Assembly (NCBI RefSeq): GCF_001643375.1
Contig: NZ_LSHB01000013.1
Location: forward strand, 1 to 64,000
DNA: 64,000 nt
DNA from: Chryseobacterium sp. FP211-J200
GTDB lineage: Bacteria > Bacteroidota > Bacteroidia > Flavobacteriales > Weeksellaceae
Direction: 5' to 3'
This document shows positions 1 through 64,000 of this stretch, piece after piece (the stretch's first letter is position 1; each line of letters starts with the position of its first letter). The notes under the pieces were generated by a model. It was not told the DNA's origin, made no database searches, and saw only the letters and a program-made list of their open reading frames with translations. Both the position numbers and the translations under genes were made by a program.

Positions 1-84
1 GCATCCGGAAGTTATATTCTAGCATCCGGAAACCATATTCTCGCATCCGGAAACCATATTCTCGCATCCGTATTTAATATTCTT
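1..84. repeat. 21-bp tandem repeat, four units
   Basis: Four head-to-tail 21-bp units start at 1, 22, 43 and 64. Each begins GCATCCG and ends ATATTC plus two variable bases. Units 2 and 3 are identical, unit 1 differs in the middle, and unit 4 is the most diverged. Conserved ends with a variable six-base core are also the pattern of the array at about 50,985-51,215, read on the other strand. The array probably continues to the left of the window. It lies downstream of pnp. Confidence 0.85.
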
Positions 85-122
85 TTATCCCATACCACCC
101 TTTCCTCACACACAATCCACAC

Positions 123-153
123 AAAAAAAAATCCCCCGAAAACTCGGGGGATT
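123..153 (-). terminator. Rho-independent terminator of pnp
   Basis: Read on the minus strand, a stem of ATCCCCCGA pairing with TCGGGGGAT and a short loop is followed by a run of eight T. It lies just past the pnp stop codon. Confidence 0.85.
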
Positions 154-174
154 CAATATAATTAAGGCTTAATC

Positions 175-2382
175 TTAAGCTTCATTCAAAGGCTTGTGCT
201 CTCCTGGTTGGTCTTTACCTTCAGGGTTCACTTGACTTTCCGGTCTTGGTTTTGGTGCCGGTCTTTCTGGTCTTGGCAACAATACTTTTCTGGAAAGTTT
301 CATTTTCTTACGGTCATCATAACCCATAAATTTCACCTCCACTTGGTCACCTTCGTTGTAAGGCACTTTATCAAGACGCGCCCACTCGATCTCAGAGATG
401 TGAAGTAGTCCTTCAGTTCCCTTAGCGATCGCTACAAATGCTCCGAAGTCCATTACTTTAACAACTCTACCTTGGTAGATTTCGCCAACTGTTGGTACAA
501 AAGTGATCTCGTTGATCTTCGCGATAGCCTCGTTGATCTTCTCTCTACTCACACCAGAAATTTCGATTCTTCCGATCTCTCCAACTTCCTCGATAGCGAT
601 AACAGTATCTGTATCTTTCTGCATCTGCTGAATGATCTTTCCACCAGGTCCGATTACAGCACCAATGAAATCTTTAGAGATCTCTAGCATCACCATTTTC
701 GGAGCGTGAGGTTTCACGTCTTCTCTTGGTGCAGAGATGGTTTCATTTAATTTATCAAGGATATGCAATCTTCCGTCTCTAGCTTGTAGAAGGGCTTTTT
801 CCATAATGTCCATAGACAAACCTTGGATCTTGATATCCATCTGGCAAGCGGTAATTCCGTCTGCAGTTCCGGTTACTTTGAAGTCCATATCTCCCAAGTG
901 ATCTTCATCACCCAAGATATCAGAAAGCACTGTGAATTTCCCTGATTTTACATCAGTTACCAATCCCATTGCAATCCCAGAAACTGGTTTCTTGATTTGA
1001 ACACCTGCATCCATCAATGCTAAAGTCCCTGCACAAACAGTCGCCATAGAAGATGAACCGTTGGATTCCAAGATATCAGAAACAATACGGATAGTATAAG
1101 GATTTTCTTCCGGGATCATATTCGCCAAAGCTCTTTGAGCCAAGTTTCCGTGACCAACTTCTCTTCTGGAAGTTCCTCTCAAAGGTCTTGCTTCACCTGT
1201 AGAGAATGGTGGGAAGTTATAGTGTAGGAAGAATCTCTCGTCATAGTTGATCATCACGCTGTCAACCATATTCGCATCTTTCACAGAACCTAGAGTTACT
1301 GCTGTCAAAGATTGAGTTTCACCTCTTGTGAAGATCGCAGAACCGTGTGCTCCTGGCAAATAATCGATCTCACTCCAGATTGGACGGATGGTTTGAGGAT
1401 CACGACCATCAAGTCTGATCTTATCATTCAAGATCATCTGACGCATCGCTTCTTTCTCAACATCGTGGTAATATACTTTTACGAAAGGTGTTACTCTTTC
1501 CAATTCTTCAGCGTTATCAACATATTGAGCCAAAAACTCTTCACGCACCGCTTTGAATTTCTCTCCTCTTTCTTCTTTACTAGAAGGCGATTTCGCTACT
1601 TCATATACTTTATCGTAAGTTTCTTTCCACACTTTTTCACGGATCGCTTCGTCGTGATTCTCGTGGCTGTATTCTCTTTTTGGTAAAGATTTGCCTACTT
1701 TTTCAGCCAATCTCTCCTGAGCTTCCACTTGTTTCTTAATTTCAACGTGAGCGAATTGGATAGCCTCTAGCATTTCTGCTTCAGAGATCTCCTTCATCTC
1801 ACCTTCTACCATTACGATAGAATCTTTCGTTGCACCAACCATAATATCTAGGTCAGCGATCTTAAGGTCTTCTAATTTTGGATTAACAGAAAGTTTTCCT
1901 TCAATTCTTACCACTCTGATCTCAGACATTGGTCCGTTGAAAGGGATATCTGTGATCGCGATCGCTGCAGATGCTGCAAAACCTGCTAAGTCATCTGGAA
2001 TACATTGTCCATCGTAAGAGATCAAAGAGATCATGACCTGAACTTCCGCGTGGAAATCTTCTGGGAACAATGGTCTAAGAACTCTGTCCACCAAACGCAT
2101 TGTCAAGATCTCTTGATCGGATGGTCTAGCTTCTCTTCTGAAAAAGTTTCCAGGGATTTTCCCACCTGCGTAGAATTTTTCTCTGTAATCTACTGTCAAT
2201 GGCAAGAAATCTACGCCATCTTTTGCTTCTTTGCTGGCCACAACAGTTGCTAAAAGCATTGTTCCACCCATTTTTACTACTACAGATCCATCAGCCTGTT
2301 TTGCCAATTTCCCTGTTTCGATTGTGATCTCTCTGCCGTCTGCAAGAATGACCGTTTCTGTAATTGCTTGAGGTATACTCAT
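175..2382 (-). CDS. pnp: Polyribonucleotide nucleotidyltransferase (PNPase)
   Basis: PNPase degrades RNA 3' to 5' by phosphorolysis in the cytoplasm and takes part in mRNA turnover and RNA quality control. The 735 residues show the full family order: first RNase PH domain (about 15-150), a helical linker, second RNase PH domain (about 325-545) with the metal-binding [12 protein letters not shown] segment near 497, a KH domain with GPGG near 579, and an S1 domain (about 635-705). A Pro/Lys-rich tail follows. The start is ATG at 2382. A TAAATTTG -7 element lies about 70 bases upstream on the same strand (2450-2457). The gene appears to be transcribed alone, with its own terminator. Confidence 0.98.
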
Positions 2383-2449
2383 AAATTGTTTTGTGTTGCA
2401 CTCCGTATTGAGCGCTTTAATTAATTATATTTCGTCTAAAAATGTGGTG

Positions 2450-2457
2450 CAAATTTA
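2450..2457 (-). promoter_or_regulatory. Probable pnp -7 promoter element
   Basis: The minus strand reads TAAATTTG, matching the Bacteroidota TAnnTTTG -7 consensus, about 68 bases before the pnp start. No convincing TTG was found at -33, so support is partial. Confidence 0.4.
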
Positions 2458-2561
2458 CTGTTTTTGTTTGGATTTTCTGAAATTCCATTGAAATATAGAT
2501 TTTAATATTCTATTTTTACAATTCATTTAATTAAAAGAGCTGCACAGTACTCTTAAAATCC

Positions 2562-2583
2562 CGTGAAAATCATTGTTTTCACG
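2562..2583. promoter_or_regulatory. Inverted repeat just upstream of MFS gene
   Basis: CGTGAAAA and TTTTCACG form perfect 8-base arms around a 6-base loop, ending 14 bases before the MFS start codon. It could be an operator or an mRNA hairpin over the ribosome entry site. Nothing in the window identifies a cognate regulator. Confidence 0.35.
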
Positions 2584-2597
2584 TTCAATATTTTTTT

Positions 2598-3842
2598 ATG
2601 AAAACCGAAACTTCATTTATCAAAAATCCATTTTTTATATCCTGGGTGTTAGCATTAATCTTTTACGCTTTGGAATATGCAGTAAGGTCCTCACCAAGTG
2701 TCATGATCAGCCATCTTGAAAATTCCTACAGCGTCAACTCGACCGAAGTAAGTTCATTGGCAAGCGCCTATTACATCAGCTACTCTATCACCAGTTTGGC
2801 CGCAGGTTTATTTCTTGACAGATTGGGAGCGAGGAAACCTGTATTTTTCGGGATCTTGGTTTTAGCAACTGGATGTCTGCTTTTTGGAGGATCAAATTAT
2901 ATTGTCGGTTACACAGGAAGATTACTGCAGGGAATGGGTTCTGCAATGGCTTTTCCAGCAGCAGTTTACATCGCAGTGAAAGCGTTCTCAGGAAAGAATC
3001 TCGCAACAGCTATCGGAATCACCCAGACTTTGGGAATGCTCGGTGGATCGGCTGGTCAAAAATTAAGCAACACGTATCTGACAAACGGAAATAGTGTTCA
3101 CAGCATTTGGATCATCTTTGGTATTAGCTCTTTGATCTTGGCTTTGTTGGCATTCCTTTTTACACCTAAATCAGAACCAGGAGAAAAAATCGAAAAGCAA
3201 AAGAATTTTCTTGACAATTATAAGATCATCTTCGGAAATCCTCAAAGTTATCTGTCCGGTTTGGTGTCTGGATTTCTATTTGCGCCGACCACCATCTTCG
3301 CTATGATCTGGGGTGTTGATTTTCTGCAAAAAAGCAGAGGTCTTTCTCAGGAAAGTGCTACAGTAGCTTGTGCGCTGGTACCAATCGGATGGGCCATTGG
3401 ATGTCCGCTTTTGGGTTGGATCGCTGATAAAATAAAACGCAGAATTCCTGTGATCGTTGGCGGAGCGCTTATAATGATTCTTTCTCTGTTGCAAATTGCT
3501 TATTTACCAAGTTTGATCCCCGTTAATATTTCTCTTTTACTAATGGGAATTGGTTCTGGTGCTGCCATGATCCCTTACTCCATCATCAAAGAAGTGAATC
3601 CTGACAAAGTGAAAGGAAGTGCAACAGGAGCGATCAATTTCTTGACGTTTGGCGTGACAACACTTTTAGCACCGCTATTTTCCTCACTATATGGTTCGAA
3701 GTTGACAGCGAGTTTGGACAGCAATTCATTGTTACAGCATTCGCTATTATTCTTCGTGATCGGGATAACTTGTGCTATCATCATCACTATTTTTCTGAGA
3801 GAAACTGGAAATTTAAAACCCGAAGATACTTCATCCAATTAA
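2598..3842 (+). CDS. Major facilitator superfamily transporter
   Basis: This is a 414-residue inner-membrane protein of MFS size with about 12 predicted membrane helices. The loop after helix 2 carries DRLGARKP, the MFS signature between helices 2 and 3. GRLLQGMGSA around helix 4 and a repeated DKIKRR loop in the second half also fit the fold. It resembles the sugar-phosphate/organic-anion branch of MFS, but no residue fixes the substrate. The charged break between the halves (about 195-210) is rich in Lys and Glu. It runs convergently with the PepSY gene, with only about 50 bases between the stops. An inverted repeat lies directly before its start. Confidence 0.85.
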   Translation: MKTETSFIKNPFFISWVLALIFYALEYAVRSSPSVMISHLENSYSVNSTEVSSLASAYYISYSITSLAAGLFLDRLGARKPVFFGILVLATGCLLFGGSNYIVGYTGRLLQGMGSAMAFPAAVYIAVKAFSGKNLATAIGITQTLGMLGGSAGQKLSNTYLTNGNSVHSIWIIFGISSLILALLAFLFTPKSEPGEKIEKQKNFLDNYKIIFGNPQSYLSGLVSGFLFAPTTIFAMIWGVDFLQKSRGLSQESATVACALVPIGWAIGCPLLGWIADKIKRRIPVIVGGALIMILSLLQIAYLPSLIPVNISLLLMGIGSGAAMIPYSIIKEVNPDKVKGSATGAINFLTFGVTTLLAPLFSSLYGSKLTASLDSNSLLQHSLLFFVIGITCAIIITIFLRETGNLKPEDTSSN

Positions 3843-3894
3843 GATAATTTATATAAGGAATATCGGGGTTTGATGAAATTATTACCTAAATAAT

Positions 3895-4992
3895 TTAAGT
3901 CAGAACCTTTGCTCGGATGCTTGGTTTTTTCTTCTTTTTCTTTTTGCCGAACCAGATGATGAATCCAGTGATAGGTAAAGAAACGCCGATAAGCGTCATC
4001 AGAAAATAAATCAATTTACCTACGAAACCAAAGGCACTTCCCGTATGCAGTGGTTTCATCCATGATTTGACTTTAAAATAAAGGCTAACTTTTTCGTAAG
4101 AATCTTCTTTCAACAAAGCTGCAGTCTCAGGATGGTAATAGAGATCATCTTTTCCTACTGAGACATCTAGATAATCCTTTTTCTTATCTGGCAGACCGAT
4201 CTGCACCTTTTCGTCACGCTCCGTCAAATAATATTTATGAGTGATCATCGCATAAGTTTGTGCACTCACCTGATGACTTTGTGTGTCAAATTTTATTTCC
4301 TCTGATTCAAATATCGAATAGCTCCAGGTAATTCCCGTAAGGCACATCAGCATGAGCAAGGGTGTTGAATAAATCCCACCAACAGCGTGAAAATCCCAGT
4401 TCAATCGCTTTGTGCTCGCGTCCCATTTGATCTTGATTCTTTGCTTTAAGATCTTATTATTTTTTGGCCACCATAAAATGACGCCTGTCAAAATGATCAA
4501 AATATAAGCAACACAGCAAATTCCAGTGATGGTCTTACCTATTTTTCCCATAATTAGTTTTCTGTGAAATTCCTCCATCCAAGTGAAAAGGTGGCGACCT
4601 GGTTTGATCACTTCCTGAACTTTTCCATTGTAAGGATCAACCCCAATAAAACTTCTCTCAAGTCTTGAACCTTTGGTCACAAAAAGAATATTTCCGCCTT
4701 TCCCCAGATCTTTCGTCAGAACAATTCTTGCGATCTCATTATCGTTTGAATGTTGTTTAGCGGAATCAAGTAAACTTTCTATTGGTAATAACTGATCTGT
4801 ATTTCGACCTTCTGAGGCGTAATAGAATTTAGGATAAATGATAGGTTCCAACTCATCTTCAAAAGACAAAACTGCACCACTCGCTGCTATAAGAACGAAA
4901 ACAATCCCAACGACCAAGCCTACCCACAAATGAACCGTAGAAACCAATCCTTTGAAGAAAGACGGCTTTTTCTTTTTTTTCATCGAGACCAT
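3895..4992 (-). CDS. PepSY-domain membrane protein (iron-regulated reductase type)
   Basis: A 365-residue protein of the PepSY-associated TM family, in which several members act as ferric-siderophore reductases beside TonB-dependent receptors. A Lys-rich cytoplasmic N-terminus leads into TM1 (about 17-42). A periplasmic PepSY-like region follows, then TM2 near 160-180, TM3 near 210-232 and a last TM near 335-355 with a poly-Lys tail. Histidines in or near the helices (HLW, HRK, HAVGG) could be heme or metal ligands. The start could be MVSM at 4992 or MKKKKK at 4983. The stop codon of the upstream receptor remnant touches this start, so the two were one operon. The reading frame is intact although the receptor is broken. 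Confidence 0.8.
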   Translation of the reverse strand: MVSMKKKKKPSFFKGLVSTVHLWVGLVVGIVFVLIAASGAVLSFEDELEPIIYPKFYYASEGRNTDQLLPIESLLDSAKQHSNDNEIARIVLTKDLGKGGNILFVTKGSRLERSFIGVDPYNGKVQEVIKPGRHLFTWMEEFHRKLIMGKIGKTITGICCVAYILIILTGVILWWPKNNKILKQRIKIKWDASTKRLNWDFHAVGGIYSTPLLMLMCLTGITWSYSIFESEEIKFDTQSHQVSAQTYAMITHKYYLTERDEKVQIGLPDKKKDYLDVSVGKDDLYYHPETAALLKEDSYEKVSLYFKVKSWMKPLHTGSAFGFVGKLIYFLMTLIGVSLPITGFIIWFGKKKKKKKPSIRAKVLT

Positions 4993-6776
4993 TTAAAATG
5001 AATATCCTACAGACAACATAAAGTTACGAGGTGTGCCTGGAAACAGTCGCGCATAATTGAAACCGCCCACCCAATACGTTTTATTAAAAGCATTGTTGAG
5101 ATTAAGTGCCATTCTGAAATGATCGATCTGATAAAAGACCGCTGCGTTTGCAACAACATAGGCCGGTAATTCTAAGATAGCCACATCAGTCAGCCTTTTG
5201 GTCCCAATCTTGGCGTGAATGCTTTTTGCTAGATATTCTTTTCCGAATTGGTCGTATAACCTTGAACATCAGTATAGAATTCCTGTCTTAGACCGATCAA
5301 AGCTTTCTACTTTCTCCACGAGATCTGATGCTGTACATAAACACCGTTAAGAAAATATTTCGAAGGCGTTTCTTCTTGGCTGACATTGATATAATTCGAG
5401 ATCTCGGAAATGGAATAATCCGGGTTGTCCAAATTAAAATAAGGAACATTCGGAACCGGAATACCATCTTTGATCATATATCTTTCAGGAAATTTCGGAT
5501 CAAATCTCGCAATCACGCTTTTACCATCTGCAGACAGAAATCCTGATGCATTGTAAGTGGAATTTCCCTCAGGAAAGATCTCCTGAATATGGTCATATCC
5601 AACCAAAGTTTTGTGATTGAATTCCCCAGTTTTATAATCGAATGTCAGATAACCTGTAAAATTATCAATGTAATTCTTGCGAAGTCTGCGAATCGTCTGC
5701 ATTCCCATCAAAGTCGGGATCTGAATGCCATTGACGTCGACTGCAAAATTGTTGGACGTACGGTGTTCCAACAGATCTTCATCGTACATAGACCTCAGAT
5801 AAGAAGCATTGAATGAAATATGGTCATTGAATTTGTGCTGCAAAGAAACAGTCGTGAAAATACTAAGTTCCTTCTGGTAATCATTCTTTTTACCAATGGC
5901 AAATGAGATTGGAACCGAATATAAATCTGTTCCCTCCGTCGCACCAAAAATAGGCTGTCCGCGATCCAGTCTGCCATCTGTATTCTGATAGACAAAATCA
6001 AAATTGACGCTTGTTTTTTCATTCGGGATGAAAGAGAACGAAGGTGCGACAACAAAAGCCGTCTGGTCCTGTAGAATACGGAATGATTCAGTATTTTGGT
6101 ACGCTAAGTTGAAACGATAGAGAAGCGTCTTTTTTTCGTTCATCGGTCCTGTAAAATCTCCCAGTATCCTATTCGTCTTAAAACTACCAGTCGAAAAATT
6201 CACGGAGTTTCTAAGTTCTTTCAGTGGTTTTTTGGTCACCGTATTGATCGTTCCGCCTGGATCTGTATTGGCAAACAAAGCGGATGCAGGTCCTTTGATT
6301 ACTTCGATCCTTTCTACATAAGGTGTCAGGTTTTGCGCCCAACCTCGGGTAGAGATCCTTTGTCCGTTGATCAATGTATTGCAAGCCCGGAAACCACGCA
6401 AAACAAAATCATTGTTGTTGTAAGAACTTTGATTGACACCACTGATATTCTTCACCGCATCACTCGTTTTGAAAGCAGCCTGATCATCCAAGGTTTCTTT
6501 CGTAACGTAGTTGATGGATTGCGGAACATCTATCAGATCAGCATCGGTCTTTGTGGCGCTGAAGGTTCTTGTATTTTTGTAGCCACGTTCCTTGCGGCCG
6601 GTGATCTCAACTGTTTGGATCTGGACAGCAGAATCATCTAATGTATCTTTCTTTATTTTGTTGGATGAAATACTATCAGTAATTGGTCTATTTTGATCTG
6701 TTTCCTGAGCGGACAAATTTTCCGAAGCAAAAAATAAAAGAGCTAAAGCACTTATCAAAGTGATCTTTTTATTCAT
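4993..6776 (-). pseudogene. TonB-dependent siderophore receptor, inactivated
   Basis: This was an outer-membrane receptor for ferric siderophores. From ATG at 6776 a signal peptide (cleavage near SAQ), a plug domain (DVPQSINYVTKETL; YVERIEVIKGPASALFANTDPGG) and the first barrel strands are normal. The frame then stops at TAG 5307-5309, where a Trp (TGG) would fit. The same frame stays receptor-like past this stop, meets a second TAG at 5229-5231, and runs on to about 5200. There the homology jumps and shifts frame to the last strands (KRLTDVAILELPAY at 5199-5158, ending FMLSVGYSF at the 4993 stop). Roughly 150 residues of barrel, judged from the usual 700-800-residue length, are missing at the jump. 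Two nonsense codons plus a deletion make function very unlikely. An extended open frame begins upstream at 6842, but the signal peptide marks 6776 as the start. Confidence 0.88.
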
Positions 6777-6942
6777 AAAAATTAAATGAGAAGTTGTTAG
6801 TACAATATTTTCAACGTGAATTGTATTTGAATAACCCGTCACCTCAAAAAAGAAGCATTAGCCTATTCAAGCATATTTTCAGCGCGAAAATAACGTTTAA
6901 TTAGATTAAATAAAAATAACAGGAATAGGTTTTTAACTAAAC

Positions 6943-6989
6943 TTAACATTGTGTTAAACTGAAGTAATAATCAATTAACACACCGTTAA
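6943..6989. promoter_or_regulatory. Two tandem TTAAC dyads upstream of receptor remnant
   Basis: TTAACA-TTG-TGTTAA (6943-6957) and TTAAC-ACACC-GTTAA (6975-6989) are two small inverted repeats with the same half-site, centred 32 bases apart. They lie in the gap between the receptor pseudogene and the AarF-type gene. They may be regulator binding sites, but no regulator is assigned. Confidence 0.3.
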
Positions 6990-7053
6990 CATTGAAAGCC
7001 AAAAAGCATGATCGGTAATATATTATTATAAAATTTCAAAAATTTGATGAAGA

Positions 7054-8697
7054 CTACTTTCTCATAATTCTCAACAGAAGAGTGACAACCAATACAATCG
7101 AAAACAAAAATCCCAAAACAGCCACCAACGACATTTCGCCAATCCTAGGTCCGGATTCTGAAACGAAAACGATGGATGTAGCGATAATATTCGCACCCAA
7201 TACCATTGCTAAAATCAGATTAATGATGCTCGATTTGATAAGTTGATTGGTTTTCTCAATATTTTTGATCTCGCTGGAAATCGTGAATTTATTATCATCT
7301 AGTTTTTGCAAAACGGAGCGCAATTCTTTCGGAATTTCATCCACGTTATCTGTGAAATTCATCATTTTGTCCATTCCGGATTTGAAGAGTTTTTTTGGAC
7401 TGATCTTTCTCGTCAGGATTTTTTTAGTATAAGGATGAAGACTTTTCACAATGTCCAAGTCGGGATTAATTGTTCTCCCAACGCCTTCTATCAGGCCAAT
7501 TCCTTTGAACAGAAGATAAAAATAATCCGGCATATAAAGCTGATTGTCCTTCAAAACATCTTTCATTTTATTGATGATAATATGCGGATCGATATTTTTC
7601 AGTGATGTGCTGTGAACGAAATTCAAAACTTCCTCCACATCATTTTCAAATCGCCTGTCATCCGGAATCTCGTAACTAACCGCCATTTTCTTTAATGACC
7701 TAACAATTTTATTAGAGTTTTTAGCAACAAATGCGACGATCAAACTTTCAAGAATCTCTTTATCATTCGGCTGGATTTTCCCGACTGCGCCAAAATCAAT
7801 GAAAACTACTCGCCCATCTTTCTTCACCAAAATATTTCCTGCGTGCGGATCGGCGTGGAAAAACCCGTAATCCAAAATCTGAGAAACGAAAAGCCTTAAC
7901 CCAACCTCGGAAATTACAACTGGATTAATGTTATTATGAAGAAGTTCAGTTTTATCTGTGACCTTAATTCCGTCAATAAACTCCATACAAAGGACATTAT
8001 TATTGGAAAATTCGTCATAGACAATTGGAACGTAAGTTTCCTTATTATTTTTGAAATTCAAAGCAAACTGTTTGATGTTATTGCGTTCATTGACCAACGA
8101 AACTTCCTCCAGCAAAGACTTTTCGAAAGTGGCGATGGCTTGTTTTAAATTTAATTTTGAAGCAATTTCTGAATAAGTGGAAATCAATTTCACCAAGTCC
8201 TTTATCAGCAGTAGATCATCCTCGATCACACTTAGAACATCAGGTTTTTTGACCTTTAAAATAACCTCTTCTCCAGTAATCAAAGTTGCTCTATAAACTT
8301 GCGCAATAGAAGCCGTCGCCAAAGGTTTTGCAACGATTTCCGAGAAGTATTCTTTGACCGAAATATTGAATTCATTCTCCAAAATTTCATTAACATTCAT
8401 ATCAACAACTTCCACCCTGTCCTGAAGTTTTTGCAATTCCTGAATCAGTTCCGGCGGAAGCAGATCTTCACGATTACTGAACGTTTGACCAAGCTTCACA
8501 AAGGTTGGACCCAATTCTTCCAAAACCAATCTGATTCTTTCGTAAACGGTTTCTTTCGAAATAATTTCGTCAGAATTTACAGAGTTTTCTTCCGGCTTTT
8601 TTCCCATTCTGGCAATCATATCTTTGAAACCATACTTACTGAGAACGGAGATCAATCTGGCAGAACGTTTGAGTTTTCGCTGTTGTTTATCGAACAT
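7054..8697 (-). CDS. ABC1/AarF/UbiB family atypical kinase
   Basis: Members of this family are ATP-binding kinase-like membrane proteins, several of which are needed for quinone synthesis or lipid homeostasis. Start is taken as MFDKQQRK at 8697; the open frame extends 12 codons further upstream. Features in order: the family N-terminal signature with KLGQTFSNREDLLPPEL, ATASIAQVYRA (the Ala-rich nucleotide loop), ILKVKKP (Lys), HADPHAGNILV (catalytic loop) and FIDFGAVG (DFG-like). Two membrane helices close the protein (last 55 residues). The target is not known. This organism should use menaquinone, so a direct ubiquinone role is unlikely. Confidence 0.88.
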   Translation of the reverse strand: MFDKQQRKLKRSARLISVLSKYGFKDMIARMGKKPEENSVNSDEIISKETVYERIRLVLEELGPTFVKLGQTFSNREDLLPPELIQELQKLQDRVEVVDMNVNEILENEFNISVKEYFSEIVAKPLATASIAQVYRATLITGEEVILKVKKPDVLSVIEDDLLLIKDLVKLISTYSEIASKLNLKQAIATFEKSLLEEVSLVNERNNIKQFALNFKNNKETYVPIVYDEFSNNNVLCMEFIDGIKVTDKTELLHNNINPVVISEVGLRLFVSQILDYGFFHADPHAGNILVKKDGRVVFIDFGAVGKIQPNDKEILESLIVAFVAKNSNKIVRSLKKMAVSYEIPDDRRFENDVEEVLNFVHSTSLKNIDPHIIINKMKDVLKDNQLYMPDYFYLLFKGIGLIEGVGRTINPDLDIVKSLHPYTKKILTRKISPKKLFKSGMDKMMNFTDNVDEIPKELRSVLQKLDDNKFTISSEIKNIEKTNQLIKSSIINLILAMVLGANIIATSIVFVSESGPRIGEMSLVAVLGFLFSIVLVVTLLLRIMRK

Positions 8698-8767
8698 AAT
8701 TAAAAAAATAAAGGAGCTACAAAGTAACTCCAAAAATTATTCCCAGAAATCAAAAAGTTTTCGAGAG

Positions 8768-8887
8768 CCTCAGACTGACAACCTTATGATCTTCGACTCC
8801 GCTCAGACTGACAATTCTAAAACATTCGACTCCGCTCAATGTGACAAGTTAAGTGTCAGAGATGTCACACTGAGCGGAGTCGAAGTG
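8768..8887. repeat. REP-like repeat cluster with long hairpin
   Basis: Two direct copies of TTCGACTCCGCTCA followed by a variable base pair and TGACA lie at 8792-8813 and 8826-8846. An inverted copy lies at 8863-8887. The last two form a stem of about 24 bp with one internal mismatch and a 16-base loop. An upstream fragment CCTCAGACTGACAA at 8768 recurs at 22,728-22,741. This matches intergenic palindromes dispersed in flavobacterial chromosomes. It sits upstream of the kinase gene and downstream of the small 8911 gene. Confidence 0.75.
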
Positions 8888-8910
8888 CTTACATTATAAA
8901 ATTAAGACAA

Positions 8911-9225
8911 TTAAAACCTCTTTTTCTTCGGATCAAGAAAAGTTGGAAAGACCATCACGTATTCTCCAAATTTCAAATTGATTCTTTCTTCCAGATTCAC
9001 CAACTCACTTTCTATAAACTGATCTCTCATATCATCATTGTCAAAAACCAAAAGCAAATTGGTGTTTTTCCCCTCACCCAACATATCGGACCGAACTTCA
9101 GAAAGAATATATTTTTCAACATCCAAAAGATTTTCCACCATCTGATGCAGATCACTTTCCACATAGAGGTCCCATTCTTCAATTTTATTTTCGATTGTAT
9201 GAAATGTAATACTAAGGATGCTCAT
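8911..9225 (-). CDS. Small conserved protein, DUF4286-like
   Basis: A 104-residue cytoplasmic protein with an alpha/beta plait-like pattern (SITFHTIENKIEEWDLYV... FDNDDMRDQFIESEL... YVMVFPTFLDP). Length and pattern fit the DUF4286 family of Bacteroidota, which has no known function. The start is ATG at 9225. It lies divergent from gyrA with about 150 bases between them, and the REP-like cluster is downstream. Confidence 0.6.
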   Translation of the reverse strand: MSILSITFHTIENKIEEWDLYVESDLHQMVENLLDVEKYILSEVRSDMLGEGKNTNLLLVFDNDDMRDQFIESELVNLEERINLKFGEYVMVFPTFLDPKKKRF

Positions 9226-9374
9226 TTTTTATATTTTTTTATGATTAATGTTGATAAATTCAGAATGCAAAAATCGGTTTTTTTTTGTAAATTAGCGCGT
9301 TATAAAAAAGACAAAAACTATAAGTGTCAGAACATATTTTAATATTCTGATATACAATAAATTAAAAAATATTT

Positions 9375-12011
9375 ATGCATAAGGAAGGAGAAAGGTTAAT
9401 ACCGATCAACATTGTTGACGAGATGAGAACCTCTTACATCGATTATTCGATGTCAGTAATCGTATCAAGAGCTTTGCCAGATGTGAGAGACGGACTGAAA
9501 CCCGTTCACAGAAGAGTGCTTTACGGTATGTATGGTCTTAATGTCTTTTCTAACAGAAAACATTTGAAATCTGCGAGAATTGTTGGAGACGTTTTAGGTA
9601 AATATCACCCACACGGTGACAGGTCGGTTTATGATGCAATGGTAAGAATGGCGCAACCGTGGAGTTTGCGTTATCAGATGGTTGACGGCCAAGGTAACTT
9701 TGGTTCTATGGACGGCGATCCACCAGCAGCAATGCGTTATACGGAAGCAAGACTTAAAAAAATATCTGATGAGATCCTTGCCGATCTTGATAAAGAAACT
9801 GTTGATTTCCAAAACAACTTTGATGATAGTTTAACAGAACCTACCGTTCTTCCTACAAGAATCCCAAGTCTTTTGGTCAATGGAGCTTCCGGAATTGCCG
9901 TTGGTATGGCGACAAATATGGCGCCTCACAACTTATCTGAAAGTATTGATGCAATTTGCGCATACATCGATGATAAAGAAATTACCATCGATGAGTTGAT
10001 GAAGCACATCATTGCACCGGATTTCCCAACAGGTGGAATCATTTACGGTTATGATGGCGTTCGTGACGCTTTCCATACAGGAAGAGGCCGTATCGTTTTG
10101 AGAGCGAAGGTTAACTTCGAAGAGATCGGGAACAGAAATGCAATCATCGTAACAGAAATCCCTTACCAAGTGAACAAAGCAGAGATGATTGCCAGAACTG
10201 CGGAATTGGTGAAGGATGACAAACTTCCAGGGATCTATGAGATCCGTGATGAGTCTGACAGAAACGGAATGCGTATCGTTTACGAACTTAAGAATGACGC
10301 CATTCCAAATGTTGTATTAAATCTTTTATATAAATATACTTCCCTACAAACTTCTTTTTCAGTGAACAACATTGCCTTGGTCAAAGGCAGACCTGTACAA
10401 CTGAATGTGAAAGATATGATCCTGCATTTCGTAGATCACCGTCACGAAGTGATTGTAAGAAGAACAAAATACGAACTGAGAAAAGCACAGGAAAGAGCAC
10501 ACATCCTTGAAGGCTTCATGAAAGTGATCGGCACTCAGGATTCTCTTGACAGAGCAATCGCGATCATCCGTCACAGTGCAAATCCTGCAGCAGCGAAAGA
10601 AGGCTTGATCGAAGAATTTGAACTTTCCGAGCTTCAGGCTCAGGCAATTCTAGATCTTCGTTTGGCTCGTCTTACAGGAATGGAATTGGACAAGATCCGC
10701 GCAGAGTATGAAGAGATCATGGCCTTAATAAAAGACTTGGAAGACATTTTAACGAATGAACCAAGACGTTATGAGATCATCAAAGAAGAACTTCAGGAGA
10801 TCAAGGAAAAATACGGCGACGAAAGACGTTCAGAGATTGATTATGCAGGTGGAGAATTTTCTATCGAGGATATGATCCCGGATGAAAAGGTTGTTTTGAC
10901 CATTTCTCACGCAGGTTACATCAAAAGAACACTTCTTTCTGAATACAAAGTACAATCCAGAGGTGGTGTTGGAAACAGAGCAGCAACGACAAGAGACGAG
11001 GATTTCCTTGAATATATTGTTACAGCAACCAACCACGAATATCTCCTATTCTTCACAGAAAAAGGAAAATGTTTCTGGCTAAGGGTATTTGAAGTTCCGG
11101 AAGGATCTAAAACTTCGAAAGGAAGAGCGGTTCAGAACTTGATCAATATTGAACAAGACGATAAGATCAAGGCTTACATCAGAACCAAAGATCTTAAAAA
11201 TCAAGAATATATCAACCAAATGAATGTTGTGATGATCACCAAGAACGGCACCATCAAGAAAACATCTTTGGAAGCTTACTCTAGACCAAGAACAAATGGT
11301 GTAAATGCCATCGAGATCCGTGACAATGACGCACTATTAGGCGCAAGATTGACAGACGGAAATTCCCAGATCATGATAGCTACCAAAAATGGTAAATGTA
11401 TCCGTTTCCCTGAAGAAAAAGCGAGAGCGGTCGGCAGAGGATCCATCGGTGTAAGAGGTATCTCTCTTGAAGACAGTGATGAAGTAATCGGAATGATTGT
11501 TGTTAATGACTTGGAAAATGATACGGTTTTGGTTGTATCAGAGAGAGGTTATGGAAAAAGAACAGCTGTAGAAGATTACCGTATCACAAACCGAGGTGGA
11601 AAAGGTGTAATTACCCTTAACATCACCGAGAAAACTGGAAACCTGATCGCTATTCAAAGTGTGACAGACGAAGATGGATTGATGATCATCAACAAATCTG
11701 GTGTTGCCATCCGAATGAATATGAACGAAATGCGCGTGATGGGTAGAAATACTCAAGGTGTTAAGGTTATTAATCTGAAAACCAAGGACGAAATCGCAGC
11801 GATTGCAAAAGTAGAAATGGACAGTGAAGTTGTGGAAGAAGAAGGCGAAGAAGCTGCAGAAAACGACAGCAACAATCCGGAATTCAAAGTGAAACCTCAG
11901 ACAGGAAACAATCAAATCAACATTGGTGACGAAGAAGAGTTGAAGAAGATCGAAGACGAGGAAGTCGCTGATAATAGTGAAAGCGCTGACGAAATCGAAG
12001 ATAACGAATAA
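9375..12011 (+). CDS. gyrA: DNA gyrase subunit A
   Basis: The breakage-reunion subunit of gyrase introduces negative supercoils with GyrB. At 878 residues it has the N-terminal winged-helix/tower region with catalytic Tyr122 in [10 protein letters not shown], and a C-terminal six-blade beta-pinwheel. Motifs QSRGGVG and TNRGGKG are pinwheel repeats, the second matching the GyrA box that separates GyrA from ParC. A strongly acidic tail of about 60 residues ends the protein. Numbering coincides with E. coli through the quinolone-resistance region, which reads [17 protein letters not shown]. Residue 83, usually Ser or Thr, is Arg (codon AGG, 9621-9623); Asp87 is kept. A TPR gene follows after 20 bases. 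Confidence 0.97.
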
Positions 12012-12031
12012 AAAAAATTAAAAAGTTTAAT

Positions 12032-13417
12032 ATGAAAAGATTAATTTTAAGTTTAGCAGTTTTGTCTGTAGCATTGGTTAGTGCGCAGAAAAAGGAGATC
12101 GCTAACGCTGTAAAAGCAGTTGATTCAGGAGACCTAGCAACTGCCAACACAGAAATATCAAAAGCAGAAGGTGTTTTTGGTGAAAAAACATATCTATTGG
12201 AACCTTCAGTTCTTGAGCAATACTATTATGCCAAAGGATTGTCATTGCTTAAATCAGGAAAAAATACAGAAGGCGCAGAGTACCTTTCCAAGATTTCAAG
12301 TCTTGGGAAAGATGCGATCTACACTGGAAAAGATGCTGACAAGAACAAAGTTTATTTTGTAGGAAAAGAAGCTGCCGATAAGTTTGGTGCTGGACTATCT
12401 CTGAAACAGGATAAATATTCTCCTTCTTTAGGTGATAAATTAAGAGAATCTGTAAATCCACTTTTGCAAAAGGCAAATCAAATTGCAACTACAAGTTACA
12501 ACGAGAAAAAGTATGATGTTGCTGGAGAAAAATTTGCTGAGACCTATTATCTTTTCAAAGCAGCTGGACAGGACGACAAGAATTATCTTTACTACGCTGG
12601 TGTAGCTTTCGCACAAACAGCGGACCACAAAGATAAAGCAACCGAAATCCTAAATTCACTTATCAAATCTGGCTACACAGGTGTTGAAACGGTGTACACG
12701 GCGAAGAATTCCAAAACAGGAAACAAGGAAAATCTTGACAAGGCTGCATATGACCTTTATAAGAAAACTCCAGATGGCGCAGGTTATACAGACTTCAAAA
12801 CGGAAACGACACCTAGTAAGTTAGAAGAGCTTTATGAAGTGACAGCATCATTGTTATTCGAACAGAAAAAATATGACGAAGCTGCAGCCCTTGCAAGCGA
12901 GGGTATGAAGAAGTTCCCAAATAACCAATCCCTTTCTCAGGTTCAGAGCAATTCATATTTCAAATCTGGTAAGACAGATGAGTTTGTGAATAATTTGAAA
13001 GCGAAGATCGCAGCAAACCCAAGTGACAAAGAAAGCCTTTACAATCTTGGGGTGATGTACAGCAAGGATCCATCTAAACAAGCAGAAGCAGAAGCTACTT
13101 ATAAAAAATTGGTAGAAATGGACTCAAAATACCCAAATGCACTTAACAATCTCGTTTTCACAATCATAGGTGAAGACGATGCAAAAGCTATTGATGAGTA
13201 CAAAGCATTAAGAAAAGATGGCAAGATCGATGCTGCAAATAAAGTTCTAGAACAAAGAAGAGCAAGATTTCAAAAAGCATTGCCATACGCAGAACAAATG
13301 TACCAGGCAGATCCCAATAACAAAGAGATCGTAGGTCTTCTGAAAGGAATGTACATGACGACACAAAATACTGCCAAGTATAATGAATTTAAAGCGAAAG
13401 AAACTGCACTGAAATAA
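12032..13417 (+). CDS. Exported tetratricopeptide-repeat protein
   Basis: A 461-residue protein with a signal peptide (cleavage after VSAQ, about residue 19) and no lipobox, so probably periplasmic. TPR-type helical pairs are spread over the length; the clearest are around 270-345 (KKYDEAAALASEGMKKFPNN, then ASNPSDKESLYNLGVMYSKDP) and 400-445 (ALPYAEQMYQADPNNKEIVGLL). It is likely a protein-protein interaction scaffold; the partner is unknown. It starts 20 bases after gyrA, so it may be read from the gyrA promoter, and it has its own terminator. The pairing of gyrA and a TPR protein is likely positional, not functional. Confidence 0.8.
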   Translation: MKRLILSLAVLSVALVSAQKKEIANAVKAVDSGDLATANTEISKAEGVFGEKTYLLEPSVLEQYYYAKGLSLLKSGKNTEGAEYLSKISSLGKDAIYTGKDADKNKVYFVGKEAADKFGAGLSLKQDKYSPSLGDKLRESVNPLLQKANQIATTSYNEKKYDVAGEKFAETYYLFKAAGQDDKNYLYYAGVAFAQTADHKDKATEILNSLIKSGYTGVETVYTAKNSKTGNKENLDKAAYDLYKKTPDGAGYTDFKTETTPSKLEELYEVTASLLFEQKKYDEAAALASEGMKKFPNNQSLSQVQSNSYFKSGKTDEFVNNLKAKIAANPSDKESLYNLGVMYSKDPSKQAEAEATYKKLVEMDSKYPNALNNLVFTIIGEDDAKAIDEYKALRKDGKIDAANKVLEQRRARFQKALPYAEQMYQADPNNKEIVGLLKGMYMTTQNTAKYNEFKAKETALK

Positions 13418-13421
13418 TCAT

Positions 13422-13450
13422 AAAGGAGCCTTCGGGCTTCTTTTTTTTAT
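13422..13450 (+). terminator. Terminator after gyrA-TPR unit
   Basis: GGAGCC-TTCG-GGCTTC forms a compact stem with a stable UUCG tetraloop, followed by a run of eight or nine T. Confidence 0.85.
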
Positions 13451-13507
13451 TTTTCAGATGCTAATTAAAATGATATATTTACATAACAATTTTATAAAAT
13501 TCTACAT

Positions 13508-14161
13508 ATGAAATTTTTTATTGACACAGCCAACCTAGCACAGATCAAAGAAGCACAAGATCTTGGAATTCTGGATGGCGTTACTACAAATCCTTCTCTT
13601 ATGGCAAAAGAAGGAATCTCCGGCAAAGAAGCGATCAACAAACGTTATGTTGACATTTGCAATATCTCGGATGGCGATGTTTCAGCCGAAGTTCTTTCCA
13701 CGACTTACGAAGAAATGATTAAGGAAGGTGATGAGCTAGCTGCACTTCACGAAAGAATCGTTGTGAAGATCCCAATGATCAAAGACGGGATCAAAGCTTT
13801 GAAATATTTTTCAGACAAAGGCATCAAAACCAATTGTACATTGATCTTCTCAGCAGGACAAGCACTTTTGGCAGCAAAAGCTGGTGCAAGTTATGTATCT
13901 CCATTCCTAGGAAGATTGGATGACATTTCTGTTGACGGTCTTAACTTGATCGAGGAGATCCGTTTGATCTTTGATAACTACCACTTCGAAACTGAGATCC
14001 TTGCAGCCTCTATCAGAAGTCCTATGCACATCATCAACTGTGCGAAGATCGGTGCAGACGTCATCACTTCTCCTCTACCATCGATCCTTAATCTATTGAA
14101 TCACCCACTGACAGATTCTGGATTGGCGCAATTTGTTGCTGATTCCAAGAAGTTGGGGTAA
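13508..14161 (+). CDS. tal: Transaldolase (TalC/Fsa-type, 217 aa)
   Basis: A short (217-residue) TIM-barrel transaldolase of the pentose phosphate pathway. The Schiff-base lysine is Lys87 in [13 protein letters not shown] and DGVTTNPSL are family signatures near the N-terminus. This family includes both transaldolases and fructose-6-phosphate aldolases. Known discriminating positions are Gln59/Tyr131 in E. coli FsaA versus Glu/Phe in transaldolases. Here they are Glu61 (SAEVLSTT) and Phe133 ([10 protein letters not shown]), which favours transaldolase. The gene is monocistronic, with a repeat element and a bidirectional terminator downstream. Confidence 0.9.
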
Positions 14162-14168
14162 GATGATT

Positions 14169-14254
14169 TGGGCGCCTTTATCCGCCCTCCGTTCCCGCTT
14201 TTTTTGCCTTAGCTTTTCCAGCCGCAAAAAAAGAGCTCCACTCAGGTCGGGGCG
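14169..14254 (-). repeat. Dispersed intergenic hairpin element, copy A
   Basis: Read on the minus strand, this copy has the same order of blocks as copies at 22,571 and 47,386: CCCGACCTGAGTGG, a T-run, GGCTGGAAAAGCTAAGGC, an A-run, then GGGAACGGAGGGCGG and GGCGCCC. It lacks the middle block (ACTTCGT...AGGTTTG) of the other two. The T-run and A-run arms can pair into a terminator-like hairpin. Confidence 0.75.
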
Positions 14255-14300
14255 CGCTTCGCAAGAACGAAAGGTGGTCCTCGATACAACTTTAGAACAT

Positions 14301-14338
14301 AAAAAAACCGTCTCACTTATTTGAGACGGTTTTTTTAT
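14301..14338. terminator. Bidirectional terminator between tal and mntH
   Basis: ACCGTCTCA pairs with TGAGACGGT, with seven A before and seven T after, so it can stop transcription from both converging genes. Confidence 0.9.
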
Positions 14339-14352
14339 TTATTAATTTCTAA

Positions 14353-15690
14353 TTATTGAGGGAAGAAAGTCTCTTTCAAAAGATAAAGGTTCAGAACGAT
14401 AATAATAGCACTGATGACAAACGCCAGGATTTTGAGCCACATTTTATTGGCAAACTCTCCCATCTTCGCTTTGCTGTTTGTAAACATGACCAATGGAACC
14501 ACCGCAAAACTCAGCTGCATCGACAATATCACCTGACTGAAAACCAAAAGTTCAGCCGTTCCTTTCTCACCATAAATAATAGAAATGACCAACGCTGGAA
14601 TGATCGCGATTGTCCTCGTGATTAATCGTCTGACCCAAGGTTTTAATCTGATATTAAGGAAACCTTCCATCACAATTTGTCCGGCCAATGTTCCTGTTAA
14701 AGTAGAATTCTGTCCAGAAGCCAACAAAGCAATTCCAAAGAAAATACTCGCCAAAGTCGTTCCCAAAAGCGGCGTCAAAAGCATATAGGCATCATTGATA
14801 TCAGCCACATCTTTGTTCCCCGATGTATGAAAAGTTGCCGCAGCAATGATTAGGATTGCCGCATTGATGACGAAAGCCAACATCAACGAAAGACTACTGT
14901 CGATGCTTGCGAACTTCAAAGCTTCTTTTTTCCCTTCCGTCGTCCTTGGATAATTTCTCGTTTGCACAATACTGCTGTGCAAATAAAGATTATGAGGCAT
15001 CACTGTGGCACCCAATATTCCAATAGCAATGTATAACATCGAAGGGTTTGTGATGATCTCTTTCTTGGGGATCAGCCCTTCCAACAATGGGAATATCTCA
15101 GGCTTGCTCAGAAATATCTCGTAGAAGAATGCAATGAAAATGATAAAGATCAAACCACCGACAATACTTTCGATGTATCGGAAACCTTTGGCTTGCAGGA
15201 ATAAGATCAGAAAAACATCGATGATCGTTATCACAACACCCACACTGAGCGGAATTCCAAATAACAAATTCAGGGCAATCGCTGATCCGATCACTTCGGC
15301 AAGGTCACAAGCAGCAATGGCAATTTCACAAAAGATCCAAAGGACAAAATTAACAGCCGGATGAAAATGGTCTTTACAAGCCTGAGCCAGATCACGCTCC
15401 GCTACGACACCTAACTTTACGGAAAGATGTTGCAACAAAATGGCAAATAAGTTTGAAATTAAAATGACCGAGAGCAACGTGTATCCAAACTGCGCTCCAC
15501 CGGCAATATCTGTGGCCCAGTTTCCAGGATCCATATAACCAACTGCGACCAATAATCCTGGTCCCATGTAGGCCAATAATTTCTTTTTGAAACTCCCATC
15601 TTTGGGAATGTTGACGCTGGAAAAAACCTCATTGAGTGAATTCGAACTTTTCTCGGTTCTCCAGCCTGTATTATGATTTGATGGATTCAA
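14353..15690 (-). CDS. mntH: Nramp-family divalent metal (Mn2+) transporter MntH
   Basis: A proton-coupled Mn2+/Fe2+ importer of the inner membrane, 445 residues with about 11 helices. Metal-site motifs are DPGNWATD in TM1 and MPHNLYLHSS in TM6; both are standard for manganese/iron Nramps. The only in-frame start before TM1 is TTG at 15690, since the first ATG is Met42 at the edge of TM1 and a stop lies at 15697-15699. An ATG at 15700 opens a 9-codon frame (MKIIESIKS) that overlaps the start out of frame; it may be a leader peptide, or hint at an indel. A strong promoter and a DtxR-type operator lie directly upstream, so metal repression is likely. Confidence 0.94.
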   Translation of the reverse strand: MNPSNHNTGWRTEKSSNSLNEVFSSVNIPKDGSFKKKLLAYMGPGLLVAVGYMDPGNWATDIAGGAQFGYTLLSVILISNLFAILLQHLSVKLGVVAERDLAQACKDHFHPAVNFVLWIFCEIAIAACDLAEVIGSAIALNLLFGIPLSVGVVITIIDVFLILFLQAKGFRYIESIVGGLIFIIFIAFFYEIFLSKPEIFPLLEGLIPKKEIITNPSMLYIAIGILGATVMPHNLYLHSSIVQTRNYPRTTEGKKEALKFASIDSSLSLMLAFVINAAILIIAAATFHTSGNKDVADINDAYMLLTPLLGTTLASIFFGIALLASGQNSTLTGTLAGQIVMEGFLNIRLKPWVRRLITRTIAIIPALVISIIYGEKGTAELLVFSQVILSMQLSFAVVPLVMFTNSKAKMGEFANKMWLKILAFVISAIIIVLNLYLLKETFFPQ

Positions 15691-15699
15691 TGATTTTCA

Positions 15700-15721
15700 T
15701 TGTTAGATTAGACTAACAAAA
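15700..15721. promoter_or_regulatory. DtxR/MntR/IdeR-type operator at mntH
   Basis: An inverted repeat TTGTTAG-ATTAGA-CTAACAA (15700-15719) includes a 19-bp site at 15703-15721 that agrees at 15 of 19 positions with the known IdeR box TTAGGTTAGGCTAACCTAA. It lies over the expected transcription start and next to the -7 box, the position of a repressor site. Confidence 0.65.
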
Positions 15722-15747
15722 ATAGTTATACTGTACTTAACTCGCAA
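15717..15747 (-). promoter_or_regulatory. mntH promoter (TTG-N20-TATTTTTG)
   Basis: On the minus strand TTG at 15747-15745 and TATTTTTG at 15724-15717 are separated by 20 bases and fit the Bacteroidota promoter consensus. The -7 element overlaps the inverted repeat of the operator. Confidence 0.65.
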
Positions 15748-15756
15748 GTTAACAAT

Positions 15757-15790
15757 AAAAAAACTGCCAATTGCTTGGCAGTTTCTATTT
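15757..15790 (-). terminator. Terminator of the OmpA-type gene
   Basis: AAACTGCCAA and TTGGCAGTTT form a 10-bp stem around a 4-base loop, with a T-run on the minus strand. It separates the OmpA-type gene from mntH. Confidence 0.85.
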
Positions 15791-15805
15791 AATTTGATAT
15801 TGATT

Positions 15806-17155
15806 TTACTTTGTAAATCTCACAGCCGTTTTTCTGTCAGACTCTCTTTCTTTGTCAGTGGCTTCAGCAGGAACTTTTGCAAATTTGGATCCATATCCTT
15901 CTGCTTCTAAAACCTGTGCTGAGTTAAGTTCAGTTTTCACAGCAGCAGCTCTGTCTCCTGATAATTTCAAGTTTGTAGCAGCATCGCCTTTTTTATCTGT
16001 GTAAGCTCCAATTTTGATTTTAGCATCTGGAAATTCTACCAAGATCGCTTTCAAATTATTCAACTGAACTTGAGATTCAGGTGTCAATTTCGTAGCTCCG
16101 AATTCGAAATTCAAATTATCGAAGTTGAACCATTTGTCTTTAAGCTGTGCTTCTGTAGAGTTTTTATATTCGTCAGATTTCAAGAAGGTCACGATTTGAT
16201 CTTCAATTCCGCCCTTGTAAGCTTGTAAGGTTTTACCGCTTGGCAGAGTCACAACCAAAGTTTCTCTAGTTATCACTATAGAATCACCTTTTGGCGTGGT
16301 AGAATCTGAAACAACAGTCGTAGAATCAACAGTTGATACCGGAACTGGTTCTACTTTTTTATCACATTGCTTCCAGAAGAACCAACCCAAAAGTAATAGT
16401 AAAAGCAATGGTAACAACCATTTCCAAATACTGCCACCTCCCGAGTTATCCGGAACAATCTCGTGTGTTGATCCACTTCTAGTAACATCTACTTTTGGAG
16501 CGTCTGTCACTACAGGTCTCGGCGTTTCAGTTATAATAGGCTCTTCTGTAATTGGTGTTACTGGATTTACATCTGAAATGGGCGTCTGCAAAGGTTCTGG
16601 AACAACATTGATTGGTTCAGCGTCTACTGATCCAAACCAATTACCCAAACCTAAAGAAGCAAAGCTAAATCCTGCAGGAAGTATGGATGATAATAATCCT
16701 TTCTGATCACTCAGTAAATTTCCAAATGAGGAAACATCTAGGTTATTATCGTTGGCATATTTTCCCAAAGTCCCGGCAGTTGCGCCAGTCACAAGGTTTA
16801 ATAATGAATTTGTTGATTCAGTTTTGATGCCCGCGTATGATGAAACAGCATTTGTGATAGCAGCAAGTTTATCTCCATCTCCGAAGATCAGACTTAAAAT
16901 CTTTGAGATGACAGAATCACTTCCGCTAAGATTTCCTAATAAATTGGATAATACGCCAGATGAAGCCGCTTCTTTTACCGTACTGAAAAGTTCAGATTGT
17001 GTATTGCTGTTTGCAAAACCTCCAACCACAGCAGGTAGTAAAGCTGAAATCGCTTTTGAAATTCCAGATTCACTTTCTCCAAGTTGAGTTGCAGTTTGAG
17101 AGACCGTAGCTGGTCCTAGTTGACCTTTGATCAGGTCGATTAAGTTAATTGACAT
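15806..17155 (-). CDS. DUF937-OmpA fusion protein, membrane anchored
   Basis: A 449-residue protein with three parts. Residues 1-170 form a helical, Ser/Ala/Gly-rich region of the DUF937/YidB type (ALLPAVVGGFANS; LLNLVTGATAGTLG). A Pro/Thr/Val-rich linker leads to a single membrane helix (about 240-262, WLLPLLLLLLLGWFFW). The C-terminal 120 residues are an OmpA peptidoglycan-binding domain (NFEFGATKLTPESQ; IGAYTDKKGD; LSGDRAAAVKTEL). The OmpA part should hold peptidoglycan in the periplasm and the DUF937 part should be cytoplasmic, which fits an N-in single-pass protein without signal peptide. The role of the DUF937 part is not known. It has its own terminator. Confidence 0.82.
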   Translation of the reverse strand: MSINLIDLIKGQLGPATVSQTATQLGESESGISKAISALLPAVVGGFANSNTQSELFSTVKEAASSGVLSNLLGNLSGSDSVISKILSLIFGDGDKLAAITNAVSSYAGIKTESTNSLLNLVTGATAGTLGKYANDNNLDVSSFGNLLSDQKGLLSSILPAGFSFASLGLGNWFGSVDAEPINVVPEPLQTPISDVNPVTPITEEPIITETPRPVVTDAPKVDVTRSGSTHEIVPDNSGGGSIWKWLLPLLLLLLLGWFFWKQCDKKVEPVPVSTVDSTTVVSDSTTPKGDSIVITRETLVVTLPSGKTLQAYKGGIEDQIVTFLKSDEYKNSTEAQLKDKWFNFDNLNFEFGATKLTPESQVQLNNLKAILVEFPDAKIKIGAYTDKKGDAATNLKLSGDRAAAVKTELNSAQVLEAEGYGSKFAKVPAEATDKERESDRKTAVRFTK

Positions 17156-17290
17156 AATAGTTTATTTTTTAAAGTTTGATGTTTTGTAATGTTACCAAAT
17201 ATTAATCCACAAATTTTCATTGTTAAAAATTTTAATAAAACTTTAACTAATTATGATTTAACTTTTGAATTTCGAATTTATTTTAAAACA

Positions 17291-17318
17291 AAAAATCCGA
17301 AGAAATTCTCCGGATTTT
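17291..17318 (-). terminator. Terminator of proS
   Basis: AAAATCCG and CGGATTTT form an 8-bp stem, with T-rich sequence following on the minus strand. Confidence 0.75.
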
Positions 17319-17337
17319 AATTTATAGAAATATAGTA

Positions 17338-18813
17338 TTAATAAGCTTTTGCGAATACAACTCTCTGCTTGGATGGTTTCCCTGATATCAATGAAATCCC
17401 ATCTTCCTGCTCATTGTTCAAAGGAATACATCTGATGGTCGCTTTGGTTTCCTGCTTGATCTGCTCTTCCTCCTCTGCAGTTCCGTCCCAATGCGCCAAG
17501 ATGAATCCACCTTTTTCCACAAGGACTTTTTTGAATTCTTCGTAAGAATCAACTTTCGTAATATTTTCTTCTTTGAATTTCAGTGCTTTGTTGTAAATAT
17601 CACTTTGAATTGTTTTCAACAACTCTTCAATGTAAACATCAAGACCTTCGATGGAAACAGTCTCTTTCGTCAAGTTGTCTCTTCTTGCCAATTCTACTGT
17701 TCTGTTTTCAAGATCTCTTTGTCCAAGCGCAATTCTCAATGGAACACCTTTCAATTCATATTCAGCGAATTTCCAACCTGGTTTGTTCTGCGTGTCATTA
17801 TCAAATTTAACCGAAATTCCTTTCGCTTTCAATTTGCTTTGAATTTCCAAAGCCACTTCACTGATCTCGGCCAATTGCTCTTCACCTTTAAAGATTGGAA
17901 CGATCACAACCTGAATCGGAGCCAAAGTCGGAGGCAAGACCAAACCAAGATCATCGGAATGCGTCATAATTAACGCGCCCATCAATCTTGTAGAAGTTCC
18001 CCAAGATGAAGCCCAAGGATATTCTTGTTTTCCTTCTTTATTGGTAAATTTCACATCAAAAGCTTTAGGGAAACTTTGACCTAAGAAGTGGGAAGTTCCT
18101 GCTTGTAGCGCTTTTCCATCTTGCATCAAAGCTTCGATACAATAAGTTTCGTCCGCTCCTGCAAATCTTTCAGATGGTGTTTTGATCCCCCTGAAAACTG
18201 GAATTGCCATAAAGTCTTCAGCAAATTTTGCATAAACCTCAAGCATTTTTTCGGTCTCCTCTACAGCTTCATCTTTTGTTGCGTGAGCTGTGTGTCCTTC
18301 TTGCCAAAGGAATTCGGCAGTTCTAAGGAAAAGTCTCGTTCTCATTTCCCAACGTACAACATTCGCCCATTGGTTGATCAATATCGGCAGATCTCTGTAA
18401 GATTGGATCCAATTTTTATAAGTACTCCAGATGATTGCTTCGGAGGTTGGACGTACAACCAATTCCTCTTCCAGTTTTGCATCTGGATCTACAATCAACT
18501 TCGATGGATTATTCGGGTCAGTTTTCAATCTGTAATGTGTTACCACAGCACATTCTTTGGCAAAACCTTCTGCATTCTTCTCTTCCGCTTCGAATAAGCT
18601 TTTGGGAACGAACAGGGGGAAATAGGCGTTTTGGTGTCCGGTTTCTTTGAACTTTTTGTCCATTTCGTCACGCATCTTTTCCCAGATCGCGTAACCATAA
18701 GGTTTGATCACCATACATCCCCTAACACTTGAATTCTCTGCTAGGTCTGCTTTAACAACCAATTCGTTATACCATTTGCTATAATCTTCTGCTCTTGATG
18801 TTAATTTTGCCAT
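17338..18813 (-). CDS. proS: Prolyl-tRNA synthetase (archaeal/eukaryotic-like type)
   Basis: A class II aminoacyl-tRNA synthetase charging tRNA-Pro. At 491 residues and without the editing insertion of E. coli ProS it is the short ProS type 3. Class II motifs: motif 1 region around residues 40-60, motif 2 in [18 protein letters not shown] and [28 protein letters not shown], and motif 3 near [17 protein letters not shown]. An anticodon-binding domain (QVVIVPIF onward) and a C-terminal zinc-type domain follow. The last residues, VFAKAY, include the conserved terminal Tyr of this type. Start ATG at 18813. Confidence 0.97.
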
Positions 18814-18958
18814 ATTTTTTAAACTAATTTTTAACTTTTTTAACTTTTCGTAATCTAAATAAAAAGCCTAATTTTACGCTACTTTGTAAATAATTACTGG
18901 TATAAAATTTGGTTTCTTTTAAGAATACAAATATAGCAAACTTAATACTTCTCATAAA

Positions 18959-20020
18959 ATGAAAATTATCAACAATAATCGCTTTTTAAATCTGATCAAA
19001 TCAAAAGCTTTGATCTTGATTGCCAGCAGTTCTCTTTTGACCTCTTGTGTGATCTACACAGGTGGTTATTCTGAAACTGATGGTGTTTACTACGACCCAA
19101 ATAAAGATTCTTTACCCGCGGGAACTTATTCTTACGGAAATAATCAGGTTGATGACTATTATAATTATCAAGATACTTATCCAAGCATCTATGACAATAA
19201 CCAACAGAACATCCAGGATCAGCAGAATAGATATGCCTTGACCAATGATTCCGATTGGGGATCTTACACTGGAACAGAAACCAATTATACAAGCTTCAAC
19301 AATTGGGGCTATGGCGGCTGGGGAATGGGCTTTGGCTACGGAGGTTTTGGTGGTGGATGGGGATATCCAGGTTACGGCATGTATGGCTGGAACAGTCCTT
19401 TCAACTCTTGGGGTTGGGGAATGGGCTTCGGTTGGGGTAACTCCTTCTACTCGCCTTGGGGCTGGGGTGGTGGATTTTATGATCCATTCTGGGGCTACGG
19501 TTATGGTGGCTGGGGAGGCTACTACGGTGGCGGATATTCTCATCCAATCTACTACAACAGATCAGGTGCTAATGGTGGCGGAAGACTTGGCGGGATGATC
19601 TCTCAAAATAGATCTACAAGTAGAAATGACAGCCGTTTCCAAGGTATTAATAATAGCAGGATGAGAACAACAGGAAATATCAGAAATGATGTTGGAACAA
19701 GAAATAGTGCCATCAGAAATTCTAATAACGGAATGAGAAATCCCAATGGTATTAGAACAAATAACGGAAACATAAGAAACTATCCAAACAACGGAAACGT
19801 AAGAAACTCTTATCCAAATAACGGAGGAATTAGGACTCAAACCTATCCTAACAGTGGTAATATCAGAACTACCCCTAATAATGGTGGATTCAGAAACGAA
19901 AGTTACTCGACCCCATCTAGATCTGGTGGCAACTCAGGCGGTTTCAATTCTGGAGGCGGAATGAGATCTGGTGGTTCTGGCGGCGGAATGAGATCCGGCG
20001 GTGGCGGTGGAAGAAGATAA
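18959..20020 (+). CDS. Gly/Tyr/Trp- and Asn-rich lipoprotein
   Basis: A 353-residue low-complexity lipoprotein. A Lys-rich N-terminus and hydrophobic stretch end in LLTSC, giving lipidation at Cys30. Residues 30-100 are polar (Tyr, Asn, Asp). Residues about 110-195 are dominated by Gly, Trp and Tyr (GYGGWG, GWGMGFG). Residues 200-310 are rich in Asn, Arg and Gly with repeated IRN/NNG motifs, and the tail is Gly/Ser/Arg. No enzyme motif is visible. It is likely an outer-membrane or surface structural lipoprotein. The next gene starts 30 bases later and encodes an outer-membrane barrel, so the two probably form an operon. Confidence 0.75.
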   Translation: MKIINNNRFLNLIKSKALILIASSSLLTSCVIYTGGYSETDGVYYDPNKDSLPAGTYSYGNNQVDDYYNYQDTYPSIYDNNQQNIQDQQNRYALTNDSDWGSYTGTETNYTSFNNWGYGGWGMGFGYGGFGGGWGYPGYGMYGWNSPFNSWGWGMGFGWGNSFYSPWGWGGGFYDPFWGYGYGGWGGYYGGGYSHPIYYNRSGANGGGRLGGMISQNRSTSRNDSRFQGINNSRMRTTGNIRNDVGTRNSAIRNSNNGMRNPNGIRTNNGNIRNYPNNGNVRNSYPNNGGIRTQTYPNSGNIRTTPNNGGFRNESYSTPSRSGGNSGGFNSGGGMRSGGSGGGMRSGGGGGRR

Positions 20021-20050
20021 CTTTAAATTTAAAATACATTTCATATAAAA

Positions 20051-21466
20051 ATGCTAAAAAAGACTTTATTACTGCTAAGCATTCCAGTTTCTTTCGTTTA
20101 TTTGAAAGCTCAGGATATTTCGGTGATCACAAATACAGTAGATGTTTATTCAGCAAATCCAATCAATGGAACAGCGAAGTACAATGCAATGGCAGGATCG
20201 ATTGGCGCGTTGGGAGGTGATGTATCATCTGCCAATGTAAACCCAGCTGGTATCGGCGTTTTCATCACAAACGATTTGAATTTGACACTTGGTGTTAACA
20301 GTAACAAGAATACGACTAGCCTAGCAGGAAATTCGCTTCATTATAAAACTAATAATACTGACATTAGCAATACTGGAGGTGTTTTAACCATCAATCTTGG
20401 CGATACCAATTCCAAATGGAAGTTTGTGAACATTGGAGTCAATTACGCGACACAATCATTAGATAATTATTCTGAATCTGCTGCCAATGGCAATATCAAA
20501 ATTGTTGATAATCTGACCACTCCAGGAACACCAATCAATTATACATTCCAAGGCCATGCCTACGATAGATACGGTGATCAGTCGAAAATGAATTTTGCAG
20601 TTGGGGCCAATTACGATAACAGATTATATTTCGGAGCAGGTCTTAATTTTCACAACTCTTTCCTAAGTCAAAATGACTCTGCAGGTTTCTATTCAGACTA
20701 TGATGACACCTCACTTGTTTATCATAAACAATACACAGGATATGAGGAACATTCAGATGGATTTTCAGCCAATATAGGTGTCATTGCGAAATTGAGTAAT
20801 CAATTCCGAGTGGGTGCAGCATTAGAATCTCCTACCTGGTGGAGTATTGACCGTGTTTATAATCAATATTATTACAACTACGATCAACCCGACGTATTTA
20901 CCGAAGATAGAAGTTTGGTGACACCAATGAAAGCCACACTAAGTGCCGCATTTGTTCCAAGCAAGAACTTCGCTCTGAATGTCGATTTTATCCAAGGGAT
21001 CACAAAACCAAAGTATAAAGAATATGGAAATGCAGAAAGAGAACTGAACGACTTCTTCAATGATAGCTACAAAAATTCTTCTGAAGTGCGAGTTGGTGCA
21101 GAATATAGAATATCTGGATTTAGATTAAGAGGTGGATACGCTTACCAAGGCAACAGTTTTGATAATCTATCTTTGTTAGGTTACAACAATGATGGCTCAA
21201 CTTCCAATCAATCTTTTTCTGATCTTTTGGTTGGAAAACGAAACATCATTGGCGCAGGTTTGGGCTATGATTTCAGAGCTTTCTATATCGACGCATCTTA
21301 CCAAAGTATCACTTCTGAATATAGTAGTCCTTTCCTTCAAGGAAATATAGATTACAATTCGGGATATTTCAATGGTGGATTTGATGTCAACAGCGATGCA
21401 TACGCCGTTTCTAAAGTTAAGAATACAAGAAATAATTTCTTTGTAACCGTTGGTTGGAAATTCTAA
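20051..21466 (+). CDS. Outer-membrane barrel protein, FadL/OmpP1-like
   Basis: A 471-residue outer-membrane protein with a signal peptide (cleavage near LKAQ). The N-terminal NPINGTAKYNAMAGSIGALGGDVSSANVNPAGIG segment is typical of the plug of the FadL/TodX/OmpP1 family, which passes hydrophobic compounds. Alternating beta strands with aromatic girdles fill the rest and the final strand ends NFFVTVGWKF with a terminal Phe. The substrate is not predictable. It follows the lipoprotein gene, with a bidirectional terminator after it. Confidence 0.82.
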   Translation: MLKKTLLLLSIPVSFVYLKAQDISVITNTVDVYSANPINGTAKYNAMAGSIGALGGDVSSANVNPAGIGVFITNDLNLTLGVNSNKNTTSLAGNSLHYKTNNTDISNTGGVLTINLGDTNSKWKFVNIGVNYATQSLDNYSESAANGNIKIVDNLTTPGTPINYTFQGHAYDRYGDQSKMNFAVGANYDNRLYFGAGLNFHNSFLSQNDSAGFYSDYDDTSLVYHKQYTGYEEHSDGFSANIGVIAKLSNQFRVGAALESPTWWSIDRVYNQYYYNYDQPDVFTEDRSLVTPMKATLSAAFVPSKNFALNVDFIQGITKPKYKEYGNAERELNDFFNDSYKNSSEVRVGAEYRISGFRLRGGYAYQGNSFDNLSLLGYNNDGSTSNQSFSDLLVGKRNIIGAGLGYDFRAFYIDASYQSITSEYSSPFLQGNIDYNSGYFNGGFDVNSDAYAVSKVKNTRNNFFVTVGWKF

Positions 21467-21486
21467 AGTTTCAATTTTATATAAGC

Positions 21487-21520
21487 AAAAGTCCTGTAAA
21501 TATTTTACAGGACTTTTTTT
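21487..21520. terminator. Bidirectional terminator
   Basis: AAAGTCCTGTAAA pairs with TTTACAGGACTTT in a long stem, followed by T on the plus strand. It serves the outer-membrane gene and the convergent rsgA; the end of rsgA touches it. Confidence 0.88.
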
Positions 21521-22445
21521 AATCTTTATTCATCTCTTCTGCCTCTTCCATCAACTTAAGATAAGTGATATATCTTGTCTCCTCCAATTCACCTGTTTCC
21601 AAGCCTTGAAGAACAGCACATTTTGGTTCATTGATGTGCATACAGTTGTGATATTTGCAACTTCTTCCCGCTTTGAAAATTTCAGGAAAGTAATGCTGAA
21701 TTTCTTCTTTCTGAACATCGATCATTGCAAATTCCCGAACACCTGGCGTATCGATTACCGACCCTCCAAAATCCCAGAAATGCATCTGCGCAAAAGTCGT
21801 GGTGTGTTTTCCTTTGAGTTGAGATTCTGAGATCTCGCCAGTTCTGATATGAAGATCAGGTTGCATCGCATTCACCAAAGTTGATTTTCCACAACCAGAA
21901 TGTCCGAAAAATACAGAGGTTTTATCTTTAATTTTATCAATTAAGAAATTGAGATTCAGTTTTGTGTAGGATGAGATATTCAAAGTGTCGTAACCGATGT
22001 TTTGATACATGGCTTCGATGTTTTCTACGATTTGTTTTTCCTCGTCATTCAAAGTATCCATTTTATTGAATAATATCAAAGTTGGAATATTGTAAGCTTC
22101 GCAGCACGCTAAAAAACGATCCAAAAATCCTAAAGACGTTTCAGGGAATTTCAAAGTGTAAATGAAACAAGCTACATCCACGTTGGACGCAATAATGTGC
22201 GCTTCTTTGGAAAGGTTCACCGATTTTCTGATGAGATAATTTTTTCTCGGGAAAATCTTTGTGATCCAGGCCACATCATCTTGCTCCAAAGAAAATTCGA
22301 CTTCATCTCCTACTGCAAGCGGATTTGTAAGTCTTGTTTTTATGAGTTTGAATTTGCCTCGGATCCTGGCTTCGTAAACTGTTTTAGTTTTTTCTTCCAA
22401 AACCTGATACCAGCTTCCTGTAGATTTGATGATGATTCCTTTCAA
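21519..22445 (-). CDS. rsgA: Ribosome small-subunit biogenesis GTPase RsgA
   Basis: RsgA checks late 30S ribosome assembly and releases on GTP hydrolysis. The 308 residues hold an OB fold (1-75), then a circularly permuted G domain in the order NKMD (G4, about 124), GHSGCGKS (P loop, about 180) and DTPG (G3, about 231). A zinc knuckle follows, with Cys and His in CKYHNCMHINEPKC near the C-terminus. The start must be TTG at 22445: the frame has no ATG before it and a TGA 24 bases upstream. The start region KGIIIKSTGSWYQVL is the usual family N-terminus. A good promoter lies 20-50 bases upstream. Confidence 0.95.
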   Translation of the reverse strand: MKGIIIKSTGSWYQVLEEKTKTVYEARIRGKFKLIKTRLTNPLAVGDEVEFSLEQDDVAWITKIFPRKNYLIRKSVNLSKEAHIIASNVDVACFIYTLKFPETSLGFLDRFLACCEAYNIPTLILFNKMDTLNDEEKQIVENIEAMYQNIGYDTLNISSYTKLNLNFLIDKIKDKTSVFFGHSGCGKSTLVNAMQPDLHIRTGEISESQLKGKHTTTFAQMHFWDFGGSVIDTPGVREFAMIDVQKEEIQHYFPEIFKAGRSCKYHNCMHINEPKCAVLQGLETGELEETRYITYLKLMEEAEEMNKD

Positions 22446-22466
22446 AAAGTAGATTTTAATATTTCA

Positions 22467-22495
22467 CAAAGTTAAAGCTTTTATCGTGTTGACAA
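22467..22495 (-). promoter_or_regulatory. rsgA promoter (TTG-N18-TAACTTTG)
   Basis: On the minus strand TTG at 22495-22493 and TAACTTTG at 22474-22467 are separated by 18 bases. This implies a leader of only about 15 bases before the TTG start. Confidence 0.6.
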
Positions 22496-22496
22496 A

Positions 22497-22531
22497 TAAA
22501 AACCCTTTCAGAGTTTAAATCTAAAAGGGTT
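22497..22531 (-). terminator. Terminator after aroF
   Basis: AACCCTTT pairs with AAAGGGTT; T-rich sequence follows on the minus strand. It separates the aroF transcript from rsgA. Confidence 0.75.
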
Positions 22532-22570
22532 GTTTGTATTTGGTTGAAAAAAAGTGTTCTACGTTGAATC

Positions 22571-22708
22571 TGCAGCCCGACTTGAACGGAAATCCTTTTT
22601 TGCTTGTCTTAATGTTCAATTTGAACTGAAAACATCTTGCAAAAAAGATTGACTTCGTCGAACCACTTCGTTAGGTTTGGGAGTGGAAGGCGGAAAAGCT
22701 GCCCAAAT
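22571..22708 (+). repeat. Dispersed intergenic hairpin element, copy B
   Basis: The copy runs from GCAGCCCGACTTGA to GCTGCCCAAAT. It contains CTTTTTTGC and GCAAAAAAG arms, then GACTTCGT...CCACTTCGTTAGGTTTGGG and GGAAGGCGG. It matches the 47,386 copy block by block but differs in the loop. Just after it lies CCTCAGACTGACAA, a piece of the REP-like cluster seen at 8768. Confidence 0.8.
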
Positions 22709-22740
22709 TATTCTAAGTCTTGAAAACCTCAGACTGACAA

Positions 22741-23820
22741 TTATTTGTTGATCATAATTCCGTTCTGAACTTCGATACTTTCTTCGTGGATCGCTTTGAA
22801 AACTTTCTCGATGAATTCCTGAGACATTCCTGTTTCGCTCGCCTTTTGGTTGGCGTATTCTGTGATCACTTTCCAACGTTCTGGCTGGAAGATGGCAATG
22901 TTGTTTTCTTTTTTCAAAGTTCCGATCTTTTCGGAGATCTTCATTCTTTGAGAAAGCAATTCGATCAATTGGAAATCCATATCGCTGATGAGTGTTCTGT
23001 GTTTTCCCATCTCGTCTTCATAACCTGAGATATCGGAATTACGGATCTGAAGATTGTTGATCATCTCTGCCAAAACTTCTGGCGTGATCTGCTGAGAAGC
23101 ATCGCTCCAAGCGTTGTCCGGATCTTCGTGGCTTTCTATGATCGCCCCTTGGTAACCTACATTGAAAGCTTCCTGCGCAACACTAGCCAAACCTGTTCTG
23201 TTCCCACAAATGTGAGATGGATCGATGAACAGTGGGATATTCGGGAACTGATTTTTGAAATCCAAAGCGATCTGCCAGTTCGGGATATTTCTGTATTTTG
23301 TTTTTTGGTAAGTGGAGAAACCTCTGTGGATCGCACCCACATTCTCAATGCCTTGACCTAATAATCTTTCCAATGCGCCGATCCAAAGTGCTAGATCTGG
23401 ATTTACTGGATTTTTTACCAAAATTGGTTTGTTGGTTCCTCTCAATGCCTGAGCAATTTCCTGAACTGTAAAAGGATTCACTGTAGAACGTGCGCCGATC
23501 CAAAGGATGTCAACGTCTGCTTCCAAAGCTGCGAAAACGTGATGCGCATTTGCAACCTCAGTCGCTGTTTTGAAACCGTATTCTTCTTTTACTTTTTTCA
23601 GCCAGTTGAGACCGATCACGCCTACACCTTCGAAACCGTTTGGTTTTGTTCTTGGTTTCCAGATTCCTGCGCGGAAAGCGGAGATCTGTGCACCACTTTC
23701 TTTAAGCCTTTTTGCTGTTCCAAGCATTTGAGATTCGCTTTCTGCGCTACAAGGTCCTGCGATGATCATTGGATTTGCGAAGTCGTTGATCCAATCGTTC
23801 TTCAATTCGTTTAAGTTCAT
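22741..23820 (-). CDS. aroF: Bifunctional DAHP synthase / chorismate mutase
   Basis: The enzyme makes 3-deoxy-D-arabino-heptulosonate 7-phosphate from PEP and erythrose 4-phosphate, and also converts chorismate to prephenate. Residues 1-260 are a DAHP synthase of the KDO8P-synthase-like class (MIIAGPCSAESESQM; FRAGIWKPRTKPNGFEG; IGARSTVNPFTVQ; LFIDPSHICGNR). Residues about 268-355 are an all-helical AroQ chorismate mutase (DMDFQLIELLSQRMKISEKIG; Arg, Lys and Glu at usual positions). The fused mutase usually gives feedback control by prephenate. The symbol is used loosely, as this fusion is also named aroA or aroG. Start ATG at 23820; a terminator lies beyond repeat copy B. Confidence 0.94.
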   Translation of the reverse strand: MNLNELKNDWINDFANPMIIAGPCSAESESQMLGTAKRLKESGAQISAFRAGIWKPRTKPNGFEGVGVIGLNWLKKVKEEYGFKTATEVANAHHVFAALEADVDILWIGARSTVNPFTVQEIAQALRGTNKPILVKNPVNPDLALWIGALERLLGQGIENVGAIHRGFSTYQKTKYRNIPNWQIALDFKNQFPNIPLFIDPSHICGNRTGLASVAQEAFNVGYQGAIIESHEDPDNAWSDASQQITPEVLAEMINNLQIRNSDISGYEDEMGKHRTLISDMDFQLIELLSQRMKISEKIGTLKKENNIAIFQPERWKVITEYANQKASETGMSQEFIEKVFKAIHEESIEVQNGIMINK

Positions 23821-23829
23821 ATTTTTAAT

Positions 23830-24361
23830 TTTATATATTTTAAATTAATACAATAGTATATCTGTTATAAATTTTACTTTATAATTCTTTTCCAAAAAAA
23901 ACGTTTAAAAACTTTAAATGAGATACGGATAGTTGAATGTTTCCGTAGATTTTTGAGAAAGAAATTTTTTAGCTAAACCAATAAAATCGGTAATAGGTTC
24001 TAAAATTTCTATAATAAGTTCCAAAAAAGCTAAATGACCCACCAAAATACTCGGCAGATGCAATATTTGAAAGATATGGAAATTGGATTGATTCCATTTA
24101 TTAATACCTTACTGGAAGGCTTTTTAGCTTAATTGGTTTAATTGATTTCAATCACTTTCATCGAAATCTTGAACAAATATATAAATTAATGGGAAATGAG
24201 AACTATGATTTAGCAATTAATTTTTCGTTAACTGATAAATGTCTGAATTAATTCATTAAAAAAAGAAAAGCAGAATATTCTTTTGCTTTTCTAAAATTTG
24301 GTTTCAACATTTGTACTTTATCTATAAACATTATGCGTTTTTGTATTGAATAATTTGATGT
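23830..24361. other. Gene-poor stretch with decayed coding fragments
   Basis: No complete gene is supported here. On the minus strand, 24,111 to 23,914 stays open for about 65 codons and reads like the hydrophobic end of a protein (HLAFLELIIEILEPITDF), but has no start and is preceded by a stop. On the plus strand, 24,128-24,249 reads LIGLIDFNHFHRNLEQIYKL and on to CLN-stop, also with no start. Both look like remnants. Their parent genes are not recognised. Confidence 0.35.
24264..24292. terminator. Hairpin, probable bidirectional terminator
   Basis: AGAAAAGCA pairs with TGCTTTTCT; seven A precede it and T-rich DNA follows. It lies beyond the end of the truncated minus-strand gene. Confidence 0.6.
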
Positions 24362-24847
24362 TTAATTTGAAATTTTATACATGTAGATATTGACTTTTGC
24401 ACTACTCAATAATGTGAGATCCGCTGGCAATAAACCAGGTGAATTGACCGCAAAAGTGACCGTATCACCAGTATTGAGTTGTATCAACGAGGTTAGTTTT
24501 GTGGAGGTCAAAGGGACATTTGCCAAATTGATCAACCCTGCAACAACTACCCTAACACCCTCAAACGGTTTTTCTTCCCAGATTGTCGTTCCATTTTTTA
24601 TTAGCCCTAACTGCTTTCCTCCTAATAGTTCTATGTTTACGCCCTCGGTAAACTGATATTCATAATTAACAGCATAAATTCCGGCCTGGCTAGCCGTATA
24701 GACTCCGTCTGTGAAAAGTGCGGGATTTCCTAATTTTGTATTTGCAGAACCTGTAAGATTAACTTTAGCCCATCCACCTCCTAGACCAAGGGAAATAAGA
24801 GAATTTGAACCTGTTTTTGACCCGTAATTACTTTTCAGCTTCCGAGA
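24362..24847 (-). pseudogene. C-terminal fragment of a C1q/TNF-like surface protein
   Basis: The minus strand is open for 161 codons ending at TAA 24,362-24,364, with no ATG start and no signal peptide. The translation (GLGGGWAKVNLTGSANTKLG; GIYAVNYEYQFTEG; LGLIKNGTTIWEEK; LLSSAKVNIYMYKISN) has the jelly-roll pattern of C1q-like domains that end flavobacterial surface or tail-fibre-like proteins. In those proteins a long exported N-terminal part precedes this domain. Here the frame breaks at TAG 24,848-24,850, inside DNA that on the other strand belongs to the TPR/AraC gene. It is therefore taken as a 5'-truncated remnant. The domain call is by pattern only. Confidence 0.65.
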
Positions 24848-26352
24848 CTATTAAAATCAAATACGCTGACAGCACTATCCTATCCGCCCTGATAACAAAG
24901 AATAATGACCTTATAAGCGACGCCTATCTGGGAAAAGGCATTATCTATTATTTCAATTATAAAAAGTACAAACCTGCGCTGGATGAGTATATGAAAGCTT
25001 ACGAATACTCAAAAAACTCTAGCAATGAGTATCTTACAAATGAGATATTGTACCACCTCGGTGTTTTGAAAAGCTATTTGGGATATTACGATTCTGCCAT
25101 CATCCACTTTCAAAAAGCCAACGAATACTTCCGAAAAAAAATGCTGCAAAGTGCCCATCCAAATGTTACCTTCAATAATAAAAAAGGTTATCTCAACAGC
25201 TTGCACAGGATCATCATCTGCCATAGAAATCTTCAAGATCACAAGTCCGCAGATTCACTGATCAAATTAGGCTTGTTACAAACCAAGAATAATGCAGACT
25301 ATCAACAGGAATATGGGTATTTTTTAAAGGAAAAAGGCATTCAAGACCTTAGAAAAAATGATTATAATAATGCGCTGATCAATTTGCAAAACGCCTTGAA
25401 ACCTATTACGCACATTAATGATTTTGCATGGGCAACAGTTGACCACTTCTACATTGGTAAAGCTTACTTGGCAATGAATGATGAGCAAAGAGCTATTCAG
25501 CATTTTCAAACGGTGGACTCGTTCTTTCAAAAACACAATTTCATGCTTCCAGAACTGAGGGAAAATTATGAATTGTTGATCAATTATTACAAAAAGCAAC
25601 AAGACGAACAGAAGGAACTTTTTTACACGAAACAACTTCTAAAAGCAGATAGGATCATTTCCAATGATTTTTCTTATCTCTCGTCTAAAATCCATAAAGA
25701 ATACGACACCATTGCACTTCAGGATGAAAAAAAACGACTGGAAGCTAAAACATCTTGGGGAGAATGGATCATATTCGGACTTTCGCTGCTTGCCATTGTC
25801 TTGGGCTTAATTATCATCCGAAAGTATAAGATTGAGAAAAGCATCAAAATAAACTACAGAATGCTGGAGGATAAGATACTCAACAACGCCTATCTGCAAG
25901 CTCAACCTTCTGAACACATTTTGAAGGAAGACGACAAATGCATTTTGAATTCTGAACTCATCTTTACCATTTTAGGAAAACTGAAATGCTTTGAGGAAAA
26001 GCACGGTTTCATAGAACATGGTTTGACCATCAACAAACTGGCCCAAAAGCTTCACACCAATTCCACTTATTTATCTCAGATCATCAATGAACATAAAGGC
26101 ATGAACTTCAACCGATATCTAAGTGAACTTAGAATCAACTACATAACAAATAAACTTTACAATGACAACGTATATCTCAGCTATAAGATAGAGACCTTGG
26201 CAGAAAAATGCGGCATCGCGTCGAGAACCAATTTCTCTAATTTGTTTCAGGAGATCAATGGCATAAGGCCAACTGATTTTATAAAGAAAAGGCAAAAAGA
26301 TGTAGCGAGTGGTCGTGAAAATTTTCAAGCTCTGAAAACTATCTCACCTTAA
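24805..26352 (+). pseudogene. TPR / transmembrane / AraC-type HTH regulator, 5'-truncated
   Basis: The frame codes for TPR helices (about 25-285: YLGKGIIYYFNYKKYKPALDEYMKAYEYS; HLGVLKSYLGYYDSAIIHFQKA), one membrane helix (about 318-338, WIIFGLSLLAIVLGLIII) and an AraC-type HTH domain at the end (LAQKLHTNSTYLSQIINEHKGMNFNRYL; EKCGIASRTNFSNLFQEINGIRPTDF). This architecture is common in Chryseobacterium and normally starts with a signal peptide and further TPRs. Here no signal peptide or ATG exists; the only start is TTG at 24,805, inside the neighbour's fragment. About 60-70 N-terminal residues seem missing. The rest has no internal stops, so decay is recent or a shortened protein is made. Confidence 0.65.
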
Positions 26353-26374
26353 ACCCCACAATATCAAATAAGTA

Positions 26375-27844
26375 CTATTTTATTTTCTCAATTTTTCTGA
26401 GCATTTCCTGAGCATTGGAATTATCTGGATTTAGTTCCAAAGATTTTTGATAATTTTCTTTCGAGAGTGCATATTCCTTATTGTTAAAATAACCTTCTGC
26501 CAAACTGTCATAAGGATTTGCTGAATTTGGAAATTCGGAAACATAAAGTTGAAATAGTTTGATAGAAGACGCTACGGCTCCACTTCTCATCAGTTTGTAA
26601 CCAAGAATATTGAGTTCAGATTCGTTAGAAAAGTTGTAAGCATCTGGTTTATTTTTCTTTAGTTCTTTGTAATAAGCTATTCCGGAATCGATATTTTCAA
26701 AGCATTTTTTCTCGATTTCTCTTCCAATTAATTTTTGTCCAAAAGGCTTCAAATCATCCATCAGGTTTTGGACAGCACTATACAAATTCCCGTAAGTATT
26801 TTCTCCACCCTGATTTGTAATGACAGAAATTCCCATATTGTAATCCGGGAAAACCCAAAACAAATTCTGCGTTCCGAAAGCGCCACCGTGTTTTCTGGCA
26901 TTTCGCCCGTTGTGATTGACGGTCACTTCATCCCAAAAATAAGCGTTCCAATAGGTTTTATTATTCAATAAATCTCTTTGTGATTCCTGAACAAGCGGAT
27001 TATTTTTATCAAGTTCAAATTTCAAAAATGTGGTCAAATCAATTAATGACGATTTCAAATAACCTTGAGAACCCCAAAGCGAGTATGGCAAAAATGGCAT
27101 CAAAACGCCGTTCCCATCATAACCATTGGCAATGGTTTCATTTGGATTGATATGAAGTTTTGTGTTATTTAATTTTAAAGGAATTAATATATTTTCCTTC
27201 AATAATGTCTCATAGCTTTTCCCGTACACATTCTCCAGAATATGAGCCGCCAGCTGAACTGTTCCATTGTTATAATTGTAAACTGTTCCTGGCAAAGTCT
27301 CCACTTTTATTGATTTTAAATCCTTGAAAAACTGTTCTTTCGTATAAGCTTTTTCTAATTTTTCAACTTTAAAAGCGAGACTATCATTTCTATTTTTAAA
27401 AAGCTTACTTCTGTCAGGTAAATCTTTATTGAAACCGGATTTCAGTGAAACCAAATCTTTGATTGTTACTGGTGTTCCATTAAATTGAAGATTAGGATAA
27501 GAGCCTGTAATATATTTTCTGATATCGTCATCCAGTTTAATTTTTCCATCCAAAACAGCTTTTGCCATCAATGTTCCGGTAAATAATTTGGTGATGGAAG
27601 CGACTTCAAACAATGTAGAATTATTGGCTTTATTGCCTTTTCCTTTATCAATTTCACCGTAATGTCTGGTGTAGGTTTTCCCGTCTTTTACGATTCCGAT
27701 AGAAAAGGAATTCGCTTTTGACTCTTTCAAAAACAATTCTGCCTGAGCATCCATTGCTGTATAAATTTGCTTTTCAGTTGCTGTTTTCTGAGCAAAAACG
27801 GAAAATCCGAATGTTAATATGATAATGGAAAGTAGTTTTTTCAT
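26375..27844 (-). CDS. Serine hydrolase, beta-lactamase fold, with TPR tail (paralogue 1)
   Basis: An exported (signal peptide to FAQ, residue 19) serine hydrolase of 489 residues, of the class C beta-lactamase / DD-peptidase / esterase family. Catalytic motifs are Ser83-Ile-Thr-Lys86 (VASITKLFTG), Tyr-Asn-Asn around 193 (YNYNNGTVQ), and KHGG near 318 in place of the KTG box. The last 80 residues contain TPR units (SANPYDSLAEGYFNNKEYALSKENY; LELNPDNSNAQEML). Substrate could be peptidoglycan peptides, esters or peptides; antibiotic hydrolysis cannot be claimed. It is the last of three tandem paralogues on the minus strand. Confidence 0.85.
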   Translation of the reverse strand: MKKLLSIIILTFGFSVFAQKTATEKQIYTAMDAQAELFLKESKANSFSIGIVKDGKTYTRHYGEIDKGKGNKANNSTLFEVASITKLFTGTLMAKAVLDGKIKLDDDIRKYITGSYPNLQFNGTPVTIKDLVSLKSGFNKDLPDRSKLFKNRNDSLAFKVEKLEKAYTKEQFFKDLKSIKVETLPGTVYNYNNGTVQLAAHILENVYGKSYETLLKENILIPLKLNNTKLHINPNETIANGYDGNGVLMPFLPYSLWGSQGYLKSSLIDLTTFLKFELDKNNPLVQESQRDLLNNKTYWNAYFWDEVTVNHNGRNARKHGGAFGTQNLFWVFPDYNMGISVITNQGGENTYGNLYSAVQNLMDDLKPFGQKLIGREIEKKCFENIDSGIAYYKELKKNKPDAYNFSNESELNILGYKLMRSGAVASSIKLFQLYVSEFPNSANPYDSLAEGYFNNKEYALSKENYQKSLELNPDNSNAQEMLRKIEKIK

Positions 27845-27848
27845 TTGG

Positions 27849-27921
27849 AAATAATTGATTTCTAATTAATAAGACAACTCAGAAAAATGTTTGTTACATT
27901 CGAGAAGGTTTTATTTCCCAA
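27849..27921 (-). repeat. Duplicated leader between serine hydrolase paralogues, copy 1
   Basis: About 70 bases here closely match 29,366-29,441, including AAGACAACTCAGAAAAATG and TTTGTTACATT-GAGAAGGTTTTATTT. The copies lie at equivalent places, just before the start of paralogues 1 and 2, and reach into the ends of the preceding genes. They show that the leader was copied with the gene. Confidence 0.8.
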
Positions 27922-29362
27922 TTTCCTTTTTGATTTTCAAAAGCATTTGCTTCCCGTTTTCATTTTTAGGATTCAGCTCAACCGATTTTTTATACATTTC
28001 AACTGCCTTGTTTTTATTTCCTGTTTTTAATAATACTTCGCCATAACTGTCATAAGCGTTCCAACTATTGGGAAACAAATGGACATTAAGTTTGAAAATT
28101 TCTGAAGCTTCAGTTTGCTGATTATTTGCCATCATTCTGTAAGCCCAATTATTCAATTCTACTTCTTGTGGATCAAATGCGGGATTTTTCTTTTTTGTCT
28201 TTTCTGTAAAATCAATCGCTTTATCAAATCCAATTTCTCGCAGATTTTTCCTCAAAAAAGTTAAAGGATCAGCTTCTAAAATATCGGCATTGTAACACCC
28301 TGCAATCTCTTCCAGAAAATCTTCAGGAGCACTTCCGCCTAAGTTGGTCAGAACAATGATTGCCAATTTATCATCTGGATAAATCAACAAAGCAGATCTA
28401 TTTCCACCAGACATTCCTATTGCTTTGTGGTTTTTTCTAAATTTTGCAATTCCCCAACCCCGTGTCCAGTTGGTCGGATTTCCATTGTTGAATTTGCTTG
28501 GCGACCACATCAAATCTAATGTTGCAGATTTTTGAAATAATTTACCATTTTGCAAAGCAATTATCCAGTTTGCCATATCTTCAGCTGTGCTATTGATTCC
28601 TGCTCCGGTTCTTGTAAAATCAGGAAATTCGGTATAATTATTTACCAATTTATCATCAGTTTTTTTACCATCAAAGAAATTTCTGTAACGATATGTGGGC
28701 GCAAAATTCGGTATCAAATCTCTTGAATCACCAAATAATGTGTGTTTCATCCCAACAACTTCAAACTGTTTCTTTTCGAAATTATCCGGAAATGATTGAT
28801 TACTAACTTTTTCGATAATCTTTCCTAATAAATAATAATTGGTTTGATTGTAACTGAATTGTTCGCCTGTTTTAAATTCTAAAGGAAGTGTTTTCAGTTT
28901 TTCCCAAATGGCTTGTTCGGTTTTTAACGGACCTATGTTACCTGTGAGAGGATCAAGAAGCTGTAGGATTTCTGGCAAACCAGAAATATGCGTCAACAAT
29001 TGGTCAACCGTTATATTTTGCCATTCCGAAGGTAAATCATTCAGATATTTTTTGATAGGCGTATGGAGTTCTATTTTGCCTTGTTCTACCAATTGCATTA
29101 CAGAAACACCAGTGAAAATTTTTGTGTTTGAATTAATGGGGAAAATGGTGGTGTTTTTGACAGGAATATTGTCTTGAATATTTGCGTAACCGTACGATTT
29201 GCTTAATACGATTTTTCCATTTTGAACAACAGCCAATTGTAATCCGGGAATTCGTCTTTCTTTCATTTCACGATTGATAATTTCATCAACTTTTGAATTT
29301 ACATTTTGTGCGAAAATGCTGAGCGATAAAAAAAGAAGGAGGATTAGGTTTAGTTTTTTCAT
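27911..29362 (-). CDS. Serine hydrolase, beta-lactamase fold, with TPR tail (paralogue 2)
   Basis: The second paralogue has 483 residues with a signal peptide (to FAQ). The nucleophile motif is Ser78-Asn-Thr-Lys81 (PINSNTKIFTG). The second motif reads Tyr-Asn-Gln (FSYNQTNYYLLG), where Tyr-Ser-Asn is usual. The third box reads GMSGGNRSALL, lacking the His or Lys that commonly precedes Gly. These departures suggest an altered substrate, though the nucleophile pair is intact. C-terminal TPRs (WNAYDSYGEVLLKTGNKNKAVEMYKKSVELNP) match paralogue 1. Its leader repeats that of paralogue 1. Confidence 0.85.
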   Translation of the reverse strand: MKKLNLILLLFLSLSIFAQNVNSKVDEIINREMKERRIPGLQLAVVQNGKIVLSKSYGYANIQDNIPVKNTTIFPINSNTKIFTGVSVMQLVEQGKIELHTPIKKYLNDLPSEWQNITVDQLLTHISGLPEILQLLDPLTGNIGPLKTEQAIWEKLKTLPLEFKTGEQFSYNQTNYYLLGKIIEKVSNQSFPDNFEKKQFEVVGMKHTLFGDSRDLIPNFAPTYRYRNFFDGKKTDDKLVNNYTEFPDFTRTGAGINSTAEDMANWIIALQNGKLFQKSATLDLMWSPSKFNNGNPTNWTRGWGIAKFRKNHKAIGMSGGNRSALLIYPDDKLAIIVLTNLGGSAPEDFLEEIAGCYNADILEADPLTFLRKNLREIGFDKAIDFTEKTKKKNPAFDPQEVELNNWAYRMMANNQQTEASEIFKLNVHLFPNSWNAYDSYGEVLLKTGNKNKAVEMYKKSVELNPKNENGKQMLLKIKKEIGK

Positions 29363-29365
29363 TTG

Positions 29366-29441
29366 GGATAATTGATTTTCTACTTAATAAGACAACTCAG
29401 AAAAATGTTTGTTACATTGGAGAAGGTTTTATTTTCCTATT
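29366..29441 (-). repeat. Duplicated leader between serine hydrolase paralogues, copy 2
   Basis: It is the partner of the segment at 27,849-27,921, with only scattered differences. It covers the leader of paralogue 2 and the end of paralogue 3. Confidence 0.8.
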
Positions 29442-30865
29442 TCTTTCCCGATTTTTTCTATCATTTTTTCTGCATTACCGTTGGTTCCACCAAAACTGAT
29501 TGCTTTGTTATAGCTATCTAATGCTAAATCATATTGTTTATTTATAAAATAGGCTTCTCCTAAACTATCGAATAGATTGGCATCTTTAGGAAACTCTTTT
29601 GTAGCCAATTTAAATATTTCTATTGATTCATTATTTTTACCACCTCTTAATAATTCATATCCTAATTTATTCAGTTCACCTGGTTTTTCAAAGCTATATT
29701 CATTTTTAGAATTTTCTTTGAGTAAATAGTAAGTTTCTACAGCTTTGTTTATATCTGTGAAAGATTCTTTTCTTATCGCTTGATAAACAGATTTTTTAGG
29801 AATTTCATAATCTTTTCCTAACATTAAATTGTGAATAATATGCCCTAAATCCCAAACTCTATTTAGATTATTGGACACTAGAATTATCGTAATATTATTT
29901 TTAAAATCGTTTAAAAAAATGGATTCAAATTTATATGATACGCCATTGTGTCTCTGTAGTTCTTCCTTTTCAAAGTATCTGCCAAGTGAACCACCTTCAT
30001 CTTTGGCGTATGGATTATTTAACAGAGTCTGAAAAGATTCTTTGGATATTAATCGATTATAATTCAGCGCTTCAATCCATTTATAGAGATTATTGATGTC
30101 TACCCAAAGCCATCCACTAATGAAATTCATTTCCGGACATCGTACATTGTCCATATCATAACAAGACGTTCGATTTTTATAGCCCAATTTGGGGTCAAAA
30201 ACTGAATTTGTCATTTTCAAAGGTTTAACAATATTTTTAATGACAAATTGCTGAAAAGACATTCCAGTTACCTTCTCAATGATTCTTCTTTGCAAAAATA
30301 CATTGCCGTTATCGTATTTGTAACTTGTTCCAGGTTCAAACAATAAATTATCAATGCTTCTCAAAATCTTCCACGCATCTGCATCACTTACCGGATTTAG
30401 CCCTGACTCTATTGGAGGAATACCACTTGCATAATTAATCAGATGACGTATGGTCACTTTCTCCGCCCATTTTGGTAATTCCAAATTAAATTTGGAAATC
30501 GGGTCATCCAGATTAAGAAGACCACGTTCAACTAAAATCATTATGGCGACAGCATTAAATTCTTTTGCAATAGAACCAATGTTAAATATTGATTTATCAG
30601 TTAGAGCTGTTTGTCTCGTTTCATCAGTAAAACCAAATGATTTTTGATAGATTATTTTATTATTTTTAGAAATAAGGATATTTCCATTGAATAAACCTCT
30701 TTCGTAAGATTTTGTCATTAAGGAATCAATTTGATTGATTTCTGATTTTTGTTCAGTCGAATTTTGATGTAGCTTCTTTGTTTCTTTTGGATTATCTAAT
30801 TCTTGGGCAGAAAGAACATTTGTAAATAAAACAGTTAGTAATAATAAGAAAAATCGGTTTTTCAT
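29429..30865 (-). CDS. Serine hydrolase, beta-lactamase fold, with TPR tail (paralogue 3)
   Basis: The third paralogue has 478 residues. A signal peptide ends near LSAQ (residue 21) and a polar spacer follows. Motifs: Ser98-Ile-Ala-Lys101 (NIGSIAKEFNA), Tyr-Asp-Asn (YKYDNGNVFLQ) near 200, and RHNGVSYKFES as the third box, with His-Asn-Gly. TPR repeats close the protein (DANLFDSLGEAYFINKQYDLALDSYNKAIS). It diverges more from the other two than they do from each other, and lacks their duplicated leader. It is downstream of the AraC-type membrane regulator at 30,992. Confidence 0.85.
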   Translation of the reverse strand: MKNRFFLLLLTVLFTNVLSAQELDNPKETKKLHQNSTEQKSEINQIDSLMTKSYERGLFNGNILISKNNKIIYQKSFGFTDETRQTALTDKSIFNIGSIAKEFNAVAIMILVERGLLNLDDPISKFNLELPKWAEKVTIRHLINYASGIPPIESGLNPVSDADAWKILRSIDNLLFEPGTSYKYDNGNVFLQRRIIEKVTGMSFQQFVIKNIVKPLKMTNSVFDPKLGYKNRTSCYDMDNVRCPEMNFISGWLWVDINNLYKWIEALNYNRLISKESFQTLLNNPYAKDEGGSLGRYFEKEELQRHNGVSYKFESIFLNDFKNNITIILVSNNLNRVWDLGHIIHNLMLGKDYEIPKKSVYQAIRKESFTDINKAVETYYLLKENSKNEYSFEKPGELNKLGYELLRGGKNNESIEIFKLATKEFPKDANLFDSLGEAYFINKQYDLALDSYNKAISFGGTNGNAEKMIEKIGKEIGK

Positions 30866-30991
30866 TTTGATTAATTTTTTGGAGACAGGATTTGATTGAT
30901 TTTTGAAAAGCTTTCTGCAAAGATGCTTTAAAACGTTTCAGAACACGACCGATTAAAAAAAGTCGAACTCATTTTTCAATAAATTCGATGC

Positions 30992-32137
30992 TTAAAATGA
31001 ACTTTTCCGAAATTCCGTAGGCGTCTTTCCCGTATGTTTTTTAAAAGAAGTGCTGAATGAAGATTTGGAATTGAAACCAACCTGATAAAGAATTTCCAGA
31101 ATTGTCAGGTCTTTTTGTGAAGAATCTTTCAATATTTCTTTCGCTTTTTCGATTCGATATTCATTAATAAAATCAAAAAAATGTTTGTTCATATACAGAT
31201 TAATCAAAGCGGATAAATCTTTGACCGGCATTTTCACCTGCTCTGCCAAATCCTGAATCGTCAACGATGAATCCAAATAGGGTTCATTTTTAATCATAAA
31301 ATCTTTCAAAGATTCTATTTGTTTATTTTTTTCGTCATTAATTAAAGTGGAAGATTTTTGTTTCGGAACAACATCTACAATAGGTTTAAGATTGGAATTC
31401 ACTCCTCTGAAAAATTCAGGATTGTTTAATGCAACAAATAAATACCAACAAGTACAAAATAAAAACGAAAAACCATCAAGGGTTACAATCCAGGCTCTGA
31501 CCTCTCCCATACCAATGATAAAAGTAACCAGCCATCTTAGAAGTACCAAAAAATGTAAGAGATAATATAGAATCGTTATTTTGTAAAGTGCATTAATTAC
31601 AGAAATATTCGGATTCGTATAATTCTCGAGATAAACAGTTCTGGATTTTCTAATAACCAGAAATGAAGCGATAAAATAAACTTGAAATAGCAATTCGAAA
31701 AGAAATTGAAAAAAATGAGTGATAGGCATTTGATTCATATTCTTTATAAAATCCAATTTCATCGCAGTATTCTCGAAATATACCCCAGAAACTAAATTCA
31801 AATTGTAAGCAACAAATGGAATGGCGTGCAGAAAATGTTTCGGTTTTAATTGGAAATTAGAATAGCAAACCGACATTGCATAGAGATAAAACGAGGCCGG
31901 AACCAGATACACAAAACTCCAACGGAAAACTTCAAGGTTGATGAGATTTTCAGGAACATGATGTATCAAAAATTTACTAGCATCTACGGCATTTGCGATA
32001 AGAAAAAAAGCGAAAAGTCGGTTTCCTAATTTGTGTTTCGTTTTCACGGTCAGCAAAAACAAGGCAAGAAATAGAATGACGAAAATTCCGATGCAAGCAG
32101 TGATTTCTAAAAAGCTGAACTTATCCAATGGTACCAA
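30992..32137 (-). CDS. Membrane-bound AraC-family transcriptional regulator
   Basis: A 381-residue protein with about seven hydrophobic helices in residues 1-240 (ACIGIFVILFLALFLL; FVYLVPASFYLYAMSV; YFIASFLVI; YYLLHFLVLLRWLVTFIIG; FLFCTCWYLFVAL). A cytoplasmic AraC-type double HTH domain (about 275-380: SLTIQDLAEQVKMPVKDLSALINLY; ILEILYQVGFNSKSSFSTSFKKHTGKTPTEF) follows. Such proteins sense something at the membrane and act on nearby promoters. The signal is unknown. It starts 14 bases after dnaX ends and precedes the serine hydrolase cluster on the same strand, so that cluster is the natural candidate target. Confidence 0.82.
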   Translation of the reverse strand: MVPLDKFSFLEITACIGIFVILFLALFLLTVKTKHKLGNRLFAFFLIANAVDASKFLIHHVPENLINLEVFRWSFVYLVPASFYLYAMSVCYSNFQLKPKHFLHAIPFVAYNLNLVSGVYFENTAMKLDFIKNMNQMPITHFFQFLFELLFQVYFIASFLVIRKSRTVYLENYTNPNISVINALYKITILYYLLHFLVLLRWLVTFIIGMGEVRAWIVTLDGFSFLFCTCWYLFVALNNPEFFRGVNSNLKPIVDVVPKQKSSTLINDEKNKQIESLKDFMIKNEPYLDSSLTIQDLAEQVKMPVKDLSALINLYMNKHFFDFINEYRIEKAKEILKDSSQKDLTILEILYQVGFNSKSSFSTSFKKHTGKTPTEFRKSSF

Positions 32138-32151
32138 ATAAGGTTATAGAA

Positions 32152-33851
32152 CTACGTCAAATCGAAACGCATCAAATCATCCAAGTCTTTCAAAAGCGGA
32201 TTGATCTCCACAAATTTTTCGAATATTTTACGCTTTGTCAAAACTTCTTTTTTGATGGTTAAATCAGTCTGATATTCGATTTCAATCTTGAAATTACTGA
32301 CTTTATGTTTGAAATGGTTGAAGAACTCAATACTTAATCTGTCGAATTCTGACTTTGCAAATTCGGAAGAATATTTGACAGTAATGATGTGTTCATCTGT
32401 TTTTTCTAATTTGAAGCTGCTGATTGCGTTGTAAACAAAGGTGTTTGTTCTTGCTAGATCCTTCAGGAAGATATTCCACTCGTTATCAACATCAGTTTGA
32501 GAGAAATGGTTGGAAGGGAGATTTTCATCTTTTATTTCTGCAAATTCATCCTTCTTAATTTCCTCCTTTTTCTCCAAAGCCGCTTTGATGCTGAACTTAG
32601 AATTGGAAGAACTCCTCGCGATAGGTTCAGACGCTTTCTGAATCACCTTTTTAGGTTCTTCGAAAACTGATTTTACAGGTTCTGGTTTGATTTCTGTCTG
32701 AGGTTTTGGCTCAGTAGAAACTGGTTTGGTTTCGGAAATTAAATTAGCTTCAAGAAGCGGCGCTAATATTAAGAACTTTTTTTTTTAGCTTCCAAACCTG
32801 CCGTGAGACTTGATAATTGCATCAAGGCAATCTCAACAGTCAAACGTGGATTTTTGGAATTTTTATAATTGATGTCGGCGAAATTACAAATCTCGATTCC
32901 GTCTATCAATTCCTGGGCTTTCCATTTTTGGGATTGCTCTGCAAATTTGGATTTGGTTTTTTCTCCAACTTCGATCAAGTTCAAAGTTTTGGGATTTTGA
33001 GCCATCATCAGATCGCGGAAATGATTTCCCAATCCGGCGATGAAAATATGTGGGTCAAAACCTTTTTTCACAATCTCATCGAACGCTGTCAAAACACCAG
33101 GAATATCATTTTCCTTCGCTAAATCAGCAATTTTCAGATATTGGTCGTAATCCAGAATATTAAGTACTTCCGCTGCTTTTTCAAGCGTGATATTTTTTTG
33201 AGAAAATGTACTTAGTCTATCAAAAATAGATAACGCATCTCTCAAAGCGCCATCAGCTTTTTGAGCAATCAGATAAAGTGCATCGTCTTCGTAAGTGATA
33301 TTTTCCTTCTCGGCAATTTTTCGCAAATGCTCCTGAATATCCTCAATTGTTATTCTTTTGAAATCATAGATTTGACATCTGGAAAGAATCGTTGGAATGA
33401 TTTTGTGCTTCTCAGTCGTTGCTAAGATGAAAATAGCGTGCGCCGGCGGTTCTTCCAAAGTTTTCAGAAACGCGTTGAAAGCAGCCTGAGACAACATATG
33501 AACCTCGTCAATAATATAAACTTTATACTTCCCGACTTGAGGCGCAAATCTCACTTGGTCGATCAATTCACGGATGTCATCAACAGAGTTGTTGGAAGCG
33601 GCATCTAATTCATAAATGTTAAATGCGAAACCATCATCATCTGCGGCACCTGATTTTTCATTGATTTTACGTGCCAGGATTCTCGCGCAGGTTGTTTTAC
33701 CAACACCTCTTGGTCCGCAGAAAAGCAGAGCCTGAGCCAACTGGCTTTCTTCGATGGCGTGTTCCAAAGTATCGGTAACGTGTGATTGCCCAACAACAGT
33801 GTCAAACTCTTGCGGACGGTACTTGCGTGCGGATACGATGAAATTTTCCAT
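32152..33851 (-). CDS. dnaX: DNA polymerase III gamma/tau, tau made by -1 frameshift
   Basis: This is the clamp-loader ATPase of the replicase. The 0 frame gives a 360-residue gamma: Walker A GPRGVGKTT (46-54), IIDEVHM (Walker B), SRC sensor (ILSRCQIYDF), and clamp-loader helices. It ends in KKKSS at TAA 32,769. The -1 frame from the A10 run continues for about 205 codons to 32,152, with a Pro/Lys/Glu linker and a conserved tau C-terminal domain (NHFSQTDVDNEWNIFLKDLARTN), so tau is about 565 residues. The four-Cys zinc module found after Walker A in most bacterial DnaX proteins is absent. The shift site and downstream stem-loop are listed separately. A one-base homopolymer error in the assembly would give only tau. 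Confidence 0.9.
32743..32786 (-). promoter_or_regulatory. dnaX slippery A10 run and downstream stem-loop
   Basis: On the minus strand GCT is followed by ten A (32,786-32,777), read AAA AAA AAA AGT in frame 0. After a 9-base spacer, ATTAGC and GCTAAT (32,767-32,762 and 32,748-32,743) can form a 6-bp stem with a 13-base loop. The layout (slippery run, spacer, stem) fits programmed -1 frameshifting as in E. coli dnaX; a homopolymer this long also fits transcriptional slippage as in Thermus dnaX. Confidence 0.7.
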
Positions 33852-34053
33852 TGCTCAAAAGTAAGGATTAATTGTGAATTTTGGAAATGGTTTTTCCAGA
33901 TATTTCTGAGTTAAATTAGCTTTAAGATTAATATATGATAAAGACAAATTTTCTGCCTATTAAAATTGAGGCGTGAAATTTCCTCAAAATTATGAACAAA
34001 CTATTTCATTGTAATTTTAACAAATTATTTTCTAAAGAATATAATACTTTTTA

Positions 34054-34581
34054 TTAATCATCATCATTTCCGAGAAGTTTATCCATAAGACCTTCGTCAT
34101 TGCTATTATCGTCATCTTCGGCTAGTAAATGGGCAATATCGTCTGGATTTTGTTTGTGATTAATAGAAATTCCCGGTGGATTAAAAATACCCCATCTGTC
34201 GGTAATGAACTGTTTGTTGTCAAAACTAGCGACCCAGTCTAGAAAAAGAATTCTAAATTCTTCTATTTGCCTATCTACAATACTGAAATATTTGCTATCA
34301 GAAAAACCTCGTTTACGAAATTCTTCACCTAATCCTGAAACTTCTAAACAAGAACTTCTAACCAATGCTGCACAATGCATCTTTCTATCATAGCGGTTGC
34401 TCTCCTGCGCCCTGATTAAGTTACTTGTTATTCTACCGCTTGCCTTGAGAATCAGCGCATTCATAAAAACAAAAAAAACTTTCCTTTCTGGAATGAGTTT
34501 AGCGATAGATTTTAGAGTGTCATCTATTTCCTCTGCCTTTTTGTACAAAGGTGATTCGAAAAAAATTTCCATTTGATCCAT
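34054..34581 (-). CDS. Hypothetical protein, acidic C-terminus
   Basis: An unrecognised cytoplasmic protein of 175 residues. The first 140 are mostly helical with many Arg, Lys and Phe (YKKAEEIDDTLKSIAKLIPERKVFFVFMNALILKASGRI). The last 30 are very acidic (AEDDDNSNDEGLMDKLLGNDDD). No signal peptide or membrane helix is seen. It lies alone between dnaX and sucB, on the same strand as both, with a terminator upstream separating it from sucAB. Start ATG at 34,581; an alternative is Met4. Confidence 0.6.
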   Translation of the reverse strand: MDQMEIFFESPLYKKAEEIDDTLKSIAKLIPERKVFFVFMNALILKASGRITSNLIRAQESNRYDRKMHCAALVRSSCLEVSGLGEEFRKRGFSDSKYFSIVDRQIEEFRILFLDWVASFDNKQFITDRWGIFNPPGISINHKQNPDDIAHLLAEDDDNSNDEGLMDKLLGNDDD

Positions 34582-34610
34582 AATATGTGTTTTAGGAAAT
34601 AAATATAATA

Positions 34611-34641
34611 AAAAAAAGAGAACAAATAATTGTTCTCTTTT
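34611..34641 (-). terminator. Terminator of sucAB
   Basis: AAAAGAGAACAA and TTGTTCTCTTTT form a 12-bp stem with an ATAA loop; T-rich on the minus strand. Confidence 0.88.
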
Positions 34642-34663
34642 AATTTTATCTCAATGAAATCTC

Positions 34664-35905
34664 TTACAATTCCAAAGCTTTTTTCTCGTCGCCATCCATA
34701 AGGAATTCTACAGGATTGTCGATTGCTTCTTTTACGGCTACCAAGAAACCTACGGATTCTTTACCGTCGATGATCCTGTGATCATAAGACATCGCAACGT
34801 ACATCATTGGTCTGATCACGACTTGTCCGTCAACAGCAACTGGTCTTTGGATGATGTTGTGCATTCCCAAGATTGCAGATTGTGGCGGGTTGATGATCGG
34901 TGTAGATAACATCGATCCGAAAGTTCCACCATTGGTGATAGTGAACGTTCCGCCAGTCATCTCGTCAACTGTAATTTTTCCGTCTCTTACTTTAAGCGCA
35001 AGGTCTTTTATGCTAGCTTCAACACCTCTTAGAGACATATTTTCTGCATTTCTAAGAACCGGAACCATCAAACCTTTTGGCCCTGAAACTGCGATAGAAA
35101 TATCAGCAAAGTCATAGCTAGTTTTGAAATCTCCGTCGATAGAAGCGTTCACATCTGGATAAAGTTTCAATGCTCTGGTTACAGCTTTCGTGAAGAAAGA
35201 CATAAATCCAAGACCAATCCCGTGTTTTGCAGCAAATTCTTCTTTATATTGTTTTCTGATTCTGAAGATCTCAGACATATCAACCTCGTTGAAAGTCGTC
35301 AACATTGCAGTTTCGTTTTTCACTGAAACCAATCTTGCAGCAATCTTTCTTCTAAGGACTGAAAGTTTTGTAGTTGATGTTCCTCTGTTTCCGCCGCTTG
35401 CACTTCCCATTGCAGGAACCGAAGCTGTAACAGCGTCATCTTTTGTAATTCTGCCATCTCTGCCAGAACCACTTACTTGACTCGGCGCAATTCCTTTTTC
35501 GTCAAGGATTTTCTTAGCAGCAGGAGAAGGTGTTTGAGCAGCGTAAGTTTCAGTTTTTGCAGCTTCTACTTTTGAAGCAGGAGCTGGTTCTTCTTTTTTA
35601 ACTTCAGCTTTAGGCTCTTCTTTTGGTTTTTCTGCAGCTGGAGCAGCACCACCTTCTGGTTTTGCAGCGTCCATATCAATAAGACAAACCACCTGACCAA
35701 CTTGAACCACTTCACCTTCTTCTGCCTTCAAAGTGATGATACCACTTTGCTCAGCAGGAAGTTCCAAAGTTGCCTTATCAGAATCTACTTCTGCAATGGG
35801 CTGATCTTTTTCTACGTAATCACCGTCTTGTACTAACCAAGTCGCAATTTCTACTTCTGTGATAGATTCTCCCGGTGAAGGAACTTTCATTTCTAATATT
35901 GACAT
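34664..35905 (-). CDS. sucB: 2-oxoglutarate dehydrogenase E2, dihydrolipoyl succinyltransferase
   Basis: The E2 core of the 2-oxoglutarate dehydrogenase complex transfers the succinyl group to CoA. The 413 residues contain a lipoyl domain (1-75) with the lipoylated Lys44 in [12 protein letters not shown], an Ala/Pro/Lys/Glu-rich hinge (90-125), and the E1/E3 binding domain (about 128-165: [32 protein letters not shown]). The catalytic domain (185-413) carries the active-site [12 protein letters not shown]. This is the succinyl-specific length and spacing (one lipoyl domain). It lies 68 bases after sucA and is likely cotranscribed with it. Confidence 0.96.
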
Positions 35906-35973
35906 ACTCTTTTTTGTTTTTAATTTCAGAACAATCCGTGAAGACTGTTATTCTTTATAGTTTATTAATTTTA

Positions 35974-38784
35974 TTAAGCTGTAACAGGTCTTTTTACAGG
36001 TTCACCGTTACATTGAAAAACAGAATTGATGATCTTCGTCTGGTTTTTCTCGAACATTTTGTGACTTCCTGGCGCTGGCGTTCCGCTTGCAACTGGAGAG
36101 ATCAACTGGATATTGGTATCACGGAAGTTTCTCAAGATGAAACTCCAAGCTCCCATATTTTCAGGTTCTTCCTGAGCCCAGATCAAGTCTTTCTTATTAT
36201 TATATTTATCGAAGATCGCTGTAATTTTTTCGAAGTTCAATGGATAAACTTGCTCAAGTCTTACCAAGGCTACTTTATCATCATTCAATTCTTCTTTCTT
36301 AGCCAAAAGATCGTAGTATAATTTACCAGTACAAAGCACCAATCTTTCCACTTTTGCAGGATCAGCTGTAGGATCGTCCAAAATTGGTTGGAAACTTCCT
36401 GTTGCAAGATCTTCTAGTGGAGAAACTACTTTTGGATGTCTCAACAATGATTTAGGCGTCATGATCACCAATGGTTTTCTGAATCCGAATTTCATTTGTC
36501 TTCTCAACAAGTGGAAATAGTTAGCTGGAGAAGTAATGTTTGCAACAATGATGTTCTCATTGGCAGCAAGCGTCAGGAATCTTTCCAATCTTGCAGAAGA
36601 GTGTTCTGCACCTTGACCTTCGGATCCGTGAGGCAACATCATTACCAAACCATCTTGGATCTTCCATTTTTCCTCGGCAGCAACTAGATATTGGTCAACA
36701 ATGATCTGAGCACCATTTGTAAAATCACCGAACTGAGCTTCCCAGATGGTCAATGTTTTAGGTGCGGCCATTGCATAACCATAATCGAAACCTAGAACGC
36801 CATATTCTGAAAGATGTGAGTTATAAACATCAAATCTTTGTTCGTTTATTTGTCTTAATGGGATATATTCTTCCTCTGTATCTTCAGTTTTAACAACGGC
36901 GTGGCGATGAGAGAATGTTCCTCTTTCCACATCTTCTCCGGAAAGTCTTACGTTATAACCTTCCGTAAGAAGTGTCGCATAAGCCAACAACTCTCCTGCT
37001 GCCCAATCCAAAGAATTATTCTCAACCATCTTTACTCTGTTTTCGAAAAGACGGGTAATTTTATTGATGAATTTTTTGTCTGAAGGAAGTGTAGAAATCT
37101 TAACCGCAAGCTCCTTCAATTTTTCAAGATCGTATGTGGTGTCAACGTTTGAATTGGCAACAGCACCTTTCGTCCCCAATGGGAAATCTGTCCAGTCGTC
37201 TTTCATGAAGACGTCCATCGTATTTCTTTCGATCTCTTTGGAAGCATCAAAATTCTCATCAAGCAGCGCTTTGAATTCCTTCTCCATTTTGCTCAAAACC
37301 TCGTCAGAAACAACATTTTCTTTGATCAAAAGATCTTTGTAGATCTCTCTTGGATTCTGATGTTTTGAGATTAATTTATAAAGATTTGGCTGGGTGAATC
37401 TTGGCTCATCACCTTCATTGTGACCATATTTTCTATAGCCAAGAAGGTCAATATAAACATCTTTACCAAACTTCGCACGGAAATCAGCCGCAAATCTGAT
37501 GGCGTGAACCACAGCTTCTACATCATCGGCATTGATGTGCATTACTGGAGAATCTGTCACTTTTGCAATATCTGTACAATATACAGACGATCTTGCATCG
37601 GTATAATTGGTTGTGAAAGAAACTTGGTTATTCACAACGATGTGAACTGTTCCACCTGTTTTGTAACCTTCCAGATTCATCATCTGAGCGATCTCATAAA
37701 CTATACCTTGACCAGCAATAGCACCATCTCCGTGGATCACGATTGGTAAAACTTTAGAATAGTCGTCTTTGTAAACATTATCTACCTTAGCTCGGCAGAT
37801 TCCTTCTACAAGGGCAGCTACCGTTTCCAGGTGCGATGGATTCGGCGTTAAATTAATTCTAACCTCTTCCCCATTTGCTGTGGTAATTTTTTTAGAAGAT
37901 CCCAAGTGGTATTTTACATCACCAGAGAATACATCTTCTTCAAATTCTTTCCCTTCGAATTCTGAGAAAATTTGTTTGTATGATTTTTGGAAAACATTAG
38001 TCAATACATTCAGACGTCCTCTGTGAGCCATTCCAAGAACAACCTCATCAACACCTAACTGTGAAGATCTTGTAATCAGTTGATCCAAAGCTGGGATCAA
38101 AGATTCACCTCCCTCCAGAGAGAAACGTTTTTGACCTACGAATTTTGTATGAAGATAATTTTCAAACGCCACCGCTTGGTTTAATTTGAAAAGGATCTCA
38201 GTTTTTTCCTGAGCAGAAAGTGTTGGGTGGTTTTCGTTGACGTTTACCCATTCCATGATCCACTTCTTCTCCTCCACATTTTGGATATGCATGTACTCCA
38301 CACCGATAGAATCACAATAGATGTTCTCCAGATGTGTAATGATCTCCTGCAAAGTTGCAGGACCAGGCATTCCGGTTTGTGTTGCAGAATTGAATTTCTT
38401 ATTCAGATCCTCCTTGGACAATCCGAAGTTTTCTATATCAAGTGTCGGGAAATAGAATCTTCTCTCCCTTACTGGATTTGTTTTTGTAAAAAGGTGTCCT
38501 CTTGACCTGTAAGCCTCGATCAGACTCACCACTTTGAATTCTTTCGAAATATCTTCTGAAACCGCATTGTTAGTGACAGCTTGCTGAGCATATTGAACAG
38601 GAGCAGAACTGGATGGCGCTGCCGAATCCGAATTATCATCGCCATAGTTTTCTAGAGCGAAATCAAAACCTTGAAAAAAAGATTTCCAAGAAGGCTCAAG
38701 AGAATCCGGGTATTTTTGGTATTGCGCATACATATCATCAATCAATTGAGCATGTACAGCATTTAGAAATGAAAATTTATCCAT
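35974..38784 (-). CDS. sucA: 2-oxoglutarate dehydrogenase E1
   Basis: The thiamine-diphosphate-dependent E1 subunit decarboxylates 2-oxoglutarate. At 936 residues it is the usual length. An N-terminal E2-binding segment (FLNAVHAQLIDDMYAQYQKYPDSLEPSWKSFFQGF) is followed by VLGMAHRGRLNVL, the ThDP motif region HGDGAIAGQG ... MNLEGYKTGGTVHIVVNNQVSFTT, and RKYGHNEGDEPRFTQP. The transketolase-like pyrimidine domain holds SHRHAVVKTEDT and LPHGSEGQGAEHSSARLERFL. A TAAATTTG -7-like element lies about 45 bases upstream (38,829-38,836, minus strand), without a clear -33 partner. First gene of the sucAB unit. Confidence 0.97.
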   Translation of the reverse strand: MDKFSFLNAVHAQLIDDMYAQYQKYPDSLEPSWKSFFQGFDFALENYGDDNSDSAAPSSSAPVQYAQQAVTNNAVSEDISKEFKVVSLIEAYRSRGHLFTKTNPVRERRFYFPTLDIENFGLSKEDLNKKFNSATQTGMPGPATLQEIITHLENIYCDSIGVEYMHIQNVEEKKWIMEWVNVNENHPTLSAQEKTEILFKLNQAVAFENYLHTKFVGQKRFSLEGGESLIPALDQLITRSSQLGVDEVVLGMAHRGRLNVLTNVFQKSYKQIFSEFEGKEFEEDVFSGDVKYHLGSSKKITTANGEEVRINLTPNPSHLETVAALVEGICRAKVDNVYKDDYSKVLPIVIHGDGAIAGQGIVYEIAQMMNLEGYKTGGTVHIVVNNQVSFTTNYTDARSSVYCTDIAKVTDSPVMHINADDVEAVVHAIRFAADFRAKFGKDVYIDLLGYRKYGHNEGDEPRFTQPNLYKLISKHQNPREIYKDLLIKENVVSDEVLSKMEKEFKALLDENFDASKEIERNTMDVFMKDDWTDFPLGTKGAVANSNVDTTYDLEKLKELAVKISTLPSDKKFINKITRLFENRVKMVENNSLDWAAGELLAYATLLTEGYNVRLSGEDVERGTFSHRHAVVKTEDTEEEYIPLRQINEQRFDVYNSHLSEYGVLGFDYGYAMAAPKTLTIWEAQFGDFTNGAQIIVDQYLVAAEEKWKIQDGLVMMLPHGSEGQGAEHSSARLERFLTLAANENIIVANITSPANYFHLLRRQMKFGFRKPLVIMTPKSLLRHPKVVSPLEDLATGSFQPILDDPTADPAKVERLVLCTGKLYYDLLAKKEELNDDKVALVRLEQVYPLNFEKITAIFDKYNNKKDLIWAQEEPENMGAWSFILRNFRDTNIQLISPVASGTPAPGSHKMFEKNQTKIINSVFQCNGEPVKRPVTA

Positions 38785-38908
38785 TATTACAGACTATCTG
38801 TTAAATTTTATTATTAAATAATTGCCAACAAATTTACTAAATTTTTGTGGAATGGCACATAATGTACTGTTTTATTACCGTAAATATACGTGATATTTAT
38901 CAGATAAA

Positions 38909-39943
38909 CTATCGATAAACGGGGAGAGATAATTTTAACTTTACATCCTGAACATCAGTTGGTTCTTCAAGGAACTCTTCCATAAGCTGCCCGTTTCTGA
39001 GCGTGTCTTTCTTCGCCTTTTTCAGCAGTTCCTGGATGTTTTTTATGCGGTTGTTATAATTTCCCTGAAAATAGATCACATAGACCTTTGAGGCATTCAC
39101 GGTTTGAAAATTGAAATTGTTATCACTGACAGAAACCCGTTTTGACAATGGAATGCCATAGAAATATGAGATCTCTTTATCTTTGAGACTTGCCGCATTT
39201 GTTAGGAGTACCGGAACACCGAATTCATCATCCTTTTTAGCAAGATCGGACTTGATGAAGTTGAGGACTTTGTTGTGGTTCATCAAAACGTTTTTAAAGA
39301 TGATCTCCTTTGTATTTCGTGTGCTTACATTTACGCCAAGCAAAAGTCCACCTTCCCTGTTCTCAACCATCACGCTGTCATATTTCACCGATGCCAATTG
39401 CTGGTCTCTGTCCACTTTGTTCCCTAAAAGCGAATAGAGATTCTTCATACTTTTATCGATGTTCTCAACAAAGAAATCTTCTGCAACCAGATTCAGTGAC
39501 CTTTCCAGATAACTTCTTTTTGGTGTATGAATATTCCAAATTAATTTGGTCTTGTTGCCAGCTGGGATGAACTTAACATCGATCAGATAAGGATTTTCGC
39601 TCTCACCTTCGAAAAGTTGATAACGCAGCGTTCTGTTTTTATTGGAATATCGGATAAACATATCTCCGAACTCATTGTTCTTTTTATTAGAGAATTTCAT
39701 CGAACTTCCAAGACCTTCGTATGGTGTAAAAAAGCGATAGCTGACGTCTTCTTTCCCATTAAAGAAATCATTCCATGCCGTAAAATTCTGAAGATTGTTG
39801 AACTGAGGAAAAACTTTGTCTACAGGATAAGCAATCTCTGAATGATGAACGAAACTTTTGCTGTCGTCCACAAAATTCATAGAAATAGAATATACACCGA
39901 ATAAGCAGAGAATAATTATGATGATAAATTTGAGAAAACGCAT
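38909..39943 (-). CDS. Membrane-anchored SRPBCC protein with GyrI-like C-terminus
   Basis: A 344-residue protein with an N-terminal hydrophobic helix (residues 3-20, LKFIIIIILCLFGVYSI) and no lipobox. Residues 30-170 read as a START/SRPBCC ligand-binding fold (SEIAYPVDKVFPQFNNLQNFTAWNDFF; TPYEGLGSSMKFSN). Residues 190-344 resemble the GyrI/SOUL-like effector-binding fold (SVMVENREGGLLLGVNVSTRNT; GIPLSKRVSVSDNNFNFQTVNASKVYVIYFQGNY). The ligand is unknown. It probably sits in the periplasm on the inner membrane. The gene follows tamL by 15 bases, so the two are probably cotranscribed. Confidence 0.65.
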   Translation of the reverse strand: MRFLKFIIIIILCLFGVYSISMNFVDDSKSFVHHSEIAYPVDKVFPQFNNLQNFTAWNDFFNGKEDVSYRFFTPYEGLGSSMKFSNKKNNEFGDMFIRYSNKNRTLRYQLFEGESENPYLIDVKFIPAGNKTKLIWNIHTPKRSYLERSLNLVAEDFFVENIDKSMKNLYSLLGNKVDRDQQLASVKYDSVMVENREGGLLLGVNVSTRNTKEIIFKNVLMNHNKVLNFIKSDLAKKDDEFGVPVLLTNAASLKDKEISYFYGIPLSKRVSVSDNNFNFQTVNASKVYVIYFQGNYNNRIKNIQELLKKAKKDTLRNGQLMEEFLEEPTDVQDVKLKLSLPVYR

Positions 39944-39958
39944 TTTTTAATAATAAAT

Positions 39959-42553
39959 TTAGAATGGATAACCGATTGCGAAGTTGATGGTTGGCTTCAA
40001 TGGCTGTATCTTGTCAATCACCCATCTTTCACCCTCAGGTCTGTTAGGATCATGTATTTTGTAAGCCATATCCAATCTCAGATTCACATAAGCGATATTC
40101 ATCCTGATCCCAAATCCGCTACCAACACCCATCTGACTGATAAACTTCTTGAATTTGAACTGGTCTCCGAATCCATTGTCTTTAAGACCCCAAATATTAC
40201 CTGCATCTGTAAAGAGTGCGGCTTCAAAAGTATCTGTAAGAGGAAGACGGTATTCTATACTGGTTGTCAATTTCACATTGTCCATCGCATAAGAACGTAC
40301 GCGCTCATCCAACTGGGAATCCGCAGGTCCCAATCCACCAAAAGCAACCCAGGCTCTAATATCGTACGCACCTCCATTGAAGTACGACCTTACAAAAGGC
40401 ATCTCCGTAGAGTTACCATAAGGAATCCCTATCCCAACAAATTGTCTAACCGCCAATGTGTGCGGCTTTGCACGATCATTGAAAAAGGTAAAATACTTTC
40501 GGAAATCAAAATCAAACTTAATGAACTGCGAGAACGGGATATTGAAGATGGTTTTTGTATTGCCATACAGCAAATAGTTCTCTTCTTTTTTGGTGATCAG
40601 ATTAAGGAAATTACCCGCGATCTCCACTTTCCCTGTAAATGCAAATGGATTTCTGTAATCTTTTTTTCCGATCTCATTATAACTAAAATTATATAGGATA
40701 GAAGAAATAATAACGTCCTGCGTTTGGCGCTCCTTATTGTAAATGGACTGCATGTAATTGTACAGTAATCCACTATCGGTAGCTAAAAGGTTGGCAATAA
40801 AAGGGGTATCATTTAAAATGATTGCAGAAATCTGATCAAAAGAATAATTATTTGGATTAACTTCAGGATGATCAACTTTGTAAAGGTCGAAGATGTTTTC
40901 CCGATATTCATTATCAGCTGGGAAATAACCGTAGTATCTATCTTTATTCTGAGTCAAACTCAACTGTGTATTGAACAAGGTCAGTCTATGTTGTACAAGT
41001 CCGTCGTTCACATTGGCATTATAAGAAAGCCCTGTATTGAAGTTGATCCTACCCAATCCAATATTATTTTGGACAGATGCTCCAAGATTGATACTGGTTG
41101 TAGGCGAATATCTTTTGGGGATCAGCTTATAATATCTTCTTATAGGAACCAGCAACCTAGGAAACTGAAGCGATGTCTGCGCAGACAACTCGTACGCATT
41201 GAAAAATGCATTCGGGTCTTTTGGATCTTTTGTGGTCCCGATAATCCCGGAAAAACTGGTCACTAGATTCTCCGCGCCTCCAAACACATTTCTGGTGGTA
41301 AGATCAACCGACGGAGAAAAACCAAAATTCAGGATCTGAGAATAATGGATATCTGTTGCTATATTGAACTCATACTTTGGCAAAGGTTTCAAAACGTATT
41401 CTACATCAATAATGCTGTCTCTTTCTGCAGCGGTTCCCTTTTTTCTAAGTTCATCAGAAGCTTTCAGGATCGTGAAGTTGTTCATCGCGATCAGATTCCT
41501 TCTTGTAAGGTCCAGATTGGACTGCTTATAGACCTCTCCACTCCTCAAAGTGATTGGCAACCATAAAGAATTCACAGTGTATGCACTGTCTTTTCTATAG
41601 ATATTGATCCCTCTAAGACTGTCTTTCAGTGGCAGTTTGCCGACGTTATTAATATTCCTGGCAACAGAAACACTAATATTTCCGATAGTAGCCTTTCTGT
41701 AAGGCGTATCCAAAGAATCTTTGTGAATGGACATTACCACAGGAACATCCTTTCTGCTTTTCAAAGAATCCGCAATAAAATAGATGTCCTGATTGTCATT
41801 ATTAAATTTATAATATCCCTCATCTCTCATCAAATCGTTGATTCTCACAATTTCTTTTTCCAAGACACCTTCGTCCAAGATCTGACCTTTTCTTACAAGG
41901 CTTTTATCAAGTTTGAACTCGTACAAAGCTCTGATGTTCGGGTCCGGGATATTGTAATAATAATCTTTGATGTATGTTGGGTCTTTATGTGTGATGACAT
42001 ATTCCACCTCTGCTTTCTTAGCAGCAGAATCTTTATCTACCGTTGTTTTAACTTCTGCATCCCAATAGCCACGATTGATCAATCTATTATTGATACTCTT
42101 CGCACTTTGATTGGTTTTTGCATCGCTTAGGATCACTGGCGCATTTCCTACTGTATGGAAGAATCTGTTCCAAAAAAGATTTTTCCCCACATACTCAGGA
42201 TGGTCATATTTCACGAACAAGGAGTCCCTGAGTTTCTGATTTCTCATCTCACTTGGGTAGGTCATATATTCCTTCAGGATCGTATCATACTTTGGGTTGG
42301 CAGCATTGTAGAACATCAGTCCCAAAGGAACAACCATCAATGTTTTTTTGTTTGGTTTCTGGGCCACCAGATCAGGAAGCTCATCGCCTAAAATTTTACC
42401 ATCCGTGTATTCGAATTTGTTTTGTGTGAGAAGATATTCTCCGTCAGGAACTTTTTTAGTGACGTTACATGCGTACAAAATCGCACTTAAAATTGCGGAG
42501 TAACAAAATATATGATATTTTTGGAAATATTTGTTGATATGCTTACGGCTCAT
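39959..42553 (-). CDS. tamL: BamA/TamA-family outer-membrane lipoprotein (TamL-like)
   Basis: TamL is the Bacteroidota partner of TamB in outer-membrane protein export. From Met at 42,553 (MSRKHINKYF) the protein has 864 residues; the open frame extends 15 codons further upstream. A hydrophobic N-terminus ends ILYAC, a lipobox with Cys28. POTRA-like repeats occupy about 60-400 (YWDAEVKTTVDKDSAAKKAEVEYVI; DEGYYKFN). A BamA-type barrel fills the C-terminal half, with the conserved RAWVAFGGLGP segment and a terminal ITFAIGYPF-like strand. The start codon lies inside the coding start of the divergent methyltransferase gene. Confidence 0.85.
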   Translation of the reverse strand: MSRKHINKYFQKYHIFCYSAILSAILYACNVTKKVPDGEYLLTQNKFEYTDGKILGDELPDLVAQKPNKKTLMVVPLGLMFYNAANPKYDTILKEYMTYPSEMRNQKLRDSLFVKYDHPEYVGKNLFWNRFFHTVGNAPVILSDAKTNQSAKSINNRLINRGYWDAEVKTTVDKDSAAKKAEVEYVITHKDPTYIKDYYYNIPDPNIRALYEFKLDKSLVRKGQILDEGVLEKEIVRINDLMRDEGYYKFNNDNQDIYFIADSLKSRKDVPVVMSIHKDSLDTPYRKATIGNISVSVARNINNVGKLPLKDSLRGINIYRKDSAYTVNSLWLPITLRSGEVYKQSNLDLTRRNLIAMNNFTILKASDELRKKGTAAERDSIIDVEYVLKPLPKYEFNIATDIHYSQILNFGFSPSVDLTTRNVFGGAENLVTSFSGIIGTTKDPKDPNAFFNAYELSAQTSLQFPRLLVPIRRYYKLIPKRYSPTTSINLGASVQNNIGLGRINFNTGLSYNANVNDGLVQHRLTLFNTQLSLTQNKDRYYGYFPADNEYRENIFDLYKVDHPEVNPNNYSFDQISAIILNDTPFIANLLATDSGLLYNYMQSIYNKERQTQDVIISSILYNFSYNEIGKKDYRNPFAFTGKVEIAGNFLNLITKKEENYLLYGNTKTIFNIPFSQFIKFDFDFRKYFTFFNDRAKPHTLAVRQFVGIGIPYGNSTEMPFVRSYFNGGAYDIRAWVAFGGLGPADSQLDERVRSYAMDNVKLTTSIEYRLPLTDTFEAALFTDAGNIWGLKDNGFGDQFKFKKFISQMGVGSGFGIRMNIAYVNLRLDMAYKIHDPNRPEGERWVIDKIQPLKPTINFAIGYPF

Positions 42554-43267
42554 ACTATAAAGACTATACAATCTCTGGACAAAAAGAAATACAGGCAAAA
42601 ATACAATTTGTTTTTAGTTGAGGGTAATAAAATTATAAAAGAACTACCCAATTCTGACTACGAAATCGAAAACCTATATTCCATAGATCCGGAAAATATT
42701 ACTTTCAAAACGAAAGGAATTGAGAAAATCTTGCCTAATGACCTCAAAAAGATAAGTTTTCTTCAGCATCCGAAAGATTCTGTGGCCGTTTGTAAGATTC
42801 CTGAAAGTAAAATTTTAACTGATGTAAAAATTCAATTGATATTGGATGGAATTCAGGATCCGGGAAATCTTGGGACGATCATCAGATTGGCAGATTGGTT
42901 CGGGATAGAGCAGATCATTTGTAGCAATGATACAGTGGATGTTTATAATCCAAAAGTGATACAGGCGACAATGGGCTCTTTCTTAAGGGTAAATGTTTTT
43001 TACACCAATCTTGATGAATATCTGAGAGACTATCAATATCCCATTTTAGGAACCGATATGAATGGAGAAAACATCTATGAAACCCAATTTCCAGAAAGAT
43101 TTTCTTTGGTGTTTGGTAATGAGGGAAACGGAATAAGACCTTCCACGGAAGATCTTATTTCAAAAATGATCACCATCCCAAGATTCGGAAAATCACAGTC
43201 AACAGAGAGTCTCAATGTTTCTATGTCCGCCGGAATCATCTTGGGCGAAGTATTTTCTAAAAAATAA
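42539..43267 (+). CDS. RNA 2'-O-methyltransferase, TrmH/SpoU family
   Basis: A SAM-dependent SPOUT methyltransferase that 2'-O-methylates rRNA or tRNA. Start is MLTAHTIKTIQSLDKKKYRQ at 42,539, which fits the family; the open frame runs 9 codons further upstream. Features: an L30-like N-terminal substrate-binding domain (LFLVEGNKIIKEL), then the knot domain motifs 1-3: LDGIQDPGNLGTIIRLADWFG, LVFGNEGNGIRPS, and IPRFGKSQSTESLNVSMSAGIIL. The target nucleotide is not predictable. Its first 15 bases overlap the start of the divergent tamL. Confidence 0.93.
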   Translation: MLTAHTIKTIQSLDKKKYRQKYNLFLVEGNKIIKELPNSDYEIENLYSIDPENITFKTKGIEKILPNDLKKISFLQHPKDSVAVCKIPESKILTDVKIQLILDGIQDPGNLGTIIRLADWFGIEQIICSNDTVDVYNPKVIQATMGSFLRVNVFYTNLDEYLRDYQYPILGTDMNGENIYETQFPERFSLVFGNEGNGIRPSTEDLISKMITIPRFGKSQSTESLNVSMSAGIILGEVFSKK

Positions 43268-43270
43268 ATT

Positions 43271-43765
43271 TTAGATTAATTTTTCTAAACTGGACGTTGT
43301 TTTGTTTTTCTGATATTCATCCAATTTTTTTCTGATAAATCTAAGGGCATAAGGTGCAAGATACACCAATGCCAAACCAACTGCTTTTCTTTTCCAATTT
43401 TTATTCATCACACTTTTTTTTGCAAAATTACTTACTAGCGCCACAGTTCCCATTTTGATGGTCGTTTCCAACAATCCGGACTTTACGCCATCGTTTGCCA
43501 AATTTAGAATATTTTTTTTAGATGCTGTCTCTTTCATTCCGGAAGAGATCTCTCTCATGATATTTTGAGTATCCAATGAAAGTGATTTTTCGCCATCCTC
43601 ATCTTCAGTTTCTTTCAGGAGCTTATCTGTCAGACCATTGGTCATGACACTCAGGCTGTCCTTTTTACTTTTGAAGGTCAAAATATCTTCCAACTCGCCG
43701 ATTTCTTGTTTCAGAAGTCTTTTTTCACTTCTTAGTTCATCAAGATTAGTATATTTAGTTGCCAT
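43271..43765 (-). CDS. Hypothetical protein with basic hydrophobic C-terminus
   Basis: An unrecognised protein of 164 residues. Residues 1-45 are a predicted coiled coil (LDELRSEKRLLKQEIGELEDIL), the middle is acidic and Ser/Lys-rich, and a hydrophobic stretch (about 105-150, MGTVALVSNFAKKSV, AVGLALVYLAPYALRFI) suggests one or two membrane segments. It follows the holin-like gene by 4 bases and is close to the YtxH gene. This trio (YtxH, holin-like, coiled-coil protein) recurs in flavobacterial genomes and is usually regarded as stress or envelope related. It has no assigned function. Confidence 0.65.
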   Translation of the reverse strand: MATKYTNLDELRSEKRLLKQEIGELEDILTFKSKKDSLSVMTNGLTDKLLKETEDEDGEKSLSLDTQNIMREISSGMKETASKKNILNLANDGVKSGLLETTIKMGTVALVSNFAKKSVMNKNWKRKAVGLALVYLAPYALRFIRKKLDEYQKNKTTSSLEKLI

Positions 43766-43769
43766 AAGT

Positions 43770-44078
43770 TTATTTTTTTAGAAAGTCAATTACCTGATTT
43801 GCGATGGATTTGACAATCAATTTCTTGAGGAAGAAAACCGCGATCATCAGCACAAAATAGAATCCTGCAACGATCAAAAATCCATATCCCATATTTCCTA
43901 ACGATTGACCGATCAGGAATGCTATCCCAAAATTGAAAAGAATGATAAAGAATGAAAATGCGATCACCACAATGGAAATGAATACAATAATCCCAGCGGA
44001 AAGTGACGACTTCTCCGTGAATTGGAGCTTGATCAGATCCAGACGCTTAGTCGTATAATCTTTTATAATATCAATCAT
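43770..44078 (-). CDS. Phage-holin-like membrane protein (YqjE/holin 3-6 type)
   Basis: A 102-residue membrane protein with two helices (about 27-52 and 60-85, AGIIVFISIVVIAFSFFIILF; YGFLIVAGFYFVLMIAVFF) and amphipathic ends. It fits the chromosomal putative-holin family (Actinobacterial holin-X/YqjE), which despite the name is a resident membrane protein and not evidence of prophage. Start ATG at 44,078. The next gene follows after 4 bases. Confidence 0.75.
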   Translation of the reverse strand: MIDIIKDYTTKRLDLIKLQFTEKSSLSAGIIVFISIVVIAFSFFIILFNFGIAFLIGQSLGNMGYGFLIVAGFYFVLMIAVFFLKKLIVKSIANQVIDFLKK

Positions 44079-44117
44079 ATGTATCTTGTTAAATATAAAA
44101 TAACACTATTATTTACA

Positions 44118-44148
44118 AAAAAAGGAATTTAGTTTCTAAATTCCTTTT
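44118..44148 (-). terminator. Terminator after YtxH gene
   Basis: AAAAGGAATTTAG pairs with CTAAATTCCTTTT in a 13-bp stem with a TTT loop; five to six A (T on the minus strand) follow. It separates the YtxH gene from the holin-like pair. Confidence 0.85.
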
Positions 44149-44170
44149 CGAGAATGCTGTATTATAAGGC

Positions 44171-44548
44171 TTATTTCAAACCGTCCAATTCAGTTTCTAC
44201 GTCTTTTACAACATCAGAAGTTTTGGTAACGATCTGATCTTTATATTTGTCATAGCTGTCTTTTACAGTAGAAGCTACATTTTGAGCTGTTTCTTTGAAA
44301 GTGGAAGATAAAGAGTTGTATTTATCTTTTACGTTGTGAGACACTTCAGAATATTTATCTTTTACAACTTCAGAAGTTTTTCCGTATTCGTCAACCGCTT
44401 TATCTTTTAGATCGTTGGCTTTGTCTCTGATTTTCTTTCTGGTCTCTTTACCTTCTTCGGGAGCATAAAGTAAACCTAAAATTACACCTGTTGCTGCTCC
44501 TGCTAATAATGCAGCCAATACTGCTGCTGAGTTTGATTTTTTTGACAT
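44171..44548 (-). CDS. YtxH-domain protein
   Basis: A 125-residue protein. A glycine-rich N-terminal hydrophobic segment (8-28, AAVLAALLAGAATGVILGLLYAPEEG) carries the YtxH/gas-vesicle-like signature ending YAPEEGKETRKKI. It is followed by a long amphipathic helix with repeated DKYSE, VKDKY and DKAV units in 11-residue periodicity, similar to LEA-type stress proteins. YtxH proteins are often general-stress induced; that is family knowledge and not shown here. It has its own terminator. Confidence 0.85.
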   Translation of the reverse strand: MSKKSNSAAVLAALLAGAATGVILGLLYAPEEGKETRKKIRDKANDLKDKAVDEYGKTSEVVKDKYSEVSHNVKDKYNSLSSTFKETAQNVASTVKDSYDKYKDQIVTKTSDVVKDVETELDGLK

Positions 44549-44641
44549 TGTTATTATTTTTGAGTTAATTTAAAATTGATAATAATGATTTTAAATTTAC
44601 AACTAAAATGCCAAAGAAAGAAACAACCTCTTAAAATTTTG

Positions 44642-45319
44642 TTAAAACTTTTTGATATAAGATAAAATCAAAGCAATGGTTTCCTCTTTATTGATGTCTG
44701 TATTATCGATGAGGATAGCGTCATCTGCCTGTTTCAGAGGAGAAACCTCCCTTTCACTGTCGATCTTGTCTCTTGAAATCAGATTCTGCTTCACGGTTTC
44801 AATATCTGTTTTTTCACCTGCCAATTCCAATTCTAGAAAACGCCTTCTGGCACGTTCGTCCTGACTGGCTGTCATAAAAAATTTGAAATCCGCATTCGGA
44901 AGGACAACTGTCCCGATATCTCTGCCATCCATGATCACACCGCCTTTCTCGGCAATATCTCGTTGGGTTTTCAAGAGGAAATTACGAACATCCGCCACCT
45001 TTGCAACCTGACTTACATGGTCTGAAACCTGTGGAAAACGGATCTCTTTATTGATATTGTTTCCATTCATGAACAATTGTAGTTCAGCATCAACATTCTG
45101 AAACTCCAGATTAATTTTCGGAAGATTTTTTATTAATCGATCGATGTCAACAGCATTATTGTCATCAATACAGTTTTGAAGTGCAAAATAAGTGATACCT
45201 CTGTAAAGTGCACCAGTATCCATATGGATCAGGCCGAGAGTCTTTGCAATGATTTTAGAAATGGAACTTTTCCCCGTGGATGAAAATCCGTCGATTGCGA
45301 TAACCGGTTTTTTTGTCAT
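44642..45319 (-). CDS. cmk: (d)CMP kinase
   Basis: A cytidylate kinase of 225 residues that phosphorylates CMP and dCMP with ATP. P loop GFSSTGKSS (11-19), the CMP-binding MDTGALYRGITYFALQ, RDIGTVVLPNADFKFFMTAS, and the LID-like RARRRFLELE are all present. Arginines for phosphate binding (GRDIG; SRDKIDSEREVSPLKQADDAI) are kept. Start ATG at 45,319. It has no close operon partner; porQ lies 100 bases upstream on the same strand. Confidence 0.96.
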   Translation of the reverse strand: MTKKPVIAIDGFSSTGKSSISKIIAKTLGLIHMDTGALYRGITYFALQNCIDDNNAVDIDRLIKNLPKINLEFQNVDAELQLFMNGNNINKEIRFPQVSDHVSQVAKVADVRNFLLKTQRDIAEKGGVIMDGRDIGTVVLPNADFKFFMTASQDERARRRFLELELAGEKTDIETVKQNLISRDKIDSEREVSPLKQADDAILIDNTDINKEETIALILSYIKKF

Positions 45320-45418
45320 AGCGCAAAATTAAAAAATTCTGAGATTTTGACATTATGAAATTGAAAGATTAAGAAATTAAGTTTTGAATCTTTATACTTT
45401 TTTCTTGAGTCTTAATTT

Positions 45419-46417
45419 CTATCTTCTATTTCCTCCCAATTCAATTAGATCCAAAGTAAGCCCAAGCATATTGACATTAGAAGCATTGTGATAACGCATG
45501 TGGGAATAGTCGAAACGGAAAGACGAGATCTTCAAGCTGAAACCCGCAGACAAACCTGTAAAACTTCTTTGATCGAGAACTGCTAACTCGCCTCCTCTTT
45601 TCACATTGTAACCAAATCGGATGTTGAAGGCCTGTCCTGGAAATAACTCAGCACCAAAAGAAAGGTGATCCAAAACTTTTCGCCCAAATTTCGTCGGTTG
45701 ACCATTGATGTCAGTTGTTGCTGAAATATTAGGTTGCTGAAGGTCGTGAGCCGTAATGGTAAGTGCAGCCGGAAACTCATCCAAGATCTTTGTGTAACCC
45801 AGGTCTACCCGGAATGGCAATCTTTCCCGCACACCATTGTAAGGCTGGATCTGATAACCAAAATTTCTAAATACCAAAGCTAAGGTCTCATTACTCTTAT
45901 CAAAGTAATAAGTGACACCTACATTTGCTGTAATTGCAGAAGATGAGTAGGTATCGATCTTCGAAGTGATATAATTGACATTGGCACCGATCGTCCAATT
46001 ATCTTCAAACTGATAAGCGTAGCCCAATCCCACAGAAGCATCCATCGCAGAAAAATTTCCGTTGATGATAGAATTCTCATCTGTTCTTGGCATCGAGCCG
46101 TAATCCATATACCTTGCATTGAATGACATGAGATGACCAAACTCCAGATCACGGACATAGCTGATACTTCCAATCTTTGTGTCAGCTAAATATGAAGCAT
46201 AATTCACAGAGATCATATTATCCATATCAATGTTCATCAAGGCTGGATTGGCAGCAGTAAAATTAACATCACTATCACGCACAGAGACTGCATCGCCCAA
46301 AACAGCTTGTCTTGGAGAGATCGGAATGTTAAGAAATTGATAAATCGTGGTTCCCGTTTGAGAAAAAACCACACTGGAAATTACGATAAAAAAAAGATTG
46401 TAAAAGTTCTTCAACAC
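45419..46417 (-). CDS. porQ: Type IX secretion system protein PorQ
   Basis: PorQ is an outer-membrane barrel that tethers PorU and PorZ in the attachment complex of the type IX secretion system. At 332 residues it has a signal peptide (to VFSQ, residue 20) and the family N-terminal segment (FLNIPISPRQAVLGDAVSVRDSDVNFTAANPALM). Beta-barrel strands follow, ending RFDYSHMRYHNASNVNMLGLTLDLI. This marks the organism as able to export proteins by the T9SS. A TTG-N18-TATTTTTG promoter lies 16 bases upstream of the start. Confidence 0.93.
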   Translation of the reverse strand: MLKNFYNLFFIVISSVVFSQTGTTIYQFLNIPISPRQAVLGDAVSVRDSDVNFTAANPALMNIDMDNMISVNYASYLADTKIGSISYVRDLEFGHLMSFNARYMDYGSMPRTDENSIINGNFSAMDASVGLGYAYQFEDNWTIGANVNYITSKIDTYSSSAITANVGVTYYFDKSNETLALVFRNFGYQIQPYNGVRERLPFRVDLGYTKILDEFPAALTITAHDLQQPNISATTDINGQPTKFGRKVLDHLSFGAELFPGQAFNIRFGYNVKRGGELAVLDQRSFTGLSAGFSLKISSFRFDYSHMRYHNASNVNMLGLTLDLIELGGNRR

Positions 46418-46432
46418 TGTCTTTTAGCTTTG

Positions 46433-46461
46433 CAAAAATAATCTATTTTGAGGCTTATCAA
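46433..46461 (-). promoter_or_regulatory. porQ promoter (TTG-N18-TATTTTTG)
   Basis: On the minus strand TTG at 46,461-46,459 and TATTTTTG at 46,440-46,433 are 18 bases apart. They match the Bacteroidota consensus. Confidence 0.55.
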
Positions 46462-46514
46462 AATTTTTCAACGACTATCTTTTTCATTAACGTAATTCTT
46501 TTCCTTTCATTATA

Positions 46515-46545
46515 TTTGCACAGTCAAAAATCAAAAATAAATTTG
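46515..46545 (+). promoter_or_regulatory. pyrH promoter (TTG-N19-TAAATTTG)
   Basis: TTG at 46,516-46,518 and TAAATTTG at 46,538-46,545 are 19 bases apart, about 55 bases before pyrH. The TTG is itself part of a second -7-like TATATTTG (46,511-46,518), so tandem starts are possible. Confidence 0.6.
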
Positions 46546-46598
46546 AAACATTAATGACCAATGTTTCAATCGACCAGTAAAAAGTAATAAAAATATAA

Positions 46599-47306
46599 AT
46601 GAAATACAAAAGAATCCTTCTGAAACTGAGTGGTGAAGCACTAATGGGAGAACGCCAATACGGAATCGACAATGACAGACTGAAAGAATACGCGGTCGAG
46701 ATCAAAAAAGTCGTGGATAAAGGCTGCGAAGTTGCAATCGTTATCGGTGGTGGAAACATTTTCAGAGGATTGGCAGGTGCTGCAACCGGAATGGACAGAG
46801 TTCAAGGTGATTACATGGGAATGCTGGCAACCGTGATCAACGGAATGGCTTTGCAAGGTGCTTTGGAAGATGCAGGGATCATCACAAGATTACAATCTGC
46901 CATCGAAATGGACAAAGTGGCTGAACCCTTTATCAAAAGAAAAGCTGTTCGTCACCTTGAAAAAGGACGCGTGGTGATCTTCGGAGCTGGAACAGGAAAC
47001 CCCTATTTTACAACAGATACTGCTGCAACACTTAGAGCGATAGAAATTGATGCAGACGTGATTCTAAAAGGAACAAGAGTGGACGGGATCTACGACAGCG
47101 ACCCTGAGAAAAATGCAGATGCAGTGAAATTCAATAGTTTGTCATTCGATGAAGTGTTTGAGAAAAACCTGAAAGTAATGGATATGACCGCTTTCACACT
47201 AAGTCACGAGAACAAATTACCAATCATCGTTTTTGACATGAACAAAGAAGGTAACTTGGAAAAACTGGTAGACGGTGAGAACATCGGAACGCTAGTGAAT
47301 GTATAA
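46599..47306 (+). CDS. pyrH: UMP kinase
   Basis: The bacterial hexameric UMP kinase, made of an amino-acid-kinase fold, converts UMP to UDP. The 235 residues contain [14 protein letters not shown] at the start, [10 protein letters not shown] (glycine-rich phosphate loop), [16 protein letters not shown] (UMP site), [16 protein letters not shown], and [13 protein letters not shown]. These are all conserved. It is followed by frr 263 bases later, the usual pyrH-frr order, although repeat copy C separates them here. Confidence 0.97.
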
Positions 47307-47385
47307 ATGATCAAAGATGATTGATAAATGATTCAATTTAAAGTTCAGATATTGTTAGACAGTAACTTTTGAACCTAGAATCCTT

Positions 47386-47504
47386 GCAGCCCGACTTGAG
47401 TGGAAATCCTTTTTTGTGGCTGGAAAGCTAAGGCAAAAAAGATTGACTTCGTCTAACCACTTCGTTAGGTTTGGGAACGGAAGGCGGAAATAGCTGCCCA
47501 AATA
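47386..47504 (+). repeat. Dispersed intergenic hairpin element, copy C
   Basis: This copy runs from GCAGCCCGACTTGAGTGG to TAGCTGCCCAAAT. A CTTTTTTG arm, GGCTGGAAAGCTAAGG loop region and CAAAAAAG arm form a terminator-like hairpin. GACTTCGT, CCACTTCGTTAGGTTTGGG and AACGGAAGGCGG follow. It is the clearest of the three copies, and sits between pyrH and frr. Confidence 0.8.
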
Positions 47505-47569
47505 ATATCATTTATCGCTAATCAAACATCATTTATTAAATAATATAATTATCAAATTTTAAATATACA

Positions 47570-48124
47570 ATGGAAGAATTAGAACTCATTGTAGCCTCCG
47601 CAAAGCAAGAGATGGATGCTGCAATCAAGCATTTGGAACACGCTTTTCAGAAAATCAGAGCCGGACGTGCTTCTACATCTATGGTTCAGGACGTGATGGT
47701 AGAATATTATGGTGCTCCAACGCCTATCACCCAAGTGGCCAATGTTTCTGTGGTAGATGCGATGACGCTTTCTATCCAACCTTGGGACAGAACGGCGATT
47801 GGTGCGATCGCAAAAGGAATCGTGAACTCCAACCTTGGATTTGCACCTTCTAACAATGGCGATGTCATCATCATCAACGTTCCACCTTTGACGGAGGAGA
47901 GAAGACGCGACCTTGCAAAACAGGCAAAAGGTGAAACTGACCAAACAAAGATCGTGATCAGAAATGCAAGACAAGATGCTAACAAAGAACTGAAAAGATT
48001 GGAAGGTGTTGCAGAAGACCTGATCAAAGGTGCTGAGAAGGACATCCAGGATCTGACAGACGCTTACGTGAAAAAGTCTGATGACGCTTACAAAACAAAA
48101 GAAGCGGAAATCTTAAAAGTTTAA
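47570..48124 (+). CDS. frr: Ribosome recycling factor
   Basis: RRF splits post-termination ribosomes with EF-G. It has 184 residues with the standard three-helix bundle and small second domain. Markers include IRAGRAS (helix 1 end), VEYYGAPTPITQVANVSV, and SNLGFAPSNNGDVIIINVPPLTEERRRDL. The C-terminal helix has KKSDDAYKTKEAEI. Start ATG at 47,570. A terminator follows closely. Confidence 0.97.
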   Translation: MEELELIVASAKQEMDAAIKHLEHAFQKIRAGRASTSMVQDVMVEYYGAPTPITQVANVSVVDAMTLSIQPWDRTAIGAIAKGIVNSNLGFAPSNNGDVIIINVPPLTEERRRDLAKQAKGETDQTKIVIRNARQDANKELKRLEGVAEDLIKGAEKDIQDLTDAYVKKSDDAYKTKEAEILKV

Positions 48125-48146
48125 GTTTCTGTTTTCTTTAATTAAT

Positions 48147-48184
48147 AAAACCTCGCTTCATTTTTGGAGCGAGGTTTTTTTTAT
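48147..48184. terminator. Terminator after frr, usable from both sides
   Basis: AAAACCTCGCT pairs with AGCGAGGTTTT around a 10-base loop; eight T follow on the plus strand. Confidence 0.88.
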
Positions 48185-48191
48185 AATCCTA

Positions 48192-48602
48192 TTATTTTAT
48201 TTTATCATAGATCAGCTTCGTCACCACTGCGCCAAACAGATAATAACCCACCGTCATCAGCTTCTTTTGTGTACTTCCCGCAACAGGAGAGTCATCCAAT
48301 CCCATTTTCTCAGGCAGCATTACCGCTCCTACACCCGCCGCAACACCCGAAACCAGGTTGAAACCGCTGGTCGCCGTAGCAGCATAATAGATTCCGTTGC
48401 TAATGACATCACCGGCAAGCGTGGCTGCGTAAAGCTGGTCCTTGTCTGTGATTTTCATATCCACGGTTTCCAAGGATTTATTAAGTGCTTCCTCTCCTAC
48501 CTTGTTCACTTCTGGAACATTGTCAAAGTTATTTCTTACGATCTCGTGCAAAAGGTTCAGGGCGATCGCGCCACCCAGACCTGCAATTATTTTCTTGTAC
48601 AT
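48192..48602 (-). CDS. Hypothetical small membrane-associated protein
   Basis: An unrecognised 136-residue protein. The N-terminus (KKIIAGLGGAIALNLLHEIV) could insert or act as an uncleaved signal; Gly/Ala-rich stretches follow (TLAGDVISNGIYYAATATSG; SGVAAGVGAVMLPEKMG), and the C-terminus has another hydrophobic helix (MTVGYYLFGAVVTKLIYDKI). It is convergent with frr, with the shared terminator between. It opens a block of small orphan genes with more G+C than the flanks. Confidence 0.6.
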   Translation of the reverse strand: MYKKIIAGLGGAIALNLLHEIVRNNFDNVPEVNKVGEEALNKSLETVDMKITDKDQLYAATLAGDVISNGIYYAATATSGFNLVSGVAAGVGAVMLPEKMGLDDSPVAGSTQKKLMTVGYYLFGAVVTKLIYDKIK

Positions 48603-48700
48603 ATCAGATTGATTTTGGTATTAGGCTTACTTACACAAATTGAGCCACGCATTACATATTACATTACCAATGGTTCAAATCAATAAGAACCATCGCATGA

Positions 48701-48964
48701 CTACAATGCCGTTGCAAAAGCAAACAACCCAAAAAAGATTCCGGGAGAGTTGGCCACTACAATAGGCCAGTCACGGTTCGGCTTTTTCATAAAACCGTAG
48801 GTCACCCACAGACTGCAGTTGATCCCTGCCACCAATGGTTGTAGCCAGTCGCCCTTGTCACCATCCATGTTGTGGGAGATTTGTGGGATGTAGGAAAAGT
48901 ACATGGCCATGGCCGTCACCGTCGCTACCCATCCCAGGATCTGCATAAATTTTCCGTCCATCAT
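48701..48964 (-). CDS. SemiSWEET-type PQ-loop transporter
   Basis: An 87-residue three-helix membrane protein of the SemiSWEET family, which dimerises to move sugars. The helices are about 8-28 (ILGWVATVTAMAMYFSYIPQI, with the PQ motif), 43-60 (LVAGINCSLWVTYGFM), and 67-87. The conserved Asn in the second helix and the WP/ N pair in the third (DWPIVVANSPGIFFGLFAF) fit substrate-pocket positions. Substrate unproven. Confidence 0.8.
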   Translation of the reverse strand: MMDGKFMQILGWVATVTAMAMYFSYIPQISHNMDGDKGDWLQPLVAGINCSLWVTYGFMKKPNRDWPIVVANSPGIFFGLFAFATAL

Positions 48965-49056
48965 ACTTGATTTTTTAAGTTGACATCAAAGGTTGAAATT
49001 ATCATACCGATCAGATGGCAAGGACAATACTGTATCACTTTCTGCAAATATCATTG

Positions 49057-49464
49057 CTAGATGGCTTGCCGCGTCGGAAGGTCCTGATGGAAGTTATTGT
49101 ACGTGATGTACAGGTCATAGAAATAGATATCCTGATCCACATATTCCGTCAGTGTCTTCTTATTTCTATTGGTACTTGGAGCCAGATAATAAAGATGTTC
49201 TTTGACATGTTTGGTCTTTTTGCCGCAGGTGCAATAGCGCTGATCATCTTTGATGTGGTCCTCAAAATCTATAATACGGACACTGTCCGCCTGATGATCT
49301 ACAGTTTGATCAAATGTCTTTCTATCCAACGTGAACCATGGTTCCCCGTGATAGAAAAAGTGGTCGATGATTCTAGGATGATGAAGGTCTTTGGGATTCA
49401 AGACTGTCGAAGAGTAATATCCATTGCACGTATCGCAATGGGCCAGTTGTAATTCTAGTGCCAT
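49057..49464 (-). CDS. Hypothetical protein with two Cys pairs
   Basis: An unrecognised protein of 135 residues rich in His, Tyr and Asp. It has two cysteine pairs, CDTC near residue 10 and CTC near 80, together with several His (FFYHGEPWF; HVKEHLYYL), which would suit a zinc site. No signal peptide. The opposite strand also has an open frame (49,015-49,452) but its composition is less protein-like. It lies in the orphan block. Confidence 0.5.
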   Translation of the reverse strand: MALELQLAHCDTCNGYYSSTVLNPKDLHHPRIIDHFFYHGEPWFTLDRKTFDQTVDHQADSVRIIDFEDHIKDDQRYCTCGKKTKHVKEHLYYLAPSTNRNKKTLTEYVDQDIYFYDLYITYNNFHQDLPTRQAI

Positions 49465-49698
49465 AGTTTGTGATTTGATATCGTCTACCTATCAGAATTT
49501 GTGCCATTGGATGGGAGGTTCCGGGACATTACCAAAATTTCACACAGCCCATTCGCATCGCCCGGCACCGTAACTTGATGATTATTCTGACGTTAACAAA
49601 TGATAACATGGATACATCAAATTTATAAAACCCATGCCTCTAATGTTTATATTTACACCAATCCACAAAAGACCACAACGATCAAACATTTCATCAGG

Positions 49699-50034
49699 AT
49701 GCAAAATGACACCAGAAGGGAAACCTTGATTTTAAACGGCCAATTCAAAATCATTACAGAACTCGAAGAGTTCAGGATGAGTCTTTGGGTCACAGGTTTT
49801 GGATTGCAGGATGCACGCACCGGAGAGGTCATCATCCCTGTGGTCCACATCTTCAATCTCGATCGCTATGTGGCGGACGGCAGTACATTACATGTCGTTT
49901 TCCGGATTTATCCACACGGGGCCAAAACCTATGAGGTAGCAATCCACCCCTTCAGAAAAACTTTCGCCTACGAAGATAAGACCTACAGCACAAAGGACTT
50001 TTTTAAAACGTTTACAGGAAACGATTTCAATTGA
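49699..50034 (+). CDS. Hypothetical protein
   Basis: An unrecognised protein. The start is taken at MQNDTRRETL (49,699), giving 111 residues; an upstream ATG at 49,600 would add 33 residues with little conserved character. The sequence alternates beta-strand-like segments (LILNGQFKIITELEEFRMSLWVTGFGLQD; VVHIFNLDRYVADGSTLHVVFRIYPHG), so a beta-sandwich is possible. No signal peptide. The GC-rich codon use matches its neighbours in the orphan block. Confidence 0.5.
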   Translation: MQNDTRRETLILNGQFKIITELEEFRMSLWVTGFGLQDARTGEVIIPVVHIFNLDRYVADGSTLHVVFRIYPHGAKTYEVAIHPFRKTFAYEDKTYSTKDFFKTFTGNDFN

Positions 50035-50158
50035 ATAGATTCTTCTGCCAGGTCCAGCATATCACACAGGCCGTCAATCTACTTAAGTATTATATCCAAC
50101 CCAGCACCACTCACACAAAATATTTTATCGGACAATCCGTACTATTCAATATTAATTT

Positions 50159-50166
50159 TATATTTG
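50159..50166 (+). promoter_or_regulatory. Probable -7 element upstream of 50,196 gene
   Basis: TATATTTG fits TAnnTTTG and lies 29 bases before the ATG. No clear -33 TTG was found. Confidence 0.35.
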
Positions 50167-50195
50167 TTTTAATAAACAATTAAAAACAAATACAA

Positions 50196-50918
50196 ATGAG
50201 TACCATCTACGAAACTGGGCACGCCCGCAACATTGCCAACTTCCAAAAGATGATTGAGTTCGTCACAGAGTACGGCGCAGATTACAACCCATCCAAAAGA
50301 AGCCTCACACTCCCCACACTCATCACTTTGAAGGCAGATGCCGACGCAGCACTTCTGGACGTCATCACAAAAAACACACTCTACAACGGCAAGGTCAATA
50401 CCCGCATAGAAGCATTTGCAGACCTCAGGCCTCTTTCCACACGACTTGTCAATGCCCTTCAGTCTACAGACGCTTCCGCAGAGACCATCAAAGACGCCAA
50501 GGCGATCAACAAAAAGATCCAGGGCAAGCGCTCAGCCACACCTCCAGTCCCCACAGACCCCGATCAGCCCGCACCCAACAGCATCTCCGCCAGCCAGCAG
50601 TCCTACGACCAGCTCACACAGCATTTCACTGGACTCAAGACCGTTTTGCAAAATGAACCCACCTATATGCCCAACGAGGCAGACCTTCAGATCCCGACCC
50701 TGGAAGACCTTATCGCAGACCTTACCACAAAAAACAACGAGGTGGCCAAAGCATACACCAAGATCAGCAATGCAAGGATAGAGCGCGACAAGATCATCTA
50801 CGACGGCAAAGACAACCTCCTAGAGACCGCCAGCGAGGTCAAGAACTACGTCAAATCCGTATTCGGCGCAGCCAGCCCACAGTACAAGCAGGTCAATGCA
50901 CTGAGATTCAGAAAATAG
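50196..50918 (+). CDS. Hypothetical helical protein with internal duplication
   Basis: An unrecognised 240-residue, mostly helical cytoplasmic protein. Residues about 16-90 and 140-225 look like diverged copies of one unit. The first has YNPSKRSLTLPTLITLKADADA, and the second YMPNEADLQIPTLEDLIADLTT, with Tyr-x-Pro, Pro-Thr-Leu and Ala-Asp at the same spacing, each followed by a long helix. A Pro-rich linker (TPPVPTDPDQPAPN, near 115-128) joins them. Codons end in G or C much more often than in housekeeping genes here. The gene has its own -7 element. The 21-bp array begins about 70 bases after its stop. Confidence 0.6.
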   Translation: MSTIYETGHARNIANFQKMIEFVTEYGADYNPSKRSLTLPTLITLKADADAALLDVITKNTLYNGKVNTRIEAFADLRPLSTRLVNALQSTDASAETIKDAKAINKKIQGKRSATPPVPTDPDQPAPNSISASQQSYDQLTQHFTGLKTVLQNEPTYMPNEADLQIPTLEDLIADLTTKNNEVAKAYTKISNARIERDKIIYDGKDNLLETASEVKNYVKSVFGAASPQYKQVNALRFRK

Positions 50919-50981
50919 AAAGATGTGGTCCATCACAAGCAGCAAGGTCACCACTTCAATAGGACATACAACATCCTTAAT

Positions 50982-51216
50982 GAGAAAGATACCTTCCGTA
51001 ACAAGAAATAACCTTCCTGTAACAAGAAATACCGATCATGTAATAAGAAATATCGCTACCGCAACAGGAAATATGACAATCGTAACGGGAATTATAACAG
51101 GCGTAACGAGAAATATAACCTCAGTAACAAGAAATATGAAGACCGTAACGAGAAATATTCCAACCGTAACGAGAAATATTCCAACCGTAACGAGAATGAT
51201 GGCTTCCGTAACGTGA
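50982..51216 (+). repeat. 21-bp tandem repeat array, about 11 units
   Basis: Eleven consecutive 21-bp units fit the pattern [GA]AGAAATAT-N6-CCGTAAC, with a variable middle. Two adjacent units (51,144-51,185) are identical. It is possible to read one frame as a 97-residue ORF (50,923-51,216, VTRNIPT repeats) and another as R-N-E-K-Y-x-N heptads broken by one stop. No start, length or conserved flank supports either as a gene. The unit resembles the array at the left edge of the window, read in reverse. Confidence 0.85.
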
Positions 51217-51280
51217 AAGCTTCACAATACAAAGCGATAACCAACAGCATAACTGAATTTAGCTTGAAGACCACCTCCAC

Positions 51281-51313
51281 AAAAAAAGCTTTGCACCATT
51301 GCAAAGCTTTTTG
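51281..51313. terminator. Bidirectional terminator
   Basis: AAAAAGCTTTGCA pairs with TGCAAAGCTTTTT around a CCAT loop. It divides the repeat array from the minus-strand VOC gene. Confidence 0.88.
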
Positions 51314-51331
51314 TTGTTATGATCGTGAGCA

Positions 51332-51769
51332 TTACCCCTCATATCCAGCATCCTCGCTGTAGTTCACCATCCAATACACCCCAAATTGATCTTTGAAGCT
51401 CCCGAAATAGTCACCCCAGAACTGGTCCTCCATAGGCATCTCCACCTCGCCACCTACAGATAACGCGTTGAAGATCCTATCCGCCTCATCCCTGCTGTCC
51501 GGGAAGATAGAGATATAATTCCCATTCCCCTGATGCAGCGCCTGCCCCATGGATGGTACGATGTCAGACGCCATCAGCAGGTCCTTCCCGATAGGAAGTG
51601 CAATGTGCATCACGCGGTTTTTGTCATCCTCGGACAGGTTTTCTGTCCCCGGCGCATTTCCCATTTTCATCACACCTCCTACAAACTCTCCCCCGAAAAC
51701 GGACTGATAAAACTTGAAAGCCTCCTCTGCTTTCCCATCAAAATTGAGATATGGATTTAATTTTGGCAT
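51332..51769 (-). CDS. VOC-family protein (PhnB-like)
   Basis: A 145-residue PhnB-like member of the vicinal oxygen chelate fold, in the same branch as the 51,903 gene. Two beta-alpha-beta-beta-beta units are visible (KLNPYLNFDGKAEEAFKFYQSVFGGEF; VMHIALPIGKDLLMASDIVPSMGQ; FPDSRDEADRIFNALSVGGEVEMP; DQFGVYWMVNY). VOC proteins range from glyoxalases to dioxygenases and resistance proteins; the PhnB-like group has no agreed activity. Substrate and metal are unknown. It is one of a run of small VOC and SRPBCC genes on the minus strand. Confidence 0.82.
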   Translation of the reverse strand: MPKLNPYLNFDGKAEEAFKFYQSVFGGEFVGGVMKMGNAPGTENLSEDDKNRVMHIALPIGKDLLMASDIVPSMGQALHQGNGNYISIFPDSRDEADRIFNALSVGGEVEMPMEDQFWGDYFGSFKDQFGVYWMVNYSEDAGYEG

Positions 51770-51902
51770 AGCTTGATTTTTTTAATGTTTAATGACTATG
51801 ATTGATTTTTAATGAAGTTGATCTGCTAAAGACAACTACTTGTAAGACCTTTAATATCAATTTTCAGAGATCTGCCGGACCGCCGAGCGAAATCCTTAAA
51901 TA

Positions 51903-52349
51903 TCAATGAGCCTGAACTTTCTCCGGATCGTCATAATTCACCATCCATTGGACCCCGAATTTGTCTTCCCACATACCGAAATAAGCACCCCAAAAAGTGT
52001 CCTGAAGTTCCATGGTCACCTTCCCACCTTCGGAGAGCTTGGTAAAAAGATTCAAAGCCTCCTCTCTAGAATCCGTGTTGATGGAAACCGAGAAATCGTT
52101 TCCGCTTTTGTGCTCGCCCATTCCCGGTAGAGAATCGCTTCCCATCAAGGTTGTTTCTTTGGAAATTTGAAGTGAGACGTGCATGATCTGGTTCTTGTAA
52201 GCGTCTGCCAATGGTGGCATTCCTTCCATCGGTGGCATTTCGCCGAATCTTCCCCAAAAAGGAACCTTGGCCCCAAATGCAGATTCGTAAAATTTGAAAG
52301 CTTCTTCACACGCCCCGTGGAATGTGAGATAAGGATTGACAGTTGCCAT
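51903..52349 (-). CDS. VOC-family protein (PhnB-like)
   Basis: A 148-residue paralogue of the 51,332 gene with the same plan: TVNPYLTFHGACEEAFKFYESAFG, MHVSLQISKETTLMGSDSLPG, NTDSREEALNLFTKLSEGGKVTMELQDTFWG and DKFGVQWMVNYDDP. The two share the NPYL, EEAFKFY, GS/ASD and FG-VxWMVNY segments, so they arose by duplication. It starts 29 bases downstream of the SRPBCC gene at 52,378, so the two are probably cotranscribed. Confidence 0.82.
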   Translation of the reverse strand: MATVNPYLTFHGACEEAFKFYESAFGAKVPFWGRFGEMPPMEGMPPLADAYKNQIMHVSLQISKETTLMGSDSLPGMGEHKSGNDFSVSINTDSREEALNLFTKLSEGGKVTMELQDTFWGAYFGMWEDKFGVQWMVNYDDPEKVQAH

Positions 52350-52377
52350 TCTTTATTTATTTTCTGATCGTTGACAG

Positions 52378-52821
52378 TTAATGATTCTCAGACAATTCCT
52401 TGATGACCTCCAAACCTTTTTTGAAACCTTTGTCAAACATATCTTTGAAATCTTCATGGGAATCTACCTCTACCTTTAATGTAGTTTTCCCATTATTTTC
52501 TTCAAGATAATATGCTTCCAAACTGCCGTTCCATGCTTTCACTTTGTCACTGGTCACATCTTCTACGCCATCAGCTATTTCACCCAAATGTTTGAACACC
52601 AAATATTTTGGCTCCTCTATTCTCTCGATGGTACTTATCATTCCGTTTTTTTTGCTAGAATCTGTGAAATACGTTTTGCCTCCCACTTCCCAATCCGTTG
52701 TCATCTGGGAATCCGGACAGAAGAAGTGTGTCCATTTGGAATAAGTATTTTCATTCCACAAAACATCCCAGACTCTTGCTGCAGATGCATTAATTTCTGT
52801 TTGATACTTTAATGTTTCCAT
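52378..52821 (-). CDS. SRPBCC-family (AHSA1-like) protein
   Basis: A 147-residue START-like, AHSA1-type protein with a ligand cavity (KYQTEINASAARVWDVLWNENTYSKWTHFFCPDS; FTDSSKKNGMISTIERIEEPKYLVFKH; VEVDSHEDFKDMFDKGFKKGLEVIKEL). No catalytic residues are predictable. These genes often sit beside VOC genes and sigma factors in Bacteroidota; here only VOC neighbours exist. The VOC gene at 52,834 ends 12 bases upstream of its start, so they are probably one transcript. Confidence 0.8.
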   Translation of the reverse strand: METLKYQTEINASAARVWDVLWNENTYSKWTHFFCPDSQMTTDWEVGGKTYFTDSSKKNGMISTIERIEEPKYLVFKHLGEIADGVEDVTSDKVKAWNGSLEAYYLEENNGKTTLKVEVDSHEDFKDMFDKGFKKGLEVIKELSENH

Positions 52822-52833
52822 AACGTTTTGTTT

Positions 52834-53685
52834 TTAAGAATTTGCTGCGTCTTCGATATCTTGGATGATGATCTTTTTCATTTTCAGCATTGCGTCGAAT
52901 GCTTTTTTGTTTTTCTCAGGATTGTCTGTATTTGTGAGCTCGATCAGTCGTTTTGGTGTAATCTGCCAACTGAATCCATATTGGTCCTTCAGCCAACCGC
53001 ACATACTTTCCTCGCCATTCTCAGTCAATTTATTCCAATAAAAATCGGTTTCTTCCTGATCATCCGTCATCACAACCATCGATGTCCCTTCGGAAAAATT
53101 GAAATTGTGTTGATGAGAACTATCCATCGCCATCATCGTATAACCATCAATAATGAACTGTGAATGTCCGATATTACCTTCCGATTCGCCTTGTCCGGGA
53201 GGATATTCCATAACGCCTTCGATTTTGGAATTGGGAAAGACTGAAGTGTAGTAGCCCAAAGCTTCCTTGCATTTTCCGTTATTCTTTCCTGTGAACATCA
53301 TAACGGGTGAGAATTTCTGACTAAAGTGTTCAATACTGTAATAGAGTTGCCAAGATATCCCAAACTGGTCTTCCACCCAAGCATACTTCTCACTCCAGGG
53401 ATAAGAATCCAGTTCCATCATTACTTTTCCGTTTTCAGAAAGTTTTTGATAGTACTCTTCCACCTCATCTTTAGAATTACAGATCATCATGAGAGACAAG
53501 GTAAGATTTGGCTTGAACTGCGGACCCGCATCCAGAAACATCAGCTTTTGCCCTTCGATCTCTACATTGATCACCATAGAAGTGTCCATCGTTATTTTTG
53601 AATTCTTAAAAATCGAAGTGTAAAACTTTGCAGCTTCACTCCCATTTTGGTTGAACCAAATGCAGGGAAAAATATCGTTGTTCAT
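52834..53685 (-). CDS. Two-domain VOC-family protein
   Basis: A 283-residue protein with two VOC modules: residues 1-125 (CIWFNQNGSEAAKFYTSIFKNSKI; QKLMFLDAGPQFKPN; WVEDQFGISWQLYYS) and 130-265 (MMFTGKNNGKCKEALGYYTSVFPNSKI; HSQFIIDGYTMMAMDSSHQHNFNFSEG; GWLKDQYGFSWQITPK). Each module keeps the FG/YGxSWQ ending of the 3-demethylubiquinone-methyltransferase-like (PhnB) branch, and the second is longer. The activity is unknown. It lies in the cluster with SRPBCC genes. Confidence 0.83.
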   Translation of the reverse strand: MNNDIFPCIWFNQNGSEAAKFYTSIFKNSKITMDTSMVINVEIEGQKLMFLDAGPQFKPNLTLSLMMICNSKDEVEEYYQKLSENGKVMMELDSYPWSEKYAWVEDQFGISWQLYYSIEHFSQKFSPVMMFTGKNNGKCKEALGYYTSVFPNSKIEGVMEYPPGQGESEGNIGHSQFIIDGYTMMAMDSSHQHNFNFSEGTSMVVMTDDQEETDFYWNKLTENGEESMCGWLKDQYGFSWQITPKRLIELTNTDNPEKNKKAFDAMLKMKKIIIQDIEDAANS

Positions 53686-53745
53686 AATTGATAATTTAGA
53701 TATTAGACTTTAGATCAATGAAGTTCCGTAAATCATTGATCGATA

Positions 53746-54159
53746 CTAAATACTTTCAGCATATTTCTTGAAATTATCCAAGATAGCCTGCCATCCGTCT
53801 TTCTGGAAATCAAAAGGATTTTGATTTTCCGGGTCGAAGTTTTCTGTGACTTGGGTTTTATTGTCAGATAATTTTTCAAAGATAACTTCTATGTTTCTGC
53901 CATCTTCGAAATGATATTTGATAATTTCATTTTTTAATACCTCATCGTAGATCCCAACCATATCAAAACCGAAACTTCCGTCTTTTGCCTGCATTCTTAC
54001 CTCTAATTTTCCTCGTACATTCAAATCATTTTTTGCTGAAGGGCATTCCCAACTTTCATGTGCGAAGTTCCAATTGATGATGTGTTTGGGATCATTGAAG
54101 AAAATCCAAACCTCATTTATTGGTTTATTGATCTCTGTGGTTACTGTCAATTTTTGCAT
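53746..54159 (-). CDS. SRPBCC-family protein
   Basis: A 137-residue START-like protein: TVTTEINKPINEVWIFFNDPKHIINWNFAHESWECPSA, then LEVRMQAKDGSFGFDMVGIYDEV, and a C-terminal helix (DGWQAILDNFKKYAES). It is the typical AHSA1/polyketide-cyclase-like fold. Function unknown. It begins the minus-strand run of VOC and SRPBCC genes, 60 bases upstream of the two-domain VOC gene. Confidence 0.8.
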   Translation of the reverse strand: MQKLTVTTEINKPINEVWIFFNDPKHIINWNFAHESWECPSAKNDLNVRGKLEVRMQAKDGSFGFDMVGIYDEVLKNEIIKYHFEDGRNIEVIFEKLSDNKTQVTENFDPENQNPFDFQKDGWQAILDNFKKYAESI

Positions 54160-54245
54160 TTTTATTGGTTTTGAATTTGTCTATTTCAAAGTTAAATTTC
54201 TTTTTGATCCCACAATTTCAATTGAATAAATTATTTTGACAAAAA

Positions 54246-54271
54246 AAAATCACTCATAAAAGAGTGATTTT
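54246..54271 (-). terminator. Terminator of DUF3108 gene
   Basis: AAATCACTC pairs with GAGTGATTT around ATAAAA; nine A upstream give T on the minus strand. Confidence 0.85.
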
Positions 54272-54279
54272 CAATATAC

Positions 54280-55041
54280 TTATTTTTCGAATTTGATAGG
54301 ATATTTAACATTGCTATAGGTATCGATACTTGCTTTCAAAGAACCTACTGCGAGTTCTGCTTTTATCAGAACCGGGACTCGATTCTGGTCATTGGTGACC
54401 CACATCGTAACACCCTCTTTGTCCTTGAAAACACGTCCACTTATGACAGACGGTATAATTTTGAGACAATTGATCTTACCAAATTTGGTATTGATCTTCT
54501 CTGTTCCTGCGACTCTTAGTTGGAATGGAAATAATTCGTCATCGATCCAGACACTCATTTTCAAAACGCTTCCAACTTTTAAATTGTCAACACTCCTCAA
54601 ATAATAGAAACAAGACAAAATGTCCTGAACATCGTTTGGAACTTTCACTGTTTTCGCTGGCCGGTCTGTATGTTTCTTATCCACCAAAACCAAGGTATTA
54701 TTATAGGTATTGAAGGTACTCTGCAAATGTTGGGTGTAGCTACCTTCGGACACATTTCTGACATAGAACAGAGGCTCTTTCTTGTCACTGATGTAACTTT
54801 CATACACATCCTCCACTTTGAAAAAAGCTTTGGCTGCACCACTTGTTTTACCCACGCCTCTCACATAGAAAGCCGATTGGCCTTTATAAGAAGTTTTGGT
54901 TGTGGACAAAGTTGCGTTTCCGGCTGTGATAAAACCATAATGAATTCTGAAACCAATGACTTCACCTGGATTGATATTATCAAATTGAGCTGAAAGCACA
55001 GAAAAAAAGAAAATCCCGACAAATAAAAAAATATTCTTCAT
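54280..55041 (-). CDS. DUF3108 domain protein, exported
   Basis: A 253-residue exported protein with a signal peptide (to LSAQ, about residue 19). The remainder is a beta-rich DUF3108 domain (VIGFRIHYGFITAGNATLSTTKTSY; YYLRSVDNLKVGSVLKMSVWIDDELFPFQLRVAGTEKI; WVTNDQNRVPVLIKAELAVGSLKASIDTY). DUF3108 proteins are periplasmic and of unknown function, perhaps binding lipids or glycans. It lies after glgC on the same strand but with a terminator between, and has a terminator of its own. Confidence 0.82.
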   Translation of the reverse strand: MKNIFLFVGIFFFSVLSAQFDNINPGEVIGFRIHYGFITAGNATLSTTKTSYKGQSAFYVRGVGKTSGAAKAFFKVEDVYESYISDKKEPLFYVRNVSEGSYTQHLQSTFNTYNNTLVLVDKKHTDRPAKTVKVPNDVQDILSCFYYLRSVDNLKVGSVLKMSVWIDDELFPFQLRVAGTEKINTKFGKINCLKIIPSVISGRVFKDKEGVTMWVTNDQNRVPVLIKAELAVGSLKASIDTYSNVKYPIKFEK

Positions 55042-55094
55042 TAATTGTTGTTTGTAAATATTCTATGACAAATTATTTGCCAAAATTAAAAAAC

Positions 55095-55122
55095 AAAAAC
55101 CCTTCTCGATGAAGGGTTTTGT
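55095..55122 (-). terminator. Terminator of the glg operon
   Basis: AAAACCCTTC pairs with GAAGGGTTTT around TCGAT, with T-rich sequence on the minus strand. It marks the end of glgBAC. Confidence 0.88.
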
Positions 55123-55137
55123 AAATATATATTAAAA

Positions 55138-56406
55138 TTACATAATATTTGTGCCGTCTGGGATGATCGCATTTTTCTTCACCACCACAATTCCTTCCTT
55201 CACAGAATGCGTATCGTAGTCTCCATCTGGATGGTGCTTACCACCAATGATCCTGACATTGTTGCCAATGTAACAGTTCTTGTCAAGAATCGCCTTGTCT
55301 ATGTAGCAATACTTTCCGATCCCCATACTTGTGATTCCATTGGCCTCATTCTGTACAACTTGTTGCGCTGTCTGATAATAATCCGCTCCCATCACATATG
55401 AGTTGACGATCGTAGAACCACGATCGATCCTGGTCCTATTTCCGATGATGCAATTTTCCACTTTATCCGCCATAATGATACAACCGTCTCCAATGATCGT
55501 TTTACTCACATATGACCCGTTGATCTTTGATGGAGGAAGCATCCTGGCTCTGGTATAAATAGGATTGGAACTGAACAAATTGAATTGCGGAAGATCCTGG
55601 GCAAGGTCAAGATTGGCCTCATAAAAAGATTCGATTGTACCGATATCTGTCCAATATCCATCATACTGATAACTCAAAACACTGTAATTACCTATAGAAG
55701 CTGGGATGAAATCTTTACCAAAATCATCACCTTCATGCTCTGAGAACAATTTTCTCAAAACATTTTTGGTAAACACATAGATTCCCATGGATGCCAGATA
55801 TTCTTTTCCTTTTGATCGGCTCTCATCACTCACTTCTGATTTCCAGTCATCCAAGATATCAAGTCCTGGTTTTTCTGTAAAAGAAGTGATATTGCCTTGT
55901 TCATCTGCTTTCATGATCCCAAATCCTGTGGCATCCTTTGCATTTACAGGAATGGTGGCTATGGTAATATCGCCGCCCTGCTCTTTATGAAAATCTATCA
56001 TTTTCTGGAAATCCATCTGATAAAGCTGATCTCCTGAAAGGATGAGAATATATTCGTACTCATATTTCTCCAGATGTTTCATGGTCTGGCGAACTGCATC
56101 CGCCGTTCCCTGATACCAGTTTTCGTTCTCTACATTCTGTTCCGCAGCCAAAATATCTACAAATCCTTTGCTGAAAATATCAAAGTGATAAGAGTTTTTG
56201 ATGTGTGAATTTAATGATGCTGAATTGAACTGGGTCAGTACTAAGATCCTATTAAGTCCCGAGTTGAGACAATTTGAAATCGGAATATCTACCAATCTGT
56301 ATTTTCCCGCAATTGGAACTGCTGGTTTTGATCTTGTATTTGTCAATGGGAACAATCGGCTACCTCTACCGCCACCGAGTACAATGGAAATTACACTTTC
56401 TTTCAT
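55138..56406 (-). CDS. glgC: Glucose-1-phosphate adenylyltransferase
   Basis: ADP-glucose pyrophosphorylase makes ADP-glucose from ATP and glucose 1-phosphate, the controlled first step of glycogen synthesis. It has 422 residues, with the nucleotidyltransferase N-terminus GGGRGSRLFPLTNTRSKPAVPIAGKYRLVDIPIS, EYILILSGDQLYQMDF, TEKPG near 178, and a left-handed beta-helix C-terminus (SKINGSYVSKTIIGDGCIIM; GNRTRIDRGSTI). Lys in the SKPAVP segment and Asp in GDQLY fit the active site. Third gene of glgB-glgA-glgC. Confidence 0.96.
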   Translation of the reverse strand: MKESVISIVLGGGRGSRLFPLTNTRSKPAVPIAGKYRLVDIPISNCLNSGLNRILVLTQFNSASLNSHIKNSYHFDIFSKGFVDILAAEQNVENENWYQGTADAVRQTMKHLEKYEYEYILILSGDQLYQMDFQKMIDFHKEQGGDITIATIPVNAKDATGFGIMKADEQGNITSFTEKPGLDILDDWKSEVSDESRSKGKEYLASMGIYVFTKNVLRKLFSEHEGDDFGKDFIPASIGNYSVLSYQYDGYWTDIGTIESFYEANLDLAQDLPQFNLFSSNPIYTRARMLPPSKINGSYVSKTIIGDGCIIMADKVENCIIGNRTRIDRGSTIVNSYVMGADYYQTAQQVVQNEANGITSMGIGKYCYIDKAILDKNCYIGNNVRIIGGKHHPDGDYDTHSVKEGIVVVKKNAIIPDGTNIM

Positions 56407-56494
56407 AGATGTGTTTGGTTATTTTAATAAGTTTATTATTTGACTAAAGTTAATAATTGTTTACCAATATTACGCCAATGTGAATCGAAATTTA

Positions 56495-57901
56495 TTAATA
56501 ATTATAAAGATCCAAATAATTTTGCGCCGATTTTTCCCAGGAGAAATCAAATGACATATTATTATAGATCAAACCCTTCATCAGATCCTTTTGGCTGTAG
56601 ATATGCAAAGCTCTTTTGATGGCATGTACCGCATCTTCTGCACCAGCATTTGTAAAATTAAGTCCGCTTCCACCTGTCGAAATATCCTGAACAGTGTCTC
56701 GCAAACCGCCAGTATATCTCACGATTGGAATCGTCCCATATCTCATAGAGTACATTTGGTTCAGTCCGCAAGGCTCTACTCGGCTTGGCATCAAGAGAAA
56801 ATCTGCAGAAGCGTAGATCTGATGGGAAAGATATTCCTTATAACCAAGATCAATCGCAAAATTGACATTGAATTTATATTGCAATTCTTTCAGCTTATTT
56901 TCTATTTCCTGATTTCCTGAACCTAAAACGATGATATTCAAAGCGCCGTTGGTTTCCTGAATGCTTCTTTCCACAATCTCTGGCAACAGATCAGCGCCTT
57001 TCTCACCAGCAAATCTGCCTATAAATCCAAAAAGAGGAAGATTAGGATTAAGGCCATACTCTGCACAGATCACTTTTTTATTTTCCCACTTTCCTTCTTC
57101 CGCGTAGTCTTTGTTATAATTGAATTTTAGCATTTCATCGGTTTGAGGGTCCCAAACTTCCATATCGATTCCATTAATAATTCCGAAAGCTTTTTGACGT
57201 TCCTGATTCATCAATGGTTCGAGACCTTGAAAACTGTAGAACAATTCCTGCAAATAACCACCAGAAACCGCATTGAAAGCATTACAACTTTTGATCATCG
57301 CCGCCATTGGATTAATTCTTCCATTCCAGTCTAGAAGACCCGACCTCCAGCCATCAAAATGTGGAAGGAAGCTTGACATTTTCCAATCCATGCTTCCCTG
57401 ATATTCACCGTTGTGAATGGTTCCAATAGTTTTGACGCCTTTCAAAAAGCTAAATTCATAACAATTATCAATCATGAAGGGAACCAATCCAGTATGATAA
57501 TCATGGCAATGAAAAACATCTGGACGGATCTGCATCGCACTTAGCCAATGCAAAACTGCGTGTTGAAACGCAATGAACTGCTGACTCTCATCCCAATAGC
57601 CATAAACACTTTCTCTATCCAATAGTCCCGGAATTTTAACCAAATAAAGGTCAAAACCGAGAGCATTGCTTTTCTCTTTGAAAACCTGAACCTGATACAT
57701 GTTAAAAGACTGATGGATAAAACCATCAAAGACCACTTCGAACTCGTGGTTATAGAAAAATGGTTTGTTGTACCAAGGCATGATGACGCTGGCATCCAAG
57801 CCCATTTGGTTCTGATATTTAGGCAAAGCTCCTACTACATCTGCCAATCCACCAACTTTCGCCACTGGATAACATTCCATAGAAAGGTGAAATATTTTCA
57901 T
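56495..57901 (-). CDS. glgA: Glycogen synthase (ADP-glucose)
   Basis: A GT5 family glycosyltransferase transferring glucose from ADP-glucose to the glycan. 468 residues. The N-terminal KVGGLADVVGALPK holds the ADP-glucose-binding Lys of K-x-G-G-L. HCHDYHTGLVPF, TIHNGEYQG, IGRFAGEKGADLLPE, and the C-terminal PSRVEPCGLNQMYSMRYGTIPIV with its E-x7-E-type segment are present. It starts 18 bases after glgB, so cotranscription is very likely. Confidence 0.96.
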   Translation of the reverse strand: MKIFHLSMECYPVAKVGGLADVVGALPKYQNQMGLDASVIMPWYNKPFFYNHEFEVVFDGFIHQSFNMYQVQVFKEKSNALGFDLYLVKIPGLLDRESVYGYWDESQQFIAFQHAVLHWLSAMQIRPDVFHCHDYHTGLVPFMIDNCYEFSFLKGVKTIGTIHNGEYQGSMDWKMSSFLPHFDGWRSGLLDWNGRINPMAAMIKSCNAFNAVSGGYLQELFYSFQGLEPLMNQERQKAFGIINGIDMEVWDPQTDEMLKFNYNKDYAEEGKWENKKVICAEYGLNPNLPLFGFIGRFAGEKGADLLPEIVERSIQETNGALNIIVLGSGNQEIENKLKELQYKFNVNFAIDLGYKEYLSHQIYASADFLLMPSRVEPCGLNQMYSMRYGTIPIVRYTGGLRDTVQDISTGGSGLNFTNAGAEDAVHAIKRALHIYSQKDLMKGLIYNNMSFDFSWEKSAQNYLDLYNY

Positions 57902-57919
57902 ATTAATCTTCTTGATTAT

Positions 57920-59869
57920 TTATTTTTTCTTTTTGATAAAATTTTTAATTGTTCGGTTTGGCTTTACAATTTTAGTCTGTTTCAAAACCAAACCTGATAA
58001 CGGCGGCAATCTTAAAATGATCGACTTTTCCCGATTGTCCCAACCTTCATCCAACTCCTGAGAAATGACGGCTTCCACTCCGCTTCCGCTATATTTTGTA
58101 TCATCAGAGTTGAGAATGACTTCCCACTTTGTATCTTCTTCTACGCCAATTCTGTAATCAAAACTATTGGGTGTTAGATTCAGGACGGTCATTAGAACGT
58201 CTTTGTTTTCCTTACTTTTTCTTAGATAAATAAAGATTGAATTATCTGTATCGTCAGCGTTTATCCATTCATAACCATTTGGCGAAAACTGCTGTTCGTA
58301 AAGAGCGGGATTCGACCTGTAAAGCAAATTGAGGTCTCTTACAAAATTCTGAAGATTCTTATGAATCGGATATTCCAGCAAATGCCAATCGAGAGATGTT
58401 GTAAAATTCCACTCGTTGGTTTGGGCGATCTCGTCACCCATAAATAATAATTTTGCGCCTGGATTTGTGAACATATAAACATACATCGCACGAAGATTCG
58501 CAAATTTCTGCCACTCATCGCCTGGCATTTTATAGATCAAACTACTTTTCCCATGAACAACCTCATCGTGGGAAAGTGGCATCATATAATTTTCGTTATA
58601 CATGTACACACTGGTGAAAGTGATTTTGTCATGATGATATTTTCTCGCGATTGGATCTTCCTTAAAATAATCCAGTGTGTCGTGCATCCAACCCATCATC
58701 CATTTCATTCCGAAACCGATTCCGTCTTCGTGAACTGGTTTTGTGAGTCTTGGAAAATCGGAACTTTCTTCAGCAATCGTCTGCACATCCGGGAATTCGC
58801 CGTAAACCGCGATATTAAAATCCTGCAGGAACTGTTTTGCTTCCAGATTGACATTGGTTCCATAGATATTCGGTTCCCATTCTCCCTCGTTTCTGGAATA
58901 ATCGAGATGAAGCATGGATGTTACCGCATCCACCCGAAGTCCGTCCGCATGATATCTGTCGAGCCAAAAGATGGCATTTGAAATTAAAAAAGATTTGACT
59001 TCCGGCCTTCCGTAATTGAAAATATAAGATTTCCAATCGGGGTGAAAACCTTTTCGTGGATCTTCGTGTTCGTAAAGAAAAGAGCCATCGAAAAAGTGTA
59101 AACCATTGGCATCACCTGGAAAATGCGAAGGCACCCAATCCAGAAAAACACCTATATTATTTTTATGAAGTTCGGAAATCAGAAACATCAATTCCTGTGG
59201 AGAACCAAATCTGTTCGTAGCGGCGTAAAATCCGGTGATTTGATAACCCCAACTCGGGTCGTACGGATATTCCATCACGGGCATAAATTCTACGTGGGTA
59301 AAATTCATGGCTTTGAGATATGGAACTAATTTGTCTGCAATTTCGCCGTAACTAAGAAAACGTTCCTGATTTCCGGGATCACGCATCCACGAACCGAGAT
59401 GAACCTCGTAAACAGACATTGGAGATTCCAGACTGTTGTACTTTGCACGGTTCTTCATCCAATCTTTGTCTTCCCATTCGTACCAAGTGGTACAAACAAC
59501 CGAACCTGCCTGTAAAGCATTTTCAAAGCAAAGTGCATAAGGATCTGCTTTCTCAAGAAGAATTCCTTTGTTGGTTCGGATTCCGTATTTGTAAACTTCA
59601 CCAAAATCAAGTCCGGGAATAAAACCTTCCCAAATCCCTGATTGGTCCCAACGTCCCGCCAACTGATGAGAAAATGAGTTCCATTGGTTGAAATTTCCAA
59701 TTACCGAAACTTCCGTTGCTGTTGGTGCCCAAACTGAGAAATAAACGCCGGAAACGCCATCCACCTCAACTTTGTGAGAACCAAATTTTTCGTAGAGTCT
59801 GGTGTGTTTTCCCGAACGGAAAAGATAAATATCGAAGTCGGAAAATAGAGAGTAAGGCTGCACCTGCAT
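57920..59869 (-). CDS. glgB: 1,4-alpha-glucan branching enzyme
   Basis: A GH13 branching enzyme that makes alpha-1,6 branches in glycogen. 649 residues, a normal GlgB length with one N-terminal CBM48 domain (about 25-120, GVYFSVWAPTATEVSVIGNFNQW). Catalytic motifs run DWVPSHFP (region I), GLRVDAVTSML (region II, Asp nucleophile), IAEESSDFP (region III, Glu) and LPLSHDEVVHG (region IV, Asp). A C-terminal beta domain and a Lys-rich tail (IKNFIKKKK) follow. It is the first gene of glgBAC; no strong promoter was identified just upstream. Confidence 0.97.
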   Translation of the reverse strand: MQVQPYSLFSDFDIYLFRSGKHTRLYEKFGSHKVEVDGVSGVYFSVWAPTATEVSVIGNFNQWNSFSHQLAGRWDQSGIWEGFIPGLDFGEVYKYGIRTNKGILLEKADPYALCFENALQAGSVVCTTWYEWEDKDWMKNRAKYNSLESPMSVYEVHLGSWMRDPGNQERFLSYGEIADKLVPYLKAMNFTHVEFMPVMEYPYDPSWGYQITGFYAATNRFGSPQELMFLISELHKNNIGVFLDWVPSHFPGDANGLHFFDGSFLYEHEDPRKGFHPDWKSYIFNYGRPEVKSFLISNAIFWLDRYHADGLRVDAVTSMLHLDYSRNEGEWEPNIYGTNVNLEAKQFLQDFNIAVYGEFPDVQTIAEESSDFPRLTKPVHEDGIGFGMKWMMGWMHDTLDYFKEDPIARKYHHDKITFTSVYMYNENYMMPLSHDEVVHGKSSLIYKMPGDEWQKFANLRAMYVYMFTNPGAKLLFMGDEIAQTNEWNFTTSLDWHLLEYPIHKNLQNFVRDLNLLYRSNPALYEQQFSPNGYEWINADDTDNSIFIYLRKSKENKDVLMTVLNLTPNSFDYRIGVEEDTKWEVILNSDDTKYSGSGVEAVISQELDEGWDNREKSIILRLPPLSGLVLKQTKIVKPNRTIKNFIKKKK

Positions 59870-60069
59870 AGATTATAATTGATAAATTATGAATGATAAA
59901 TTATAAATGTCTTAAAACCAATTTCTTAATTCTTTAAATCTTTCCAACTTCTATAACCGTTGTTTACAACATTACCAAGATAAAGAAATTAATCATTACA
60001 TAACAAAAAAGATGCTGTTAATTAATCTTAAAGTTATTTTCAGGGTTATTTTATCTCTTAGATTTATAA

Positions 60070-60115
60070 ACCACCCCGTCCGCAAGCGGACACCCCTCCA
60101 AGGGAGGGGAATTGG
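60070..60115. repeat. GC-rich dispersed repeat with two hairpins
   Basis: Within about 316 bases with no gene (59,870-60,185), 60,070-60,115 stands out. GTCCGC-AA-GCGGAC and CCCCTCC-AAG-GGAGGGG are two adjacent hairpins in an otherwise AT-rich region. The CCACCCCGTC...CACCCCTCCAAGG...GGGGAATT outline is familiar from intergenic repeats in flavobacteria. No other feature was seen in this gap. Confidence 0.65.
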
Positions 60116-60185
60116 ATTTATGTGTGGATTTATTTTAAAAATAAGTTATTGAGAAGTGAATAATGGAAGTTCCTAAACTGTATTA

Positions 60186-60908
60186 CTACTCTGCTATTTT
60201 CTTTGCCCAAAGGTAAGTGCCGGTGTGCATATGCTCTTCTGCAATATTATTTTTAGGGGATGAGTAACTGATGGTGGCAATGATGAGCGCCCAATATGTA
60301 TTCTCAGGAATCTGGAATTGCCATTCTTGTGATGGGACATTTTGGTTTTTGTCCAAATCAAAAGTCAGGGACGAGAGGATATCAGCCATTACAACCCGCT
60401 TATTGGGATCTATCGTCAATGCGTGCAGCTTGAGAATGGCCCTCGTTGCATTTTTAGGTAGTTTGATTTGTTTGCCTAAGTTGAGCTCCGGAATAGTGAC
60501 CATCATAGAATTATCTTCTGGAAGATTATAATCCGGATAAAAGTTGACAGCCCTTTCCCATTGCCAATTGTTATTAAAAATAGTACCAACCATAGACTGC
60601 GGGTTCTCGTATCTCATTTGAGTATTGCCATCTTCGTCCTGTGACTGAAAAATGGTAAGACCTAATCTGGTGCGATGATTAACTGCAAAACACTGGTAGT
60701 TCCTGATATCTATTTTTTCTGTAATAGCCGCTCTAACTAAACGATCCTGACTACTGTTGTTCCCAAAGCCACTGGCTGACTTCTTTGTATTACTTGTCTG
60801 ATTTACTTTACCTGGTTTCCTACGGGCGTGTGTTTCTCCGTATCTGTTTACAAATACGATGTTGCCTACTGCTCCACTCAGATTTCCGTTTTTGTTGACT
60901 CTTGCCAT
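60186..60908 (-). CDS. Hypothetical protein with DUF6266-like N-terminus
   Basis: A 240-residue protein from MARVNKNGN at 60,908 (eight further codons are open upstream). The N-terminal part, MARVNKNGNLSGAVGNIVF and the following RRKPGK, has the pattern of DUF6266 proteins of Bacteroidota. The rest is beta-rich with a central Asn/Trp-rich region (FNNNWQWERAVNFYPDYN) and the C-terminal half YWALIIATISYSSPKNN. No signal peptide. The role is not known. It is divergent from the right-edge operon, and separated from it by about 380 bases. Confidence 0.6.
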   Translation of the reverse strand: MARVNKNGNLSGAVGNIVFVNRYGETHARRKPGKVNQTSNTKKSASGFGNNSSQDRLVRAAITEKIDIRNYQCFAVNHRTRLGLTIFQSQDEDGNTQMRYENPQSMVGTIFNNNWQWERAVNFYPDYNLPEDNSMMVTIPELNLGKQIKLPKNATRAILKLHALTIDPNKRVVMADILSSLTFDLDKNQNVPSQEWQFQIPENTYWALIIATISYSSPKNNIAEEHMHTGTYLWAKKIAE

Positions 60909-61168
60909 GATTTGTGTTTTTTGGTTAATCATTCTATACTCTTTCTATATCCACTCTATATCCCAAGTCTAATTATGATGCAGTACAAATCTGTTATTTG
61001 TCTATTATGTTATTGGACTCTATTGGACTTGTATTGAAGTTGTATTGGATTTGCTCTTGAATGATGGAAGATGAATGAGCTAAGGTTGTATTGTAAAGTT
61101 AAATAATTTTTGGATTGGAGAATAGTGATTTTTTAAATTTTTTGAGGTTTTTTTGAGAATGTTGGGGG

Positions 61169-61188
61169 TTTTACGGATATCCGTAAAA
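61169..61188. promoter_or_regulatory. Perfect 20-bp palindrome upstream of HTH gene
   Basis: TTTTACGGATATCCGTAAAA is an exact palindrome in otherwise AT-rich sequence. TAGGTTTG, a TAnnTTTG -7 match, lies 20 bases downstream (61,208-61,215), so the palindrome spans the -40 to -20 region. It could be an operator for the HTH protein encoded next. No clear TTG at -33. Confidence 0.55.
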
Positions 61189-61292
61189 AAATATGATTCT
61201 ACAAATGTAGGTTTGCAAATAAATAACAAAGCACTGAAATATTATTGCAGTACAAAGTTTTAAAATTGCTTTTTATATGGCATTTTTCTGTT

Positions 61293-61529
61293 ATGGACAT
61301 TAGAATCATCATAAGAATACACAATTTGGTCAACATCCAGCAAACTGGAAGTCCAAAAGGTCTTGCCGAAAATCTAAAGATGTCTGAAAGAATGGTTTAT
61401 CATTATCTGAACTACATGAAATCTGAAATGAATGCACCAATAAAATACAACTTTAAAAAACAAAGCTATTGCTATACGGACGATGCGGGGTTTTGTTTTA
61501 TAATAAAAAAAATTAATAACAATAAATAA
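61293..61529 (+). CDS. Small helix-turn-helix protein
   Basis: Start MDIRIIIRIHNL at 61,293 gives 78 residues; an upstream ATG at 61,245 adds 16 residues unlike the family. Residues about 18-50 form a winged-HTH pattern (TGSPKGLAENLKMSERMVYHYLNYMKS), followed by a short beta wing (APIKYNFKKQSYCYTDDAGF). This resembles the DeoR/HTH_11-type DNA-binding domain alone. It is the first gene of a tight plus-strand operon, 5 bases from the next, and a palindrome and -7 element lie upstream. Autoregulation of the operon is likely by inference. Confidence 0.7.
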   Translation: MDIRIIIRIHNLVNIQQTGSPKGLAENLKMSERMVYHYLNYMKSEMNAPIKYNFKKQSYCYTDDAGFCFIIKKINNNK

Positions 61530-61534
61530 TTAAC

Positions 61535-62566
61535 ATGAATAAAAATTCTTCTTTAGGAGCATCGGATCTTTTTCTGTGTGTGCTCGCTATTTTATTAATC
61601 AGCGTAAGTTTTTATCAAACTTGGCTTGGTCTCGATCAGATTTTTGGCAATGCATCGTTTGTGATCGCTTTGGTGCTATCATTACTCCTGCTTTTTCTTT
61701 GTTGGATGATGCGTCAAGCTAAACTAGAAGGAAAGCCTACAGGAAGTTTGATAGGAATTTACATTTTTATTGCATCCTTTTGTTTTATTGCAAACTTTAA
61801 TGCTTTGTATACGAGGTTTATGCGAACTGATATCTATACTAATGAATTGAGAGAAATCAATGATAAATATAATTTCCTAGAAACAGATGTCAAGAAAAAA
61901 CTGAATTATTCTGTTGCAGACGAAAAGACCAGACAAGCAATAGTTTCTAAAACAGAACAATTGATGAAACAAATAACAGATAAAGGCAATCCAGGATTTG
62001 GTACAAAGGCGATTCAGTTAACAGATGAAATACAAAAGCTTCTTGGACAAAAGCTAACCCTACTGACTGTTTCTAATGGTAATTATGATGATCTCGCTGA
62101 CAGAATGGGAAATCAAATTATTGATATGATGGATCAGCTCTCTCCCGCAGAAAAATCATTAAAAGTTGATACGGAAAATGCAAAATTACATTGGAATAAA
62201 CAGATTGAGAAACTTCTTTTGATGCCTAAAAATGATATTAATGATATTGCACAAGGAGAAATTGATAAATCCTTACAACAATATAACGATTTGGTAAACA
62301 GATCAAAATCTGTTTTGGGAGATGAAAAAATAAAAATTGAACCAACAGTTTCTAAAACACAAAATGTAGGAAAAATAGGCTATGCTTTTGAACACGCAAT
62401 TAAAAACTTCGGAATGTATCAATTTGTTGTTTTGGCAGGATGTATCTTGCTTGATTTTGTAATTGTGATAATTATATTGTTGGTAACAAGTCCTGATAAT
62501 AATAGCAATGGTAGTGTATTAGGCGGAACTAGAAAAAAAGGCAGAACATTAATCCCAAATAAATAG
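61535..62566 (+). CDS. Four-TM protein with long soluble middle domain
   Basis: An unrecognised 343-residue membrane protein. TM1 is about 11-32 (LFLCVLAILLISVSFYQTWLG), TM2 about 40-58, TM3 about 70-90 (IGIYIFIASFCFIANFNALY), then a helical, Lys/Asp-rich domain of about 200 residues (NDKYNFLETDVKKKLNYS; EIDKSLQQYNDLVNRSKS), and TM4 about 295-318 (FVVLAGCILLDFVIVIIILLV). A short basic tail follows (GGTRKKGRTLIPNK). It begins 5 bases after the HTH gene and ends 2 bases before the GTPase gene, so the three are surely coexpressed. Confidence 0.7.
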   Translation: MNKNSSLGASDLFLCVLAILLISVSFYQTWLGLDQIFGNASFVIALVLSLLLLFLCWMMRQAKLEGKPTGSLIGIYIFIASFCFIANFNALYTRFMRTDIYTNELREINDKYNFLETDVKKKLNYSVADEKTRQAIVSKTEQLMKQITDKGNPGFGTKAIQLTDEIQKLLGQKLTLLTVSNGNYDDLADRMGNQIIDMMDQLSPAEKSLKVDTENAKLHWNKQIEKLLLMPKNDINDIAQGEIDKSLQQYNDLVNRSKSVLGDEKIKIEPTVSKTQNVGKIGYAFEHAIKNFGMYQFVVLAGCILLDFVIVIIILLVTSPDNNSNGSVLGGTRKKGRTLIPNK

Positions 62567-62568
62567 AA

Positions 62569-63543
62569 ATGATGAACAATGATAAACCTTTCTCATTTGA
62601 TGATTATAACAATGAGGATAATTTTCATAAAATCGATGATTTTCAAGAAATAAATCATCAACCTCTGGGAAATTCTACAATCTATACAACACAAGAAACA
62701 GAAGATGAAGGTTTTGTTCCTACATCTAACGGAAGTACAACAACAGTTCAAAATAAAGACAGCAACTTTGTATTTTTCTACGGGACATCAGCATCTGGGA
62801 AATCTGTTATTCTATCAGCTATTTTGTATTATATGAATTCCTATGCAGGAGTTTTAAGACCCAAGTTAGGAAGTCCAAATTCTAGAGAAGCTCATGTTTT
62901 ACTTGCAGATTTTTTTGAAAATATAAAGCGTGGAATATTACCTAACAGAAGTACAAGAGACCAAGTTACACGTTTAGATTTTGTATTTGACCCTAATAAT
63001 AAATCTAAAAAAGTTCTACCTGTTAGTTTATCGTTTCTAGAAACAAATGGAGAAAATCATAATGAAATATCCAGAGGGGGCAAATATCATGAAAGCATAG
63101 ACGCGTATTTAAATTCAGACATACCACTTAATTTTATAATTGTTACTAGCTATGATAGAGCTCATCAAGAAGATGCAAAAATTGTAGAGTTTTTAGATTA
63201 TTTAGAAAGAAAAGGAAAAAATCTAAAAAATGTAAATGTACTTCTTGTTATTTCAAAATGGGATAAATCAGGAAGTATGGGTGTTGATAACGAGCAACAT
63301 TTAGAAAATTTTATTAGTGAAAGATTAAGCATGACTAATAATAGAATTGACACCTATAATTTAAACAAAACTTATTTCACAATAGGTAATGTACAAAATC
63401 AAGGAGGAGTAGAAAAAATAACTTTGCTCAACTTGGAATCAGCTGAAGTAATTTCAAAATGGTTATATAACAATATCGTTGGTTACGATCTAGATTATGA
63501 AGGAACTTTTTGGGAAAAAATTAAATTTAGCTTTTCTAAATAA
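62569..63543 (+). CDS. P-loop GTPase-like protein
   Basis: A 324-residue cytoplasmic protein. A 65-residue acidic N-terminal tail precedes a P-loop NTPase domain. Walker A is GTSASGKS (72-79). A G3-like segment reads SFLETNGEN (about 155-163), with Glu instead of the usual Asp of DxxG. The G4-like motif SKWD (229-232) is of the [NTS]KxD type, supporting a GTPase of the TRAFAC/dynamin-like classes. YDRAHQEDAKIVEFLDYLERK precedes G4. Strong AT bias marks it off from core genes. It overlaps the next gene by one base (TAATG), and follows the membrane protein by two. Substrate specificity for GTP is inferred. Confidence 0.75.
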   Translation: MMNNDKPFSFDDYNNEDNFHKIDDFQEINHQPLGNSTIYTTQETEDEGFVPTSNGSTTTVQNKDSNFVFFYGTSASGKSVILSAILYYMNSYAGVLRPKLGSPNSREAHVLLADFFENIKRGILPNRSTRDQVTRLDFVFDPNNKSKKVLPVSLSFLETNGENHNEISRGGKYHESIDAYLNSDIPLNFIIVTSYDRAHQEDAKIVEFLDYLERKGKNLKNVNVLLVISKWDKSGSMGVDNEQHLENFISERLSMTNNRIDTYNLNKTYFTIGNVQNQGGVEKITLLNLESAEVISKWLYNNIVGYDLDYEGTFWEKIKFSFSK

Positions 63544-64000
63544 TGAAGAACATTAATGTATTTGGATATGCAACCTTTGGAACTCCAAATGGCTTTACCC
63601 AATCTTGTATTTATGGAAATAAGAGTTTAGAGAAACTTTTAAAAACATTTGATTTAAAAACAAATGCAATACAATTGTTATCAGCAAATGACTACATATT
63701 TTCAATTAGAAAAGAATCTACTCAAAATAATACCTTTTTATCTTATTCTGTTTACACATACGCAAAAGAGAAGAATTCTAATAGAAGTGGAACTTTTGTA
63801 GGAACAAGTTTAGTTTTTGTTGATGAAACTATAGCTGAAAATTTAATTTTCACTTCACTTTCTTCGATTCATAGCCAACTAAAAAAGAATAATATTGGTA
63901 TCAATAATACGTTAAATATTAATCATTCAAAGGATTTTAATATTCAAAATGTCTTTTCTAAAGATTTTGAAAAATTAGAATATCAAACTACTAGATTTAA
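63543..64000 (+). CDS. Fourth operon protein, truncated by window end
   Basis: The frame opens at ATG 63,543, which overlaps the GTPase stop (TAATG), and stays open for 152 codons to the window end. The translation starts KNINVFGYATFGTPNGFTQS and continues with LLSANDYIFSIRKE, LSYSVYTYAKEKNSNRSGTFVGTSLVF, and ENLIFTSLSSIHSQLKK. I do not recognise a catalytic motif. The position, coupled to a GTPase and ending beyond the window, is like the large partner (GAP1-type) genes of GTPase-centred predicted conflict systems, which begin with a conserved domain with Tyr/Gly and Gly-Thr motifs. That link is inference only. Confidence 0.65.
   Translation, partial: MKNINVFGYATFGTPNGFTQSCIYGNKSLEKLLKTFDLKTNAIQLLSANDYIFSIRKESTQNNTFLSYSVYTYAKEKNSNRSGTFVGTSLVFVDETIAENLIFTSLSSIHSQLKKNNIGINNTLNINHSKDFNIQNVFSKDFEKLEYQTTRF

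Follow-up and report, generated by a model that had tools for sequence, protein, structure and literature searches.

A patchily distributed Bacteroidota gene set centred on a divergent DO-GTPase relative, a putative envelope-guarding conflict system

Introduction

Does the AT-rich operon at the right edge of the stretch analysed here (the window, the first 64,000 bases of the 80,040-base Chryseobacterium contig NZ_LSHB01000013.1) encode a GTPase-centred conflict system? The operon enters the window as four + strand ORFs, encoding an HTH protein, a membrane protein (TMP), a GTPase and its partner (PAR), and an original prediction, made from the letters of the window, proposed for it the layout of such systems. 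We followed the operon past the window edge, compared its proteins with known families and surveyed related loci in other genomes. The original prediction is partly supported by these data, and the role in conflict or defence remains putative.

Results

An open, AT-rich operon with effector-like genes beyond the window

The tight packing described at first was confirmed, with gaps of 5 bases between HTH and TMP and 2 bases between TMP and GTPase, and an overlap of 1 base between GTPase and PAR. The GC content of the operon is 29.0% against 38.1% in window 1-61168, as its predicted AT-richness implied, and 62001-64000 is the lowest-GC of the 32 bins of the window. The P loop GTSASGKS, ETNGE and SKWD were all found in the third ORF, hydropathy returned the four TM segments ascribed to the second, and the perfect palindrome and the -7-like box are present 5' of the operon. 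The operon was also correctly read as open at the window edge: PAR ends at contig base 65,096 and is followed by four more genes, and reading past 64,000 revealed the effector-like genes that had been anticipated there (Table 1). The gene after LP210 lies on the opposite strand. The copy of the 135-aa protein in L010/L062, two handles for a single contig, likewise stands 3' of PRO. The right end of the contig bears relaxase-like and mobilisation-like genes, as read by eye (L002:18830-19999, L003).

Table 1. Features of the operon, in window positions unless the contig is named
Feature	Position	Strand	Remarks
Perfect palindrome TTTTACGGATATCCGTAAAA, 20 bp	61169..61188	.	half-sites ACGG-N4-CCGT
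Bacteroidota -7-like box TAGGTTTG	61208..61215	+	TA and GTTTG kept in the window, L118 and L056
Imperfect inverted repeat in leader ACTGAAATATTATTGCAGT	61233..61251	.	same in the window, L118 and L056
Small HTH protein	61293..61529	+	78 aa from ATG; PADLOC WYL model
TMP	61535..62566	+	four TM segments; TM3 and TM4 flank a ~200-residue helical domain
GTPase	62569..63543	+	P-loop K78, Walker-B E158, SKWD 229-232
PAR, 5' part in window	63543..64000	+	whole gene to contig base 65,096, 517 aa
PRO, retropepsin-like lipoprotein	contig 65,093-65,668		tag CKHPE; PF13975, DTG
135-aa membrane protein	contig 65,691-66,098		73% identical copy in L010/L062
DUF6804 protein	contig 66,188-66,490		PF20619 3.6e-35
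LP210, 210-aa lipoprotein	contig 66,483-67,115		

A conserved leader and a predicted regulator

The palindrome is the sole perfect one of at least 18 bp in the window, and a mean of 0.15 perfect palindromes of at least 20 bp was expected by chance (20 shuffles). Its half-sites read ACGG-ATAT-CCGT in the window, ACGG-AAAA-CCGT in L118 and, with one arm changed, GCGG-TATC-CCGT in L056. Because ACGG-N4-CCGT is kept in one of these two relatives, the 20-bp palindrome is a likely candidate operator. The -7-like box was named after TAnnTTTG, which we take to be the Bacteroidota -7 consensus; the leader that contains it and the 19-base inverted repeat is almost unchanged across the window, L118 and L056. 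The HTH protein, with copies 82% identical in L056 and 71% in L118, gave a match of E 1e-4 to the PADLOC WYL model, spanning residues 21-65, and is likely to be the regulator of the operon. In Chryseobacterium piscicola (L056:6725-7915), three additional small genes separate HTH from TMP.

The GTPase is related to DO-GTPases

DO-GTPases are defined as TRAFAC GTPases with a conserved Walker B glutamate (PMC7159879). Since this glutamate belongs to the definition, the ETNGE motif, at first taken for a weakened G3, is a mark of the family and not a loss; 66 of the 67 members have E158 and 65 have K230, and G72, G77, K78, G161, W231 and D232 are invariant (67/67). The window's GTPase scored 18.1 bits with PF19975, under the curated cut-off of 27, and 64 of the 67 members matched this model at E <=0.1 (best 1.4e-8; scores relative to the cut-off not listed). 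Distant relatives in G301, G312 and G169, which a five-sequence GTPase profile found at 8.6e-98, 3.8e-16 and 7.6e-33, respectively, scored over the cut-off, and hhalign aligned the GTPase with the DO-GTPase of the DO-GTPase/GAP1-N1 locus L178 (itself PF19975 1.8e-62) at E 4.9e-8. Given the sub-cut-off score of the protein itself, the over-cut-off scores of its relatives and the hhalign result, we name it a relative and do not file it as a member: the GTPase is, judged by profile comparison, a divergent DO-GTPase relative. A PDB sequence search with the GTPase returned P-loop stretches only (best 0.16).

TMP and PAR

TMP was matched by its profile in 75 of 78 loci. Three basic residues lie in its TM2-TM3 loop and five in its C-terminal tail, a placement that under the positive-inside rule would make the ~200-residue helical domain extracytoplasmic. 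The model of TMP is all-helical (pLDDT 80.9), and its structural relatives comprised generic helical matches only, none of them informative. At the GTPase N-terminus (window 62569-62700, L179:5211-6335), acidic KPLSFDD-like units occur, one to several by species; the basic tail at the C-terminus of TMP could be their binding partner.

PAR comprises a longin-like domain, a coiled coil, a TM segment and a C-terminal domain. The modelled strand/helix order of residues 1-117 may correspond to that of the longin fold, and longin-domain GAPs gave the best structural ranks. PAR may be comparable to the GAPs of this kind that serve Rag/ARF GTPases (FLCN-FNIP2, GATOR1 NPRL2, C9orf72-SMCR8) also in an Arg that never varies among its members and lies in a loop between strands. 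This residue is R81 (65/65), which sits between strands 63-73 and 85-93 and may be equivalent to the published longin arginine fingers.

No Pfam match to GAP1-N was obtained in the window's PAR, and GAP1-N1, GAP1-N2 and TagF_N are all absent from the 25 of 158 Pfam families listed for the 65 PAR members. The comparison with GAP1-N2 consisted of Pfam scans only; for GAP1-N1, hhalign of PAR against 12 proteins gave no support (E 0.06-0.74). Local alignments (E 0.06-0.5) paired R81-x-G of PAR with the R-P-G that is invariant in GAP1-N1; we do not count this as evidence. With both Pfam and hhalign unsupportive, a GAP1-N identity of PAR by sequence was dropped. PAR differs from TagF, a type VI secretion repressor, by its added coiled coil and TM segment, and no type VI family matched in the operon; a search for TagF_N in ten plasmid records gave zero matches, as did its controls, and was uninformative. 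The PDB sequence search with PAR returned coiled-coil chains over its coiled coil (best 5.4e-5).

A compact core with sparse, cross-family distribution

A scan of genome contigs yielded 64 named loci, 32 of them labelled Chryseobacterium and 5 Flavobacterium; the remainder include Pedobacter, Dyadobacter, Emticicia, Niabella, Arachidicoccus and Rhodonellum, as well as one Chlorobiaceae and one alphaproteobacterial MAG. The last (L076) has a short GTPase ORF at the end of its contig and may be mis-binned. Among 76 maps, the order TMP, GTPase, PAR holds in all 62 loci with all three genes labelled, and the gap is -10 to 50 bases for GTPase-PAR in 60 and for TMP-GTPase in 57 of these 62, a regularity beyond chance. 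This count omits 10 of the 76 maps (L009-L011, L072, L074, L076, L078-L080, L082; duplicate, truncated, frameshifted or broken) as well as L044, L046, L060 and L084, in which not all three core genes are labelled.

Of 98 relatives, 5 carry the set, as do 10 of 395 genomes of the phylum, the window's own included in both counts; a housekeeping role or core synteny was rejected on these counts. A gliding or secretion system was also rejected, as no such family scored over cut-off for the core proteins. Phage, plasmid and viral collections contained no copies of the system. Compared with G012 of the same genus, the neighbouring branching enzyme is 87% identical and the GTPase 57%. In the tree, the window copy groups with those of Chryseobacterium formosus and its relatives (100/100), that of Epilithonimonas hominis with C. 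piscicola (97/82) and a Pedobacter copy with one from an uncultured Chryseobacterium MAG (98/88). These joins across families speak for transfer of the gene set between lineages, although some of the labels belong to MAGs and call for caution. When 106 core-adjoining proteins were searched against PADLOC, SoFic (2), a type I REase (1) and DpdF (1) appeared among the 25 of 58 families listed; these matches were left unused because there was no control.

A second core in the same frame

The site at the glycogen branching gene was compared in six genomes out of the 22 others of the genus that were searched, and five of the six (L116, L117, L119, L120, L121) hold other genes there. L117:3206-13407 is a chromosomal (sedentary) integron with nine attC-like repeats, single genes between them and an integron-integrase-like recombinase (TIGR02249 7.2e-54, under its cut-off); L116:4230-12000 carries 7-8 repeats of the same kind, with no integrase among the ORFs of the compared stretch. 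L118:2758-10541 has the window's HTH gene, leader and tail, with DUF6804 and LP210 70-75% identical, but they enclose another core, which encodes a CFI-box protein, a signal-peptide-bearing coiled-coil-like protein, an HSP70 (1.2e-66) and a fusion of kinase and AAA. We infer that the GTPase and HSP70/kinase-AAA cores were swapped within one frame. HSP70, DnaJ and kinase companions have been published for GAP1-N2 systems (PMC7159879). By eye, DUF6804 was also seen behind HSP70-like genes in three loci of other genera (L153, L154, L155), of which L154 and L155 add a kinase-like gene and L155 then a type I methylase-like gene.

Exported enzymes with a common tag

PRO matched PF13975 with 57.2 bits (cut-off 28.2; E 2.7e-15) and TIGR02281 with 46 bits, under its cut-off of 57.95. 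The DTG motif is found in all 16 retropepsin rows listed, and PRO classes with the retropepsin-like proteins of clan AA. In 13 of the 62 counted loci the first base of PRO lies -89 to 12 bases from where PAR ends, and L044, outside that count, has it too. A staphylococcal-nuclease-like protein is encoded in twelve loci, 57 to 1808 bases 3' of PAR. After the lipobox cysteine, 14 of the 16 listed retropepsins and 3 of the 12 nucleases bear C-x-H-P-[E/D], whereas the untagged nucleases mostly begin with a plain signal-peptide-like stretch. These 17 are every match to the tag among 948 ORFs of at least 100 aa in 73 maps, and none occurred in 565 other ORFs once the second copy of the window's PRO was removed; the pattern was written after the sequences had been viewed, and the scripts used CxHP[EDG], all matches being E or D.

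A tagged enzyme is present in 15 of the 73 maps, 14 with a tagged protease and one with a tagged nuclease alone. A reading of the tagged enzymes, nuclease and protease, as unrelated passengers that picked up one signal peptide by recombination, with a selfish or cryptic core, is very unlikely. Exchange of 5' ends would be easy in L050 and L067, where tagged nucleases adjoin tagged proteases, but no protease is listed beside the tagged nuclease of L074, and a retropepsin recurs, without the tag, behind the very distant core of L180.

PRO accompanies the long form of PAR in 14 of 32 loci and the short form in none of 31 (Fisher p 2e-5, kinship ignored; L044 was restored to the spacing set for this table). 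When relatedness was allowed for, independent pairs agreed or tied (median p 0.25), and with the traits swapped the median p was 1, too few pairs being different. Outside the table, two frameshifted loci have a nuclease behind a short PAR; the aspartic protease of L040, 11 kb off, was excluded as cargo.

Bacteroidota lipoprotein export signals, C-x-K-(D/E)2, lie at +2 to +6 after the lipid Cys, with two acidic residues as the published minimum (PMC5080379). The tag is likewise short, directly after the lipid cysteine and in the position of these signals; it differs in sequence and, among the ORFs examined, is limited to the enzymes of this operon. An accessory secretion or sorting device, in which TMP-GTPase-PAR sorts CxHP[E/D] lipoproteins and the enzymes are nutrient-scavenging or remodelling cargo and not weapons, would fit the presence of the tag at this position on both enzymes. 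We consider it rather unlikely, as the tag has one acidic residue and falls short of that published minimum, the set is patchy, and most maps have no tagged enzyme.

Discussion

The published systems closest to this operon are the DO-GTPase/GAP1 systems (PMC7159879; Kaur, Burroughs, Iyer, Aravind; eLife 2020). Both have a TRAFAC-type GTPase with the Walker-B glutamate, a dedicated partner gene directly downstream, TM-bearing components, mobile neighbourhoods, variable effector-like genes and HSP70/DnaJ/kinase companions. In contrast to them, the present set has one GTPase, no zinc ribbon match, its own four-TM protein, a partner without detectable GAP1-N, and retropepsin and nuclease companions; a trypsin-fused protein is known from the published GTPase-centric systems of planctomycetes (PMC7159879). 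The predicted GTPase-centred conflict layout stood as to a GTPase akin to DO-GTPases, a partner in the place of GAP1 and a patchy, mobile set; it did not as to GAP1-N by sequence or as to GASH and FNIII, which had no match at E <=1 in Pfam scans of the operon proteins. In open-licence papers, supplementary files aside, we found no description of the TMP-GTPase-PAR set, which is apparently undescribed so far.

The data show a conserved three-gene core with variable, partly exported enzymes behind it. With middling confidence, we read the set as a mobile, Bacteroidota-centred GTPase switch at the inner membrane that senses envelope events and releases tagged enzymes for use in conflict. The extracytoplasmic domain of TMP would sense an event such as phage DNA entry or cell-wall attack and alter the state of the GTPase. 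The longin-like domain of PAR would bind the GTPase and be either its GAP, for which Arg81 is the candidate finger, or its effector, and PAR would relay the signal through its single TM segment to the extracytoplasmic C-terminal domain, where present, which would free or activate the tagged lipoprotein enzyme, be it protease or nuclease. Expression of the operon would be autoregulated by the HTH protein. This GTPase-switch reading is supported by the core order and tight spacing, the DO-GTPase kinship and the kept GTP-binding residues; by the exported cargo, the common tag on two unrelated enzymes and the pairing of PRO with long PAR; and by the patchy distribution, the cross-family joins and the same frame around an HSP70/kinase-AAA core. 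The set thus looks like an envelope-guarding conflict system, its purpose most likely being defence or other inter-entity conflict.

A DO-GTPase family protein is reported with psp genes and a predicted membrane-stress role, and the TM segments of TMP and PAR would suit a comparable envelope-stress signalling module that protects the membrane and fights nobody. Such a module is an improbable explanation, however, in view of the protease or nuclease tightly linked in some loci and of the second core that occupies this frame at a site of variable content.

A bolder extension of the switch reading, itself doubtful, would make the set a bacterial counterpart of Rag-FLCN/NPRL2: PAR would act as a longin GAP anchored in the membrane, its finger being Arg81; it would drive a membrane GTPase in control of periplasmic proteases and nucleases that are addressed by a private CxHP[E/D] lipoprotein tag; and a single bacterial longin superfamily would unite PAR with GAP1-N and TagF as its branches. 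If the longin reading is right, it would tie bacterial conflict GTPases to eukaryotic Rag/ARF regulators.

To our knowledge, no published GTPase-centred conflict system carries tagged exported protease and nuclease cargo. The set offers one candidate arginine finger, one tag and one switch glutamate as testable targets, and the common regulator and tail around two cores, GTPase or HSP70/kinase, provide a handle for finding sister systems. If the switch reading is true, the set would represent a third, Bacteroidota-type branch of GTPase-centred conflict systems.
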